Part shown: positions 1 to 41,791 of the stretch, piece by piece
How the letters are laid out: each line of letters starts with the position of its first letter
How positions within the stretch are numbered: the first letter of the stretch is position 1
Virus record (IMG/VR): IMGVR_UViG_3300031658_000026
Location: 1 to 41,791 of that record
Length of the DNA stretch: 41,791 bases
Source: a virus
Direction: 5' to 3' (one strand)
The notes under the pieces: model-generated
The model's input: the letters and a program-made list of their open reading frames with translations, nothing else
What the model was told of the DNA's origin: nothing
The model's database searches: none
Translations under genes and position numbers: made by a program

Positions 1-2
1 CG

Positions 3-251
3 GAAGGCGGCGAGTTCAACGAGATTGTAAAGAAAATGTTCTTTCATGGCGAAAATATAGACGCAGACAGATTGTTTCACATGAAACGCGAACTAGGTGA
101 TATAATCTGGTACTGGATTACAGCAGTAGCCGCCGCAGGTTTTGATCCCAATGAAATACTGGAATTAAATGTTGAGAAATTAGAAAAACGTTACCCAGGC
201 GGCAAATTTAGTATACATTATTCAGCAAACAGACAAGAAGGAGATATCTGA
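3..251 (+). CDS. mazG: MazG-like nucleotide pyrophosphohydrolase (5' partial)
   Basis: The reading frame is open from the window edge (codon at position 3), so the gene starts outside the window. The visible part starts EGGEFNEIVKK and continues to KRELGDIIWYW. These two acidic helix motifs, ExxE and ExxD, bind Mg2+ in all-alpha NTP pyrophosphohydrolases of the MazG/dUTPase-like family. A typical family ending, KLEKRYPGGKF, follows. The enzyme should hydrolyse (d)NTPs to monophosphates plus pyrophosphate. In phages it is thought to clean the nucleotide pool or alter host alarmone or nucleotide balance. The TGA stop overlaps the next ATG by one base (TGATG), so the two are translationally coupled. 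The internal ATG at 36 is unlikely to be the start because it would remove the first acidic motif. Confidence 0.85.
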   Translation, partial: EGGEFNEIVKKMFFHGENIDADRLFHMKRELGDIIWYWITAVAAAGFDPNEILELNVEKLEKRYPGGKFSIHYSANRQEGDI

Positions 252-490
252 TGCATCCACTCATGCGGGACCTAACACAACTATCTGACTCAGACTTGCA
301 TGAAAAGATTACAACCACGCTGAAACGCATGAACTATTTTCAGCAAGCAGGCAACAATGACGCATACCAACAGATTGTGAGCATATATTGGGATTACATG
401 AACGAACAACAGGATCGTTTAGTAAGGCAAACATTACAGAAAGACGGCACCTTGGACGAATTTGGGGACCTTATTAAGGTAAACAAATAA
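251..490 (+). CDS. conserved small phage protein, unknown function
   Basis: This 79-residue protein is probably all-helical. It opens with MHPLMRDLTQLSDSDL, followed by a predicted helical hairpin. The style resembles short proteins common in marine T4-like phages that pair a 'LSD(E/S)(D/E)L' opening with a helix rich in Q, Y and N. No catalytic motif is visible. It overlaps the MazG stop by one base and its own TAA overlaps the next ATG (TAATG), so three genes are read as one coupled unit. I cannot assign a role. Confidence 0.7.
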   Translation: MHPLMRDLTQLSDSDLHEKITTTLKRMNYFQQAGNNDAYQQIVSIYWDYMNEQQDRLVRQTLQKDGTLDEFGDLIKVNK

Positions 491-1230
491 TGTTTGGAAC
501 TAGTACATACGGTAACATATTCAGGTGTATGACATATACCAATGAAATGCTCAGCACTAGAGAAATAAGCGTGGACATACAACTTGATATGTCTGGTTGT
601 GACCTACATATTGAAACTGTTGCTTTTGACAGACTAAGTTACTTGTTTGATGTGGCACTCACAGATTGTATTTTAATAAATCGTAACAATCCCGAGCTGG
701 AAAAGATAGATGAATTAAGCTATAATAAACTAGTGTATTGTTTCGGAGAACCATTGGATACATTTGTTGCAATGATGTTGTATCAGAAACTAGTTGCTAT
801 TCTAGGAGAGCATATTTATGTGGAAGGTATTTCATTACAAGCAGAACCAGGCGGCGGGTTTAGATATTCATTTAATCACGAGCAGTTAGGAACAACAATA
901 TTACCCGAAGATGATGATTTAGCGCAACGCAATCTGGTGCCATACGGAATCGACAAAATATGGTATTATCGAGATGACCTCACATGCAACGACAGATTAA
1001 CAGAATACTCCTCAGAAGGAATAGCAGCATTGCCGGTAGCAGATTGGGACAATAGTTCTGGTGCTTGTGCTATTGTGCCTGATCTGCTACCGGATGCGTT
1101 TGTATTACTAGAAGACGGCGATCTTACATGGGAAGGCGTAGGAATGTCCTGGGCAGAACCCGAAGTAACCACAGAACATGATGAACAAATTGACAACATC
1201 AAACAGTTCAGGCCAACAGTGGTAAAATGA
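490..1230 (+). CDS. hypothetical acidic protein
   Basis: This 246-residue acidic protein is not recognised. The first half mixes predicted beta and alpha (CDLHIETVAFDRLSYLFDVAL). The middle has a Gly-rich turn (AEPGGGFRY). The last third is rich in D, E and W, with an extended tail. No signal peptide or membrane segment is seen. The start at 490 is chosen because of the TAATG overlap with the upstream stop and an AAGG about 10 bases before it. An internal ATG at 529 is possible. It is the last gene of the MazG unit; a strong promoter follows. Confidence 0.65.
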   Translation: MFGTSTYGNIFRCMTYTNEMLSTREISVDIQLDMSGCDLHIETVAFDRLSYLFDVALTDCILINRNNPELEKIDELSYNKLVYCFGEPLDTFVAMMLYQKLVAILGEHIYVEGISLQAEPGGGFRYSFNHEQLGTTILPEDDDLAQRNLVPYGIDKIWYYRDDLTCNDRLTEYSSEGIAALPVADWDNSSGACAIVPDLLPDAFVLLEDGDLTWEGVGMSWAEPEVTTEHDEQIDNIKQFRPTVVK

Positions 1231-1268
1231 CTATCAACTGTTGTTATGTAAGATTGTTGTCGAAAAGG

Positions 1269-1297
1269 TTGACTAATCTGCTAATATAATATATAAT
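1269..1297 (+). promoter_or_regulatory. sigma70-type promoter (TTGACT-17-TATAAT)
   Basis: The -35 box TTGACT is at 1269-1274 and the -10 box TATAAT at 1292-1297, with an optimal 17-base spacer. A second TATAAT lies at 1285-1290 with poor spacing. It would drive the 1317 gene and the genes after it. Unlike several other promoters in this window, it leaves room for a short leader with a GAGG Shine-Dalgarno at 1306-1309. This looks like a host-RNA-polymerase early promoter. Confidence 0.8.
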
Positions 1298-1316
1298 AGT
1301 ATTATGAGGAATGAAT

Positions 1317-1703
1317 ATGAAATACAAACACAATTGGAAAATGGTATTAGATCACAGTGTCCATGGCGATGATGTTCACTGCCAGATATGTGGAGATGTT
1401 AGTTCCAGTTTAGATAATCAGCCGGAGTATGGCTGTACTCCGCCCAAAGATCAGGACCAAAAACGATTAATCCCAATAGTACCAACTAACGGCGTTGTGG
1501 ACTTGCCCAATGGATGTACACTATATTGGGAACTAAATGATGTAGGCGGTAGGACATACACAAGTGACGAAATTGGCGATGGCGTATTGGTATGGGACAC
1601 TGCTCTAATAGATGTATCGACGTTAATGGCGGCAATGACGCATGAAGCAACGCTAGTGAAAGCAGAAGAGCATTGGGCAAAAAAGAGAGCCAAGAACAAA
1701 TGA
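1317..1703 (+). CDS. hypothetical protein with N-terminal Cys/His cluster
   Basis: This 128-residue protein is not recognised. Near the N-terminus it has H-x2-DDVHCQICGD and a later C (EYGC), a spacing that could bind a metal. The middle is a beta-rich segment (VDLPNGCTLYWELNDVGGRTY) and the C-terminus is a basic helix ending KKRAKNK. The ATG at 1317 is preferred over the in-frame ATG at 1311, because the GAGG at 1306-1309 sits 7 bases from 1317 but only 1 base from 1311. The stop overlaps the next start (ATGA at 1700-1703). Confidence 0.65.
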   Translation: MKYKHNWKMVLDHSVHGDDVHCQICGDVSSSLDNQPEYGCTPPKDQDQKRLIPIVPTNGVVDLPNGCTLYWELNDVGGRTYTSDEIGDGVLVWDTALIDVSTLMAAMTHEATLVKAEEHWAKKRAKNK

Positions 1704-2212
1704 GTTATGACCAATACGGGCAGCAATTCCTAACAGAGGATGAACTTGTGAAGATGATTCACATTAATCCTGATCTGGATATTACCAACGTGTTGATGGA
1801 TGACCCACGGCTGTTTAACTATTGGAATAAAACATTGTACGCAGGCTATTCTAAGATTAACAAACATATCCAATTGGACATACCCGTTGATGAATTTGAT
1901 CGCATTAGTCAAGCAAAATGGAATATGCCAGAACAGTATAACAAGTTCGACATTGTTGGATGGTTAGTGGAACAATGTCAAACACAACAACAGATCAATC
2001 GTGTGGCACAGGAGTTAGTGTTGTATGATGAACGCAATTTAATGTCATTACTACAATTTTTAAAATACATGATTACCATGTTTCGCGAGCATAACATTGT
2101 TTGGGGAGTAGGCCGTGGATCCAGTGTCAGCTCATATGTATTATACTTATTAGGAGTGCATAAAGTGGACAGCATGATGTATAATCTAGACGTAGCAGAT
2201 TTTTTACGGTAA
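1700..2212 (+). CDS. small protein resembling the GRGS motif region of DNA polymerase III alpha
   Basis: This 170-residue protein's C-terminal 55 residues resemble the start of the bacterial Pol III alpha palm. LLQFLKYMITMFREHN is followed by WGVGRGSSVSSYVLYLLG (residues 135-152) and then VDSMMYNLDVADFLR. In Pol III alpha the equivalent run is 'EHGI-VGPGRGSxxGSLVAYxLG-IT-x-DPLxYxLxxxRFL'. The GRGS segment is part of the nucleotide-binding palm. The catalytic aspartates, which come later in real Pol III, are absent because the protein stops there, so polymerase activity is not expected. The start at 1700 uses the ATGA overlap; an upstream TTG at 1673 is less likely. It might bind nucleotides or DNA, or be a polymerase relic kept for another role. 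Confidence 0.6.
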   Translation: MSYDQYGQQFLTEDELVKMIHINPDLDITNVLMDDPRLFNYWNKTLYAGYSKINKHIQLDIPVDEFDRISQAKWNMPEQYNKFDIVGWLVEQCQTQQQINRVAQELVLYDERNLMSLLQFLKYMITMFREHNIVWGVGRGSSVSSYVLYLLGVHKVDSMMYNLDVADFLR

Positions 2213-2274
2213 AACAACAAATAAGAGATCCTCCTAAGGAAACGAAAGAAAGAAAAGCAAGTACAATTTCTTAA

Positions 2275-2282
2275 GATAAATA
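2275..2282 (+). promoter_or_regulatory. late promoter GATAAATA, +1 at the iscA start codon
   Basis: The octamer matches the T4-type late -10 element. By T4 geometry (octamer at -13 to -6) transcription would begin at 2288, the A of the iscA-like ATG. Only 5 bases separate the octamer from the ATG and no Shine-Dalgarno fits, so a leaderless mRNA is predicted. Confidence 0.7.
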
Positions 2283-2287
2283 ACATT

Positions 2288-2650
2288 ATGAGCTATAGTA
2301 ATATACTAACAACAACTGAACTTGAAATAACAAAGGCAGCGCAAACAAAAATGTGCAATATTATTGCTAATGCAGATACTTCACCTGCTGGCATTCGTAT
2401 ATATATGACAGGTGGCGGTTGCAGTGGTTTGACATACGGCATGACGTTTGCCGACAGCACTGGAGAACTTGACAAAACTATGCAGTTTAATGATTGTAAT
2501 GTGTATGTAGATGTTGTAGCACTTTCATACTTATATGGCGCTCAAGTAGATTATGTTAGTGACGTGGGCATGGAAAGATTTGTGTTTAATAACATGTTTA
2601 GCAATACAGATGGTTCAGGTTCTTGTGGTGGTTGCGGATCAGCACAATAA
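2288..2650 (+). CDS. iscA: IscA/HesB-type Fe-S cluster carrier
   Basis: This 120-residue A-type carrier should bind Fe-S clusters and pass them to apo-proteins in the cytoplasm. Visible features are the first ligand loop GGGCSGLTYG (Cys45) and a C-terminal SCGGCGSAQ (Cys113, Cys116). The three-Cys arrangement and the 'xGGGCSGLxY' loop are diagnostic of the HesB/IscA fold. The C-terminal pair is spaced C-x2-C, whereas cellular IscA, ErpA and SufA usually have C-x-C (CGCG), and a glycine-rich linker precedes it. It starts directly at a late promoter and is followed after a late promoter and leader by an IscU-like gene. The pair is therefore a phage Fe-S assembly module expressed late. Confidence 0.88.
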   Translation: MSYSNILTTTELEITKAAQTKMCNIIANADTSPAGIRIYMTGGGCSGLTYGMTFADSTGELDKTMQFNDCNVYVDVVALSYLYGAQVDYVSDVGMERFVFNNMFSNTDGSGSCGGCGSAQ

Positions 2651-2653
2651 ATA
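2646..2653 (+). promoter_or_regulatory. late promoter AATAAATA overlapping the iscA stop
   Basis: The TAA stop of the upstream gene (2648-2650) is inside the octamer. The predicted +1 is 2659, which is the first base of a stem-loop (2659-2679). This would give the iscU-like gene a structured leader of about 59 bases. Confidence 0.6.
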
Positions 2654-2658
2654 ACACA

Positions 2659-2679
2659 GGGATAGAATTTAATTATCCC
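2659..2679 (+). promoter_or_regulatory. 5'-terminal leader stem-loop before iscU
   Basis: GGGATA (2659-2664) pairs with TATCCC (2674-2679) around a 9-base loop, with a G-U pair possible inside. It begins exactly at the predicted +1 of the preceding late promoter, so the mRNA would start with a hairpin. No U-tract follows, so it is not a typical terminator. A second candidate octamer, TTTAAATA, lies at 2707-2714 just before the gene. Confidence 0.5.
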
Positions 2680-2717
2680 ATATAACATGGAGGCGGCTTC
2701 TTGTCGTTTAAATAATT

Positions 2718-3095
2718 ATGGCATATTCAGATAAAGTATTAGATCATTTTGAAAATCCAAGAAATGTTGGCATATTAGATGTAAATAATCCAACAGTTGG
2801 CACCGGCATAGTAGGTGCTCCAGCATGCGGAGATGTAATGAAATTACAAATCCAAGTAGACAACGGTATCATAACCGATGCTAAGTTTAAAACATATGGG
2901 TGTGGCAGTGCGTTAGCATCTAGTTCGTTAGTGACTGAATGGATCAAGGGTAAAACGTTGGCATATGCAGCAGAGATAACAAATTCCGATATAGCAGAAG
3001 AGCTATCATTGCCGCCAGTTAAAATTCATTGCAGTGTGTTGGCGGCTGATGCCATAAACGCTGCTATAAAAGATTACAAACAAAAACAATCGTAA
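2718..3095 (+). CDS. iscU: IscU-type Fe-S cluster assembly scaffold
   Basis: This 125-residue protein is nearly the full length of bacterial IscU. It keeps every known functional residue: Cys37 and Asp39 in APACGDVM, Cys62 in YGCGSA, and His104-Cys105 in KIHCSVLA. It also has LPPVK (98-102), the sequence HscA recognises on IscU, so it should be able to use the host HscA/HscB chaperones as well as the host cysteine desulfurase. Its role is to build [2Fe-2S] clusters before transfer to carriers such as the neighbouring IscA-like protein. No phage IscS, HscA or ferredoxin is visible, so the host must supply them. The start is the only ATG that keeps the conserved MAYSDKVLDHFxNPRNVG opening. Confidence 0.93.
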   Translation: MAYSDKVLDHFENPRNVGILDVNNPTVGTGIVGAPACGDVMKLQIQVDNGIITDAKFKTYGCGSALASSSLVTEWIKGKTLAYAAEITNSDIAEELSLPPVKIHCSVLAADAINAAIKDYKQKQS

Positions 3096-3111
3096 CTAAA
3101 GGAAAAATAAG

Positions 3112-3486
3112 ATGGCAAGAGTACATAAGACAATGCGAGGAGTGACACTTAACATGGATCAGATTGCAATTAAAAACGAAAAAACTATTGCAATGGGCAA
3201 CATGAAAGTTAACGCAGCAGGCGACTCCATTGGGTCCAATGGCGTTGTTGTGAAAAGCGCGAGCCAGCGTATTAAAGAGCAAAACGAATTGCATTCGATG
3301 GTGCCAACCCGAATGCCTGTGGCAAGTAGTAGCCAACCAGACCCACCAGAACCGGCTGCGGCTGCATTTGAATCGGACGCAGATAAAATATTAGCAGATG
3401 CTGGTATTCCTACAGTAGTATCAGATTTAACACCACCACCATCAAAACTGTCACAAGATGACATAAACAACCTTACTAAGGAATAA
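3112..3486 (+). CDS. conserved phage protein, possibly virion-associated
   Basis: This 124-residue protein begins MARVHKTMRGVTLNMDQIA and continues with a NEKTIAMGNMKVNAAGDSIG segment. The second half is low-complexity, rich in P, A, S and D, and ends in a short helix. The pattern (basic start, 'G(N)MKVNAxGD' core, Pro/Ala-rich tail) is familiar from a conserved but uncharacterised family in marine T4-like phages, sometimes suspected to be structural. GGAAAAAT lies before the ATG. It is followed 2 bases later by the GroES-like gene, so the two are one operon. Confidence 0.65.
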   Translation: MARVHKTMRGVTLNMDQIAIKNEKTIAMGNMKVNAAGDSIGSNGVVVKSASQRIKEQNELHSMVPTRMPVASSSQPDPPEPAAAAFESDADKILADAGIPTVVSDLTPPPSKLSQDDINNLTKE

Positions 3487-3488
3487 TA

Positions 3489-3839
3489 ATGAAATTAGTA
3501 GCAATCAAAGACCACATCATTGTAAGCGATATGAAATTCAACGAACGTGTTTCCACTGGTGGCATTGTGATATTAGCGGATGATAAAACATCCAATGGTA
3601 TTCGGCCACGTTGGGCCAAAGTGTATGCTGTGGGAAGACTCTGCAAAGATATTCAGGTTGGTCAATATGTACTTATAGCACATGGGCGTTGGACTCGCGG
3701 AATTGAGCACGGAGATGATGTTATTCGCCGAATTGACAACGATGACATTTTGGCTGTAAGTGATGTACCAATGCAAGATGAATCTGAAGCAGGAGCAAAC
3801 ATTGTAACAGATTCTGTTCGTAAGGAATTGCCTGCATAA
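3489..3839 (+). CDS. GroES/gp31-like co-chaperonin
   Basis: This 116-residue protein is close in size to T4 gp31 (111) and GroES (97). It opens with the beta strand MKLVAIKDHIIVSDM. A flexible loop follows, ERVSTGGIVILADDKTSNG, carrying a GIVI tripeptide like the GroEL-binding IVL of the GroES mobile loop. Next come barrel strands (RWAKVYAVGRLCKDIQVGQYVLIAHGRW) and a final strand RRIDNDDILAVSD. That is the GroES barrel order. In T4, gp31 replaces GroES so that host GroEL can fold the major capsid protein, and a similar role is likely here. The C-terminal 25 residues are an extra acidic tail. Confidence 0.75.
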   Translation: MKLVAIKDHIIVSDMKFNERVSTGGIVILADDKTSNGIRPRWAKVYAVGRLCKDIQVGQYVLIAHGRWTRGIEHGDDVIRRIDNDDILAVSDVPMQDESEAGANIVTDSVRKELPA

Positions 3840-3906
3840 AGGCAGTCCCAGATGTTTGCAATTTAACACTGTATTTTAATACAACAACCAAGAACTTTAC
3901 TAGTAA

Positions 3907-4068
3907 ATGTCAGACACTGTACACCAGGGCATGTTTGGTCAATCAATAACAATGAATGACTATGTCCTGGTGGCGAACGACTGCAACCCATGTAGCAAAG
4001 ATGTGTGCAGAGTACATCCAGATCTAGTTATAATTTATGCATTAACACGAAACCCAAATGAGAGATAG
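3907..4068 (+). CDS. small Cys-containing protein, unknown
   Basis: This 53-residue frame fills most of the gap between the GroES-like gene and gp44. Its TAG directly abuts the gp44 ATG (TAGATG), which supports it being real and coupled. It contains NDCNPCSKDVC, three cysteines spaced C-x2-C-x4-C, suggesting a metal site or disulfide. The Shine-Dalgarno is weak. A short inverted repeat (TGTATT-TT-AATACA) lies upstream in the 67-base non-coding stretch. Confidence 0.5.
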   Translation: MSDTVHQGMFGQSITMNDYVLVANDCNPCSKDVCRVHPDLVIIYALTRNPNER

Positions 4069-4992
4069 ATGAATAATAATTTATGGACAGAAAAATATAG
4101 ACCTGCTACACTGAACGGTTATGTATTCGTGGACGACAATCAGAAAGGACAGATACAGGGCTGGATTAAAGAAAAGTCTATTCCGCATCTAATGTTCAGT
4201 GGAGCAGCAGGTACAGGTAAAACCACTCTTGCCAAGATACTAATCAATGAGATGAGTATTAATCCATATGACCTATTAGAGGTAAACGCATCTCGCAACA
4301 ACACAGTAGAGTATATTAAAAACACAATCGTTAGTTTTGTGTCAACAATGCCTTACGGTACTTTCAAAGTTGTGTTATTGGACGAAGCAGATTATATGTC
4401 GCCTAATGCACAGGCGGTGCTACGTGGAATAATGGAGACATACTACGAAACAGCACGTTTTATATTAACTTGTAATTATCCACACAAGGTAATACCAGCG
4501 TTACACAGCAGATGCCAAGGATTCCATATTGATCGCATCGATCATACAGAATTTACAGCCCGAGCAGCAGAGATTCTTATAACTGAAGGTGTTGAACCTG
4601 ATCTGGATATACTTGATAGTTATGTCAAGGCTACATATCCTGACTTGAGAAAATGTATTGGACTAATACAGGCAAATAGTAGCACTGGACAATTACTCAT
4701 GACAGCCAGCAGTGGCAGCGGTAGCGACCATAAACTTAAAGCAGTTGCTCAATTTAAAGCAGGTAATATCCGAGCAGCACGAAAAACATTGTGTGATGGC
4801 ATCACTGCCACTGATGTTGATGGGCTGATCACATGGGCGTACAACAACCTTGAGTTATGGTCTGACACAGAAGAAGGACAAGATGCTGCTATATTGGTTA
4901 TTCGCGATGCAGCGGCAAGAGTGCCAATGGTAGCTGATCCTGAAATTAACCTTAGTGCCATGATAATCGAATTATGTACAATCGATAAATAA
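4069..4992 (+). CDS. 44: clamp-loader large subunit gp44
   Basis: This 307-residue AAA+ ATPase (T4 gp44 is 319) loads the gp45 clamp onto primer-template DNA. The N-terminal NLWTEKYRP is the hallmark of RFC-type clamp loaders. Walker A is GAAGTGKT (45-52), Walker B with the DEAD-like LDEAD is at 104-108, and sensor 1 TCN is at 134-136. The SRC arginine-finger motif at 147-149 completes the ATPase site between subunits. The lid and collar domains follow. In T4 the next gene is the small subunit gp62, but the following genes here do not resemble gp62. The stop codon lies inside a late promoter. Confidence 0.95.
   Translation: MNNNLWTEKYRPATLNGYVFVDDNQKGQIQGWIKEKSIPHLMFSGAAGTGKTTLAKILINEMSINPYDLLEVNASRNNTVEYIKNTIVSFVSTMPYGTFKVVLLDEADYMSPNAQAVLRGIMETYYETARFILTCNYPHKVIPALHSRCQGFHIDRIDHTEFTARAAEILITEGVEPDLDILDSYVKATYPDLRKCIGLIQANSSTGQLLMTASSGSGSDHKLKAVAQFKAGNIRAARKTLCDGITATDVDGLITWAYNNLELWSDTEEGQDAAILVIRDAAARVPMVADPEINLSAMIIELCTIDK
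4984..4991 (+). promoter_or_regulatory. late promoter GATAAATA overlapping the gene 44 stop
   Basis: The gp44 stop TAA (4990-4992) overlaps the octamer. The predicted +1 is 4997, giving a leader of about 32 bases to the ATG at 5029, with an AGAGA-type Shine-Dalgarno. Confidence 0.55.
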
Positions 4993-5028
4993 TTATTATA
5001 ACACTAACATACAACCAGAGAAAACAAC

Positions 5029-5376
5029 ATGGCTAAACCAAAAGATACATTTCTAGTAGCAAACTACATGATGGGACCAAAAGACCCAGCAAAATCATCA
5101 CAGAAAGATTACATGTCCAATCCTGACAACATTTCTTATGGTGAAGCTGTTACTATTACAAAAGGCCTTAAAGATAAAGATCTTAAAGCAGCAATTATAC
5201 TAAATGTAACTAAACAATCTGTGATGAAATGCAGATTTGATTTAGGCGAAGTTAACGATTGGGAAACTTTAGCAAAGTATTACTCTAAGGGTTATCCACA
5301 ATACCTGTCTATGTTACAACCAACAGTTGAATCTTCAACGATCAGTGTAAACGAAGAAGAGCCACAACAAGGATGA
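5029..5376 (+). CDS. hypothetical protein downstream of gp44
   Basis: This 115-residue protein is not recognised. It has an N-terminal disordered-looking segment, a helical middle (EAVTITKGLKDKDLKAAIILNV) and an acidic, Q-rich tail. It sits in the genomic position where T4 has gene 62. However, it is much shorter than T4 gp62 (187) and I see no convincing similarity. It overlaps the next gene by 4 bases (ATGA). Confidence 0.65.
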   Translation: MAKPKDTFLVANYMMGPKDPAKSSQKDYMSNPDNISYGEAVTITKGLKDKDLKAAIILNVTKQSVMKCRFDLGEVNDWETLAKYYSKGYPQYLSMLQPTVESSTISVNEEEPQQG

Positions 5377-5567
5377 GTAATCAACACGAACTGGACAGTG
5401 AATACTTTGATCATCAACTAAGACTAATTGTCAACGATATTGACAATTACACCCCACTGGGAATGTTTAGGGTTCTTACTAAACTAGCAGATGTTGCCAG
5501 ACCCACGGAAACTCATAGTGAATTTATGATTAGAACATACGGACATCCTCCGCCACAAGGACAATAA
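5373..5567 (+). CDS. hypothetical small protein
   Basis: This 64-residue protein has one or two helices (EYFDHQLRLIVNDIDNYTPLGMFRVLTKLADVA) and a proline-rich end. There is no motif. The start overlaps the upstream stop as ATGA with AAGGA just before. Translational coupling suggests it is expressed with the 5029 gene. Confidence 0.6.
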   Translation: MSNQHELDSEYFDHQLRLIVNDIDNYTPLGMFRVLTKLADVARPTETHSEFMIRTYGHPPPQGQ

Positions 5568-5578
5568 GGACAATAGCC

Positions 5579-5812
5579 GTGAGCACAGCAAAAGGAATGC
5601 TAATACTCAAGGAAGCAATGAGTCAGGATCCTGGCTTCGCTTATGTGTGGCATTGTGGTATTGCAACGGCAATGTATGATGAGTTACCAGACACATTCTG
5701 GATGCCTGATAAATCTGAGTATCATAGAATATGCAATCGGGCAGCGTCACGGTTTATGAAGAATACGTTTGATATTGAAACTTATCATGGCATGCTGGAT
5801 GGAAAGACATGA
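5579..5812 (+). CDS. conserved small phage protein (GTG start)
   Basis: This 77-residue protein opens STAKGMLILKEAMSQDPGFAYVWHCGIATAMYDE and has a later NRAASRFMKNTFDI. This composition is familiar from a widespread small phage protein of unknown function, where 'YAWxWHCNIAxxxYDE' and 'NRAAARFMxxxFxVDT' are typical. The start is GTG at 5579, with AAGGA 8-12 bases upstream, because no ATG fits. It overlaps the dCMP deaminase gene by 4 bases. Confidence 0.7.
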   Translation: MSTAKGMLILKEAMSQDPGFAYVWHCGIATAMYDELPDTFWMPDKSEYHRICNRAASRFMKNTFDIETYHGMLDGKT

Positions 5813-6258
5813 TATCAGGAACACAGTTCATGCGTATTGCCAGAATAGTAGCAGAATCTTCGCATTGTGTGTCTGAAAACGTGGGTGCTGTAATTACCAA
5901 AAATGACAGGATTATATCCTGTGGCTACAATGGCACTCCACACGGTTATACCAATTGCGATGATATATGGTATGGATCAGGTCCTGAACATTCTAAATGG
6001 AGTTCCGGACACGAGATCCATGCTGAAATGAATGCTATCATTTATGCGGCTAAGGCTGGACTATCAATCGAAGGTGCTGTACTGTACACTACGTTGTCGC
6101 CATGTAGGCAATGTCTCAAGCACATGAAACAGTCTGGTATCAAGCACATATACTTTGAAGATTTGTATCGTAAAACTTCACCTGAACAACACATTAAGGA
6201 CCTAAATTTTTGTAATGATATTGGCATTGGAATGACACAATTTAGCACAAAAAGTTAA
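5809..6258 (+). CDS. cd: dCMP deaminase
   Basis: This 149-residue zinc enzyme should deaminate dCMP to dUMP, feeding dTMP synthesis. The zinc and catalytic motif HAE is at 71-73 (EIHAEMNAI) and PCRQC (98-102) supplies the two Cys ligands. GYNGTPHGYTNCDD near residue 39 is the substrate and extra zinc/allosteric loop of the phage-type dCMP deaminase family. It is shorter than T4 Cd (193). No thymidylate synthase or dUTPase is visible in this window. The ATGA overlap with the upstream gene fixes the start. Confidence 0.93.
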   Translation: MISGTQFMRIARIVAESSHCVSENVGAVITKNDRIISCGYNGTPHGYTNCDDIWYGSGPEHSKWSSGHEIHAEMNAIIYAAKAGLSIEGAVLYTTLSPCRQCLKHMKQSGIKHIYFEDLYRKTSPEQHIKDLNFCNDIGIGMTQFSTKS

Positions 6259-6266
6259 AGAAAGGC

Positions 6267-6295
6267 TTGCTTTTTAGTTAAAAGTGTAGTATAAT
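6267..6295 (+). promoter_or_regulatory. sigma70-type promoter (TTGCTT-17-TATAAT)
   Basis: TTGCTT is at 6267-6272 and TATAAT at 6290-6295, 17 bases apart, in the gap before the 6327 gene. An octamer ACTAAATA, one base off NATAAATA, lies just downstream (6302-6309), so the gene may be read both early and late. Confidence 0.8.
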
Positions 6296-6326
6296 ACACG
6301 TACTAAATAATTAAAGCGAGTAAGGC

Positions 6327-7115
6327 ATGTATATAGACCATAGACCAACAAAGATAATCAATTTAATAGAAACAGTTGCTACAGTGTACGCATCAATGGA
6401 AAAACAGGCAGCAATTGTAGCAGCAATTGATCCAACCTTTGATACAGCGGCACACAAACCAACCAGTAACATTGAACTAGTTATGCCTACTCGTCAGCAA
6501 CAGGATAACACAAGCTGTATAGCATCTGTTTCTGATCATGTTAAATTAACAGTACACGGAAAGAATTATCGTCGAGTCCTCTCTGATTATGCAGAGGTTG
6601 TTACTGTTACTAGCCAGCATCGCAAACAAGCCAAGCAAGCAATTGATGCCTTACAACAACACGCTGTAATGCAGACATTACAGGGCAAGCCCATTAGTGC
6701 ATTTATTAAAACTCTAACAGTTGCATGCGAACAGGAACAATTGCCAGAACGCGACATTGGTATTCTTTGTTATGTGCCCAGGACTGTTTCTCAATTTAAG
6801 GCACAACAAAAAACTGCTAATATCAAAGCAGAGTTTACTAACAGCAAGCAGTTGGGTGCAATCGGCGAAAAAGTAACTGCCAATATCACTATATTCGCTG
6901 AACGTAATATGACACAATGGGATAGCACATTGTACGAAGCAAACGACGATAAAGGTAATTTAATCACATTTTTCAAAAGTTATCACAGCAAAGGCGATGA
7001 TTATGTTGTAGGTCAAACCTATCGTATTACAGGCAAAGTTAAAAAAGCAGAAGCATCAAAATATTCTTTTAATGCAATTGTAAATACCCTGAACTTTGTT
7101 AAGATTGCTAAATAA
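6327..7115 (+). CDS. putative OB-fold nucleic-acid-binding protein
   Basis: This 262-residue protein has a helical N-terminal two-thirds. The C-terminal 95 residues resemble an OB-fold: QLGAIGEKVTANITIFAERN, a loop, then DKGNLITFFKSYH, DYVVGQTYRITGKVKKAEAS and a last strand. The pattern 'GxxGxxVxxxVxV... D..GN.xxFF... Y.x..TVK' is shared with OB domains in other phage proteins. That suggests binding of single-stranded DNA or RNA, but this is inference from strand pattern, not homology. It is not gp32-like as I read it. It has its own sigma70-type promoter, implying early expression. Confidence 0.6.
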   Translation: MYIDHRPTKIINLIETVATVYASMEKQAAIVAAIDPTFDTAAHKPTSNIELVMPTRQQQDNTSCIASVSDHVKLTVHGKNYRRVLSDYAEVVTVTSQHRKQAKQAIDALQQHAVMQTLQGKPISAFIKTLTVACEQEQLPERDIGILCYVPRTVSQFKAQQKTANIKAEFTNSKQLGAIGEKVTANITIFAERNMTQWDSTLYEANDDKGNLITFFKSYHSKGDDYVVGQTYRITGKVKKAEASKYSFNAIVNTLNFVKIAK

Positions 7116-7134
7116 AAGATAGCAGGGTTTAATC

Positions 7135-7341
7135 ATGGTATGTCTTAAACACATCGTTCGAAATTATGTCAACTGCAACTGTCCTAAGGGATATAGTGAT
7201 TTTTTGGGGGCGGCGACTTCGTTTGACTCCGTGTTCGACGCAATGAAATACCTAATGACAATAAGAGAAAATGTTTCTCATTTTGAATTCATAGACGACG
7301 AGCCTACGCACGTTTACATATCTTTCGACGAACCTTCATAA
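7135..7341 (+). CDS. hypothetical small protein
   Basis: This 68-residue protein is not recognised. It has a Cys cluster near the start (VCLKH, NYVNCNCPKG) and an acidic C-terminus. GCAGGG precedes the ATG. No other motif is seen. Confidence 0.55.
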   Translation: MVCLKHIVRNYVNCNCPKGYSDFLGAATSFDSVFDAMKYLMTIRENVSHFEFIDDEPTHVYISFDEPS

Positions 7342-7362
7342 CTAACACACTAAGAGTAAAGC

Positions 7363-7998
7363 ATGACAAAACTGATTTTAACTGACGCCGACGGTGTACT
7401 ATTTGATTGGGTTACAGGATTTAACCATTGGGCCCGTGTTGTTAAAAAAATAGAACTAGTAATAGACCCAGACCAATCATACGATATTTGTGAGTGGTTT
7501 GGCTTATCACAGCAAGATGGTATTAAACTAGTAACCGAGTACAATGCCAGTGCTGCTATGGGGTTTTTGCCAGCGTACAAGGATGCAGTAAAATATGTAC
7601 AGCAACTACATCGCATACACGGATATCAATTTGTTGTGATCACAGCAATGGGAAATGATCCATATGCGTCAAGGCTGCGTTGGAATAACTTAAAGGATAT
7701 ATTTGGACCTGATATATTTGTAGATATGCATATCACAGATATTAAAGGTGACAAAACTGAATATCTCCAAGCATACCAATCCACTATCTGGATTGAGGAT
7801 AAACCAGCTAACGCAGAACTTGGACATAATATAGGACATACTACGTTTTTAATGGAGCACAAACATAACACACATGTAGATACATCCGAAGGTATACATA
7901 GAGTGCATAACTGGAAAGAGTTATATAATCAAATCGAATGTGTGCAAGCAAGACGGGCGTTTTGGCCACAACACACTGACCTTATTACAGGACATTAA
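7363..7998 (+). CDS. HAD-family hydrolase, 5'-nucleotidase-like
   Basis: This 211-residue protein opens MTKLILTDADGVLFDW. The DxDGVLxD motif (Asp8 nucleophile, Asp10 acid/base) is the signature of HAD phosphatases, especially 5'(3')-deoxyribonucleotidase relatives. Motif II is FVVITAMG near residue 86. Motif IV is IWIEDKPANAELG near residue 141, in which D and the preceding E fit the acidic Mg2+-binding pair. The likely role is dephosphorylation of a nucleotide or related metabolite, consistent with nearby dCMP deaminase and MazG. The substrate cannot be read from sequence. Confidence 0.8.
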   Translation: MTKLILTDADGVLFDWVTGFNHWARVVKKIELVIDPDQSYDICEWFGLSQQDGIKLVTEYNASAAMGFLPAYKDAVKYVQQLHRIHGYQFVVITAMGNDPYASRLRWNNLKDIFGPDIFVDMHITDIKGDKTEYLQAYQSTIWIEDKPANAELGHNIGHTTFLMEHKHNTHVDTSEGIHRVHNWKELYNQIECVQARRAFWPQHTDLITGH

Positions 7999-7999
7999 T

Positions 8000-8170
8000 A
8001 TGAAATCAATTAAAGAAGAATTTAAAGGATCGATTGCGTCAATGGAAAGAGCATGGTTAAGAAGGACCTTAATTGTAGCCACAGTTTTGCCGATATTGGT
8101 AATATTCCTAATAACACACATTAGCCGTGGCATTGCAGAATATATAGACAAAATATCCAGGGCTTGGTAA
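8000..8170 (+). CDS. small single-pass membrane protein
   Basis: This 56-residue protein has a charged N-terminal helix followed by one transmembrane helix (TLIVATVLPILVIFLITHI) and an amphipathic tail. I start it at ATG 8000, just after the upstream stop, with AGGA about 8 bases upstream. A longer frame from 7940 would overlap the HAD gene. Its function is unknown; it could be an inner-membrane accessory or superinfection protein. Confidence 0.65.
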   Translation: MKSIKEEFKGSIASMERAWLRRTLIVATVLPILVIFLITHISRGIAEYIDKISRAW

Positions 8171-8171
8171 T

Positions 8172-8801
8172 ATGAAAATTAATATTGGACCGTATATAAA
8201 CTGGACAGGCCCATATCAGATAGCTGATCTGTTACAGAAGGTTGGTGTGTCTGAAGAACGGTGCTTTGCCATTGGCGAGCGTATGCCAAATTGGATCAAT
8301 GAAGTTTGTTTATGGGTCGAATCCAAACGACATCGCAGACTTAAAATTCAAATTGACAGTTACGACACCTGGTCCATGGATCATACACTGGCACTTATTA
8401 TTGTTCCATTATTACAGCAACTCCGCAACACAACACACGGCTATCCTGCTAATCTTTGCTCATCTGGTTACAGCGGGCAAGTGCATTTTAAGGGTGAAGG
8501 GTTTGAATATCCGGAAGATCACGGTGCTGGAAAATGGGATGCTATCCTAGCAGAAATGATATGGGCATTTGAACAAGCAAGTGCCGACGATTGGAAAAAC
8601 CAATATTATTCAGGCGTCTCTGATATACAATGGGTAGAAACAACTGCTGAAAGCGACGACAAGGGTAATAAATTTAGTGAGCTGATTTACGGTCCAAACC
8701 ATACAGTCAAAATCGACCAGATTGGAATGGCTGCTCACGCAAAAAGGATGCAAGATGGATTTGATTTATTTGCCAAGTATTATACTTCGCTGTGGGACTA
8801 G
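8172..8801 (+). CDS. conserved phage protein of unknown function
   Basis: This 209-residue protein opens MKINIGPYINWTGPYQIADLL. It has a well-conserved-looking core, RRLKIQIDSYDTWSMDHTLALIIVPLLQQL, and ends GMAAHAKRMQDGFDLFAKYYTSLWD. This is a recognisable family in many tailed phages ('IxIDxYDTWxMDHTLAxIIxPML...', 'RMxxGFxLFxKYYxxLWD'), but no function is established that I know of. No catalytic motif is obvious. The DxYDxW and MDH residues are the best candidates for an active or binding site. It is the last forward gene before convergent phoH. Confidence 0.75.
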   Translation: MKINIGPYINWTGPYQIADLLQKVGVSEERCFAIGERMPNWINEVCLWVESKRHRRLKIQIDSYDTWSMDHTLALIIVPLLQQLRNTTHGYPANLCSSGYSGQVHFKGEGFEYPEDHGAGKWDAILAEMIWAFEQASADDWKNQYYSGVSDIQWVETTAESDDKGNKFSELIYGPNHTVKIDQIGMAAHAKRMQDGFDLFAKYYTSLWD

Positions 8802-8881
8802 AAACCCATATTTAGTTGATGCAGCTCAGCGTTTCACTTAAAAACTTGTCATAGTGCAGATATAAGTGTCCGATTAGTTAT

Positions 8882-8917
8882 AGAGCGGGAAGATGCCGAA
8901 ACAATGTGTCCCGCTCT
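8882..8917. terminator. GC-rich stem-loop between convergent genes
   Basis: AGAGCGGGA (8882-8890) and TCCCGCTCT (8909-8917) form a perfect 9-bp stem with an 18-base loop. It stands in the 136-base gap between the 8172 gene (+) and phoH (-), the right place for a bidirectional terminator. No U-tract follows on either strand, so termination would be inefficient or factor-dependent. On the reverse strand a CATAAATA (8927 to 8920) lies just before it, so it could instead be a 5' leader hairpin of a reverse transcript. Confidence 0.5.
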
Positions 8918-8919
8918 GA

Positions 8920-8927
8920 TATTTATG
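8920..8927 (-). promoter_or_regulatory. possible reverse late promoter CATAAATA
   Basis: The octamer read on the reverse strand is a perfect NATAAATA. The predicted +1 is near 8914, inside the right arm of the GC-rich stem. Transcription would run antisense to the 8172 gene. There is no gene of its own downstream on that strand. Confidence 0.3.
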
Positions 8928-8937
8928 TACTTATCAT

Positions 8938-9660
8938 TTATGCATAGAGTTTGAGTACCTCTTTTACGACTTCGCTTCGTTGAACGTCTTTGTCAGTGAA
9001 TGCCACCATACCTAACAGGCTAGCTGGCTTATTACTAAGAATAGACAATATATGTTTCAACCCGTTATTTCGTTGAATATCGGTTTGATCAACATCGCCG
9101 GTTACCACAAGTTTACAGTTCTCGCCTAAGCGAGTTAGGATCATCTTCATTTGATTTACGGTTGTGTTCTGCATTTCGTCAGCCACTATATATGCGTTCT
9201 TGAAGCTTCTTCCTCTCATAAATGCTAGGGGAGATATTTCTATGATTTGTTCGTCTAGCATTCTTGCTGTTTCTTGTGTTGAATAATACTCGTGTAGTAC
9301 GTCAAATAACGGTCTAGTCCATGGCTCCATTTTTGCGTTGATATCTCCAGGCAAGAATCCATGCCTTTCATCGTCAGTGCCAACGGCTGGACGCGTCAGT
9401 ATTATTTTTTCTACTTGCCCTTCTTTATAAGCTCTGATAGCCGAGAGCATGGCTAACATGGTTTTACCTGTACCTGCTGGTCCTATAGCAAATACAATTT
9501 TTTTGTTGTCATCTAACAGTTGTGTTATATATTTTTCTTGGTTGATGGACTTTGGTATCATTGCTACCGCTGCCTTCTTTACGGGTGGATGAAACGCTAG
9601 TTGCTCCAATGTTTTACTGGGCTTCTTTGCGAATTTTAACGATCGTTGTTTTCTTGACAA
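8938..9660 (-). CDS. phoH: PhoH-like P-loop ATPase
   Basis: This 240-residue protein has the PhoH core. Walker A is GPAGTGKT (60-67), a typical ILTRPAVGTDDERHGFLPGD segment follows, and Walker B is VADEMQN (159-165). A sensor stretch VVTGDVDQTD comes after. PhoH proteins are ATPases linked to RNA handling and the Pho regulon. They are very common in marine phages, though their phage role is unsettled. It is the only reverse-strand gene here. The start has a strong AAAGGAG about 8 bases upstream. GTTAAATA (9697 to 9690 on the reverse strand), one base off the late octamer, is a weak promoter candidate. Confidence 0.95.
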   Translation of the reverse strand: MSRKQRSLKFAKKPSKTLEQLAFHPPVKKAAVAMIPKSINQEKYITQLLDDNKKIVFAIGPAGTGKTMLAMLSAIRAYKEGQVEKIILTRPAVGTDDERHGFLPGDINAKMEPWTRPLFDVLHEYYSTQETARMLDEQIIEISPLAFMRGRSFKNAYIVADEMQNTTVNQMKMILTRLGENCKLVVTGDVDQTDIQRNNGLKHILSILSNKPASLLGMVAFTDKDVQRSEVVKEVLKLYA

Positions 9661-9757
9661 GTTGTTTCTCCTTTTGTAAGTTACACTATTATTTAACCTT
9701 AATTTAGTTTGTTAATAACTCAACATAATAATAAAAAATTTAGACTAAATAAGCACA

Positions 9758-9765
9758 CATAAATA
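9758..9765 (+). promoter_or_regulatory. late promoter CATAAATA
   Basis: The predicted +1 is 9771, one base before the ATG at 9772, so the mRNA would be leaderless. It lies in the divergent gap with phoH. Confidence 0.7.
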
Positions 9766-9771
9766 CATTAT

Positions 9772-10638
9772 ATGAATATTCCTTATAATCCAACACGCCT
9801 TTTTACCTTCGGGTGTAGTTACACTAGTTGGTCATGGCCAACATGGGCAGATATATTGGGTGCAGAATTACAACGCCGCGGTGATTGCGAAGTACATAAT
9901 TTTGGAGAAGGAGGAGCAGGCAATCAATTTATTGCACAACAAATTTCCATGGTTGACTTGACTCATAACTTTACTAAAGACGACTTGGTAATTGTATGCT
10001 GGTCTGAAATTTTTCGCGAAGATAGATATATCGAGAATACTCCTGGTTATTCCGACGGATGGGTATTGGCGGGCGGAATTCAGGATGCCAGCATATATCC
10101 TTTAGATAAATTGGCAAAAATTACTGGCCCTATGCATGTTGGCATACGAGATTATAGTCTTATGTATTATGTCAATTCACTCTTAGAGAAAACTACAACC
10201 AGGTATATCTCAAAGTTTGATTTTTCTAAGTACAATGCGATTGTTGATAATATATTTCCTGAAAAATCAAATGATTTTTTAGAATTAACTAACATATTTA
10301 AAACAGCAACGAAAAACATACAACATTCATTTGAAGAATTAACAATGGCCCCTAGAAGAAAATCCCTCAGTAAAGAATTCTTGGACCTGCATCCATTTCC
10401 ATTGGATCATTTGACATTCTTAACCGACATATGCGATATAGAAATAAGCAGTGATATTAAAGAAGAGGTGTATAATGCACAAGATGCATTATATGAGATG
10501 ATCAATGTTTATCTCGCTGATATATCGCACCCTCTGGAGGATATTGTTAAATACAATGGCGATTCATTGACATTGTTGGCATATACTTACAAAAAGCACA
10601 ATTTAATGTCTACCAGAGCTCGCGAATTGCCATTTTAA
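9772..10638 (+). CDS. SGNH/GDSL-type hydrolase
   Basis: This 288-residue protein has SGNH block I near the start (FTFGCSYTSW, Ser16). Block II-like NFGEGGAGN is at 43-51, giving the Gly and Asn. A strand DDLVIVCWSE fits block III. LHPFPLDHL in the second half may supply the D-x2-H pair (block V). Such enzymes act on ester or acetyl groups of sugars, lipids or polysaccharides. In a late phage gene the target could be a capsule, O-antigen or modified virion glycan. Two more SGNH genes lie at 24.3 and 25.3 kb, but this one is longer and only distantly similar. The start is fixed by the late promoter 6 bases upstream. Confidence 0.7.
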   Translation: MNIPYNPTRLFTFGCSYTSWSWPTWADILGAELQRRGDCEVHNFGEGGAGNQFIAQQISMVDLTHNFTKDDLVIVCWSEIFREDRYIENTPGYSDGWVLAGGIQDASIYPLDKLAKITGPMHVGIRDYSLMYYVNSLLEKTTTRYISKFDFSKYNAIVDNIFPEKSNDFLELTNIFKTATKNIQHSFEELTMAPRRKSLSKEFLDLHPFPLDHLTFLTDICDIEISSDIKEEVYNAQDALYEMINVYLADISHPLEDIVKYNGDSLTLLAYTYKKHNLMSTRARELPF

Positions 10639-10646
10639 ACAAACCA

Positions 10647-10654
10647 GATAAATA
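10647..10654 (+). promoter_or_regulatory. late promoter GATAAATA, +1 at the start codon
   Basis: The predicted +1 is 10660, exactly the A of the next ATG. No Shine-Dalgarno is present between them (TAACT). Confidence 0.7.
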
Positions 10655-10659
10655 TAACT

Positions 10660-11223
10660 ATGAGCAAAGAAACCTTAATAATTCGTGATGTAATAAACAA
10701 CACAAAGGACATTTACATGTCAGATTCGTCCCTGACAATTCTATTAGACTTCGAACGAGTATTGGATTCGTTGGATCTATATGCTTACCAAAATTGGCAG
10801 TTCGGCGAATTAATACAAGGCCCTATAATTGAGAAATATTTTGTGTCTTGTAAATTTATGTGGCCGTACAAGAAAATGCCAGATCCACGCGGTGGAATTA
10901 GATTGACAGGCTACGAATGTGAAGTGAATTTTCAAAAGACAGAACTTAACTATCCAATACAAATTAAAACAGGCGGTGATTTTGAAGCTGGTACAAAGGT
11001 TGCCAAAATGGAATCTGTTAAGGTATGGATTGTTGAAATTGTTATGCCAAAGTCATTAATGAACGATATACACCAAGGCAGCGTGGAGAAAGAATCTAGC
11101 AATGTTAATTTAGATGATCTTGCAGATGCGTACGAGCAAGGTGTAGACGATGATATGAATACCGCATCGGCCGACGATCAAAGTTTAGCAACACAGGACG
11201 AGGATGCTGTCAATGAAATCTAA
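10660..11223 (+). CDS. conserved phage protein, unknown
   Basis: This 187-residue protein begins MSKETLIIRDVINNTKDIYMSD and has FERVLDSLDLYAYQNWQFGEL and MWPYKKMPDPRGGIRL. It ends with an acidic tail (DLADAYEQGVDDDMN). The 'YxNWxxGELxxGP... FMWPxKxMPDPRGG' signature looks like an uncharacterised protein found near structural genes of marine T4-like phages. It could be a virion or assembly protein, but I see no enzyme motif. It is leaderless from the late promoter and overlaps the next gene by 11 bases. Confidence 0.65.
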   Translation: MSKETLIIRDVINNTKDIYMSDSSLTILLDFERVLDSLDLYAYQNWQFGELIQGPIIEKYFVSCKFMWPYKKMPDPRGGIRLTGYECEVNFQKTELNYPIQIKTGGDFEAGTKVAKMESVKVWIVEIVMPKSLMNDIHQGSVEKESSNVNLDDLADAYEQGVDDDMNTASADDQSLATQDEDAVNEI

Positions 11224-11800
11224 TATAAACGAAGGCAACTACCGCGGCGATCTGCAACGATTGCTAGAACCACAAATTCACATTGATCAACACACTAGTA
11301 AAATGGGCAACGACGATGACACTATTGTGTGTAGTTTCAAGGTTAAAGGCAAAGAACCTGCAACTGATTTAATGAGCTTTTTGGAAACAGGGTATAGTTT
11401 TATATTGGACGCCGACGTGAGCCCAGGCGAATTTAGCCCAGGTAAATTTCTAGTATTTTTTGAATTGCCACGCAGAAGCAAAGCAGCGGCACAAATATAC
11501 AGTATTATAGAAGAAGTGCTAAATCTTTCATTACAAGAAATGAGTGAATGGACCTTTTCATATGGCAAAGTACAAATTCGTGGCTCCAGGCGACGAGTTA
11601 CAACACACCCGGTTACATTGGAGAATTTAGAACGTATGATACCTTTAAGCCCAAGAACATACAGAGACACACAAGAAACAGCCAAACACGATTCCGACGA
11701 TATAGCAGCAATGAAAAACATTGCAGGCATTCCAGTTAACCAGACAGCTCCAGACGACAACGAGATGCAAGCACTAAAACAAATGTCTGGGCAAATATAA
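11213..11800 (+). CDS. conserved phage protein, unknown
   Basis: This 195-residue protein opens KSNINEGNYRGDLQRLLEPQIHIDQ. It has a beta-rich core with LETGYSFILDADVSPGEFSPGKFLVFFELPR, a basic middle (VQIRGSRRRVTTHP) and a disordered end. It pairs with the upstream gene (overlapping, same late unit). I start at 11213 because CGAGG at 11199-11203 is well spaced for it. An ATG at 11204 is also in frame. The function is unknown; a structural or assembly role is a guess from its late expression. Confidence 0.65.
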   Translation: MKSNINEGNYRGDLQRLLEPQIHIDQHTSKMGNDDDTIVCSFKVKGKEPATDLMSFLETGYSFILDADVSPGEFSPGKFLVFFELPRRSKAAAQIYSIIEEVLNLSLQEMSEWTFSYGKVQIRGSRRRVTTHPVTLENLERMIPLSPRTYRDTQETAKHDSDDIAAMKNIAGIPVNQTAPDDNEMQALKQMSGQI

Positions 11801-11819
11801 TTGAATAACATTATAAGCC

Positions 11820-11827
11820 GATAAATA
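11820..11827 (+). promoter_or_regulatory. late promoter GATAAATA of the lysis genes
   Basis: The predicted +1 is 11833. The leader holds TAATA (11834-11838) and TATTA (11843-11847) around GAGG, so the Shine-Dalgarno lies in the loop of a short AU stem, 9 bases before the ATG at 11851. Confidence 0.65.
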
Positions 11828-11850
11828 CCTACATAATAGAGGTATTACAT

Positions 11851-12315
11851 ATGCAACTTTCAGAAAATTTTTCCTTAAAGGAATTATTACGGAGCGACAC
11901 TGCAACCCGAAAGGGCATTGTCAATGAGCCCGACGACCAACAACTAGAAAACTTAAAACACCTAGCACAAAATATATTGCAGCCAGTGCGCGATCAGTTT
12001 GGCTCAACCACAGTGAACAGTGGGTTACGTGTGCTGGAACTAAACCGAGCAATTGGCAGCAGCGACACTAGTCAACATGCTAAAGGCGAAGCAGCCGACA
12101 TTGAATGTCGTGCAGTTAGCAACCTTGAACTAGCACAATGGATTCGTGATGATTTGGACTTTGACCAGGTTATACTGGAAGCATATGATGGTGTAGATCC
12201 ACGCAGTGGTTGGGTTCATGTTAGTTACAAGGCAGATGGTTCCAACCGTAAGAAATGCTTAACAGCCACTTTCACAGGCGGAAAAGCTCACTATTCTAAT
12301 GGGTTGCCAGACTAA
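11851..12315 (+). CDS. M15-family peptidase endolysin
   Basis: This 154-residue protein has the zinc ligands of M15 D-Ala-D-Ala/L-Ala-D-Glu peptidases. SQHAKGEAADIE supplies His76 and Asp83 (H-x6-D) and GWVHVSY gives His123. The N-terminal MQLSENFSLKELLRSDTATRKG and NSGLRVLELN are typical of this type. It should cut peptide bonds in peptidoglycan and so act as the lysin. No signal peptide is present, so a holin is needed, but none is recognised nearby. The stop overlaps the spanin gene start by one base, giving a lysin / i-spanin / o-spanin order. Confidence 0.9.
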   Translation: MQLSENFSLKELLRSDTATRKGIVNEPDDQQLENLKHLAQNILQPVRDQFGSTTVNSGLRVLELNRAIGSSDTSQHAKGEAADIECRAVSNLELAQWIRDDLDFDQVILEAYDGVDPRSGWVHVSYKADGSNRKKCLTATFTGGKAHYSNGLPD

Positions 12316-12737
12316 TGTTTAGTGCTATTAAAATTGCAATAATATTAACTTTACTTGCTACAGCAGCAGGTGGGGTTCTTTATGTTAAGCAACTACAGAG
12401 TAATCTGGAAATAGCCCGAGCAAATGTCGCGCAAATGGAAGTGGCTGTACATATAAGTGAAACCAGTGTTGCTACTTTGCAACAAGACGCTGTTCGCAAT
12501 GCAGAGCTTAATATAGCATTACAGCAGAACTTACAACAAGCAGAGCAGTACGGAGATGAACTCCGAGCCACTCTAAACAAACACAACCTAACACACTTGG
12601 CTAACAAGAAGCCGGGCTTGATCCAAAAGAGGATGCAAAATGCAACTGACAAGTTATGGGATGATCTTGCTGCTATTACTGACCCTGTCGGGGTGCAGCT
12701 TATTGACTCCAGAACCCAAAATACAAATAGTAACTAA
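12315..12737 (+). CDS. inner-membrane spanin (Rz-like)
   Basis: This 140-residue protein has an N-terminal transmembrane anchor (residues 5-25, IKIAIILTLLATAAGGVLYV). A long heptad-like coiled coil in the periplasm follows (roughly 27-95, rich in Q, A, L and E), with a further helix KRMQNATDKLWDDLAAIT. This is the plan of lambda Rz. It follows the lysin and its 3' end overlaps a lipoprotein gene in another frame, as in Rz/Rz1 pairs. The i-spanin spans the periplasm and, with the o-spanin, fuses inner and outer membranes at the last step of lysis. Confidence 0.8.
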   Translation: MFSAIKIAIILTLLATAAGGVLYVKQLQSNLEIARANVAQMEVAVHISETSVATLQQDAVRNAELNIALQQNLQQAEQYGDELRATLNKHNLTHLANKKPGLIQKRMQNATDKLWDDLAAITDPVGVQLIDSRTQNTNSN

Positions 12738-13014
12738 TACTGTAAAAACAATTGTACCTATAGTTGCTCGTCCCAAGCAAGTACAACTCAACAAGGTGAA
12801 GATCTATGTTGTTAATAAAAACAACTACGACGAGTTTGTGGCGGAGTTTACTGCAAAGAACGGTGCAGATGCACACATTGCTATTAGTATAAAAGATTAC
12901 GAAAATCTGAGTTTAAACTTTGCTGAACTAAGACGCTACATTGTACAGCAAAAACAAATTATTGTTTACTATGAAGACGCTGTTGCACCCGAAGAAGTTG
13001 CCTTGCCCGAGTAA
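12640..13014 (+). CDS. outer-membrane lipoprotein spanin (Rz1-like)
   Basis: This 124-residue protein has a signal sequence with a lipobox, LLLLLTLSGC. The lipidated Cys would be Cys19, and the next residue is Ser, so Lol sorting to the outer membrane is expected. It overlaps the i-spanin gene by 98 bases in a different frame, and AGAGG (12628-12632) is well placed for its ATG. Classic Rz1 is proline-rich and about 40-60 residues when mature. This one is longer and less proline-rich, with a mixed alpha/beta body. Position, overlap and lipobox make o-spanin the best call; another phage lipoprotein is the alternative. Confidence 0.75.
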   Translation: MQLTSYGMILLLLLTLSGCSLLTPEPKIQIVTNTVKTIVPIVARPKQVQLNKVKIYVVNKNNYDEFVAEFTAKNGADAHIAISIKDYENLSLNFAELRRYIVQQKQIIVYYEDAVAPEEVALPE

Positions 13015-13047
13015 AGTCCCAAAAAAAACAGATTATTTTATTCAAAT

Positions 13048-13086
13048 TTGTTGTATTATACACATAAATATTGTATAATACAACAA
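13048..13086. promoter_or_regulatory. 39-bp perfect inverted repeat carrying overlapping early and late promoters
   Basis: Two 15-bp arms (13048-13062 and 13072-13086) are exact reverse complements. The 9-base centre, CATAAATAT, contains the late octamer CATAAATA (13063-13070). The arms form a sigma70 promoter, TTGTAT (13051-13056) - 17 - TATAAT (13074-13079). By symmetry they form the same promoter on the reverse strand. The dnaJ ATG is 8 bases after the -10 box. Confidence 0.8.
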
Positions 13087-13087
13087 T

Positions 13088-13855
13088 ATGACAACACATC
13101 ACACTATACTAGAGATAAACACAGACGCATCGCAAGCTGAGATCAAGAAGGCTTACAGGCGTATGGCTAGCAAATATCATCCAGATAAAGACGGTGGCAG
13201 TGATGAAAAGTTCAAACAAATACAAGAAGCATATGATCGGCTATCTCATCCAGATAAGTATCAGCAAGAGCACACTAATGTTAACTGGAATGACGCCAGG
13301 GTTGTAAATTGGGAGACATTCGGCGAGAATATATTCCGACAACAGCAACGACCTGTTATAGTACAAATAACAGTTGGTTTAGAATCCACTCTACACGATC
13401 AGGTTCGCAATATAGATCTAAAAGCACATAACATAGCACCAACACAAATAACTATTCCAGCTGGTGTTGGGCATGGCGAATCGATACGTTATAATGTAAA
13501 TCCATTGAATCCGAATAACTACAGTACAAGCCAAATTATTGTGCAATTTAACATCGAACAGCATCCTGGCTTTGTGATTGCGCAGGGACATCTTGTAAAA
13601 CAAGTCGAAGTTGATGCGTTTGATTGTATGTTGGGTAAAGATCTGTTAGTTAACACACTGGACAACAAAACATTAAGAATCAAGTTACCGGCCGGATCGC
13701 AACATGGTGCAAAATTAAAGATTCCTGGCAACGGTCTGATGAGAAGAATGAATAACAAACGCGGCGATTTGTATATTGTTGTTAACATTATTATACCGCA
13801 GCTAACAACAAAACAGAAAGAAATTATTACTAACCTAAGAGAAGATATTAAATGA
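13088..13855 (+). CDS. dnaJ: DnaJ/CbpA-type co-chaperone
   Basis: This 255-residue protein starts with a J domain (about 1-65) containing the essential HPD at 31-33, which stimulates DnaK ATPase. Two beta-sheet substrate-binding domains follow (about 85-245). There is no zinc-finger region, so this is a type B Hsp40 like CbpA. The C-terminal segment KLPAGSQHGAKLKIPGNGLM matches the DnaJ CTD II signature (LRxxGxGxP-like), and ITIPAGVGHGESIRY matches CTD I. The phage version probably steers host DnaK toward phage proteins. Its start codon directly follows the 13048-13086 palindromic promoter, predicting a leaderless mRNA. The stop overlaps clpA (ATGA). Confidence 0.93.
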   Translation: MTTHHTILEINTDASQAEIKKAYRRMASKYHPDKDGGSDEKFKQIQEAYDRLSHPDKYQQEHTNVNWNDARVVNWETFGENIFRQQQRPVIVQITVGLESTLHDQVRNIDLKAHNIAPTQITIPAGVGHGESIRYNVNPLNPNNYSTSQIIVQFNIEQHPGFVIAQGHLVKQVEVDAFDCMLGKDLLVNTLDNKTLRIKLPAGSQHGAKLKIPGNGLMRRMNNKRGDLYIVVNIIIPQLTTKQKEIITNLREDIK

Positions 13856-16152
13856 GTGACGAAAAGCATATAGACCATTCGGAAATCGAAGAGATCATAC
13901 GACGAGCTACAACGTATGCATTGGAAAACAGGCAACAATATGTCACAGTGGAGCATTTGTCACTTGCGTTGCTGACATACAAATCGTTTTATATGCTAAT
14001 CCAAGCTGCAGGTGTTGATGTTGATGCAATGGTTGCTGAACTAGCAAGACATATAGCAAATAACGAAGAGATTACTTTGTTGGACATTGACGACATACAG
14101 CCAAAGAAAACACACGGGCTAGAGCGCGTGTTTAATCGAGCATTAACTCGCGTGCTGTTTAGCGGCAAGCCACAAATAGCACCTATAGATTTATACTTTA
14201 GTATTCTGCAAGAAACAAATTCACATGCTGTTTATTTCTTTGAAAAATATGGATTAGATCCAGACGATCTTGAAGAGATGGTGTACGCAACATACGACGG
14301 CGAGTCTGATCAGAACGCAATGGCACTCAGCGACAAGCAAGTTAATGAAATACTAAATGAGTATTGCGATAACTTAAATAACGCCGCAATACACGGCAAA
14401 ATAGACCCAGTGATTGGTAGACAGTCCGAATTGGATGAAATCATTGACGTACTTGCTAAACGTAACAAGCGCAACATATTAATGGTCGGCGACCCAGGCG
14501 TTGGCAAAACTGCCATTGCAGAAGGATTGGCATTAAAAATAACACAAGGACTAGTACCTAATTATTTAAAAGAATATATCGTATACAGTTTAGATATCGG
14601 GCACATTGTGGCTGGCAGCAAATATCGAGGCGACTTCGAAGAAAAGCTAAAACAAATTATCGCAGCACTTAAAGCAAAAGGCAAATGTGTATTGTTTATA
14701 GACGAGGCGCATCAGATGTCAGGTGCCGGTGCAACAGGTGGCAAGTCTGGTCCAGACTTTGCTAATATGATCAAACCAGCCTTAAACAAAGGCGACATTA
14801 AAGTTATTGCCAGCACTACATGGGAAGAATATGGACAGTCATTTGAAAAAGATCGGGCGCTTATGCGTAGATTTTATCGACTAACAGTAGACGAGCCATC
14901 AGTGTCAGACGCCAAGGCAATCCTGCGCGGATTGAAACCCTACTTTGAAGAATTCCATGGAGGCAAGATTGCAAACACTGCTATTGATGCTGCTGTTGAT
15001 CTTAGTGTTCGTTACCAGCATGACCAACGGTTACCGGACAAGGCAATTGATCTTATTGATACAGCGTGTGCTAAGATGAAAGTCAAAAACAAATCTTTTA
15101 CTATTCAACGTAAGAACATTATTGCAGCTATTAGCAAGGCAACTAAAATACCAATGGATCAAATCGGAACATCTAATAACAATAAGACGTGCGTTGACTT
15201 AGACGCAAATATTAAAAAAGTTGTGTTTGGACAAGACGGCGCCATTGAAAGATTAGTAGAAAAGGTTTATGTGGCTAAGGCAGGACTCAAATCACATGAA
15301 AAGCCAATGGGGTCTTTCTTGTTTACAGGACCAACGGGTGTTGGTAAAACCGAACTTGCTAAACGATTAGCAGAAAGCCTTGGACTCAAACTGTTGCGTT
15401 ATGACATGTCCGAATACATGGAAAAACACACAGTGGCCAAATTGATTGGTGCTCCGCCGGGTTATGTTGGATTTGATGACAGCAACACTGGCGGCGGGCA
15501 GCTAATTAACGATATTCAGCATAGTCCAAATTGTATTGTTTTGTTGGACGAAATTGAAAAGGCACACCCAGATGTTCTTAATATATTGTTACAGTTAATG
15601 GATGCTGGGCGATTGACCGGATCTAATGGTAAAACAGCAGACTTTCGTAATGGCATACTTATTATGACCAGTAACCTGGGTGCAAAGGAAGGCGATGCGA
15701 ACAGAATAGGCTTTGGTGCGCAACAGAAATCAGGAGAAGATGACAAAGCAACGAAGAACTTCTTTAGCCCTGAATTTAGAAATCGCCTAGACGCTATATG
15801 CAAGTTTAATGCATTGGATACATTGCATGTTAAGCGTATTGTAAATAAATTTGTTGGCGAAATGAATGACCTTATACGAGAGCGCGGACATGCTATTCGC
15901 TTAACAGAGCTAGCCACCGACGAGATTGTCAGACTGGGTTATGATCCGAAGATGGGTGCTCGTCCAATTGAGCGTATGATAAATGATCATATTAAAGTTC
16001 CTGTTAGTAAGATGATGTTGTTTGACGAATTACCAACAAAGTCCGTTATTACAGTTGACTTTCTAGACGGAGATTTTTTGTTTAGTCACAGCACAGCACA
16101 ACCAGCTATTGCTAATAATAGTCAGCTGGTATTAAGCCATGACAATAGATAA
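13852..16152 (+). CDS. clpA: ClpA-type AAA+ unfoldase
   Basis: This 766-residue protein is the size of E. coli ClpA (758). It has an N-terminal Clp repeat domain (about 1-145). AAA-1 has Walker A GDPGVGKT (213-220) and Walker B LFIDEAH (281-287). AAA-2 has Walker A GPTGVGKT (493-500) and Walker B VLLDEIE (563-569). There is no ClpB-type middle coiled-coil. A ClpP-docking loop is present as IGFG at 619-622, matching the IGL/IGF loop position in ClpA and ClpX. It should therefore dock host ClpP and feed it substrates, redirecting host proteolysis. It is translationally coupled to dnaJ by ATGA. Its TAA stop overlaps a late promoter. Confidence 0.95.
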   Translation: MSDEKHIDHSEIEEIIRRATTYALENRQQYVTVEHLSLALLTYKSFYMLIQAAGVDVDAMVAELARHIANNEEITLLDIDDIQPKKTHGLERVFNRALTRVLFSGKPQIAPIDLYFSILQETNSHAVYFFEKYGLDPDDLEEMVYATYDGESDQNAMALSDKQVNEILNEYCDNLNNAAIHGKIDPVIGRQSELDEIIDVLAKRNKRNILMVGDPGVGKTAIAEGLALKITQGLVPNYLKEYIVYSLDIGHIVAGSKYRGDFEEKLKQIIAALKAKGKCVLFIDEAHQMSGAGATGGKSGPDFANMIKPALNKGDIKVIASTTWEEYGQSFEKDRALMRRFYRLTVDEPSVSDAKAILRGLKPYFEEFHGGKIANTAIDAAVDLSVRYQHDQRLPDKAIDLIDTACAKMKVKNKSFTIQRKNIIAAISKATKIPMDQIGTSNNNKTCVDLDANIKKVVFGQDGAIERLVEKVYVAKAGLKSHEKPMGSFLFTGPTGVGKTELAKRLAESLGLKLLRYDMSEYMEKHTVAKLIGAPPGYVGFDDSNTGGGQLINDIQHSPNCIVLLDEIEKAHPDVLNILLQLMDAGRLTGSNGKTADFRNGILIMTSNLGAKEGDANRIGFGAQQKSGEDDKATKNFFSPEFRNRLDAICKFNALDTLHVKRIVNKFVGEMNDLIRERGHAIRLTELATDEIVRLGYDPKMGARPIERMINDHIKVPVSKMMLFDELPTKSVITVDFLDGDFLFSHSTAQPAIANNSQLVLSHDNR

Positions 16153-16155
16153 ATA
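16148..16155 (+). promoter_or_regulatory. late promoter GATAAATA overlapping the clpA stop
   Basis: The clpA TAA (16150-16152) lies inside the octamer. The predicted +1 is 16161, and AGGA at 16164-16167 serves the ATG at 16176. Confidence 0.6.
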
Positions 16156-16175
16156 ACGTATATAGGAACCATAAT

Positions 16176-16346
16176 ATGGCACAAATTAAAGAAGAATTAG
16201 TGATAATTAAAATATCACGGTTAGTTAAAGACGGCATGTCAGCCGAGACAGCAATCACAAGCACTATAACCGATACAGTTGAATCTGTAGTCCAGGAATT
16301 AGTTGGCGTTGATGTGCTTGTAGAAATAGTTAAAGAAGAGGATTGA
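16176..16346 (+). CDS. small conserved-looking protein
   Basis: This 56-residue frame begins MAQIKEELVIIKISRLVKDG. It is helical with an acidic end (EIVKEED). It follows a late promoter with a good AGGA, and its stop is 8 bases before the next ATG, so I consider it real. No function is recognised. Confidence 0.6.
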   Translation: MAQIKEELVIIKISRLVKDGMSAETAITSTITDTVESVVQELVGVDVLVEIVKEED

Positions 16347-16353
16347 ACCAGTA

Positions 16354-16710
16354 ATGTCACGTTTAAGCGCAAATTTGCTACCAACGTCAACCGCACCCGC
16401 AATACCCGGTACTCCACAAAATGTGTTAGGCAGTAAAGTCAAAGGTAACGGATTTTATGGCTTTAATGACGGACTTCATACTGTTGCTCATTTTATTACT
16501 GGCGTTGTTGGAGTTCTTGAAGTCCAAGGGTCGCTAGCAGCCGAACCAGTGGAAGCTGATTGGGTTACATTGGACACACGGACCGGTACTACCGACGTTC
16601 CGTTAACTGAGAACGCAACATATAACTTCACCGGGAACTTTGTTTGGGTTAGAGCCAAGGTAACCAACCTTGCAAATGGTACTATAACCAAAATATTACT
16701 TAACCACTAA
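16354..16710 (+). CDS. small beta-rich protein, probably structural
   Basis: This 118-residue protein has a Pro/Thr/Ala-rich N-terminus. It continues with a beta-sandwich-like stretch: HFITGVVGVLEVQGSLAAEP, WVTLDTRTGTTDVPLTEN, and FVWVRAKVTNLANGTITKILLNH. Such repeats of strands with a terminal VWVRAKV...G strand pair are common in small phage tail or fibre-associated proteins. It lies in a late unit just before glycosyltransferase-like genes. The assignment to virion structure is inference. Confidence 0.6.
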   Translation: MSRLSANLLPTSTAPAIPGTPQNVLGSKVKGNGFYGFNDGLHTVAHFITGVVGVLEVQGSLAAEPVEADWVTLDTRTGTTDVPLTENATYNFTGNFVWVRAKVTNLANGTITKILLNH

Positions 16711-16719
16711 GGAATCCAT

Positions 16720-17988
16720 ATGATCTTTGTCTTTGACAAATACTCTGATAATATAGATTCTACTCCACCATGGAATAACTACTTTAAGTACCAGGCCAAC
16801 GTTGCAGGACAAAACAGTCAAATGCTAGTTACTGCACACGGCGGTATACTATCAGAATCTGATCGGATAGCAGCCGATATCAATGCAGCTCTGCTATCCG
16901 ATATAACAACAGAAACAGATTTACTATATCTAATAGAACCATGGCCTGACTTTGCTGGCATATCTGACCAGCACCCAGACATACATTGCCCTAACAACTG
17001 GCATCTTGCGTTATTACACATAAATCCTCGGGCATTAGAATTAGCCAAAGAAGGCAGATTGACAATTGTGTTTCACATTCCAGAGTTTCTTACTGGCCCT
17101 GATCACTTAGATAAGAACATAAAATGCACAGTTAAACAGCTTGGGATTCCCGAATCGCAATTTAAAATTGTAAGTGGGTTGAAAAGATCACCCTGGTATT
17201 ATTGGCCAGGGTTTGAATATAGCAATTTAAAAGACGTTGAGAACGAACCACAGGTTGCAAGTGTAAATCTTAAACCACGTAATAGGAAATTTACATGTTT
17301 GAACCGTATAGATAAAGTTCACAGACGTTATATAGCACTTATGTTGTGGAAAACCAACTTAATTAAAGATGGGTATTTTAGTTATTCCGCTGCCGAATAT
17401 GCGGACAACATTGTTCGGACGCGAAACAGCAATGAAACAGTTATGTATTTGCCTGAATGGAAAGGCGACCTTACTAAATGGAAGGAGTTTTTTGTTGCCT
17501 ATGTGCCACACAAAGCAGATACCTTAACATTGGAACAACATAACGATCACGGGCATTGCGAAACAGCACATTTTACAGATGCGTATTGGAATTTTGTTAC
17601 AGAGACAGGTATCGAACACGATACGTTCTTATCCGAAAAAACATTTAAACCAATTTCAAGGTTACAGCCGTTTGTAATACTAGGCAGTTATAAGTCCTTG
17701 GAATTATTACATGATCTTGGTTATAAAACGTTCAGTAGCGTCATTGACGAATCATATGATCTTATTTCGGACAATAAAGAAAGGATTAAGAAAGCAACCG
17801 AAATAGCACTCCAGGTAGCCGAGTGGACTCACGAAAAGCATATTAATGTAATAAAGCAGATTAAGCCTATTCTGGAACATAATCAGCAGCATTTCTTTAA
17901 GAAGAAACGTCGTGTTAATACATTTGTTAAATACGTGGCAGGGCAACTACCAGCTCATAACTGGCTTAACGAGTGCAAATATGATTGA
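16720..17988 (+). CDS. putative glycosyltransferase (paralogue 1)
   Basis: This 422-residue protein has an N-terminal alpha/beta part. The C-terminal domain contains NRIDKVHRRYIALMLW, GYFSYSAAEY, DAYWNFVTETG and, near residue 307, the motif LSEKTFKPISRLQPFVILGS. It ends LGYKTFSSVIDESYD. An E-K-x-F-K-P...PF-hIhG segment is typical of the sugar-nucleotide-binding end of fucosyltransferase-like and related GT-B enzymes. The acceptor could be a virion protein, DNA or host envelope sugar; nothing decides. The 17981 gene overlaps it by 8 bases and is a diverged copy. Confidence 0.6.
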   Translation: MIFVFDKYSDNIDSTPPWNNYFKYQANVAGQNSQMLVTAHGGILSESDRIAADINAALLSDITTETDLLYLIEPWPDFAGISDQHPDIHCPNNWHLALLHINPRALELAKEGRLTIVFHIPEFLTGPDHLDKNIKCTVKQLGIPESQFKIVSGLKRSPWYYWPGFEYSNLKDVENEPQVASVNLKPRNRKFTCLNRIDKVHRRYIALMLWKTNLIKDGYFSYSAAEYADNIVRTRNSNETVMYLPEWKGDLTKWKEFFVAYVPHKADTLTLEQHNDHGHCETAHFTDAYWNFVTETGIEHDTFLSEKTFKPISRLQPFVILGSYKSLELLHDLGYKTFSSVIDESYDLISDNKERIKKATEIALQVAEWTHEKHINVIKQIKPILEHNQQHFFKKKRRVNTFVKYVAGQLPAHNWLNECKYD

Positions 17989-19087
17989 ACCACTAGAAAC
18001 ACCAACGTTTGTTATAGATGATTTTAGCGATAGCCGAGATATACGTTTTTTTGATTACTTAACACACGAAAACATTCCATTTGAAATATTAGAATTATGT
18101 TCGTCTGAATTGCCTTATCGGGATATAGTATATTATCCGGTTATATTAACGCATGTAACTGATAACACAGATATATTTGAAAATGTCAATTGTCGTGCGT
18201 TACAAAAAGCACAAGACAACGAGCTCACGATTGTGTTTATTTACGATGGATTTGATGATGTTACACGATCTGCATATGCGCTACTAACTCAACTATTCGA
18301 GCATAATTTATCTATGGCCGATGTGCGATTTATAACACAAATAAAACCAGCATGCGACAATTATCCGTTTGTTTACTTTTCGTTTGCAGAAATCGAAACA
18401 CATATGGCGGCATTCGAGGATGATTATGTAGAGACAATTCAAGAAGGTGAACGCGACAATATTGCTACTTTGCAGGTATCTAACGACACCGCGCATGCTA
18501 GATTATTTTGCGGAGCACTGTGGTACCACGCACTTAATAATTATAACTATTTTAGTTATGGAGCAGCAACTTGCGATGTTATGCACTCGCCTATATATAC
18601 CTGGGATGAACACTGGCAAGCTACAGGGACTTTACTAGATATGTTTGGGCAGCAGCTACCCATTGCATGTAAAGAAAACAACAAACTAAAACACTTCAAT
18701 AACGCATATTGGAATTTAAATGTTCAACCAAACTTCCATGCTGGAGGATTATCCTTAGGTCCGCAATTATTTGAACCTATTTTAAACATGCAACCATTTA
18801 TTATAATTGGATCAGCATATTCTGCAAAACTATTGCGGTCGCTTGGATACAAAACATTCAGCAACGACGTCAACGAAAACTATGATGCAGAAGACAACGA
18901 CGAGTCCAGGATGCAGACATTGTTCAGACTGGCGTATGATATGTGTTACTGGACTTCAGATGAGTTACTGGAATTGTCCAAAAAATTACATCCTATTATC
19001 AGACACAACCAGCAGCACTTGTTGTCATCCAAGAAATTCAGACTATTAACGTTACTGCATGAATTAAAAACCGACAATACTGTATAA
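17981..19087 (+). CDS. diverged glycosyltransferase-like paralogue 2
   Basis: This 368-residue protein is collinear with the upstream gene. NYFSYGAA corresponds to GYFSYSAA, NAYWNLNVQ to DAYWNFVTE, LRSLGYKTFSNDVNENYD to LHDLGYKTFSSVIDESYD, and IIRHNQQHLL to ILEHNQQHFF. The key SEKTFKP stretch is changed to LGPQLFEP, losing the Glu-Lys pair, so it may lack transferase activity or use another donor. The N-terminal half is much less similar. I start at ATG 17981, overlapping the upstream stop by 8 bases. Its TAA is inside a late promoter. Confidence 0.6.
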   Translation: MIEPLETPTFVIDDFSDSRDIRFFDYLTHENIPFEILELCSSELPYRDIVYYPVILTHVTDNTDIFENVNCRALQKAQDNELTIVFIYDGFDDVTRSAYALLTQLFEHNLSMADVRFITQIKPACDNYPFVYFSFAEIETHMAAFEDDYVETIQEGERDNIATLQVSNDTAHARLFCGALWYHALNNYNYFSYGAATCDVMHSPIYTWDEHWQATGTLLDMFGQQLPIACKENNKLKHFNNAYWNLNVQPNFHAGGLSLGPQLFEPILNMQPFIIIGSAYSAKLLRSLGYKTFSNDVNENYDAEDNDESRMQTLFRLAYDMCYWTSDELLELSKKLHPIIRHNQQHLLSSKKFRLLTLLHELKTDNTV

Positions 19088-19090
19088 ATA
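19083..19090 (+). promoter_or_regulatory. late promoter TATAAATA, +1 at the start codon, over the upstream stop
   Basis: This is a perfect T4 octamer. The upstream stop (19085-19087) is inside it and the predicted +1 is 19096, exactly the next ATG. Stop, promoter and start are compressed into 16 bases. Confidence 0.75.
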
Positions 19091-19095
19091 TAGGT

Positions 19096-21156
19096 ATGAG
19101 ATTATCAGAAGTGTCGGCAGACAAGCAAGTAGTAGTTATACTCCCCGGACGGTTCCAACCTTTCCATAAGGGTCATAAGGCTGTCTTTGATTATTTGTCT
19201 GGTAAATACGATAATGTCTATGTTGCCACAAGCGACAAAGTAAGTCCTCCACGATCACCATTCAATTTTGAAGAAAAGAAAATGATGATGGAATTAACCG
19301 GTATGGATACCACTAACGTTGTATTGACCAAAAGCCCATATGTTGCTACGGAAATAACACAACATTTCAACAAAGAGAATACCATATTACTATTTGCTAT
19401 TAGTGAGAAAGATATGGCACAAGATCCGCGATTTACTTTTAAACCAAAGAAGGACGGTAGCCCGTCATACTTTCAAAATGCTAAGGATGGCAATTTTGAA
19501 ACTATGGATAAACACGGTTACATGATTACTGTCCCCACATTCGAGTTTAGTGTACTAGGAAAACCAATGAAAAGCGCAACAGAAGTCAGAGCACAATTTG
19601 CGCAGGGTGATGAAACAACCAAACAGCATATAATAAAAGACTTGTTCGGGAACTATAGCGACCAGGTATTTGAATTAATGAACAAGAATATCACTGAAGA
19701 TATTAGTGAAGGCGGTTGGACCGATACAATAACACAACAAACAAAATTAACGCCCAATGTAGTACGAGCAGCATTAGGCACAACACAAACGTTCATTAAC
19801 GGATTTAATCGTTACCTAGAACGAGATGACCTTGGCGGTCCTGTTCGAATGGGTCCTCCGACCGGCAGCTCGGCATATTATAATGTGGATGATCCTGGAA
19901 AAGAATACGGCGACATCGACTTATCAATGATTGCACCAGACGAAGAAGGAATGACGGTTAACCAGCTATCAGCAAAATACAACAGGCTGATGGACCAGTT
20001 TATATCAGACCAGAAACCTGATGTAATACACAACCAAGGAAAACCAGCAGGTGGGCATCCTATTTTTAATATAGGAGACGATGCTAAAGTACAGATCGAT
20101 ATGCTATGGACTGGTGCTAAAATGAGCGACTGGAGCAGATGGAGAGTTACTCCTGAACGCGGAGTTAAGGGATTAGTATATGGTAACATGTATTCCAGCT
20201 TAGGCGAAGTATTGGGAATGAGTATACAACTAGCAGGCGTTCAATTAAAGACAATAAACGACTCGCCAGTGCCATTTTCTAATAGAAAAGGCACAGAATT
20301 GCACACTTTATCAACCGATATTAGCACTTTTGGTGTCGATATATTAAAAGCAGTATACAAGCAAGTTAATGGCACATTGGACAACATTACTATTGACCCT
20401 GTGTTACTGCGTAATCCTGGGCTAAAGAAACAGGAAGTAAAGATTAGTGATCTAGCACTTACCATCAAAGGACTTGCTAGTAGTTTTACATTAAACGATT
20501 TATACGGCAAATTTATATTGGCCAATTACAACACCGAACAAGAACTACTAGCAGCGTTCCTGACGCAGATTAATAAGAAAGCAGATGTTGCTCGAAACGC
20601 ACCAAAATTCAACAAGGCCAGCACGCCAGCAGAGCTGGATCGAGTTAAATCTATACAGGATCAGATCAGCAAAGGCATGTTAATTGTCAATTCAGCATTA
20701 ACTGAATCTGCTAGATTGGGCGGGTACCGACCGGACGATCGTCGCGTGTTTAGTGGATTAAACGGCGAACTTAAAACAGCAATTAGTTCACTAGATGAAT
20801 TATTCACATCCGTACGAAATGCACCAGCGGGTACTAAAATTAAGCAACGGTTCTTAATAAAGTTTCACACTATTATCGCTAAAATTAAACAACAGCTAAC
20901 ATCTGTTGAAGTACAGGAAAACAAAACATACCCAACATTAAAATTAGGTGTCTTTGCCAATGAGAATGCTAAAGTAAGCATATGGGAACACAACGGAACT
21001 ATTATATTAGTCGACGACAGTACACATAGATTTCAGGAAGCAGTTGATGTTACTACCGCAGTGAATATATTGTATGACCGTGGTTACACATGCAAAAGTG
21101 TGTGCGAAGAAGCTGCCACTCGTATACAATTAAAGTCCAATCAAAAGAAAAACTGA
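19096..21156 (+). CDS. fusion of HxGH cytidylyltransferase-like and pol-beta-type nucleotidyltransferase domains
   Basis: This 686-residue protein has two nucleotidyltransferase domains of different folds. Residues 10-170 are a Rossmann-type HxGH enzyme: GRFQPFHKGH (18-27) and KSATEVR (159-165, matching the ISSTxxR site), as in NMN or pantetheine-phosphate adenylyltransferases. Residues about 225-440 look like a pol-beta superfamily domain: GSSAYY followed by YGDIDLSM (271-278), with VQIDMLW as the probable third acidic strand. A helical C-terminal part follows. The first domain could make NAD or CDP-type products. The second could transfer NMP to RNA or protein. Gene position and late expression suggest a packaged or late-acting effector, but that is inference. 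The start is fixed by the late promoter. Confidence 0.75.
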   Translation: MRLSEVSADKQVVVILPGRFQPFHKGHKAVFDYLSGKYDNVYVATSDKVSPPRSPFNFEEKKMMMELTGMDTTNVVLTKSPYVATEITQHFNKENTILLFAISEKDMAQDPRFTFKPKKDGSPSYFQNAKDGNFETMDKHGYMITVPTFEFSVLGKPMKSATEVRAQFAQGDETTKQHIIKDLFGNYSDQVFELMNKNITEDISEGGWTDTITQQTKLTPNVVRAALGTTQTFINGFNRYLERDDLGGPVRMGPPTGSSAYYNVDDPGKEYGDIDLSMIAPDEEGMTVNQLSAKYNRLMDQFISDQKPDVIHNQGKPAGGHPIFNIGDDAKVQIDMLWTGAKMSDWSRWRVTPERGVKGLVYGNMYSSLGEVLGMSIQLAGVQLKTINDSPVPFSNRKGTELHTLSTDISTFGVDILKAVYKQVNGTLDNITIDPVLLRNPGLKKQEVKISDLALTIKGLASSFTLNDLYGKFILANYNTEQELLAAFLTQINKKADVARNAPKFNKASTPAELDRVKSIQDQISKGMLIVNSALTESARLGGYRPDDRRVFSGLNGELKTAISSLDELFTSVRNAPAGTKIKQRFLIKFHTIIAKIKQQLTSVEVQENKTYPTLKLGVFANENAKVSIWEHNGTIILVDDSTHRFQEAVDVTTAVNILYDRGYTCKSVCEEAATRIQLKSNQKKN

Positions 21157-21187
21157 AATACTAGCGTACTAAAATAGCACTCTTTGC

Positions 21188-21195
21188 AATAAATA
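21188..21195 (+). promoter_or_regulatory. late promoter AATAAATA, +1 at the ATG at 21201
   Basis: The predicted +1 of 21201 coincides with an ATG that opens a frame with a hydrophobic N-terminus. Confidence 0.6.
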
Positions 21196-21200
21196 ATAGG

Positions 21201-21638
21201 ATGTATGCCGTATTATTACACATAATGACCATCTACTTTTTGGTATGGCTTACGCAGTTCATAACTGGCAGTATTTTACTAGAGGGTAAACATTTAATGG
21301 CAACTAAAAAAACAAAAACAGTAACAGTCGACGAGTCGGTTGCACTAGCAATGGATGTAAATGGCGATGGTCACATCAGCGCAGAAGAAATGGCAATGGA
21401 CCTTGAGTTCAAACGTAAAAGTTTAGAAGATGCTGATGCGATGCGTGATGCACAACGTAACATGGCATGGTTTGCTCTATTCGGCATGCTACTATATCCC
21501 TTTGCTGTGTTGATAGCAGTGGCATCAGGGTTGGAAAAAGCAGCAACAATATTAGGTTCAATGGCGCCTACATATTTCGTTGCAGTAGCAGCAATTGTAG
21601 CAGCGTTTTACGCTAAAGAAGCAATGATTAATAAATAA
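21201..21638 (+). CDS. membrane protein with an EF-hand motif
   Basis: This 145-residue protein has a hydrophobic helix at 4-26 and then a cytoplasm-sized loop. The loop holds a clear EF-hand, DVNGDGHISAEE (Asp52, Asn54, Asp56, Glu63). Two more hydrophobic helices lie at about 87-110 and 116-140. The EF-hand suggests Ca2+ binding. Two starts are possible: ATG 21201, placed at the predicted leaderless +1, and ATG 21298 (MATKKTKT), with AGAGGG 12 bases upstream. I keep 21201 because of the promoter. The shorter form would have two membrane helices. Its role is unknown; a holin-like or envelope function is conceivable. Confidence 0.65.
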   Translation: MYAVLLHIMTIYFLVWLTQFITGSILLEGKHLMATKKTKTVTVDESVALAMDVNGDGHISAEEMAMDLEFKRKSLEDADAMRDAQRNMAWFALFGMLLYPFAVLIAVASGLEKAATILGSMAPTYFVAVAAIVAAFYAKEAMINK

Positions 21639-21655
21639 ACACTGTTACACCGTAG

Positions 21656-21663
21656 CATAAGTA
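21656..21663 (+). promoter_or_regulatory. variant late promoter CATAAGTA, +1 at the ATG at 21669
   Basis: It is one base off NATAAATA. The predicted +1 is 21669, the ATG of the next gene, the same 5-base spacing as the perfect sites. GTGTTA-TGT-TAACAC (21664-21678) also forms a hairpin over the start codon. Confidence 0.45.
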
Positions 21664-21668
21664 GTGTT

Positions 21669-21944
21669 ATGTTAACACCATGCTCGATATTATTTTATCT
21701 TTACTGTGATTGGAAACACTTTTCTCCTACTTATCGTGTGTATTTTAACGACGAACTTATGACTGAGCGCGAATACATATGGGATAATAAACATCACATA
21801 TTACAAGAACATATACCAGTTACTATTGATGTTACAGTGCCGCATACTGTTAGAATCCAAGCTATACGTCCACTGAGCGGCACGTTCAGAGTACAGGGCC
21901 TTGTAGCCACCCCTGGCGCAAGGGTATTCGTTGAAATCGTATAA
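21669..21944 (+). CDS. small beta-sandwich-like protein, probably structural
   Basis: This 91-residue protein contains YRVYFNDELMTEREYIW, a strand pair, PVTIDVTVPHTVRIQAI, and the ending FRVQGLVATPGARVFVEIV. This 'YRVYxxGxLLTER(x)YIW... H.V.I... F' layout looks like small beta proteins carried next to late structural genes in marine T4-like phages. The N-terminus is short and hydrophobic, so a start at an internal ATG (residue 31) is possible. The leaderless variant promoter favours 21669. The TAA is inside the next late promoter. Confidence 0.6.
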   Translation: MLTPCSILFYLYCDWKHFSPTYRVYFNDELMTEREYIWDNKHHILQEHIPVTIDVTVPHTVRIQAIRPLSGTFRVQGLVATPGARVFVEIV

Positions 21945-21947
21945 ATA
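21940..21947 (+). promoter_or_regulatory. late promoter TATAAATA, +1 at the start codon, over the upstream stop
   Basis: This is a perfect T4 octamer containing the upstream TAA (21942-21944). The predicted +1 is 21953, the A of the next ATG. Confidence 0.75.
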
Positions 21948-21952
21948 CTATT

Positions 21953-22132
21953 ATGAAAATAAATGAAATAATACGTGAAAATTCAGCAGCAGGAACCACA
22001 ACATCTGGCAATGTAGCTGTATCTATAGCAGCCAATGTTGCTACTCCAGGCAAAAAGAAACCCAAGTCCGACAAGTTTGGCAACTCAATAAAGCAACTAG
22101 AAGACGTGTCGTCACTTATTCTGCGTCGCTAA
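21953..22132 (+). CDS. small basic protein with capsid-targeting-like N-terminus
   Basis: This 59-residue protein starts MKINEIIRENSAAG. That resembles the capsid-targeting sequence of T4 internal proteins (IPIII begins MKTYQEFIAEA), which the gp21 protease cuts after (I/L)-x-E. Here IRE would be the site at residues 7-9. The remainder is Ala/Thr-rich and then basic (GKKKPKSDK), fitting a DNA-associated internal head protein. It is leaderless from a perfect late promoter. The internal-protein idea is inference. Confidence 0.6.
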   Translation: MKINEIIRENSAAGTTTSGNVAVSIAANVATPGKKKPKSDKFGNSIKQLEDVSSLILRR

Positions 22133-22153
22133 CAGTGTCTATTCTTGTGGATA

Positions 22154-22161
22154 GATAAATA
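22154..22161 (+). promoter_or_regulatory. late promoter GATAAATA
   Basis: The predicted +1 is 22167. A short AATT/AATT stem with ACAGG in its loop begins there and presents the Shine-Dalgarno for ATG 22184. Confidence 0.6.
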
Positions 22162-22183
22162 TAATAAATTACAGGAATTAATA

Positions 22184-23992
22184 ATGTCAAACGAATTTAA
22201 CATCAAGCAGTTTTTAGCCGAGTCTAGTACAATAACAGAAAATCCAATACTAACAATAGCAGCAGGTGCAGCAGGTGCCATGATAGGCAATGCGCTATCT
22301 GGAGATAATGAAGTAGAAGAGCAAGCAACATTGTCACCGCCTGTACTTGGAAAAGGTTCACGTTGTGTTGTCAAAGATCACGTTAAGAAATACGGCGGTG
22401 CAACTGGTAAAGTTATTTGCCCAATGGGAGATAATTATCTTGTCAAGATTGCCGGGCGCAGAGCAGCCGAAGTTGAATTCTTAGAAGACGAACTCACAGC
22501 AAGCATGGATGAAAACTTCTCGGGTGCTTTTGCATCGGCTCCTGTAGCAGAAGGTTCAGCAGAAGAAACAATGGTATGTAAAGACTGTGGTGATGAAATG
22601 CACAAGCCCACATCAGATTGCAAACACGATTGTGATGATGAAAGCGGTAGCTGGTGGATGCCAAAATCCGAATCAAGCTACAATGAAGAATATAACGATT
22701 ATATGAAAGTGCATGGCACTAGCCAAACCGAAAGTGACTTAGCAGAAGCAGTTGCTATAGACGAAGTATATTCGGACGACGATGAAGAATTTAAAGGAAA
22801 AGGCGAAGAAGATTTAGGTGATATGGGCATAGATACTACTATTATGCCAGGCGACTCAGTTAGTGTTTCCAAAGAACTTGGAAATGAAGCGACAGTAATT
22901 GCGCAACGTGCAGGTTACATTGTTGTCAAGTTACCAGCAGGCGGCATGAAATTACTAAAAGACGGTGAATGGTGGGTAGATGATGCCAAAGACATGGAAT
23001 CAAACGAATACGCAGATATTGATTATGATGATTCTGAACCAGAAGAATTACAGTTCGAAGCCAAGAAGAAAGGCGACAACACATATAGTGTACATGATGG
23101 CAAGAATGTTATTAAGACTGGAATAACACGCGCCGCTGCAATTAAAATGGCAAAAGAAAAAGGATTGGAATACGGTTCAGCAGCACATGTACAAGACAAG
23201 TTAAATGAAACCACTAGTGTAACAGATTACAATCCTAAGTCTCCAGACGGAACACGTACAGAAATACTCGCTAAGATACGAAAAGCCGACAAGGCCGGCG
23301 ATGCAAATGAAGTAAGCAGATTAAAAACAGCAGCACAACAGGCTGGTGCAACTCAAAAGGAAATGGCTTCAGAAGGACGTTTTGGTAATGATGAAGGGCA
23401 GCCTCATATGAAACACATAAACAGAAAACGAGAAATGGACCAAGAGCTCAAAGGTGAACTAGGCCATCGCGAACCAACAGATGCTGAAATGGATGCCGCA
23501 GCAGAAAGAAATAAAAAGAACCCTCCATTTGCCAAGAACACAAATGAAACCGACGACAATGAGTCCGATTCATACACTGCCGGTTACAATGATGGCAAAG
23601 GCAATGACAACCAAGCACCAGAGTTTAAAACACATTGGGGACCAGGCGGCGATGACTATCAACGTGGTTACGCAGATGCAGCGAAAGATCACGCAGACTT
23701 ACGCCGTAATGCAGGGTTAAATGAAATTGAAACTGCTACTGATAAGTTGGACAAGGATCGTGCTCCAGGCGAAAGTACAACTCCAACAGCTCCAACAACT
23801 CCAACAACTCCAATGACAGATTCAGCTGCAACCCAACTTGCAACTAAGAACACAATAACTGACATGGTTGCAAATGACAAAGACACACAAGATGCAATTA
23901 AGTTGGCGATTAACCCTGAGGGCGACAAAGAAACAAAATTAGATGACCGACAGTTGGCATCTCTACAGAAGTTGGCCGGGTTGATCGCATAA
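22184..23992 (+). CDS. large acidic, low-complexity late protein, possible internal virion protein
   Basis: This 602-residue protein is very acidic and largely disordered. It starts MSNEFNIKQFLAESS, where FLAE could be a prohead-protease (I/L-x-E) site like T4 capsid-targeting sequences. A Gly/Ala stretch follows (TIAAGAAGAMIGNALSG). It has two small beta modules that resemble each other: one near residue 48 (GSRCVVKDHVKKYGGATGKVI) and one near 225 (GDSVSVSKELGNEATVIAQ). A four-Cys cluster CKDCGD...CKHDC near 130 may bind zinc. Near the C-terminus there are a YTAGYNDGKGNDN/YQRGYADAAKD repeat and a TTPTAPTTPTTP linker. I start at 22184 (late promoter plus CAGGA). No function is known. Confidence 0.6.
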   Translation: MSNEFNIKQFLAESSTITENPILTIAAGAAGAMIGNALSGDNEVEEQATLSPPVLGKGSRCVVKDHVKKYGGATGKVICPMGDNYLVKIAGRRAAEVEFLEDELTASMDENFSGAFASAPVAEGSAEETMVCKDCGDEMHKPTSDCKHDCDDESGSWWMPKSESSYNEEYNDYMKVHGTSQTESDLAEAVAIDEVYSDDDEEFKGKGEEDLGDMGIDTTIMPGDSVSVSKELGNEATVIAQRAGYIVVKLPAGGMKLLKDGEWWVDDAKDMESNEYADIDYDDSEPEELQFEAKKKGDNTYSVHDGKNVIKTGITRAAAIKMAKEKGLEYGSAAHVQDKLNETTSVTDYNPKSPDGTRTEILAKIRKADKAGDANEVSRLKTAAQQAGATQKEMASEGRFGNDEGQPHMKHINRKREMDQELKGELGHREPTDAEMDAAAERNKKNPPFAKNTNETDDNESDSYTAGYNDGKGNDNQAPEFKTHWGPGGDDYQRGYADAAKDHADLRRNAGLNEIETATDKLDKDRAPGESTTPTAPTTPTTPMTDSAATQLATKNTITDMVANDKDTQDAIKLAINPEGDKETKLDDRQLASLQKLAGLIA

Positions 23993-24150
23993 TGAGATCA
24001 AATGAATTCATAAAAGAAGAAAGTTACCAGATAGCCAACGAGTCAACTGATCCATTGAATGCTACAGTCTATGAAGTTACTGAAGTGTCAAACATAAAAA
24101 ACCAACCAGCAGAGTGCATTGAAGAACTTGGCGATTTAGAGACGAAGTAA
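23992..24150 (+). CDS. small protein with capsid-targeting-like N-terminus
   Basis: This 52-residue frame overlaps the upstream stop by one base (TAATG) and its own TAA overlaps the next ATG, so it is tightly coupled. It begins MRSNEFIKEESYQ, very like T4 IPIII MKTYQEFIAEA, with IKE fitting the prohead-protease site. The remainder is acidic. It is probably a packaged small protein or a relative of the 22184 N-terminus. Confidence 0.55.
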   Translation: MRSNEFIKEESYQIANESTDPLNATVYEVTEVSNIKNQPAECIEELGDLETK

Positions 24151-24347
24151 TGGATGAGTTAGAACTTTTAAAGAGAAATCTTAAATCGTTAACTCAACCA
24201 GTCGACTTTGTGCCAGAACTTGGACAAAGTGGACGCATAGGCGGTATGATGATGGCAGATCGTGTGCCACCGCCAAGAAAGAAAATAGTAGAAAGACAAC
24301 AACTAATCGAAGAGAAAATCAATGGCGAAAGCATTATCTGGGTATAA
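24150..24347 (+). CDS. hypothetical small protein
   Basis: This 65-residue protein has an N-terminal helix (DELELLKRNLKSL), a Gly/Met-rich turn (GRIGGMMMADRVPPPRKK) and a basic C-terminal helix. It is coupled to the upstream gene by TAATG and overlaps the following SGNH gene by 26 bases. No function is recognised. Confidence 0.55.
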   Translation: MDELELLKRNLKSLTQPVDFVPELGQSGRIGGMMMADRVPPPRKKIVERQQLIEEKINGESIIWV

Positions 24348-25023
24348 ACCAAATATAACTGCTTACTGGGAAGGTACAGACACTCAAGAAGCATTCCAAA
24401 AAAACTGGCAAAAACGGCAAGCTGCGCTAACAACGGCAGGATACACAAACAACACTACAATCGAATACAAATCAGATCGTTTGGGTTTTAGAAATCCCAA
24501 GGACATTACCATAAACGATTCTGTACTAGCACTAGGCTGTAGTATTACATTTGGCACTGGCTTGCACAGAACGGAAACTTGGCCGCATCTATTATCAGAA
24601 CAATTAAGCATTTCTGTGTACAACGCAGGTGTTGGCGGTGGATCAAATGATCGCAATTTCCGCATGTTGGATGCCTTATTGGGCACGCATAAACCTAAAG
24701 CTGTAATGTTGCTAGCCACATACGCACACCGATATGAACAGTATGATTACAAGTCTAATGAACACGTTACATTCTACGCACAACATCACGACGATCGGTG
24801 GTTGTCAGACGAGACACATAGTCTATTGCATCAGAAAAAAAATATATTAGCAATGAATATGTTGTGCCATCAAAGGAACATACCGTTTATTTGTATCGAT
24901 CTAGAAAATATATCCAGTGACGGTTTTCAACAAGATGCCAGAGATCTGATTCATCCTGGAGCAGCGGACCAACAGAAGTTTGCAGAATCCTTTCGGTTAA
25001 AATATTTACAGCATTTTTGCTAA
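24322..25023 (+). CDS. SGNH-type hydrolase (paralogue A)
   Basis: This 233-residue protein has block I LALGCSITFGTGL (Ser at 74), block II NAGVGGGSNDRN (101-112), block III-like KAVMLLATYAHRYE and block V-like DLIHPG near the C-terminus (D-x2-H). Together these give the Ser-Gly-Asn-His set. It is clearly homologous to the 25331 gene, including the N-terminal 'YW...F..NW..' region. Both lie on either side of dsbA. The likely action is deacylation of a sugar, lipid or polysaccharide. No signal peptide is seen, so it acts in the cytoplasm, in the virion or after lysis. Confidence 0.7.
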   Translation: MAKALSGYKPNITAYWEGTDTQEAFQKNWQKRQAALTTAGYTNNTTIEYKSDRLGFRNPKDITINDSVLALGCSITFGTGLHRTETWPHLLSEQLSISVYNAGVGGGSNDRNFRMLDALLGTHKPKAVMLLATYAHRYEQYDYKSNEHVTFYAQHHDDRWLSDETHSLLHQKKNILAMNMLCHQRNIPFICIDLENISSDGFQQDARDLIHPGAADQQKFAESFRLKYLQHFC

Positions 25024-25075
25024 CGCTAAATATCACTACAAATACAGCACACCTACACTACAACTGGAGAAGTTG

Positions 25076-25330
25076 ATGGATCACGTTATTACAGAAGAGC
25101 AAAAAGCAAAGTTAAAGCAAATTGTCAACGAAGGTACTGCTATCATGCAGGAAATCGAAGACCTTAATGAAGGGTTAAGTGAAACCATCAAAGCAATTGC
25201 CGAAGAAATGGATATCAAGCCCACTATCCTAAAGAAAGCAATCAAAACAGCACAAAAAGGAACATTTGAAGATCAGTACGCAGATTTTGATACACTAGAA
25301 ACTATCCTGGATGCTGTTGGCAGAAAGTAA
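25076..25330 (+). CDS. dsbA: DsbA-like double-stranded DNA-binding protein
   Basis: This 84-residue helical protein resembles T4 DsbA (89), which binds DNA near late promoters and modulates late transcription. The stretch LNEGLSETIKAIAEEMDIKP, then ILKKAIKTAQKGTFEDQYAD and DTLETILDAV, lines up with the T4 layout of three helices and an acidic end. I start at ATG 25076, with GGAGA just upstream, rather than TTG 25073. GCTAAATA at 25025-25032 may be a weak late-type promoter. The stop abuts the next gene's ATG. Confidence 0.7.
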   Translation: MDHVITEEQKAKLKQIVNEGTAIMQEIEDLNEGLSETIKAIAEEMDIKPTILKKAIKTAQKGTFEDQYADFDTLETILDAVGRK

Positions 25331-26056
25331 ATGCTATCGCATCTTCCCTGTGATCATATAACATATTGGGATTTGCCAGATAGTAAACTGCTATTTGATA
25401 GCAACTGGGGGAACAAAAAAGCAAGAGCATTATTGGTCTCTAATGGTTATTATCCAGAAACAGTAATCAGCTACAGCACAGACCAATATGGCTTACGCAA
25501 TGAGCCATCTGTTGACATACACAACAGTATATTAACATTGGGTTGTAGCTTTACATTTGGCACAGGATTACATAAAAGTGACACCTGGCCTAGCTTACTG
25601 GAACAACGTACTGGCCGGTCTGTGTATAACGCAGGCTTGCCGGGCTCATCCAACGACACATCATTTAGACTCGTGGCTAATCTGGTTCCTCGGTATCAGC
25701 CATTGGCAGTTGTATTATTGAGCACATTTTCACAACGGCGTGAATTCTATGATGACAACAACAAGGCATACTACAACTATAATGAACTAACACAAGACCA
25801 TGGAGCAACTTATGTGAATACCAATCACAGTCAGAAGTTCTCAATAACAAACCACAAGGACAACAGTATTAATTATGTTAAGAACATATGTGCCATTGGG
25901 TATATATGCCAGACATATGACATTCCATTTGTATATCAGTCAGTGGATAATGTTAGTCCAATACCGCAAGATTTGGCTCGTGACCTACAGCATCCTGGTA
26001 AAAAAACACACCAAATAGTTGCCGAACAGATGCATTTATTGCTTGACAATCAGTAG
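25331..26056 (+). CDS. SGNH-type hydrolase (paralogue B)
   Basis: This 241-residue protein shares the plan and many residues of the 24322 protein: LTLGCSFTFGTGLHKSDTWP versus LALGCSITFGTGLHRTETWP, YNAGLPGSSND versus YNAGVGGGSND, and DLQHPG versus DLIHPG. The catalytic Ser, Gly, Asn and D-x2-H positions are retained, so both copies look active. They arose by duplication, with dsbA inserted between or retained. A sigma70 promoter for the next gene lies inside its 3' end. Confidence 0.7.
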   Translation: MLSHLPCDHITYWDLPDSKLLFDSNWGNKKARALLVSNGYYPETVISYSTDQYGLRNEPSVDIHNSILTLGCSFTFGTGLHKSDTWPSLLEQRTGRSVYNAGLPGSSNDTSFRLVANLVPRYQPLAVVLLSTFSQRREFYDDNNKAYYNYNELTQDHGATYVNTNHSQKFSITNHKDNSINYVKNICAIGYICQTYDIPFVYQSVDNVSPIPQDLARDLQHPGKKTHQIVAEQMHLLLDNQ

Positions 26057-26071
26057 CAATAATGTTATAAT
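26043..26071 (+). promoter_or_regulatory. consensus sigma70 promoter TTGACA-17-TATAAT
   Basis: Both boxes are perfect (26043-26048 and 26066-26071) with 17-base spacing. Only 6 bases separate the -10 box from the ATG at 26078, so transcription would start at or next to the start codon. It probably drives the membrane protein and gp43. Confidence 0.85.
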
Positions 26072-26077
26072 ACGCTT

Positions 26078-26368
26078 ATGAAATTTACTAAAGACATAAT
26101 TGCGATGTGGAAACATAGTTATCGCACAGATAAACTTGTATTCTGGATCGGTGCTACCGGTACAGTTGCTTCTATAATTGCTTCTGTAATATTAAACATT
26201 ACAATACACAATCCTTGGATGTGGACTGTACTAATTTTCTATACATATGGCAGCATTGCGCTGGGATATACATCGTATCTACTGCGAGACAGCTGGATGG
26301 TTGTTCTTATGACATGGTACACATTTATCAATACAGTAGGAATGGTGTCTTTAGCAATAGGCAAATAA
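26078..26368 (+). CDS. small multi-pass membrane protein
   Basis: This 96-residue protein has three predicted transmembrane helices (about 22-42, 48-66 and 72-93) and a basic N-terminus. It is transcribed from a perfect early promoter with no leader and precedes the DNA polymerase gene. The function is unknown. Early expression suggests host-membrane remodelling or superinfection exclusion, but there is no motif to support either. Confidence 0.7.
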   Translation: MKFTKDIIAMWKHSYRTDKLVFWIGATGTVASIIASVILNITIHNPWMWTVLIFYTYGSIALGYTSYLLRDSWMVVLMTWYTFINTVGMVSLAIGK

Positions 26369-26392
26369 CAACAACAGATCAGAGGATATTAG

Positions 26393-29239
26393 ATGTCGTA
26401 CGTCGACGCGCTGCACGAAAAAGATATAATAAGAGTAGTAGAACGAAAAAATGGCAAACGTATATACCAAGTTTATCCTGCTGACTATACGTTTTATTTT
26501 GATGATCCAAATGGAAAATATCGTACAGTGTACGATACGCCTGTCAGTAAATTCACAGCCAAAAGCAAACAACAGTTTATCAAAGAAGTTAAGATCATGA
26601 ATGGCAGAGTATGGGAAAGTGATATTAAACAGGTTAACAGGTGCCTTGAAACACATTACTCTGGCGACGTGGCTCCTGACCTGCATGTATGCTTTTTTGA
26701 CATCGAGGTTAACTTTGATACTGAACGAGGATTTGCTCCTCCAGAAGACCCATTCAATTACATTACTGCGATTACTGTGTACCTGCAATGGCTAGATCAA
26801 CTGATAACATTGGCAATTCCTCCACCGGCTATGTCCATGGAAGTGGCCAATCGTGTAGCAGATAAATTTGAAAATACCATCATGTTTGCAAAAGAAGCAG
26901 ACATGCTATCTACATTTTTAGATCTATTAGAAGACTCCGATATCATATCTGGTTGGAACAGTGAGGGCTTTGATATTCCATATACAGTTAACCGTATTGC
27001 CAGAGTGTTGAGCAAGGAAGACAATCGCAAATGGTGCTTGTGGAATGAGAAACCCAAGAAGCGCATGTTTGAAAGATATGGACAGGAATCATCAACATTT
27101 GATCTCAAGGGCCGAGTGCATTTGGATTATATGCAACTGTATCGCAAGTACACATACCACGAAATGCATTCATATGCACTAGATGCAATTGGCGCACACG
27201 AAGTAAATGACACCAAGATAGCATATGAAGGAACACTGGATCAGTTGTATAAAGAAGACTTTGAAAAGTTCATCGCGTACAATAGGCAGGACACTTATTT
27301 ACTACACAAGCTGGATAAGAAACTAGATTTCATATCACTTGCTAATTCCATAGCACATGAAAATACAGAATTATTACCAAAAACAATGGGAGCGGTTGCA
27401 GTTACAGAGCAAGGTATTATTAACGAATCACATAAACTCGGCCTTATTGTACCTAACAAAACAAGAGTACAAGAGACTGAATTTAGTCAGGCAGCAGGTG
27501 CTTATGTGGCTTATCCTAAGGTCGGTGTACACCAATGGATTGGCTCAATTGATATAAACTCACTGTACCCATCTGTATTACGGGCGTTGAATATGGCGCC
27601 AGAAACAATTATCGGTCAACTACGACAGACAGACACTAACGCAATGATACACGCACACATGGCATCTTCCAAGAAGGCTACCTTTTCCAGTGCATGGGAA
27701 GGACTATTTGCTAGTTTAGAATATAGTTACGTTATGGACCGGCGACCAGACACTAACGTAACCATTGACTGGGAAGGAGGGGAAAGCAATGAAATGTCCG
27801 GTAAGGATGCATATAACTTGATCTTTGAAAACGGCATGCCCTGGATAATGAGTGCTAATGGAACTATATTTACATATGAAAGGAAAGGCATTATTCCCGG
27901 ACTACTGGAAAAATGGTATGCTGATCGTAAGGTTATGCAGAAGTGTAAGGGTAGGTTTTATGATCTGTCACATCACATTGTGTTGCCCAACACAATGAAA
28001 GATCTGCAATTAACACAGGGCACAGAGCCGTTGCGTGAACTGGACTTTGATACATTGTTTGAAGCGTTTGAAGCAAATGACACAGCAACAGCAGAAACAT
28101 TATTATGTCGATACAATGTATCCATTGAGGATGGCAAACTGGTGCCCGATGTAGATGATATTAGACTTGCTATAAACTATTGGGATAAGTTACAGTTGGT
28201 ACGCAAGATTTCATTGAACAGTTTGTACGGCGCATTGCTTAACGAACATTGTAGATTCTTTGACCAACGACTAGGGCAGAGTACAACACTTACAGGACGA
28301 GCAATAGCACAATTTATGAGTGCGTATGTAAACGAAAGTATAACAGGAGTAAAAGACCATACTGGAGATGCTATCATATACGGGGACACAGATTCGGTTT
28401 ATTTCAGTGCATGGCCCATGATTAAAGATAACATCACAGCAAGCGGGCAGGAATTTACAGCAGACACAGCAACAGAGTTATATGACGCCATAAGCGATGC
28501 AGTAAACGAAAACTTTCCATTGTACATGGAAAAGGCATTTCATTGTCCCACAGAACTAGGAGAGATCATACAGGGTGGCCGTGAAATAACAGCATCCACT
28601 GGTTTGTTTATTACAAAGAAACGTTATGCGGCACTAGTAGTGGATCTAGAAGGAGAACGAAAGGACTGTGACGGTAAACCCGGTTATCTTAAGGCGATGG
28701 GACTAGACCTAAAGCGCAGTGACACACCGGTAATGGTACAGAATTTCTTAAAAGATATTCTAATGGACTTGCTTACAAATGTTGAACGAGAAGATATATT
28801 TGAAAAGATACGCGATTTTAAACGTACATTTGCGGCACTAGACAGTTGGACCAAAGGATCGCCTAAACGTGTTAACAAGCTCACAAAGCATACAGCAATA
28901 TATAACAAGACTGGCAAGTGTGGCGTTGGGCATGTATTGGCATCCATTAACTATAACATATTGCGCAAGGTGTACAGTGACAACAACAGTATGGAAATTA
29001 TGGATGGTCAGAAGGTAACAGTGTTGCGGCTGCGTGACAATCCAATGGGCTTTACTAGTATAGCAGTACCAGTGGACGAAGACAAAGTTCCATCATGGTT
29101 CAAGGAATTACCGTTTGATGACCATGCTATGGAAGATGCTGTTGTAGACAAGAAAATTAATAACTTGTTTGGCGTATTGAAATGGAACATTGCTGATTTT
29201 ACAGACACTCGCTCTACGTTTAGTAGTTTATTTGGATGA
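26393..29239 (+). CDS. 43: DNA polymerase gp43 (family B)
   Basis: This 948-residue protein is slightly longer than T4 gp43 (898). It has the 3'-5' exonuclease motifs CFFDIEV (Exo I, Asp103/Glu105), GWNSEGFDIPY (Exo II) and YNRQDTYLLHKLD (Exo III). Polymerase motifs are DINSLYPSV (near 387), KISLNSLYGAL (motif B, near 604), YGDTDSVY (motif C, near 662) and KKRYAALV. All catalytic acids are present, so both activities should be intact. The C-terminus is expected to bind the gp45 clamp. Between the exo and pol parts there are insertions relative to T4. AGAGGA precedes the ATG. The stop overlaps the methyltransferase start. Confidence 0.97.
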   Translation: MSYVDALHEKDIIRVVERKNGKRIYQVYPADYTFYFDDPNGKYRTVYDTPVSKFTAKSKQQFIKEVKIMNGRVWESDIKQVNRCLETHYSGDVAPDLHVCFFDIEVNFDTERGFAPPEDPFNYITAITVYLQWLDQLITLAIPPPAMSMEVANRVADKFENTIMFAKEADMLSTFLDLLEDSDIISGWNSEGFDIPYTVNRIARVLSKEDNRKWCLWNEKPKKRMFERYGQESSTFDLKGRVHLDYMQLYRKYTYHEMHSYALDAIGAHEVNDTKIAYEGTLDQLYKEDFEKFIAYNRQDTYLLHKLDKKLDFISLANSIAHENTELLPKTMGAVAVTEQGIINESHKLGLIVPNKTRVQETEFSQAAGAYVAYPKVGVHQWIGSIDINSLYPSVLRALNMAPETIIGQLRQTDTNAMIHAHMASSKKATFSSAWEGLFASLEYSYVMDRRPDTNVTIDWEGGESNEMSGKDAYNLIFENGMPWIMSANGTIFTYERKGIIPGLLEKWYADRKVMQKCKGRFYDLSHHIVLPNTMKDLQLTQGTEPLRELDFDTLFEAFEANDTATAETLLCRYNVSIEDGKLVPDVDDIRLAINYWDKLQLVRKISLNSLYGALLNEHCRFFDQRLGQSTTLTGRAIAQFMSAYVNESITGVKDHTGDAIIYGDTDSVYFSAWPMIKDNITASGQEFTADTATELYDAISDAVNENFPLYMEKAFHCPTELGEIIQGGREITASTGLFITKKRYAALVVDLEGERKDCDGKPGYLKAMGLDLKRSDTPVMVQNFLKDILMDLLTNVEREDIFEKIRDFKRTFAALDSWTKGSPKRVNKLTKHTAIYNKTGKCGVGHVLASINYNILRKVYSDNNSMEIMDGQKVTVLRLRDNPMGFTSIAVPVDEDKVPSWFKELPFDDHAMEDAVVDKKINNLFGVLKWNIADFTDTRSTFSSLFG

Positions 29240-30192
29240 GTAACAAACACTCTGAATTATTATTCTTTCGCAATGCGCTGGAAGGCGATGCGTTAGTGGA
29301 ACTGGAGCAATTGATTATTAAGAACAGTGCCAAAATGCAGAGTGTTGTTGGTACTTTTTTACCAGACAACAAGCCCAATGTATTTGGCAAGCAGTATAAC
29401 CAAGAGATGGTCGCAGTTGAACAAGGGTTAAGTAATTTATTTCAACTAAAACAAGAACAAATTGAACTTATCAACAACACCATCGCTAGTGAGATACCAG
29501 AAAAGGTTGCACTAGACAATGTGCATTTTGCGCAAACTTCCGTGTCAAGGCACACGTTAGAATATTTTAATGAATATGATGTACTACTTATTACAGAAAA
29601 AACCAAAAAGTTAGTAAAGGCGCGTATCGGATATTACATTGATTGGCGATTTCCTGGATTAGAGATTGGTCCTGGCACTGGCACATGGACAAGGGAGTTG
29701 GTCGCATCGGATCCACTATACATCATTGATTATAACAATGCTGCTCTGGAGAAAACAAAAAGTCGGTTTAATTTACAGTATCAAAAAAGGCTTCGTTGCT
29801 ATACTAACATGGGCAGTGGATTGCATACACTTCCACAGAATCAATTTGGGTTCGTGTTTAGCTGGAACACCTTTAATTACTTTCCAATGGACCTGATTAT
29901 GGAATACACAATTCAGATATATAATGTGTTACGTCCAGGTGGAGTGGCCATAGTTAGTTATAATAATGCGGAGAGACCACAATGTGCAAAACGAAACGAA
30001 GACAGGCTAATGTCTTATATAACAGCAACTATGCTAGCAGAACATCTAACATCTATAGGATTTATAGATATACGAACATATGACGAAGATTCAGCAGTAT
30101 CCTGGATTGAATTTTCGAAACCAGGCAAAAGAATATCAAGTCGTGGTGGGCAAACACTTGGTAAGATAATTTCTGCGTCCAACATTAGGTAA
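29236..30192 (+). CDS. SAM-dependent methyltransferase
   Basis: This 318-residue protein has an N-terminal helical domain (about 1-130). A class I methyltransferase core follows: motif I LEIGPGTGTW (142-151), an acidic motif II end YIIDYN, motif IV-like FGFVFSWNTFNYF and a later LRPGGVAIVSYNN (motif VI). The motif IV sequence is not the NPPY or DPPY of typical DNA N-methyltransferases, so a small-molecule, protein or other target is as likely. It lies between gp43 and gp45 and upstream of the deazaguanine genes, so a role in nucleotide or DNA modification is plausible but unproved. Its 4-base overlap with gp43 suggests coupling. Confidence 0.75.
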   Translation: MSNKHSELLFFRNALEGDALVELEQLIIKNSAKMQSVVGTFLPDNKPNVFGKQYNQEMVAVEQGLSNLFQLKQEQIELINNTIASEIPEKVALDNVHFAQTSVSRHTLEYFNEYDVLLITEKTKKLVKARIGYYIDWRFPGLEIGPGTGTWTRELVASDPLYIIDYNNAALEKTKSRFNLQYQKRLRCYTNMGSGLHTLPQNQFGFVFSWNTFNYFPMDLIMEYTIQIYNVLRPGGVAIVSYNNAERPQCAKRNEDRLMSYITATMLAEHLTSIGFIDIRTYDEDSAVSWIEFSKPGKRISSRGGQTLGKIISASNIR

Positions 30193-30239
30193 GATATTTT
30201 TAACACACAACATAAATGTATAACTATTATAACAACAAC

Positions 30240-30256
30240 TTTTCTAACGGAGAAAA
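30240..30256 (+). promoter_or_regulatory. gene 45 leader hairpin with the Shine-Dalgarno partly in the loop
   Basis: TTTTCT (30240-30245) pairs with AGAAAA (30251-30256) around AACGG. The Shine-Dalgarno CGGAGA spans loop and stem, before the ATG at 30260. Upstream, CATAAATG (30211-30218), one base off the late octamer, and TATAAC sequences are weak promoter candidates. Confidence 0.45.
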
Positions 30257-30259
30257 CAA

Positions 30260-30991
30260 ATGAGAGATCAATTGGTGGATATTGTAAACCACACACACAA
30301 ACTTGGTATTTTTGATACTATTAAAGTAATCGGCACCGACACAAACACAGTATTAGAAGCAGAAGCAGAAGATAAGTCTGTTATTATGCGAGCCGAATTT
30401 GTTACACCAATGCCTGATTTTATAGGTACGTTTGGTATGCCTGGTATTGGACAATTGTCTACATTACTCAACTTAGACGAGTACAGACAGGATGCCACCA
30501 TCACAGTGAATTCCAAAGACATGAATGGCATTGAAATGAAAACTGGTGTACGGTTTGTTAACAAAAATGCAACATTTGAAAATGATTATCGTTTTATGTC
30601 TTCTGCACTTGTTAACGAGAAGCTAAAAACATTGGAATTTAAAGAGCCTGCATACGAAGTACAGTTAGAACCCTCTATGATTAGTATTCAACGGCTGAAG
30701 CAACAGAACTTAGCTAACGCTAACGAATTGTTATTCACATCTGTTGTAGAAGATGGCAACCTGGTCTTTAACTTTGGCGATCCTAGTACAAACTCTGGCA
30801 AGTTTGTTTTTGCTGAAGCATCTGATAGCAAGTTAAACAAACGATGGGCATATCCAGTGGCGCAAGTTATGGGCATCTTGGCACTTTCCGGCGAAACAGA
30901 AATGAAATTTAGCAATGCAGGCGCATTGGTTATTACTTGTAACTCGGGTCTAATTAAATATACATTTATCTTACCAGCACAAGCGAAATAA
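30260..30991 (+). CDS. 45: sliding clamp gp45
   Basis: This 243-residue protein is close to T4 gp45 (228). It has the clamp's repeated alpha/beta style, with recognisable segments GTFGMPGIGQLSTLLNLDEY, FVNKNATFENDYRFMSS, FEVQLEPSMISIQRLKQQ-type pairs and a final strand ALVITCNSGLIKYTFILPAQ. The trimeric ring tethers gp43 to DNA. In T4 it also activates late transcription with gp33 and gp55. The many late promoters in this phage make that second role likely here too. It is separated from gp43 by a methyltransferase gene. Confidence 0.9.
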   Translation: MRDQLVDIVNHTHKLGIFDTIKVIGTDTNTVLEAEAEDKSVIMRAEFVTPMPDFIGTFGMPGIGQLSTLLNLDEYRQDATITVNSKDMNGIEMKTGVRFVNKNATFENDYRFMSSALVNEKLKTLEFKEPAYEVQLEPSMISIQRLKQQNLANANELLFTSVVEDGNLVFNFGDPSTNSGKFVFAEASDSKLNKRWAYPVAQVMGILALSGETEMKFSNAGALVITCNSGLIKYTFILPAQAK

Positions 30992-31004
30992 GGGGTAACG
31001 CAGT

Positions 31005-32606
31005 ATGCCTAAAAAAGAACAGGACAATTTAACAGCAAAACAAGGCGATTCCGCTATGTTTTTGCCTTCTATTAGCAGTTTTTATGTTAATTATATCAGT
31101 AAACAACGCCATGGAGAATTTGTCAAGAAGTCTCGTATACCATTTGCCAATGGCATGGAAGGGCTAAACTTCTTTAACGAAAAGGAAGGCAATTTTACAT
31201 ATAAATGGGCGTTATATTCGGGCGGGCATGCTGTGCTTGATGTAAATAAATCTGTCCCAGGAGAAGACATGATTCGGAAACGTGATCGAGATAAAACTTG
31301 GTTACTGGGCGACTCTGGAGGGTTTCAAATTGCGAAAGGTGTATGGGACGGCGATTGGAAAGATCCTGCTTGTCCAAAGGCACAAAAGAAACGTAGGCTA
31401 ATATTGGAGTGGTTGGAAGCATACATGGACTATAGTATGGTTTTAGATATTCCTGCTTGGCTATGTAACGTTCCAGGCAGTAGTGAAAAAACAGGCATAC
31501 ATTCGTTTAACGATGCTGTTGTTGGTACAAAATATAACCATGATTACTTTATGAAACACAGAGTAGGCGTTGAAAACGGCGGCACTAAGTTTCTTAATGT
31601 AATACAAGGCGAGAATCATCAAGATTCTGCTAACTGGTATAGCATCTTTAAAGACTATTGCGATCCAATGGTATACCCAACAACACACTTCGATGGATGG
31701 GCTTTTGGTGGTCAGAATATGTGTGATATATCGTTGTCACTAAAACGTATTGTTGATTTTCATTTTGATGGTCTCTTAGAGGAAGGTGTACATGATGTAA
31801 TTCACTTCTTGGGTATGAGTAAATTGGAATGGGCTGTAGTATTAACAACCGTTCAACGAGCAGCTCGCAAGTATTACAATCCTAACTTGTTGATTACATT
31901 TGATGCTGCTAGTCCATTCTTAGCTACAGCCAATGGCAGAATTTATACAACCACTAACACAAAGCATGATACCAAATGGACTTATCGTTCAGAAGAATCT
32001 ATAGACGATGTGGCTTACACTAGCGACACTCGTAGTTACAAAGATGCTGTTTTAAACGATGGTCTTTATGCAGAGTTCGACGAAGGTCCTGTGATGTCTG
32101 AGGTCAAGATTAACGATATATGTTTCTATCCACCCGGGTCCATTAACAAACAAGGCAATGTGGCAAAGACATCCTGGGACACATTTAGTTATTGTATTCA
32201 AATGGGCCATAATGTGTGGAATCATATTAATTCTGTACAAAAAGCAAACACCGAATATAAAAATGGTAGTACACCAAAGATGCTTATATTCGACGACAAC
32301 ATTAAATCTGTTAGAATTGAAGATGTAGTAGATAGTATATTTGCTTGCAAAACTCGTGAAGAAGCGTATGCTATTATCGAAGATCCTACTATGGAACGAT
32401 TTTGGAAACAAATCGTTGGATCACGTGGGAACATAGGTAAGAAGATCCAAAATGCGAAAACACAATATCATAATATATTTGATGCAGAAATAAACACAGA
32501 GAAAGCAACGCAAGAAGAAGTAAAGGCAGTAGAAGACGCTAAAATCGCGTTGAAAGAACGCAATAAGTCTAATACATCTGAAACATACCCAACACTATTT
32601 GGATAA
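31005..32606 (+). CDS. dpdA: DpdA-like DNA 7-deazaguanine transglycosylase (TGT family)
   Basis: This 533-residue protein is a relative of queuine tRNA-guanine transglycosylase. LLGDSGGFQIA (DSGGFQ at 103-108) matches the TGT substrate-binding motif. DIPAW (from 148) and DGWAFGG near 230 match further TGT positions. Phage members next to QueC/QueE/FolE genes are DpdA enzymes, which exchange guanine in DNA for a 7-deazaguanine base. It is longer than bacterial TGT (about 375), with an extra C-terminal region of about 150 residues. I do not see the TGT C-terminal zinc Cys cluster. The AAGGGG before the ATG is strong, and the gene follows gp45 by 13 bases. Confidence 0.85.
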   Translation: MPKKEQDNLTAKQGDSAMFLPSISSFYVNYISKQRHGEFVKKSRIPFANGMEGLNFFNEKEGNFTYKWALYSGGHAVLDVNKSVPGEDMIRKRDRDKTWLLGDSGGFQIAKGVWDGDWKDPACPKAQKKRRLILEWLEAYMDYSMVLDIPAWLCNVPGSSEKTGIHSFNDAVVGTKYNHDYFMKHRVGVENGGTKFLNVIQGENHQDSANWYSIFKDYCDPMVYPTTHFDGWAFGGQNMCDISLSLKRIVDFHFDGLLEEGVHDVIHFLGMSKLEWAVVLTTVQRAARKYYNPNLLITFDAASPFLATANGRIYTTTNTKHDTKWTYRSEESIDDVAYTSDTRSYKDAVLNDGLYAEFDEGPVMSEVKINDICFYPPGSINKQGNVAKTSWDTFSYCIQMGHNVWNHINSVQKANTEYKNGSTPKMLIFDDNIKSVRIEDVVDSIFACKTREEAYAIIEDPTMERFWKQIVGSRGNIGKKIQNAKTQYHNIFDAEINTEKATQEEVKAVEDAKIALKERNKSNTSETYPTLFG

Positions 32607-32610
32607 GGCA

Positions 32611-33390
32611 ATGAAAGAACTAAATGTAATAACTAAAGGTAAGGCGCAAGCACAAGGTAAATCTGTACTATTATTTAGTGGCGGGATGGATTCTGTTATG
32701 TTCAATTTGTTACTAAAACCTGATGTGTTGTTATACATTCCAACCGGTTCTAACTATGAGACTGTTGAAACTGCTAAGATACAAAAAATGGCACAGGCTG
32801 GTATTATAGATAAAGACAAGTTAGTTGTACTTGACAAAGAACTAAACTTAGGTATGTTTGAACGCGATGATCTTATTGTGCCCAATCGCAATGCACATCT
32901 AATCTTATTGGCATCACATTTTGGAGAAACTATTTACTTAGGTTCTGTATACGGCGATAGATCATTTGACAAAGATAAAACGTTTTACACGTTAATGGAA
33001 AACTTGCTGAACCATATGTGGGCCGAGCAACATTGGACCGAGGAACGTAAGTTTACAGTGACTTCTCCATACAAAGATACAACTAAAACAGAACTCATTA
33101 AAGAGTACGTTAAGGAAGGCGGCAATATACAACACGTATTAGATTCCTATAGTTGCTATCGTGGTTGGGAACAGCCGTGTGGTATTTGCAAGCCGTGTGT
33201 TCGCAAAGCAGTATCGTTATATTGTAATGATATTAAAGTTCCAAATAATTACTTCGAAGAGCACCCGATGTCAGCTGCTTGGATTAAGGAAGTATTACCG
33301 TTGATGGCCGATGGTAAGTACAGAGGTAGAGAAGATAGTGAATTTTTGTTAGCAATGGATAAGACTGGATTTATGCCAGATGGATCATGA
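32611..33390 (+). CDS. queC: 7-cyano-7-deazaguanine synthase QueC
   Basis: This 259-residue protein makes preQ0 from 7-carboxy-7-deazaguanine using ATP and ammonia, via an amide intermediate. The PP-loop is LFSGGMDSV (SGGMDS 23-28). The zinc site CYRGWEQPCGICKPC (Cys182, 190, 193, 196) is intact. I begin at ATG 32611 because AAGG lies just upstream and QueC proteins start close to the PP-loop strand; a TTG at 32599 would add 4 residues. It directly follows dpdA. Confidence 0.92.
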   Translation: MKELNVITKGKAQAQGKSVLLFSGGMDSVMFNLLLKPDVLLYIPTGSNYETVETAKIQKMAQAGIIDKDKLVVLDKELNLGMFERDDLIVPNRNAHLILLASHFGETIYLGSVYGDRSFDKDKTFYTLMENLLNHMWAEQHWTEERKFTVTSPYKDTTKTELIKEYVKEGGNIQHVLDSYSCYRGWEQPCGICKPCVRKAVSLYCNDIKVPNNYFEEHPMSAAWIKEVLPLMADGKYRGREDSEFLLAMDKTGFMPDGS

Positions 33391-33724
33391 AGAACTGCAT
33401 AGCGCACACATAAGTGAAGGCCTTAGGAAGGCAGTTACTAATGCTCACATTATTGCCGAGTGTGCGTTTGAGATAGCAGATCAACAGTCTGTATATTATT
33501 TCAATGTGGGCATACAGATATGGCAAGACAAGGACTGGGAATATAACGAATTTCGCCTATTATGCGAAAGATATATCACCGAACATAATTTAATAAATAA
33601 TAGTAGTTATAAAGAAATAGCAGATAAGCTGTTTACATTTTTAGCCACAGACTTGCCAGGACGGCACATTGTAATAGAAATTAACAATGGCGTTAACGGA
33701 TTAACTATCAACTACAACCCATAA
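33380..33724 (+). CDS. unknown protein in the deazaguanine cluster (QueD-like fold possible)
   Basis: This 114-residue protein is not recognised with confidence. The second half, SSYKEIADKLFTFLATDLPG followed by RHIVIEINNGVNGLTINY, has the helix-then-strand layout of the QueD/PTPS T-fold. An earlier FRLLCERYITEHNLIN recalls its 'LDHxxLN' helix. The zinc-binding His triad of QueD (H...HxH) is absent. It is therefore either a diverged T-fold protein or unrelated. Location between queC and folE is the main reason to consider it. It overlaps queC by 11 bases. Confidence 0.5.
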   Translation: MDHEELHSAHISEGLRKAVTNAHIIAECAFEIADQQSVYYFNVGIQIWQDKDWEYNEFRLLCERYITEHNLINNSSYKEIADKLFTFLATDLPGRHIVIEINNGVNGLTINYNP

Positions 33725-33740
33725 ATTATGGAGAGCCACG

Positions 33741-33974
33741 ATGGCCTATAATAAAAAGAAACCAATCGAAACAGCAGGCATGAAACCAGAAGTAATCAAA
33801 ATCTTTGAAGAGCTCGAAGATTACCAATGGCATTGTCGTTTTAACTTAAAGAAGTTCGACGAATCTGATTTGTTCAAATCACCTGAATGGCAACGATTTA
33901 ACGAAGCAAGAAAACGCAAGGCAGCATTTGAAGCCCGAGAAGCAAAGCGAGCTTCAAAGCGAGCACATTCTTAA
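33741..33974 (+). CDS. hypothetical basic protein
   Basis: This 77-residue protein ends in a strongly basic helix (EARKRKAAFEAREAKRASKRAHS). The middle has EELEDYQWHCRFNLKKFDESD. It may bind nucleic acid through the tail. GGAGAG precedes the ATG. CATAAATT, one base off the late octamer, overlaps the upstream stop (33720-33727). Confidence 0.6.
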   Translation: MAYNKKKPIETAGMKPEVIKIFEELEDYQWHCRFNLKKFDESDLFKSPEWQRFNEARKRKAAFEAREAKRASKRAHS

Positions 33975-33995
33975 ACCAACACAGAAGGTCATAAT

Positions 33996-34274
33996 ATGAT
34001 CACTAACGTACCAGACGTAGATCTAGGCAGTTACGCCATGTCATTAGGTAACCTATCTATTAGCCAAGACATGGTGGGCTCACAGACTATTAATATGTCG
34101 TTTTCGCTGCCTTACGCTAATAAAGATAACGATACTAAATTGGATCAATTCTTTACAGACTTGCGTATCATGAATACCCTGCGAAGTAATCCTACTGCGG
34201 TCGTTAGGGATCATTATGAACAACTGTTATCATTGCTAGCTTTGACGAGTAATACACTGCCCACAGCCAAGTAG
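33996..34274 (+). CDS. hypothetical protein
   Basis: This 92-residue protein has a beta-like start (VDLGSYAMSLGNLSISQDMV) followed by a helical end. No motif is recognised. AAGGT is present before the ATG. It ends just upstream of a late promoter. Confidence 0.6.
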   Translation: MITNVPDVDLGSYAMSLGNLSISQDMVGSQTINMSFSLPYANKDNDTKLDQFFTDLRIMNTLRSNPTAVVRDHYEQLLSLLALTSNTLPTAK

Positions 34275-34282
34275 CATAAATA
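34275..34282 (+). promoter_or_regulatory. late promoter CATAAATA of folE
   Basis: It begins immediately after the upstream TAG stop. The predicted +1 is 34288, the first base of the leader stem-loop described next. Confidence 0.65.
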
Positions 34283-34287
34283 AACAC

Positions 34288-34310
34288 AGTACCAGCAAGA
34301 GGTTGGTACT
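34288..34310 (+). promoter_or_regulatory. 5'-terminal leader stem-loop before folE
   Basis: AGTACCA (34288-34294) pairs with TGGTACT (34304-34310) around a 9-base loop, starting exactly at the predicted +1. A second hairpin, TATAAC (34323-34328) with GTTATA (34334-34339), puts TGGAG of the Shine-Dalgarno in its loop directly before the folE ATG at 34340. Confidence 0.55.
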
Positions 34311-34339
34311 AACTTAAACAACTATAACTGGAGGTTATA

Positions 34340-35023
34340 ATGTCTTTAAACAAGCAAAAATGCGATCCTGCACTGGGTCAAAAAGTACACGCACATCTTG
34401 AATCCTTAGGATTAGAAACACCACAAATCGAAAACTCTTTGTCGGTTAAAGAACGTATCGCTACGATCGAAGGTCATTTCCATAAGATCATGACAACACT
34501 TGGGTTGGATTTAAGCGACGATAGTCTTATTGATACACCCAAACGTGTGGCTAAGATGTATGTAACAGAAATATTTTATGGCTTAGACTATGATACATTT
34601 CCTAAATGTACTGCAATTCTTAATAAGTTTGATGCAGACGAAATGATTGTGGAACGTAATGTAAACGTAATGTCAAATTGCGAACATCATTTTGTTACTA
34701 TCGATGGCCTTGCCACAGTTGGTTACATTCCAACAGCAAAGGTTATTGGGCTTAGTAAGATCAATCGTATTGTAGAATACTTCTCAAAACGACCACAAGT
34801 ACAAGAACGCCTAACAGCACAGATTCATGCTGCATTATGTTTCATTCTTGAAACAGAACATGTTGCAGTTATGATTGATGCCAAGCATTACTGTGTAGCC
34901 TCGCGTGGAATCGAAGATACTGGATCATTTACTACAACTAGTAAATTGTCAGGTGCATTCAAAGATACCAACGAAGGCGCAAGGCAAGAGTTTATGGCAA
35001 TCGCTAATAACACTTACAAGTAA
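34340..35023 (+). CDS. folE: GTP cyclohydrolase I
   Basis: This 227-residue enzyme opens GTP to dihydroneopterin triphosphate, the first step toward 7-deazaguanines (and folate). The zinc ligands are present: Cys114 and His117 in SNCEHH, and Cys185 in [12 protein letters not shown]. The catalytic core [18 protein letters not shown] and [12 protein letters not shown] is typical of FolE. It has its own late promoter and structured leader, unlike its neighbours. The AsnB-like gene starts one base after its stop. Confidence 0.96.
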
Positions 35024-36148
35024 ATGTTCTTTTATCTCACCGTAGATAATTCTAAGGTGGAGTTGTTACCCGAAGCGTATTCGGTTAATAGCTCCACGTT
35101 GTTTTTAGATTCTGGCTGGAACATGAAAGAAGACACTAACACCATTACGTGGCGTAAAGGTTACAGTTTAGAATGTACAATGGAAGATATCCATCCACAT
35201 GCACAATGTCGTGGACATTATTGTATTATTGAGTTTACCAAGGTCGGCGGAGAATGGAATATATATCATGATACATTACGTGGCTTTCCAATATATTACA
35301 ATAAACACAACATTACTAATTTGGTACCATTCGACCAAACAGTTTCCATTAACGATGCTATAAGTGTTACAACGCATGTTGCACTTAAACCAGGTCATAA
35401 AGTAACATTTGATTACACTCCACAATCATTGAGTATAGACGACGCAGCAGACTTGGTAAGTGACGAACTAGCTAGCAATATATTAGATTATATAAAATAC
35501 AATAACAGAAAATTATGTCTTGATATGTCAGGTGGATACGATAGTACAACTCTTCGAGCTATTGTAGAATCAAGAAATATACCTTGCACTATAAGAGATG
35601 TGGTTATTAGAGGATTACCAATAGAACAAACTAAAGAGCCACTGCTTAAATATCTACGACAAACGCATTGGGGATACAAGCAGTTAAGAATGGAAATAAG
35701 AAAGCCTCCTGCAGGTAATGCATTGGTAACTGGTTATATGGGCGATGAGTTCTTAATGAGAAATCCGGCTTATGTATCGTACGTGTTAAATCTACATGGA
35801 ATGTCATTGTATGACTATATCACAAAATCAGTAGAAACAACATATATGACTGATTTTATCAAAACGTACTACATGGAAAAAATTGCAACACCTAAGCCAG
35901 ATGGCTATACATTAGATGATGTTATAAATGCATTAGCAACAGATTATCAGATGTGGCACTACAATGAGCAGATAATGTTACTACCATACAAATCTAAGAA
36001 AATAATGGAATACGGCTTTAGTTTAGACATTGATAGTATAATTAGCCAGGTAATGTCCGCAACGATACAGAAGACGATAATTGAACGTAGTAACCCAGCA
36101 TTACTAGATACGATATACAAACATAAAAATGTTTATCAAAACAATTGA
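35024..36148 (+). CDS. asparagine-synthetase-like PP-loop enzyme within the deazaguanine cluster
   Basis: This 374-residue protein has the two-domain plan of class B asparagine synthetase. The N-terminal 130 residues resemble the Ntn glutaminase domain: RGHYCIIEF and YHDTLRGFPIYYN correspond to the AsnB 'GxFAxxxxD...RDxxGxxPLYY' region. The obligatory Cys2 is missing (MFF start), so it should not hydrolyse glutamine. The synthetase half has a PP-loop LDMSGGYDSTT (SGGYDS 169-174) and GYMGDEF (237-243), like AsnB GxGxDE. It should therefore adenylate a carboxylate and add ammonia or another amine, as beta-lactam synthetases do. Lying between folE and queE, it may modify the carboxyl- or cyano-deazaguanine. 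That is inference. Confidence 0.75.
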   Translation: MFFYLTVDNSKVELLPEAYSVNSSTLFLDSGWNMKEDTNTITWRKGYSLECTMEDIHPHAQCRGHYCIIEFTKVGGEWNIYHDTLRGFPIYYNKHNITNLVPFDQTVSINDAISVTTHVALKPGHKVTFDYTPQSLSIDDAADLVSDELASNILDYIKYNNRKLCLDMSGGYDSTTLRAIVESRNIPCTIRDVVIRGLPIEQTKEPLLKYLRQTHWGYKQLRMEIRKPPAGNALVTGYMGDEFLMRNPAYVSYVLNLHGMSLYDYITKSVETTYMTDFIKTYYMEKIATPKPDGYTLDDVINALATDYQMWHYNEQIMLLPYKSKKIMEYGFSLDIDSIISQVMSATIQKTIIERSNPALLDTIYKHKNVYQNN

Positions 36149-36172
36149 TATTTAACCCAAACTACAGTATAA
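36144..36172 (+). promoter_or_regulatory. sigma70-type promoter TTGATA-17-TATAAT
   Basis: TTGATA is at 36144-36149 and TATAAT at 36167-36172. The queE ATG is 7 bases after the -10 box, so the mRNA should be leaderless or nearly so. The -35 box overlaps the stop of the upstream gene. Confidence 0.8.
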
Positions 36173-36179
36173 TAACAAT

Positions 36180-37022
36180 ATGAAAAAATTAAAAATAAGC
36201 GAATCCTTTTACTCTATACAAGGCGAAGGGTTTTATACAGGTGTTCCTAGTGTGTTTTTAAGAACATTCGGCTGTAACTTAACTTGTGAAGGCTTTGGTA
36301 TGTTAGCAGGAGAAAAATCCAAAGACCGGTTTAATGTAACAATTGACAACTTGTTAAAGACAGCAACATCAATACATGACTTGCCACTTGTCAGCACTGG
36401 ATGTGATTCATATGCTAGTTGGGATGTAAGGTTTAAAGGACTAAGTCCAATGAAGACCACCGACCAAGTAGCAGACGAGATTACAGCATTGCTGCCATCT
36501 CCTAACTGGGACGGTGTGCATTTGATTATAACAGGCGGCGAGCCTTTATTAGGATGGCAACGTGCGTACACTGAACTATTTGAACACAGTAAATTATCAA
36601 CATTGAAACACGTGACATTTGAAACAAACGGCACACAAGCATTACACACAGATCTTAAAGAATATACAATTCATTGCGATCAGCAGTTTAACTTTTCAGT
36701 AAGTCCAAAGTTATCGGCAAGTGGAGAGGATCCTGCTATTGCCATTAGGCCAGACATTGTTGCCGAGTATCAGTATCACGGCACCGTTAATCTTAAATTT
36801 GTGTGTAACACAGAATCACACATCATAGAGGCACTTGACGTGGTGTCACAGTACCGAGCAGCCGGGCTTAAAGAGCATAACGTCTGGATCATGCCTGAAG
36901 GTGGAATGAGCACACGTTACAACGAAAATGCCAGGCCAATGGCAGAGTTATGCTTAAAGTACAAATTAAACTATAGTCCAAGACTTCATGTTGACCTTTT
37001 TGGAAATGCCTGGGCTACATAA
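36180..37022 (+). CDS. queE: 7-carboxy-7-deazaguanine synthase QueE (radical SAM)
   Basis: This 280-residue protein opens with the QueE signature KISESFYSIQGEGFYTG and VFLRTFGCNLTC. The enzyme uses a [4Fe-4S] cluster and SAM to contract carboxy-tetrahydropterin to CDG. TGGEPLL (118-124) is the radical-SAM GGE motif. Cluster Cys are Cys32 and Cys36 (C-x3-C) and probably Cys75 in TGCDSYASWD, about 38 residues further on, instead of the usual C-x3-C-x2-C. This long insertion is known from one QueE subgroup. It has a leaderless sigma70 promoter. It would be an obvious client of the phage IscU/IscA. Confidence 0.93.
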   Translation: MKKLKISESFYSIQGEGFYTGVPSVFLRTFGCNLTCEGFGMLAGEKSKDRFNVTIDNLLKTATSIHDLPLVSTGCDSYASWDVRFKGLSPMKTTDQVADEITALLPSPNWDGVHLIITGGEPLLGWQRAYTELFEHSKLSTLKHVTFETNGTQALHTDLKEYTIHCDQQFNFSVSPKLSASGEDPAIAIRPDIVAEYQYHGTVNLKFVCNTESHIIEALDVVSQYRAAGLKEHNVWIMPEGGMSTRYNENARPMAELCLKYKLNYSPRLHVDLFGNAWAT

Positions 37023-37321
37023 TGGCATATATAAAGCCAAATGCCATAACAGATCCAGATCTGGTTGGGCTCACTCGAACTGAATGGTGGATGGTGCATG
37101 ACATGTACGCCCAGGGCGGAATTGTAAAGATGGGCGCAACAAAACACTCAGCGTTAGACTTGATATTTACTTGTATAATAACACCAGGCGGCGACATTTA
37201 CGAACTAGTAGTAGATACAGAATCCTTTCGACGCAAAAAATCGTCAATTGTAAAGGTTAGTAAAATAACAGATGCAGAACACCAGGAAAGAATGATAAGT
37301 TGGGATTCAGAAAACAAATAA
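37022..37321 (+). CDS. hypothetical protein
   Basis: This 99-residue protein starts as TAATG with the queE stop. It contains LTRTEWWMVHDMYAQGGIVK and IITPGGDIYELVVDTESFRRKKSSI, with beta strands after a helix. No function is recognised. Coupling to queE suggests co-expression. Confidence 0.6.
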   Translation: MAYIKPNAITDPDLVGLTRTEWWMVHDMYAQGGIVKMGATKHSALDLIFTCIITPGGDIYELVVDTESFRRKKSSIVKVSKITDAEHQERMISWDSENK

Positions 37322-37362
37322 CAGCATTAGCAAACTACCATGAATAAAGTAAAAGAAATTAA

Positions 37363-37605
37363 ATGATAACAGTATACGATATACAGCAATTCGCAGACGA
37401 ATTAACAATTCAAGTGGAATCATCCAAAATATCAGATTGGGCTGCTAGAAAATCATTAACATCTACTTGCATTGTATTGAACATGATGTCTGATTTAACC
37501 AAACAGGCCCAATTTTTATTGGACGGTAAGATTACAGCAACACAATATAACAAACGAGTTGAACAATTGCGGCTGGTGTTTGAGCCGCAATTAAACGACC
37601 GATAA
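37363..37605 (+). CDS. hypothetical helical protein
   Basis: This 80-residue protein has three predicted helices (DIQQFADELTIQVESS, LTSTCIVLNMMSDLTKQAQFLLDG and ATQYNKRVEQLRLVFEPQL). There is no motif. A weak AAGAAA precedes the ATG. Its TAA is within the next late promoter. Confidence 0.6.
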   Translation: MITVYDIQQFADELTIQVESSKISDWAARKSLTSTCIVLNMMSDLTKQAQFLLDGKITATQYNKRVEQLRLVFEPQLNDR

Positions 37606-37608
37606 ATA
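37601..37608 (+). promoter_or_regulatory. late promoter GATAAATA overlapping the upstream stop
   Basis: The upstream TAA (37603-37605) is inside it. The predicted +1 is 37614, and ACGGAG (37615-37620) serves the ATG at 37627. Confidence 0.6.
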
Positions 37609-37626
37609 GCATTAACGGAGTATAAT

Positions 37627-38103
37627 ATGTGGTTTTTAAAGAACAAAGAAAAAGAACGAGCTGATGCATTACAAGTACAGTTACAGATGCTATTAGACGA
37701 AAGACAAGTAGAGAAAGATGCAATGCAGGCAGAAAAAGATGCCTATGCCGAAGAACTATTTGCCGAAGAAGAAGTTGAACGTCTAGCAGCAGAAGAAGCT
37801 AAACGCAAAAATGCCGAGAAAGAGATTGCTACCAAAGCAAAGGAACCTTATATTAACATTGTTAGTATGGACATGGACCCAGCCAATGGTGCAAATGTTG
37901 GTGCCATAGAGATGGATTGGAATGTTCACTTTATTGAAATGTTACAGAAGAATGGATATGTTGGCGTTAGCGACGAAGATGCTGTTGATCAGTGGTTTCG
38001 TGATGTATGCAAACACGTTGTACTAGAGACATACGAAAACGAAACTAACAATGACAATGTTACTCGCGCGGATTTAGGTAACGGACTAGCAGAATACTCG
38101 TAG
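37627..38103 (+). CDS. conserved phage protein with coiled-coil N-terminus
   Basis: This 158-residue protein has a charged coiled coil (about 5-75, rich in E, K, A and Q). A compact domain follows with EPYINIVSMDMDPANGANVG, EMDWNVHFIEMLQKNGYVG and VDQWFRDVCKHVVLETYE, ending RADLGNGLAEYS. The pattern 'PxxNVVSMDxDPxNxxxGAxELDWNxxFIxxLxxxGY...WFxDVC...RDLGNG' is familiar from an uncharacterised family in T4-like phages. The function is unknown. It has its own late promoter. Confidence 0.7.
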   Translation: MWFLKNKEKERADALQVQLQMLLDERQVEKDAMQAEKDAYAEELFAEEEVERLAAEEAKRKNAEKEIATKAKEPYINIVSMDMDPANGANVGAIEMDWNVHFIEMLQKNGYVGVSDEDAVDQWFRDVCKHVVLETYENETNNDNVTRADLGNGLAEYS

Positions 38104-38104
38104 T

Positions 38105-38470
38105 ATGGCTACTGAAGTAGAAGCACTTCTTAAATCCATGCGTATGAAAGTTGTGGGTCAAAAACGCCAGGCTGTTTACGATGACAGGTTTTGGGCTGTA
38201 GACGAGCCGTTGTCAACAACTGTAGAGTACCGCACCGAGAATGTGTACGTTGTGGAGATTCCAGAAAAAGAATTGGAAACTATGGTCGACGTTCGCAATT
38301 GGTACAAAGATAATCTCAGTGGTTATAATATAGAACGATTTGATCAAATGATAACCGACCATTACCACGAGCGCAATCTACGCGCACAAGATCCAAGACT
38401 TAAAGAGTTATATGATCAGTACACTGTGTTGCTGGCACTAATTAGCGATAGACAGTATTTGACCAAGTGA
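38105..38470 (+). CDS. hypothetical protein
   Basis: This 121-residue protein is mixed alpha/beta. It has an acidic middle (YVVEIPEKELETMVDVRNWYKDN) and a helical C-terminus (RLKELYDQYTVLLALIS). It is 1 base downstream of the previous stop, so it is in the same unit. No motif is recognised. Confidence 0.6.
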   Translation: MATEVEALLKSMRMKVVGQKRQAVYDDRFWAVDEPLSTTVEYRTENVYVVEIPEKELETMVDVRNWYKDNLSGYNIERFDQMITDHYHERNLRAQDPRLKELYDQYTVLLALISDRQYLTK

Positions 38471-39048
38471 CTGAGCAATACGCAATCTATTACAGCGGCG
38501 GCTCCGGTGGTTATATGTTCTTTTGGACTCTTCAGATAGCACTCGGGTACAATGTCCAACATGCCATTAAAAAGAACTGGGATATAAAAACTTATGCTAC
38601 ATGGAAAAGATCTGAGCAAATTAAATTCAATGGGCCAGCCGTTAATAATGTGTACTTGTATTGTAATAGTAACAAACTGCAAGCTAGCAGCAGCGGCGAC
38701 ATAACAACAATGTTACTATATACAGATATCACAACGCAACTCAAATTGGCAGAGCTTAAAGCAGCTCACTGGTTTTATAAACCCCCAATGCCAGTTGTTA
38801 GCCGTCTCATAATGGCGGCTAACACGTATAACGACATTGAGTTATCTTCGAACGCTGCTGGTGACAATAGCTGCTTGTTCACAGATTGTACACATTCATT
38901 TATGTTGCAAGAAGTAATACGCACGAAATTTAAATGTGTGTGTGATGTGTTAGGGCTAGCACACACACAGGAAATCGTCGACCACATAGATAAATGGGTG
39001 CAATTACATCCGTTCACAATACAACAACGATTGGTAAATAAACCCTGA
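38467..39048 (+). CDS. possible P-loop/sulfotransferase-like protein (GTG start)
   Basis: This 193-residue protein starts TEQYAIYYSGGSGGYMFFWTL. The Gly/Ser-rich turn after a first strand is like the PAPS-binding P-loop of small sulfotransferase-type proteins (SGGSGG), but no lysine is present, so the assignment is weak. The remainder is helical with several Cys. The start is GTG at 38467, overlapping the upstream TGA as GTGA. A later protein (40390) has a comparable opening. Confidence 0.5.
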   Translation: MTEQYAIYYSGGSGGYMFFWTLQIALGYNVQHAIKKNWDIKTYATWKRSEQIKFNGPAVNNVYLYCNSNKLQASSSGDITTMLLYTDITTQLKLAELKAAHWFYKPPMPVVSRLIMAANTYNDIELSSNAAGDNSCLFTDCTHSFMLQEVIRTKFKCVCDVLGLAHTQEIVDHIDKWVQLHPFTIQQRLVNKP

Positions 39049-39054
39049 AAAGCC

Positions 39055-39083
39055 TTGACATCCTTCTCTAATAGTAGTATAAT
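39055..39083 (+). promoter_or_regulatory. consensus sigma70 promoter TTGACA-17-TATAAT
   Basis: Boxes are at 39055-39060 and 39078-39083, both perfect. Only 5 bases separate the -10 box from the ATG at 39089, predicting a leaderless nuclease mRNA. Confidence 0.85.
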
Positions 39084-39088
39084 AACAC

Positions 39089-40090
39089 ATGAAATATATA
39101 ATTATAGACACAATGAACATGTTTTTTCGCTGCAAGCACGTAGCTCCAAGAGGCACCGATGCTTGGACAAAATGCGGGTTTGCTTTACACTTAACACTAA
39201 CATCGGCTGCTAAGGAGTTTCGCGAACACAAAGGAGATCATGTAGTATTTGCATTAGAAGGCGGAAATAGTTGGAGAAAATCTTTCTATCCACCATACAA
39301 ACGACATCGCGCAGAAGCAAGAGCAGCATTAAATGAAGAGCAAGTAGAAGAAGATGCCATGTTCTTTAAAGCATACGACGATATGGTAGAGTTTCTAAAT
39401 CGAAAATCTAACTGCACTGTGTTATCCACGCCCAACACAGAAGGCGATGATGTTATTGCGCGTTGGGTACAGACACACCCAGATGACGAACATGTTATTG
39501 TAAGTAACGACACCGACTTTGTACAACTATTGGCACCCAATGTAACACAATATAACGGTACTGCAAAAAACTTATTAACAATTAACGGCATCTTTGACGA
39601 CAAAGGACAGCCAGTGTTTGACAAGAAAACGAAGCAGTTAAAGGAAACACCTGATCCTGTTTGGGAACTATTTTACAAATGCATACGCGGCGATAAAACA
39701 GATAACGTATTCTCAGCATTTCCGGGTGCCAGGGTAAAAGGAACCAAGAACAAGGTTGGTATTCGCGAAGCATACGAAGATCGGGTGTCACAAGGATATA
39801 ATTGGAACAACTTTATGTTACAACGATGGGTTGACCATATGGACGTTGAACACCGGGTTATGGATGATTATAACAGAAATATTACTATTGTTGATCTTAC
39901 ACAACAACCCGATAATATTAAAGATGCAATGGATAATACAATTGCAGAAGCATACGCCAAAGCACCTGTTCCAATGGTCGGCGCACATTTGTTGAAATTC
40001 TGCGGCAAATACGAATTAAGTAATGTTGCGAAATATGCCGACAGATACACAGACTTCTTAAATGCTAAACTACCAGATCTTAAGGCATAA
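39089..40090 (+). CDS. rnh: 5' nuclease, T4 RNase H/FEN type
   Basis: This 333-residue protein (T4 RNase H is 305) has the FEN/PIN-like active-site acids: Asp7 in IIIDTMNMFF, the segment LEGGNSWRKSFYPPYKRHR, TEGDDVIARW and VSNDTDFVQLL. A helix-hairpin-helix-type region GDKTDNVFS...GIREAYED follows. These carry the Mg2+-binding Asp/Glu set and the DNA-binding Arg/Lys. In T4 this enzyme removes RNA primers and adjacent DNA from lagging-strand fragments. It has its own perfect early promoter. Confidence 0.92.
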   Translation: MKYIIIDTMNMFFRCKHVAPRGTDAWTKCGFALHLTLTSAAKEFREHKGDHVVFALEGGNSWRKSFYPPYKRHRAEARAALNEEQVEEDAMFFKAYDDMVEFLNRKSNCTVLSTPNTEGDDVIARWVQTHPDDEHVIVSNDTDFVQLLAPNVTQYNGTAKNLLTINGIFDDKGQPVFDKKTKQLKETPDPVWELFYKCIRGDKTDNVFSAFPGARVKGTKNKVGIREAYEDRVSQGYNWNNFMLQRWVDHMDVEHRVMDDYNRNITIVDLTQQPDNIKDAMDNTIAEAYAKAPVPMVGAHLLKFCGKYELSNVAKYADRYTDFLNAKLPDLKA

Positions 40091-40115
40091 ACATTATTAA
40101 TATTGGAGACAAATA

Positions 40116-40400
40116 GTGGATAAAATAACGTTAAGCAAACGAATAAGACCCAACAGCGAAATCCTACCCTGGATTCACAATGAAATTGTGGCACTGGAAG
40201 ATGAACTGGAGTTTTTGGCCACTGAATATGATACACAGGGTCAGCATTTTTATCGCATGGAGGCTGATATTGAGAAGCTGCAAACAAAGGTCTACAGACT
40301 AGAAGAAATGTATCGCAGACTACAACAAAACAACTATGCACTGCTAGACGAATTAACCGATCGCTACTGGGCTAAACTGGAAAACGCAGATGAAGAATAA
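40116..40400 (+). CDS. coiled-coil protein (GTG start)
   Basis: This 94-residue protein is almost entirely one coiled coil (about 18-75: NEIVALEDELEFLATEYDTQ and MEADIEKLQTKVYRLEEMYRRLQ). GTG at 40116 is the start, with GGAG 7 bases upstream. It overlaps the next gene by 11 bases. It may be a small structural or adaptor protein. No homology is recognised. Confidence 0.65.
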   Translation: MDKITLSKRIRPNSEILPWIHNEIVALEDELEFLATEYDTQGQHFYRMEADIEKLQTKVYRLEEMYRRLQQNNYALLDELTDRYWAKLENADEE

Positions 40401-41037
40401 GCCAGAATATATATATGTTACAGGTGCGCCTGGTTCCAAGTGGAGTTCAGTGATTAAGAATATCTACTGGAGCGACGATGTAAACCACAGTGATTACTCT
40501 AAAGAACGTACTTATTACCACGATGCAGATTCTCCTGGTCGGCCGCAGTTAATGCATCTAGGTGCTTATTTAGACCCAGGTATGGAATTTGGTACATTTG
40601 AGTTTGATGCGCCGTTTACTGGTGACGGCATTAAGATAGTTAAATCACATACATTAGCACATTCTCTCAATCACAGTAACTGGCCAAATGAGTCCGAACG
40701 AGGATGGCATACACCAGGATGTCCTCTTATTCTAGTATACAGAAATGATGTAGAATGTTATGAATGGTGGAAGAAATGTGGTGGCTTTAATATAACATAT
40801 CCGCTGTATAACGATTATTATACAGACTTAGACAGCATGTGGGATCATATTGTAAGACAAAATAACGACATTATGACATTTGTCAAACGCAATTTTAACA
40901 GGGTACAACGAGTATACAATAACCAGGCGTTGTGTGAGATACTAAATATATCACACAACATAGCAACAGACGGCGAAGATGTTAGTGTATATCATGATTA
41001 CACTAAAAAAGATATTCAAGTATATGTCTATAAATAA
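40390..41037 (+). CDS. conserved phage protein, possible sulfotransferase/P-loop fold
   Basis: This 215-residue protein begins with a first strand and Gly-rich turn, YIYVTGAPGSKWSSVIKNIYW. It has HLGAYLDPGMEFGTFEFDAPF, IKIVKSHTLAHSLN and PLILVYRNDVECYEWWKKCGGFNITYP. The layout (P-loop-like turn with Ser/Lys, then KSHxxA, then VYRxD) matches sulfotransferase-type proteins, where 'K(S/T)H' and 'RxxxxxxxS' bind PAPS. It appears to be a family seen in marine T4-like phages, but no activity is known to me. The TAA is inside a late promoter. Confidence 0.6.
   Translation: MKNKPEYIYVTGAPGSKWSSVIKNIYWSDDVNHSDYSKERTYYHDADSPGRPQLMHLGAYLDPGMEFGTFEFDAPFTGDGIKIVKSHTLAHSLNHSNWPNESERGWHTPGCPLILVYRNDVECYEWWKKCGGFNITYPLYNDYYTDLDSMWDHIVRQNNDIMTFVKRNFNRVQRVYNNQALCEILNISHNIATDGEDVSVYHDYTKKDIQVYVYK
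41029..41036 (+). promoter_or_regulatory. late promoter TATAAATA overlapping the upstream stop
   Basis: The upstream TAA (41035-41037) overlaps its end. The predicted +1 is 41042, and AGAGGA (about 41044-41049) serves the ATG at 41057. Confidence 0.65.
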
Positions 41038-41056
41038 TCTATCAAGAGGAAACACT

Positions 41057-41524
41057 ATGTTAGCAACACCAGTAGTTAAGAACAAAGTTTGGATTGTAGA
41101 AAACCAAGGTAACAGGTTTGGTACGATTGTATCCACATGTGATGGGTCTAAGAATGTTGTACTAGTTACAAACGAAACACGTACTAAATATCCATCTATT
41201 AAGGTGTTAAGTCAAAAACACAATATTAAATTTAGCAACTCAACTAAAAAAGTCAAGACATTACCTACTACTGTTTATGGGTATAGTGCCGACGGCGCAG
41301 TACATAACGAGTTGTTTGACGTATCCAAGAATCTGCCAGTGTACACTAAGTCTGCAGACAGTAAAAGTTTATTTTGTGCTGGCTATTACATTATTAATTT
41401 CTGTGGCAGTTGGGTTAAGAACCATTGTCCTAAGTTATTGACACTAGAACGTAATCTGTATCATGGCCCATTTTATACAGAAGAACAAATGAAAGATGCA
41501 TTGGCAGTGGCAAGGAAAAAATGA
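41057..41524 (+). CDS. hypothetical late protein
   Basis: This 155-residue protein is mostly beta in its first part (VWIVENQGNRFGTIVS, NVVLVTNETRTKY). It then has VYGYSADGAVHNELFDVSKN and a Cys-containing segment SLFCAGYYIINFCGSWVKNHCPK, ending in a helix. I start at ATG 41057 (good AGAGGA, after the late promoter) rather than at an in-frame upstream ATG at 40979. The function is unknown. It overlaps the next gene as ATGA. Confidence 0.65.
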   Translation: MLATPVVKNKVWIVENQGNRFGTIVSTCDGSKNVVLVTNETRTKYPSIKVLSQKHNIKFSNSTKKVKTLPTTVYGYSADGAVHNELFDVSKNLPVYTKSADSKSLFCAGYYIINFCGSWVKNHCPKLLTLERNLYHGPFYTEEQMKDALAVARKK

Positions 41525-41727
41525 CACCTTTACACTTTACCAAGTTTAACGACAAAGTTCATCAGATGAACACAGGGCACATTAATGAATTAAAAATGTC
41601 TTCTGCGGAAGCTAGAGCATTACTCCACGACATGTTTGCTATACTAGCGGAACTTAATGCATTTAGGGCAGCAAGCATAGATGAAGTTATTGAGATAGTT
41701 ATTGATGCTGGAAACAATTCATTATAA
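41521..41727 (+). CDS. hypothetical small helical protein
   Basis: This 68-residue protein is mainly two helices (GHINELKMSSAEARALLHDMFAILAELN and ASIDEVIEIVIDAG). It starts within the ATGA overlap with the previous gene. No function is recognised. Confidence 0.6.
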   Translation: MTPLHFTKFNDKVHQMNTGHINELKMSSAEARALLHDMFAILAELNAFRAASIDEVIEIVIDAGNNSL

Positions 41728-41740
41728 CCAACTATTATTG

Positions 41741-41748
41741 CATAAATA
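41741..41748 (+). promoter_or_regulatory. late promoter CATAAATA
   Basis: The predicted +1 is 41754. The leader has ATAAT (41756-41760) and ATTAT (41766-41770) with GAGGT in the loop, so the Shine-Dalgarno is displayed in the loop, just as before the lysin gene. Confidence 0.65.
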
Positions 41749-41772
41749 CTGTACAATAATGAGGTATTATCC

Positions 41773-41791
41773 ATGAGTAGACCAAAGCCTA
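41773..41791 (+). CDS. start of a late gene (3' truncated by the window)
   Basis: ATG at 41773 follows a late promoter and a hairpin-displayed GAGG at 41761-41764. Only MSRPKP is visible before the window ends, so no identity can be given. Confidence 0.5.

Follow-up and report, generated by a model that had tools for sequence, protein, structure and literature searches.

A 39-bp palindrome at the dnaJ start of an uncultured T4-related jumbo phage: a probable promoter-in-hairpin switch

The dnaJ-clpA locus and its palindrome

The window, meaning the whole stretch of DNA analysed, is a complete IMG/VR record of viral sequence, 41,791 bases long. Its source is an uncultured T4-related jumbo phage, and the size of its relatives makes it likely that the contig is part of a longer genome. 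On its plus strand a lysis cassette leads into a pair of chaperone and unfoldase genes. The cassette comprises an endolysin of the M15 peptidase type (11851-12315; PF08291, PHROG 894), an i-spanin (12315-12737; PHROG 739) and an o-spanin (12640-13014; PHROG 812, Rz-like spanin). Downstream, dnaJ (13088-13855) encodes a protein of 255 aa with a J domain and a DnaJ_C domain (Pfam PF00226 and PF01556), and overlaps by 4 nt the gene for a ClpA-like ATPase of 766 aa (13852-16152; Pfam AAA_2/AAA/ClpB_D2-small, PHROG 4871), whose top annotated matches include the jumbo phages Atu_ph07, Phosso and PA5oct. The contig also carries genes for a DNA polymerase, a clamp loader, a dCMP deaminase, a QueE-like protein and a GTP cyclohydrolase.

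Between the o-spanin gene and dnaJ lies a perfect 39-bp palindrome (13048-13086), built of two exact 15-bp arms and a 9-nt loop. Its 5' arm TTGTTGTATTATACA (13048-13062) is followed by the loop CATAAATAT (13063-13071) and by the 3' arm TGTATAATACAACAA (13072-13086), the exact complement of the first; a single T then separates the palindrome from the dnaJ ATG at 13088. The first-pass annotation had described this structure, and the sequence confirms it as one far beyond chance. It is the longest perfect inverted repeat (loop of at most 30 nt) in the 41.8 kb, where the runner-up has 12 bp, and the only inverted repeat reported between 12.5 and 13.6 kb; across 15 simulated first-order Markov sequences the maximum arm was 11 bp. 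As RNA the palindrome folds at −16.5 kcal/mol (z −4.5), which predicts a stable hairpin at the translation start of any read-through RNA. No Shine-Dalgarno sequence occurs in 13070-13087. One nucleotide separates the end of the helix from the AUG, for which the predicted probability of being unpaired is 0.71.

The dnaJ gene belongs to the heat-shock class, upstream of whose members RNA thermometers are known, and a hairpin at its start invites the comparison. That this one senses temperature is scarcely credible, as its predicted opening cost is 11.1 kcal/mol even at 50 °C and a search of Rfam returned just one chance match far below threshold and no match to a thermometer.

The palindrome holds two kinds of promoter-like element. 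A perfect −10 element, TATAAT (13074-13079), lies in the 3' arm 8 nt upstream of the dnaJ ATG and predicts a sigma70-type transcription start at about 13086. Seventeen bases before it stands a weak −35-like element, TTGTAT (13051-13056), which matches the consensus at 3 of 6 positions; relatives have TTGACT or TTGACA at the corresponding place. The same TTGTAT-17-TATAAT is read in mirror image on the minus strand (13055-13083), as the first-pass annotation had pointed out in proposing a symmetric promoter. The boxes do stand on both strands, but the symmetry follows automatically from the stem: a −10 box in one arm implies its complement in the other at the same spacing, so that the symmetric promoter is not independent evidence. 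The mirror promoter is best seen as a by-product of the stem that holds the −10 box. The second element is the octamer CATAAATA (13063-13070) in the loop, which resembles a T4 late promoter. The late octamer claimed earlier for the centre of the palindrome is indeed there, but it differs from the T4 consensus TATAAATA at one base and is confined to the plus strand. In the contig as a whole CATAAATA is not commoner than chance (6 seen, 4.6 expected). It lies 17 nt from the ATG, and the spacing common in the group is 5 nt. Judged by that spacing of ATAAATA to ATG, a putative late transcript would start at 13075-13077 (plus strand), inside the 3' arm, and would thus be devoid of the 5' arm.

Promoters and hairpins at dnaJ in relatives

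Relatives were collected by a ClpA search, which gave 80 loci with dnaJ immediately 5' of clpA in nearly all, and by an o-spanin search, which gave 80 further loci with dnaJ downstream in 21. None is a close relative: their DnaJ proteins are about 25-36% identical to that of the window, a DnaJ search for closer ones found two distant loci only, and a megablast search with 11 kb against phages gave no match. The nearest lysis cassette plus dnaJ belongs to locus L067, whose o-spanin is 72% identical to that of the window. A small holin-like gene often stands between the o-spanin gene and dnaJ in the o-spanin-derived loci, and is absent from the window. In marine relatives (L117, L139, L141 and others) this gene, whose product begins MW and has one membrane-like segment as judged by eye, carries a late promoter and a hairpin of its own.

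A sigma70-like promoter (TTGAC, 17, TATAAT) directly 5' of dnaJ is a conserved feature of the group. It scores at least 9 in 68 of 79 ClpA-derived loci, and in 56 of the 79 its −10 box ends 5-9 nt ahead of the dnaJ start, with a mode of exactly 6; of 1003 control starts taken from these loci, 68 attain that score and 9 have that spacing. The usual distance of 6-8 nt from the −10 box to the start suggests a dnaJ mRNA with little or no leader. The promoter scan missed the window because its −35 element matches the consensus so poorly. These data bear out the earlier assignment of a forward promoter to dnaJ-clpA, with a sigma70-like promoter about 6 nt before dnaJ conserved across the group.

The reverse promoter fares differently. 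The first-pass annotation had suggested that the palindrome is a symmetric bidirectional promoter whose minus-strand product, starting near 13048, is antisense to the lysis genes and delays lysis. The minus-strand boxes are present, and bacteria commonly have bidirectional promoters (PMC12825309). This reading is nevertheless very unlikely, since the reverse boxes come with the stem and are not enriched at dnaJ. Promoters scoring at least 10 upstream of dnaJ point forward in 53 of 84 relatives and backward in 4 of 84, while the background at other starts is 29 of 1149 forward and 28 of 1149 reverse. In addition, the two predicted starts (about 13086 and 13048) are 38 bp apart with separate −10 boxes, not the 10, 18 or 23 bp found by Warman et al. 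for bidirectional sigma70 promoters with a shared −10 element (PMC12825309), and the late octamer functions in one direction only. Locus L067 keeps TTGACT-17-TATAAT and has the stretch TTGTATAAT in common with the window, yet the palindrome is absent, so that promoter boxes persist where the second arm does not; for the symmetric part of its proposal, this is the outcome that the first-pass annotation itself had named as refuting.

Hairpins, like promoters, are concentrated at dnaJ. They were counted between −75 and +15 of distinct dnaJ starts and of other starts. Arms of at least 9 bp occur at 38 of 83 dnaJ starts (46%) and at 36 of 1004 others (3.6%; odds ratio 22.7), and arms of at least 12 bp at 12 of 83 and 1 of 1004, respectively; the 15 bp of the window are the maximum. 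The window palindrome could be the recent product of mutation, through correction of a quasi-palindrome by template switching, and have no function of its own. Both its exact 15/15 pairing and its absence from L067 fit such an origin, which is still highly improbable as a full account, because the roughly 12-fold excess of hairpins at dnaJ starts over other starts in the group argues for selection at this position.

Stem sequences vary among relatives while pairing is retained. In freshwater dnaJ loci, the longest complementarity is 6.59 for matched arms, as against 5.05 when arms are swapped between loci (z 11.2, 0 of 5000 permutations; shared ancestry uncorrected), and the effect is absent from a control stretch shifted upstream by 50 nt (z 1.0). 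The marine result is weak (z 2.5, 246 of 5000), with 8 sequences and a right arm that is partly coding. Standard pairs make up 97.9% of the pair cells in the marine dnaJ set and two pairs are changed on both sides, a count that 42 of 500 shuffles reached.

The dnaJ hairpins come in three styles. The freshwater majority has a terminator-like stem with TTGAC in the loop, then a T-tract and then TATAAT; many of these loci read AAAGCCGG..TTGACT..CCGGCTTTTTC, followed by TATAAT and ATG, and most have no late octamer at dnaJ. Marine relatives have the order AATAGTCCATGC-GATAAGTATTT-GCATGGACTATT, a stem of 10-12 bp whose 3' arm includes the ATG and whose loop holds a late-promoter-like ATAAGTA 5 nt ahead of it. 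The window represents the third style, with a late-type octamer in the loop and a −10 box in the 3' arm. Four loci (L097, L137, L140 and L145) have upstream of dnaJ the arrangement AAAGGAT-TGCTTAAGGAGG-ATCCTTT, in which a strong Shine-Dalgarno sequence occupies the hairpin loop.

The freshwater style raises the question of whether the window hairpin is mainly a 3'-end, termination or insulation element of the lysis mRNA that happens to overlap the dnaJ promoter. The GC stem, T-tract and TTGAC-containing loop of the freshwater relatives speak for this, as does the nearly identical place of the window hairpin, but its stem contains 3 G-C pairs in 15, no T-tract follows on either strand (TATGACAACAC comes next) and the terminator scan did not list it. 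A terminator is consequently judged unlikely here.

The arms can also be read as DNA. Each contains an inner inverted repeat, TGTAT-W-ATACA, and the two centres are exactly 20 bp apart, so that a dimeric or tetrameric repressor on two TGTATWATACA half-sites might block the promoter. The same arm core with a 9-nt loop does recur in two unrelated phage loci, L085 and a locus sampled three times as L086-L088. The operator, which the first-pass annotation had offered as one option, is decidedly unlikely even so. A scan of the 41.8-kb contig that allowed as many as 2 mismatches found the arm nowhere else, and the arms at dnaJ in relatives differ from it and change freely as long as pairing is kept. 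Nor is the spacing preferred: among 35 bacterial contigs that contain these arms, 13 have a 4-nt loop and a single one has a 9-nt loop, and the idea that such arm pairs favour a 17-bp promoter spacing was dropped on these figures. Exact arm-core pairs in viral contigs amount to three independent loci with loops of 9, 9 and 17 nt, and a control pattern of the same composition gave loops of 8, 10, 10 and 13 nt.

The palindrome in L085 (11177-11219 of that unrelated phage) has 17-bp arms and the core TTGTATTATACA-N9-TGTATAATACAA. It lies in the gap between divergent genes, amid further partial repeats resembling ATAATACA.

The late motif and hairpins at other genes

The promoters for late transcription of T4 lack a −35 element and consist of a TATA box of 8 bp, located roughly one helical turn upstream of the start (PMC2988020). 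The core word ATAAATA is strongly biased by strand in the phage group, with 18 plus-strand and 2 minus-strand copies in the window and 295 and 13 in relatives, while similar words are balanced (TTAAATA 125:120, ATAATAA 175:164). This bias, together with position, marks ATAAATA as functional; the frequency of CATAAATA in the contig does not, and for a count of ATAAATA across genomes there is no useful control, since reversing the word yields the same letters.

The word stands exactly 5 nt before an ATG at 38 sites, 29 of which open reading frames of at least 60 aa, and at spacings of 2-4 nt there is none. In the window such sites lie at 2276, 10648, 19084, 21189 and 21941, and among relatives they are found in L005-L084. 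Over 150 kb of T4, by comparison, just 1 of 29 TATAAATA sites has the 5-nt spacing. The peak would place the RNA start 5-7 nt after the motif, implying leaderless late mRNAs.

A late sigma factor like gp55 of T4 is encoded in all six relative contigs longer than 280 kb (289-374 kb). The two such proteins that were checked match PHROG 12791 (sigma factor for late transcription, E about 1e-80) and PHROG 234 (late sigma transcription factor, E about 1e-24). The evidence comes from the relatives, the window being a 41.8-kb fragment. With this factor, and with the late-promoter-like element in the dnaJ hairpin of relatives, the early/late control that the first-pass annotation had listed among its options gains support.

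Hairpins and the late motif also go together away from dnaJ. Among other starts, an ATAAATA is nearby in 21 of 58 with a hairpin of at least 8 bp and in 174 of 1017 without (odds ratio 2.7). The genes with both include an i-spanin-like gene, an endolysin and a cytidylyltransferase-like gene. When arms are swapped, the pairing is specific for the cytidylyltransferase-like gene (z 11.9) and the i-spanin-like gene (z 4.6), shared ancestry again being uncorrected. At the former the upstream arm pairs around the start codon and tracks changes there, including synonymous ones. For the holin-like gene (z 1.2) and the L068-type endolysin (z 0.6) the test was not significant, despite individual hairpins that look convincing.

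About 55 loci carry homologs of the cytidylyltransferase-like gene of the window (19096-21156) in which a late promoter precedes a hairpin at the start codon. In the window itself the gene lacks the hairpin, but a late motif lies 5 nt ahead of its ATG.

A second element of this kind lies at the window endolysin (11821-11846, plus strand). Its ATAAATA (11821-11827) overlaps the 5' arm AATACCT (11824-11830), and its 3' arm AGGTATT (11840-11846) covers the GAGGT Shine-Dalgarno sequence, an arrangement like that of T4 gene e.

A probable promoter-in-hairpin gate and its known counterparts

The T4 lysozyme-type control offers the closest model. T4 gene e has the sequence AATACCTTC-TATAAATACTTA-GGAGGTATT-ATG. 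Its long early transcripts fold into an inhibitory structure, whereas transcripts from the late promoters do not contain the 5' strand and are well translated, a mechanism that is established (PMC3014915, PMC2988022); soc, 49, I-TevI and segB, as well as mobE of phage Aeh1, are subject to the same type of control.

The window palindrome is probably a switch of the T4 gene e kind acting on dnaJ-clpA. RNA reading through from the lysis genes would carry both arms and fold into the 15-bp hairpin, whose end, 1 nt from the AUG, would occupy the ribosome landing site and leave dnaJ poorly translated. RNA begun at the element itself would start past the 5' arm, remain open and be translated from a very short leader or none. 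Early in infection such RNA could be made by host RNA polymerase at the sigma70-like −10 box in the 3' arm, and late in infection by a gp55-type enzyme at the loop octamer. The switch would uncouple the chaperone and unfoldase genes from the lysis operon and tie them to promoters of their own.

Predicted opening energies, taken as the cost of opening −18 to +15 of the RNA start region, are consistent with this switch. For the window dnaJ the cost falls from 13.7 kcal/mol in read-through RNA to 0.4 kcal/mol in late-start RNA, for T4 gene e from 16.5 to 1.6, for dnaJ of the marine relative L123 from 21.2 to 0.8 and for the window endolysin from 8.0 to 2.5, although a short RNA has less to unfold in any case, which accounts for part of the low values. 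Of the late-motif sites in the window that precede an open reading frame, the one at dnaJ shows the greatest fall, and the predicted block disappears as the RNA start is shifted through the 5' arm. Weighing against the switch are the 17-nt distance from the octamer to the ATG, the freshwater relatives, most of which have no late octamer at dnaJ and whose hairpins often resemble terminators, and L067, where the promoter stands without a hairpin.

A wider interpretation is possible, and is put forward more tentatively than the switch itself. The element may be a dual-promoter gate, in which a host sigma70-type −10 box and a phage late octamer are embedded in a hairpin that silences incoming RNA, so that only its own leaderless or near-leaderless messages express dnaJ-clpA. 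The principle may have been built repeatedly, with unrelated arms, at dnaJ and at a number of further genes in a large group of uncultured T4-related jumbo phages. Control of the gene e type is known from few genes, all of T4 or T4-like phages. The present data suggest that a large uncultured jumbo phage group uses the same logic widely, at i-spanin-like, cytidylyltransferase and dnaJ-clpA genes and probably also at endolysin and holin-like genes, and that it combines hairpin gating with early and late mRNAs that have no leader. If so, sequence by itself would suffice to find promoter-in-hairpin gating in phages from metagenomes, and there would be a simple reason for palindromes that resemble operators or cruciforms.

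A comparison of the window with these and other known systems brings out what is shared and what is not. As in T4 gene e, a late octamer lies within the hairpin, the 3' arm lies against the start codon, the late RNA, here by prediction, is without the 5' arm, and the opening energy goes from high to low. The helix of the window dnaJ, in contrast, sequesters neither a Shine-Dalgarno sequence nor the AUG; there is no Shine-Dalgarno sequence to cover and the helix ends 1 nt short of the AUG. In the marine relatives the stem does take in the AUG, and at the window endolysin the 3' arm does cover the GAGGT. With the AUG mostly unpaired, the block would be less direct than that of T4 gene e, and the window element is accordingly said to work like the gene e type without being a member of it. 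It differs further in the sigma70-like −10 box that also lies in the 3' arm, and in the gene controlled, which is dnaJ and not a lysis or endonuclease gene.

Three other arrangements resemble the element in part. At seg43(25) of Aeromonas phage 25 a stable hairpin lies just upstream of the initiation site, its effect being unproven (PMC2988022); like that of the window, it adjoins the initiation site without covering it, but the passage on it describes no nested promoter. The promoters of Warman et al. share with the window boxes that can be read on both strands, and differ from its separate boxes, its more distant starts and a symmetry that is not conserved. Finally, the freshwater terminators that overlap the dnaJ promoter occupy nearly the same place and have promoter boxes inside or beside the hairpin, while the stem of the window is A+T-rich and lacks the T-tract.

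Follow-up and report, generated by a model that had tools for sequence, protein, structure and literature searches.

A probable remote relative of asparagine synthetase B, lacking the glutaminase cysteine, among the 7-deazaguanine genes of a phage contig

An open reading frame in a 41,791-base viral contig very probably encodes, as judged from sequence comparisons, a divergent and remote member of the asparagine synthetase B (AsnB)/beta-lactam synthetase superfamily. The encoded protein, here termed ASL (AsnB-superfamily ligase-like protein), lacks the cysteine nucleophile of the AsnB glutaminase domain and is located amid genes for the formation and use of 7-deazaguanines. ASL and two distant homologues appear to constitute a rare and undescribed variant of the AsnB ligases that is specific to phages and whose glutaminase is dead. 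The contig (hereafter the window, meaning the whole stretch of DNA that was analysed) is incomplete and comes from a virus of bacteria; it contains PolB, sliding-clamp-like and exonuclease genes.

The ASL gene and its protein product

The features of the window on which the following analysis relies are:

31005..32606, plus strand: putative DpdA-like transglycosylase, with the motifs DSGGFQ, GGQNMC, LGMSKLEW and FDAASP collinear with E. coli Tgt
32599..33390, plus strand: QueC-like PP-loop enzyme with a non-canonical substrate pocket (PF06508, E=3e-14; phrog_1550; alignment)
34340..35023, plus strand: folE, GTP cyclohydrolase I (PF01227, E=7e-59; NF006824 above cut-off)
35024..36148, plus strand: ASL, AsnB-superfamily ligase-like protein of 374 amino acids without Cys2 (open reading frame; homologues in L285 and L207)
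35213..35299, plus strand: remnant of the end of a glutaminase-like domain (GHYCIIEF...DTLRGFPIYY, aa 64-92), collinear with AsnB GMFAFAL..RDHLGIIPLY by hhalign
35528..35545, plus strand: PP-loop SGGYDS (aa 169-174), by motif and within the stretch covered by the NF033561 match (aa 131-185)
35732..35752, plus strand: GYMGDEF (aa 237-243), by motif, the putative counterpart of AsnB GEGSDE; not kept in L285 (TGYYAEV)
36180..37022, plus strand: queE, 7-carboxy-7-deazaguanine synthase-like radical SAM enzyme (phrog_2076, E=3e-55)

The ASL reading frame is uninterrupted over 374 codons from an ATG start. The TAA stop codon of folE directly adjoins this ATG (AAG TAA ATG TTC), and ASL is therefore probably co-translated with folE, while its end is separated from the start of queE by 31 bp. 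The G+C content of the gene (0.35) is slightly below that of its neighbours (0.38-0.41). A TATAATA element at positions 36160-36180, just upstream of queE, is also present in L002, the closest phage relative, and may serve as a promoter for expression of queE independently of folE and ASL.

The protein begins with MFFYLTV. Its second residue is a phenylalanine, as it is in all three known family members, and the Cys2 nucleophile of the AsnB glutaminase is consequently absent; for this reason, the glutaminase of ASL is regarded as dead. An internal Met-Cys pair that might provide a processed N-terminus was not found within the ASL sequence, and the assignment of ASL as a canonical AsnB enzyme is ruled out by the missing Cys2. 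An earlier reading of the DNA letters (the sequence-only reading) had described a lost Cys2 combined with preserved SGGYDS and GYMGDEF motifs, a description borne out by the reading frame of the window. AlphaFold2 runs with single-sequence input gave pLDDT values of 34 for ASL and 38 for its C-terminal domain, both too low for a reliable model of the fold.

Kinship with asparagine synthetase B

Profile libraries barely recognize ASL. There was no match to Pfam or PHROG profiles, even when searched by domain, and the curated cut-offs of PF00733, PF13537 and TIGR01536 were not reached. The sole library match of ASL alone was to NF033561 (E=7.6e-4, aa 131-185, 18 bits, with the cut-off at 300), the model of macrolactam cyclases of the albusnodin/ikarugamycin type within the AsnB superfamily. 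As a reference, 13 AsnB-like proteins taken from E. coli, plasmids and phages were aligned. In hhalign, ASL matched this alignment with P=0.0016 over aa 63-185, a stretch that begins in the last part of the glutaminase domain and includes the PP-loop, and the match was better than those of all decoys (150 natural phage open reading frames and 60 shuffled sequences). Taken from the single sequence, the likeness of ASL to AsnB is thus beyond chance yet weak.

The profile built from the three family members gave a considerably better value (P=9e-6, probability 83%) and was collinear with AsnB over the glutaminase end and the PP-loop; furthermore, the homologue L207 matches the asparagine synthase model TIGR01536 on its own (E=1e-4). 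The hhalign alignments place a glutaminase-like domain ahead of the PP-loop domain, which is the domain order of AsnB. Hence, the designation of the gene product as an asparagine synthetase-like protein with an inactive glutaminase holds, with the proviso that the kinship is remote.

Distribution and divergence of the ASL family

ASL has few detectable relatives. Searches of 50,697 phage records and of plasmids by tblastn retrieved none, and none emerged from single-protein peptide scans of IMG/VR and the GTDB species genomes. The 50,697 phage records likewise yielded no match when each of the three family members was used as the tblastn query, nor did a scan of IMG/VR with poor patterns derived from the two-member alignment. 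When GYMGDEF, or GDE together with SGGYD(S), was searched for as a DNA pattern, the hits were chance matches only, plus a phage PP-loop protein unrelated to ASL (L183; a minus-strand reading frame of 414 amino acids with the motif YSGGYDSHA). A wide occurrence of the gene in phages devoid of deazaguanine genes, which would speak against a link to this pathway, was therefore not seen in these records.

Both homologues came from contigs of phages related through queE or dpdA. A scan of 80 IMG/VR loci around queE relatives revealed L207 (IMG/VR 3300027782_003240, positions 6764-7471), a distant homologue (BLASTP E=9e-5) present as a fragment of 236 amino acids that runs up to the contig end; it starts with MFF and contains TGGLDSSTL and VTGFFGD. 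Application of the resulting two-member profile to the whole contigs of the relatives then revealed L285 (IMG/VR 3300002307_001210, positions 1153-2316), a full-length homologue of 387 amino acids (27% identity over 369 aa, E=4e-31), whose 56.8-kb contig also carries a DpdA of the window's family (34230-35702), FolE and QueE. The three-member profile detected no further member in 48 other DpdA contigs, and neither did the two- and three-member profiles when applied to 60 other QueE contigs; many of these contigs were fragments. The survey of co-occurrence with dpdA and queE that had been proposed in the sequence-only reading finds queE on the contigs of all three known members, with dpdA and folE also present on two of them; since the sensitive profiles covered only contigs that had been selected by their queE or dpdA, this co-occurrence is biased and should be taken as suggestive, not as proof.

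The divergence of the family is very fast, its members sharing only 25-29% identity although they reside in related phages. The PP-loop reads SGGYDS in ASL, TGGLDS in L207 and SAGLDS in L285, while the TGYMGDE segment of ASL is replaced by TGFFGDC in L207 and by TGYYAEV, with loss of GDE, in L285. Hence, the retention of the ligase motifs pertains to the window copy, in which both are intact, and does not extend to the full-length homologue, in which part of both has been lost. Two C-terminal segments, D[YW]QMWH and IQ[KR].II.R..P.LL, are common to both full-length members. Either these motif changes are compatible with the chemistry or not every member is a ligase, as far as the sequences can be read; this decay is our main ground for doubting that one uniform enzymatic function applies to the whole family.

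The 7-deazaguanine cluster and the position of ASL

The location of ASL amid 7-deazaguanine genes is supported by profile matches for FolE and QueE, which are firm, and for QueC, which is recognized clearly though it is divergent, and by motifs for the DpdA-like protein, which together make up a dpdA plus preQ0-pathway gene set. QueD (PF01242) was not found in the window, an incomplete contig, and the full cluster with QueD and a canonical QueC is thus not present in it. The DpdA assignment rests on Tgt motifs because no Pfam, NCBIfam or PHROG model matches the protein: DSGGFQ is shared with E. coli Tgt, and GGQNMC, LGTSKLEW and FDxASP correspond to GGLAVG, MGVGKPED and FDCVMP, respectively. 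The DpdA-like family has at least 589 relatives in IMG/VR, many of which lie near folE or queE (loci L041-L119); relatives in named phages (PA5oct and its kin) are annotated as hypothetical proteins. A conserved gene of about 170 codons adjoins dpdA in L002 (11823-12332), L003 (9145-9642) and L084 (11756-12289); it is absent from the window, and no family match was found for its product in these three loci.

The QueC-like protein retains SGGMDS, VPNRN and the zinc cysteines, but the motifs YxQxHxxE and YPDC have been lost; E. coli QueC cannot form preQ0 without the tyrosines of these two motifs (PMC13329287). Members of the same QueC subfamily, which is marked by a GDRxxDK insert, occur in the window, in L002 (12329-13096) and in L199 (MT835752; about 4001-4666). 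L002 shares this non-canonical QueC type, and these phages may thus use preQ0, ADG or CDG (7-carboxy-7-deazaguanine); most of the DpdA/FolE/QueE contigs (L041-L119) show no QueC at all, and the base could therefore be CDG instead of preQ0.

The sequence-only reading had taken the placement of ASL between folE and queE as a sign of a role in the pathway, a notion that does not survive comparison with related phages. In L002, the order of the methyltransferase, clamp, DpdA, QueC, FolE and QueE genes is kept (47-87% identity; 70-87% for DpdA, QueC, FolE and QueE), ASL is absent, and queE follows folE after 46 bp. ASL was found between the two genes in none of the 36 relatives that possess both; their spacing is about 36-56 bp in 21 of them, and the longest gaps are filled by ClpP-, phosphoribosyltransferase- and HIT-like genes, as named by sequence inspection. 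No tRNA was found by ARAGORN at the ASL site of L205. The homologues L207 and L285 are found near exonuclease and o181 genes, at distances of 3.7 kb and 8.4 kb to queE, and the folE-queE placement is hence unique to the window contig. The contention that this position proves a pathway role was consequently rejected. The varying presence and position mark ASL as an accessory gene that moves within the region, and its location alone is no evidence for a role in the pathway.

Possible function and alternative explanations

We lean towards the view that ASL is a working amide ligase. The glutaminase domain would be reduced to a structural remnant, the PP-loop domain would bind ATP and adenylate a carboxylate, and an amine other than glutamine-derived ammonia would attack the adenylate to form an amide and AMP. 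As the product of QueE, CDG is the carboxylated base to be expected from the genes present, and no other carboxylate-making base enzyme was seen: the window contains no C5 cytosine methyltransferase (PF00145), and its methyltransferase at 29236-30192 is not CmoA-like, which rules out a CmoA cofactor route. Although preQ0 had also been envisioned as a substrate, it possesses no carboxylate, and thus only CDG could serve in the proposed chemistry. Judged from this context, CDG, whether as the free base or after its insertion into DNA by DpdA, would be the likeliest single substrate, and the product might be an amide-linked deazaguanine that hides the phage DNA from nucleases. The QueC-like enzyme of the same cluster would compete with ASL for CDG. 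ASL may represent an accessory tailoring step that is gained and lost between close relatives.

The proposal as a whole, with CDG as the substrate, strikes us as plausible but doubtful. That ASL specifically couples the 7-carboxy group of CDG, free or in DNA, to an amino acid or some other amine, thereby creating an undescribed hypermodified base and a separately evolved counterpart of the CmoY pathway (see below), is a tentative idea that we rate as rather unlikely.

It is quite possible, if short of an even chance, that ASL, as an AsnB-superfamily amide ligase, acts on a substrate other than a deazaguanine (an amino acid, a peptide, a sugar acid or a host component), and that its location in this region merely reflects an accessory gene of the phage lineage. 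The shifting position among the homologues, the differing presence of ASL in close relatives and the ClpP-, phosphoribosyltransferase- and HIT-like genes in other folE-queE gaps are all in keeping with such a substrate, as are the epimerase and nucleotidyltransferase genes beside an AsnB gene in L084 and the sugar-type genes of L207; the restriction of all three members to queE contigs, with none in the 50,697 phage records, argues in the opposite direction. When all of them are considered together, non-CDG substrates are at least as likely as CDG. Alternatively, ASL could be a non-catalytic or regulatory AsnB descendant, a partner or decoy, whose motifs were kept in the window copy by chance. 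The altered motifs of L285 (SAGLDS, TGYYAEV) and L207 (TGFFGDC in place of GDE), the very fast divergence and the glutaminase site that is already gone would fit this explanation, but it is unlikely given that the window copy has both motifs intact in a clean reading frame and that the two C-terminal segments are conserved in both full-length members.

It appears highly improbable that ASL supplies or replaces part of the QueC function by converting CDG and free ammonia into 7-amido-7-deazaguanine. The non-canonical phage QueC lacks the two motifs that are essential in its E. coli counterpart (PMC13329287), and dADG is already known as a phage DNA base (PMC8306585, PMC6884629); however, this type of QueC occurs without ASL in L002, whereas the G052 region contains ASL and shows no QueC, so that the two genes do not go together.

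Carboxyl handles for the amide hypermodification of phage DNA were first shown in 2025, for CmoY acting on cytosine (PMC12783734). If the proposed activity on CDG is true, ASL would represent a second, unrelated family of AsnB-like ligases, in CDG-making phages, and the strategy would have arisen twice; a new class of DNA bases would be predicted, and an assay-ready enzyme would be at hand. Even with another substrate, ASL represents a family of phage proteins that is so far undescribed and whose glutaminase domain is dead.

Comparison with known systems

The beta-lactam and carbapenam synthetases possess the AsnB fold with an N-terminal domain that lacks the cysteine nucleophile, and they adenylate a carboxylate without the use of glutamine. 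Enzymes of the beta-lactam synthetase class comprise about 500 amino acids, show clear homology to PF00733 and close an intramolecular amide. Cys2 is absent from both ASL and these enzymes; the catalytic Tyr/Glu/Lys residues are not locatable in ASL at such divergence. With AsnB itself (TIGR01536, PF13537 plus PF00733), ASL shares the domain order and the SGGxDS and GxxGDE motifs, but it has no Cys2, RGPD or glutamine-binding motifs, its N-terminal domain is shorter by about 40 residues, and its scores fall far below the cut-offs. A glutaminase-competent AsnB (MCGFFFT) is present in a DpdA-carrying phage relative (L084, 2128-3453), upstream of the epimerase and nucleotidyltransferase genes. 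The macrolactam cyclase model NF033561 is the best library match, confined to the PP-loop region and far from its cut-off, and no RiPP precursor or tailoring genes were seen.

The QueC-family enzymes QatC and Cap9 join CDG to protein amines (PMC13329287, PMC13279940). They are PP-loop enzymes that perform the very chemistry proposed for ASL, yet they belong to the QueC fold family with its zinc site, and they are bacterial defence proteins that act on protein N-termini.

CmoY from Synechococcus phage S-B43 (A0A514ABJ0) is an AsnB-like enzyme that adenylates 5-carboxymethylcytosine in DNA and joins it to glycine (PMC12783734). By analogy, CmoY lends credence to the earlier suggestion that a ligase of this type could use a carboxylated DNA base. 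Like ASL, it is a phage ligase of the AsnB superfamily without glutaminase activity encoded beside DNA-base modification genes; it differs in being 271 amino acids long, in consisting of the synthetase domain only, in adjoining cmoA and cmoX, and in matching PF00733 strongly. BLASTP produced no meaningful alignment between ASL and CmoY, and cmoA and cmoX were not found as neighbours of ASL; membership of ASL in the CmoY family is ruled out by this missing similarity and by the lack of a C5 cytosine methyltransferase in the window. By way of analogy, CmoY is a precedent for the chemistry envisioned for ASL and not its sequence relative.
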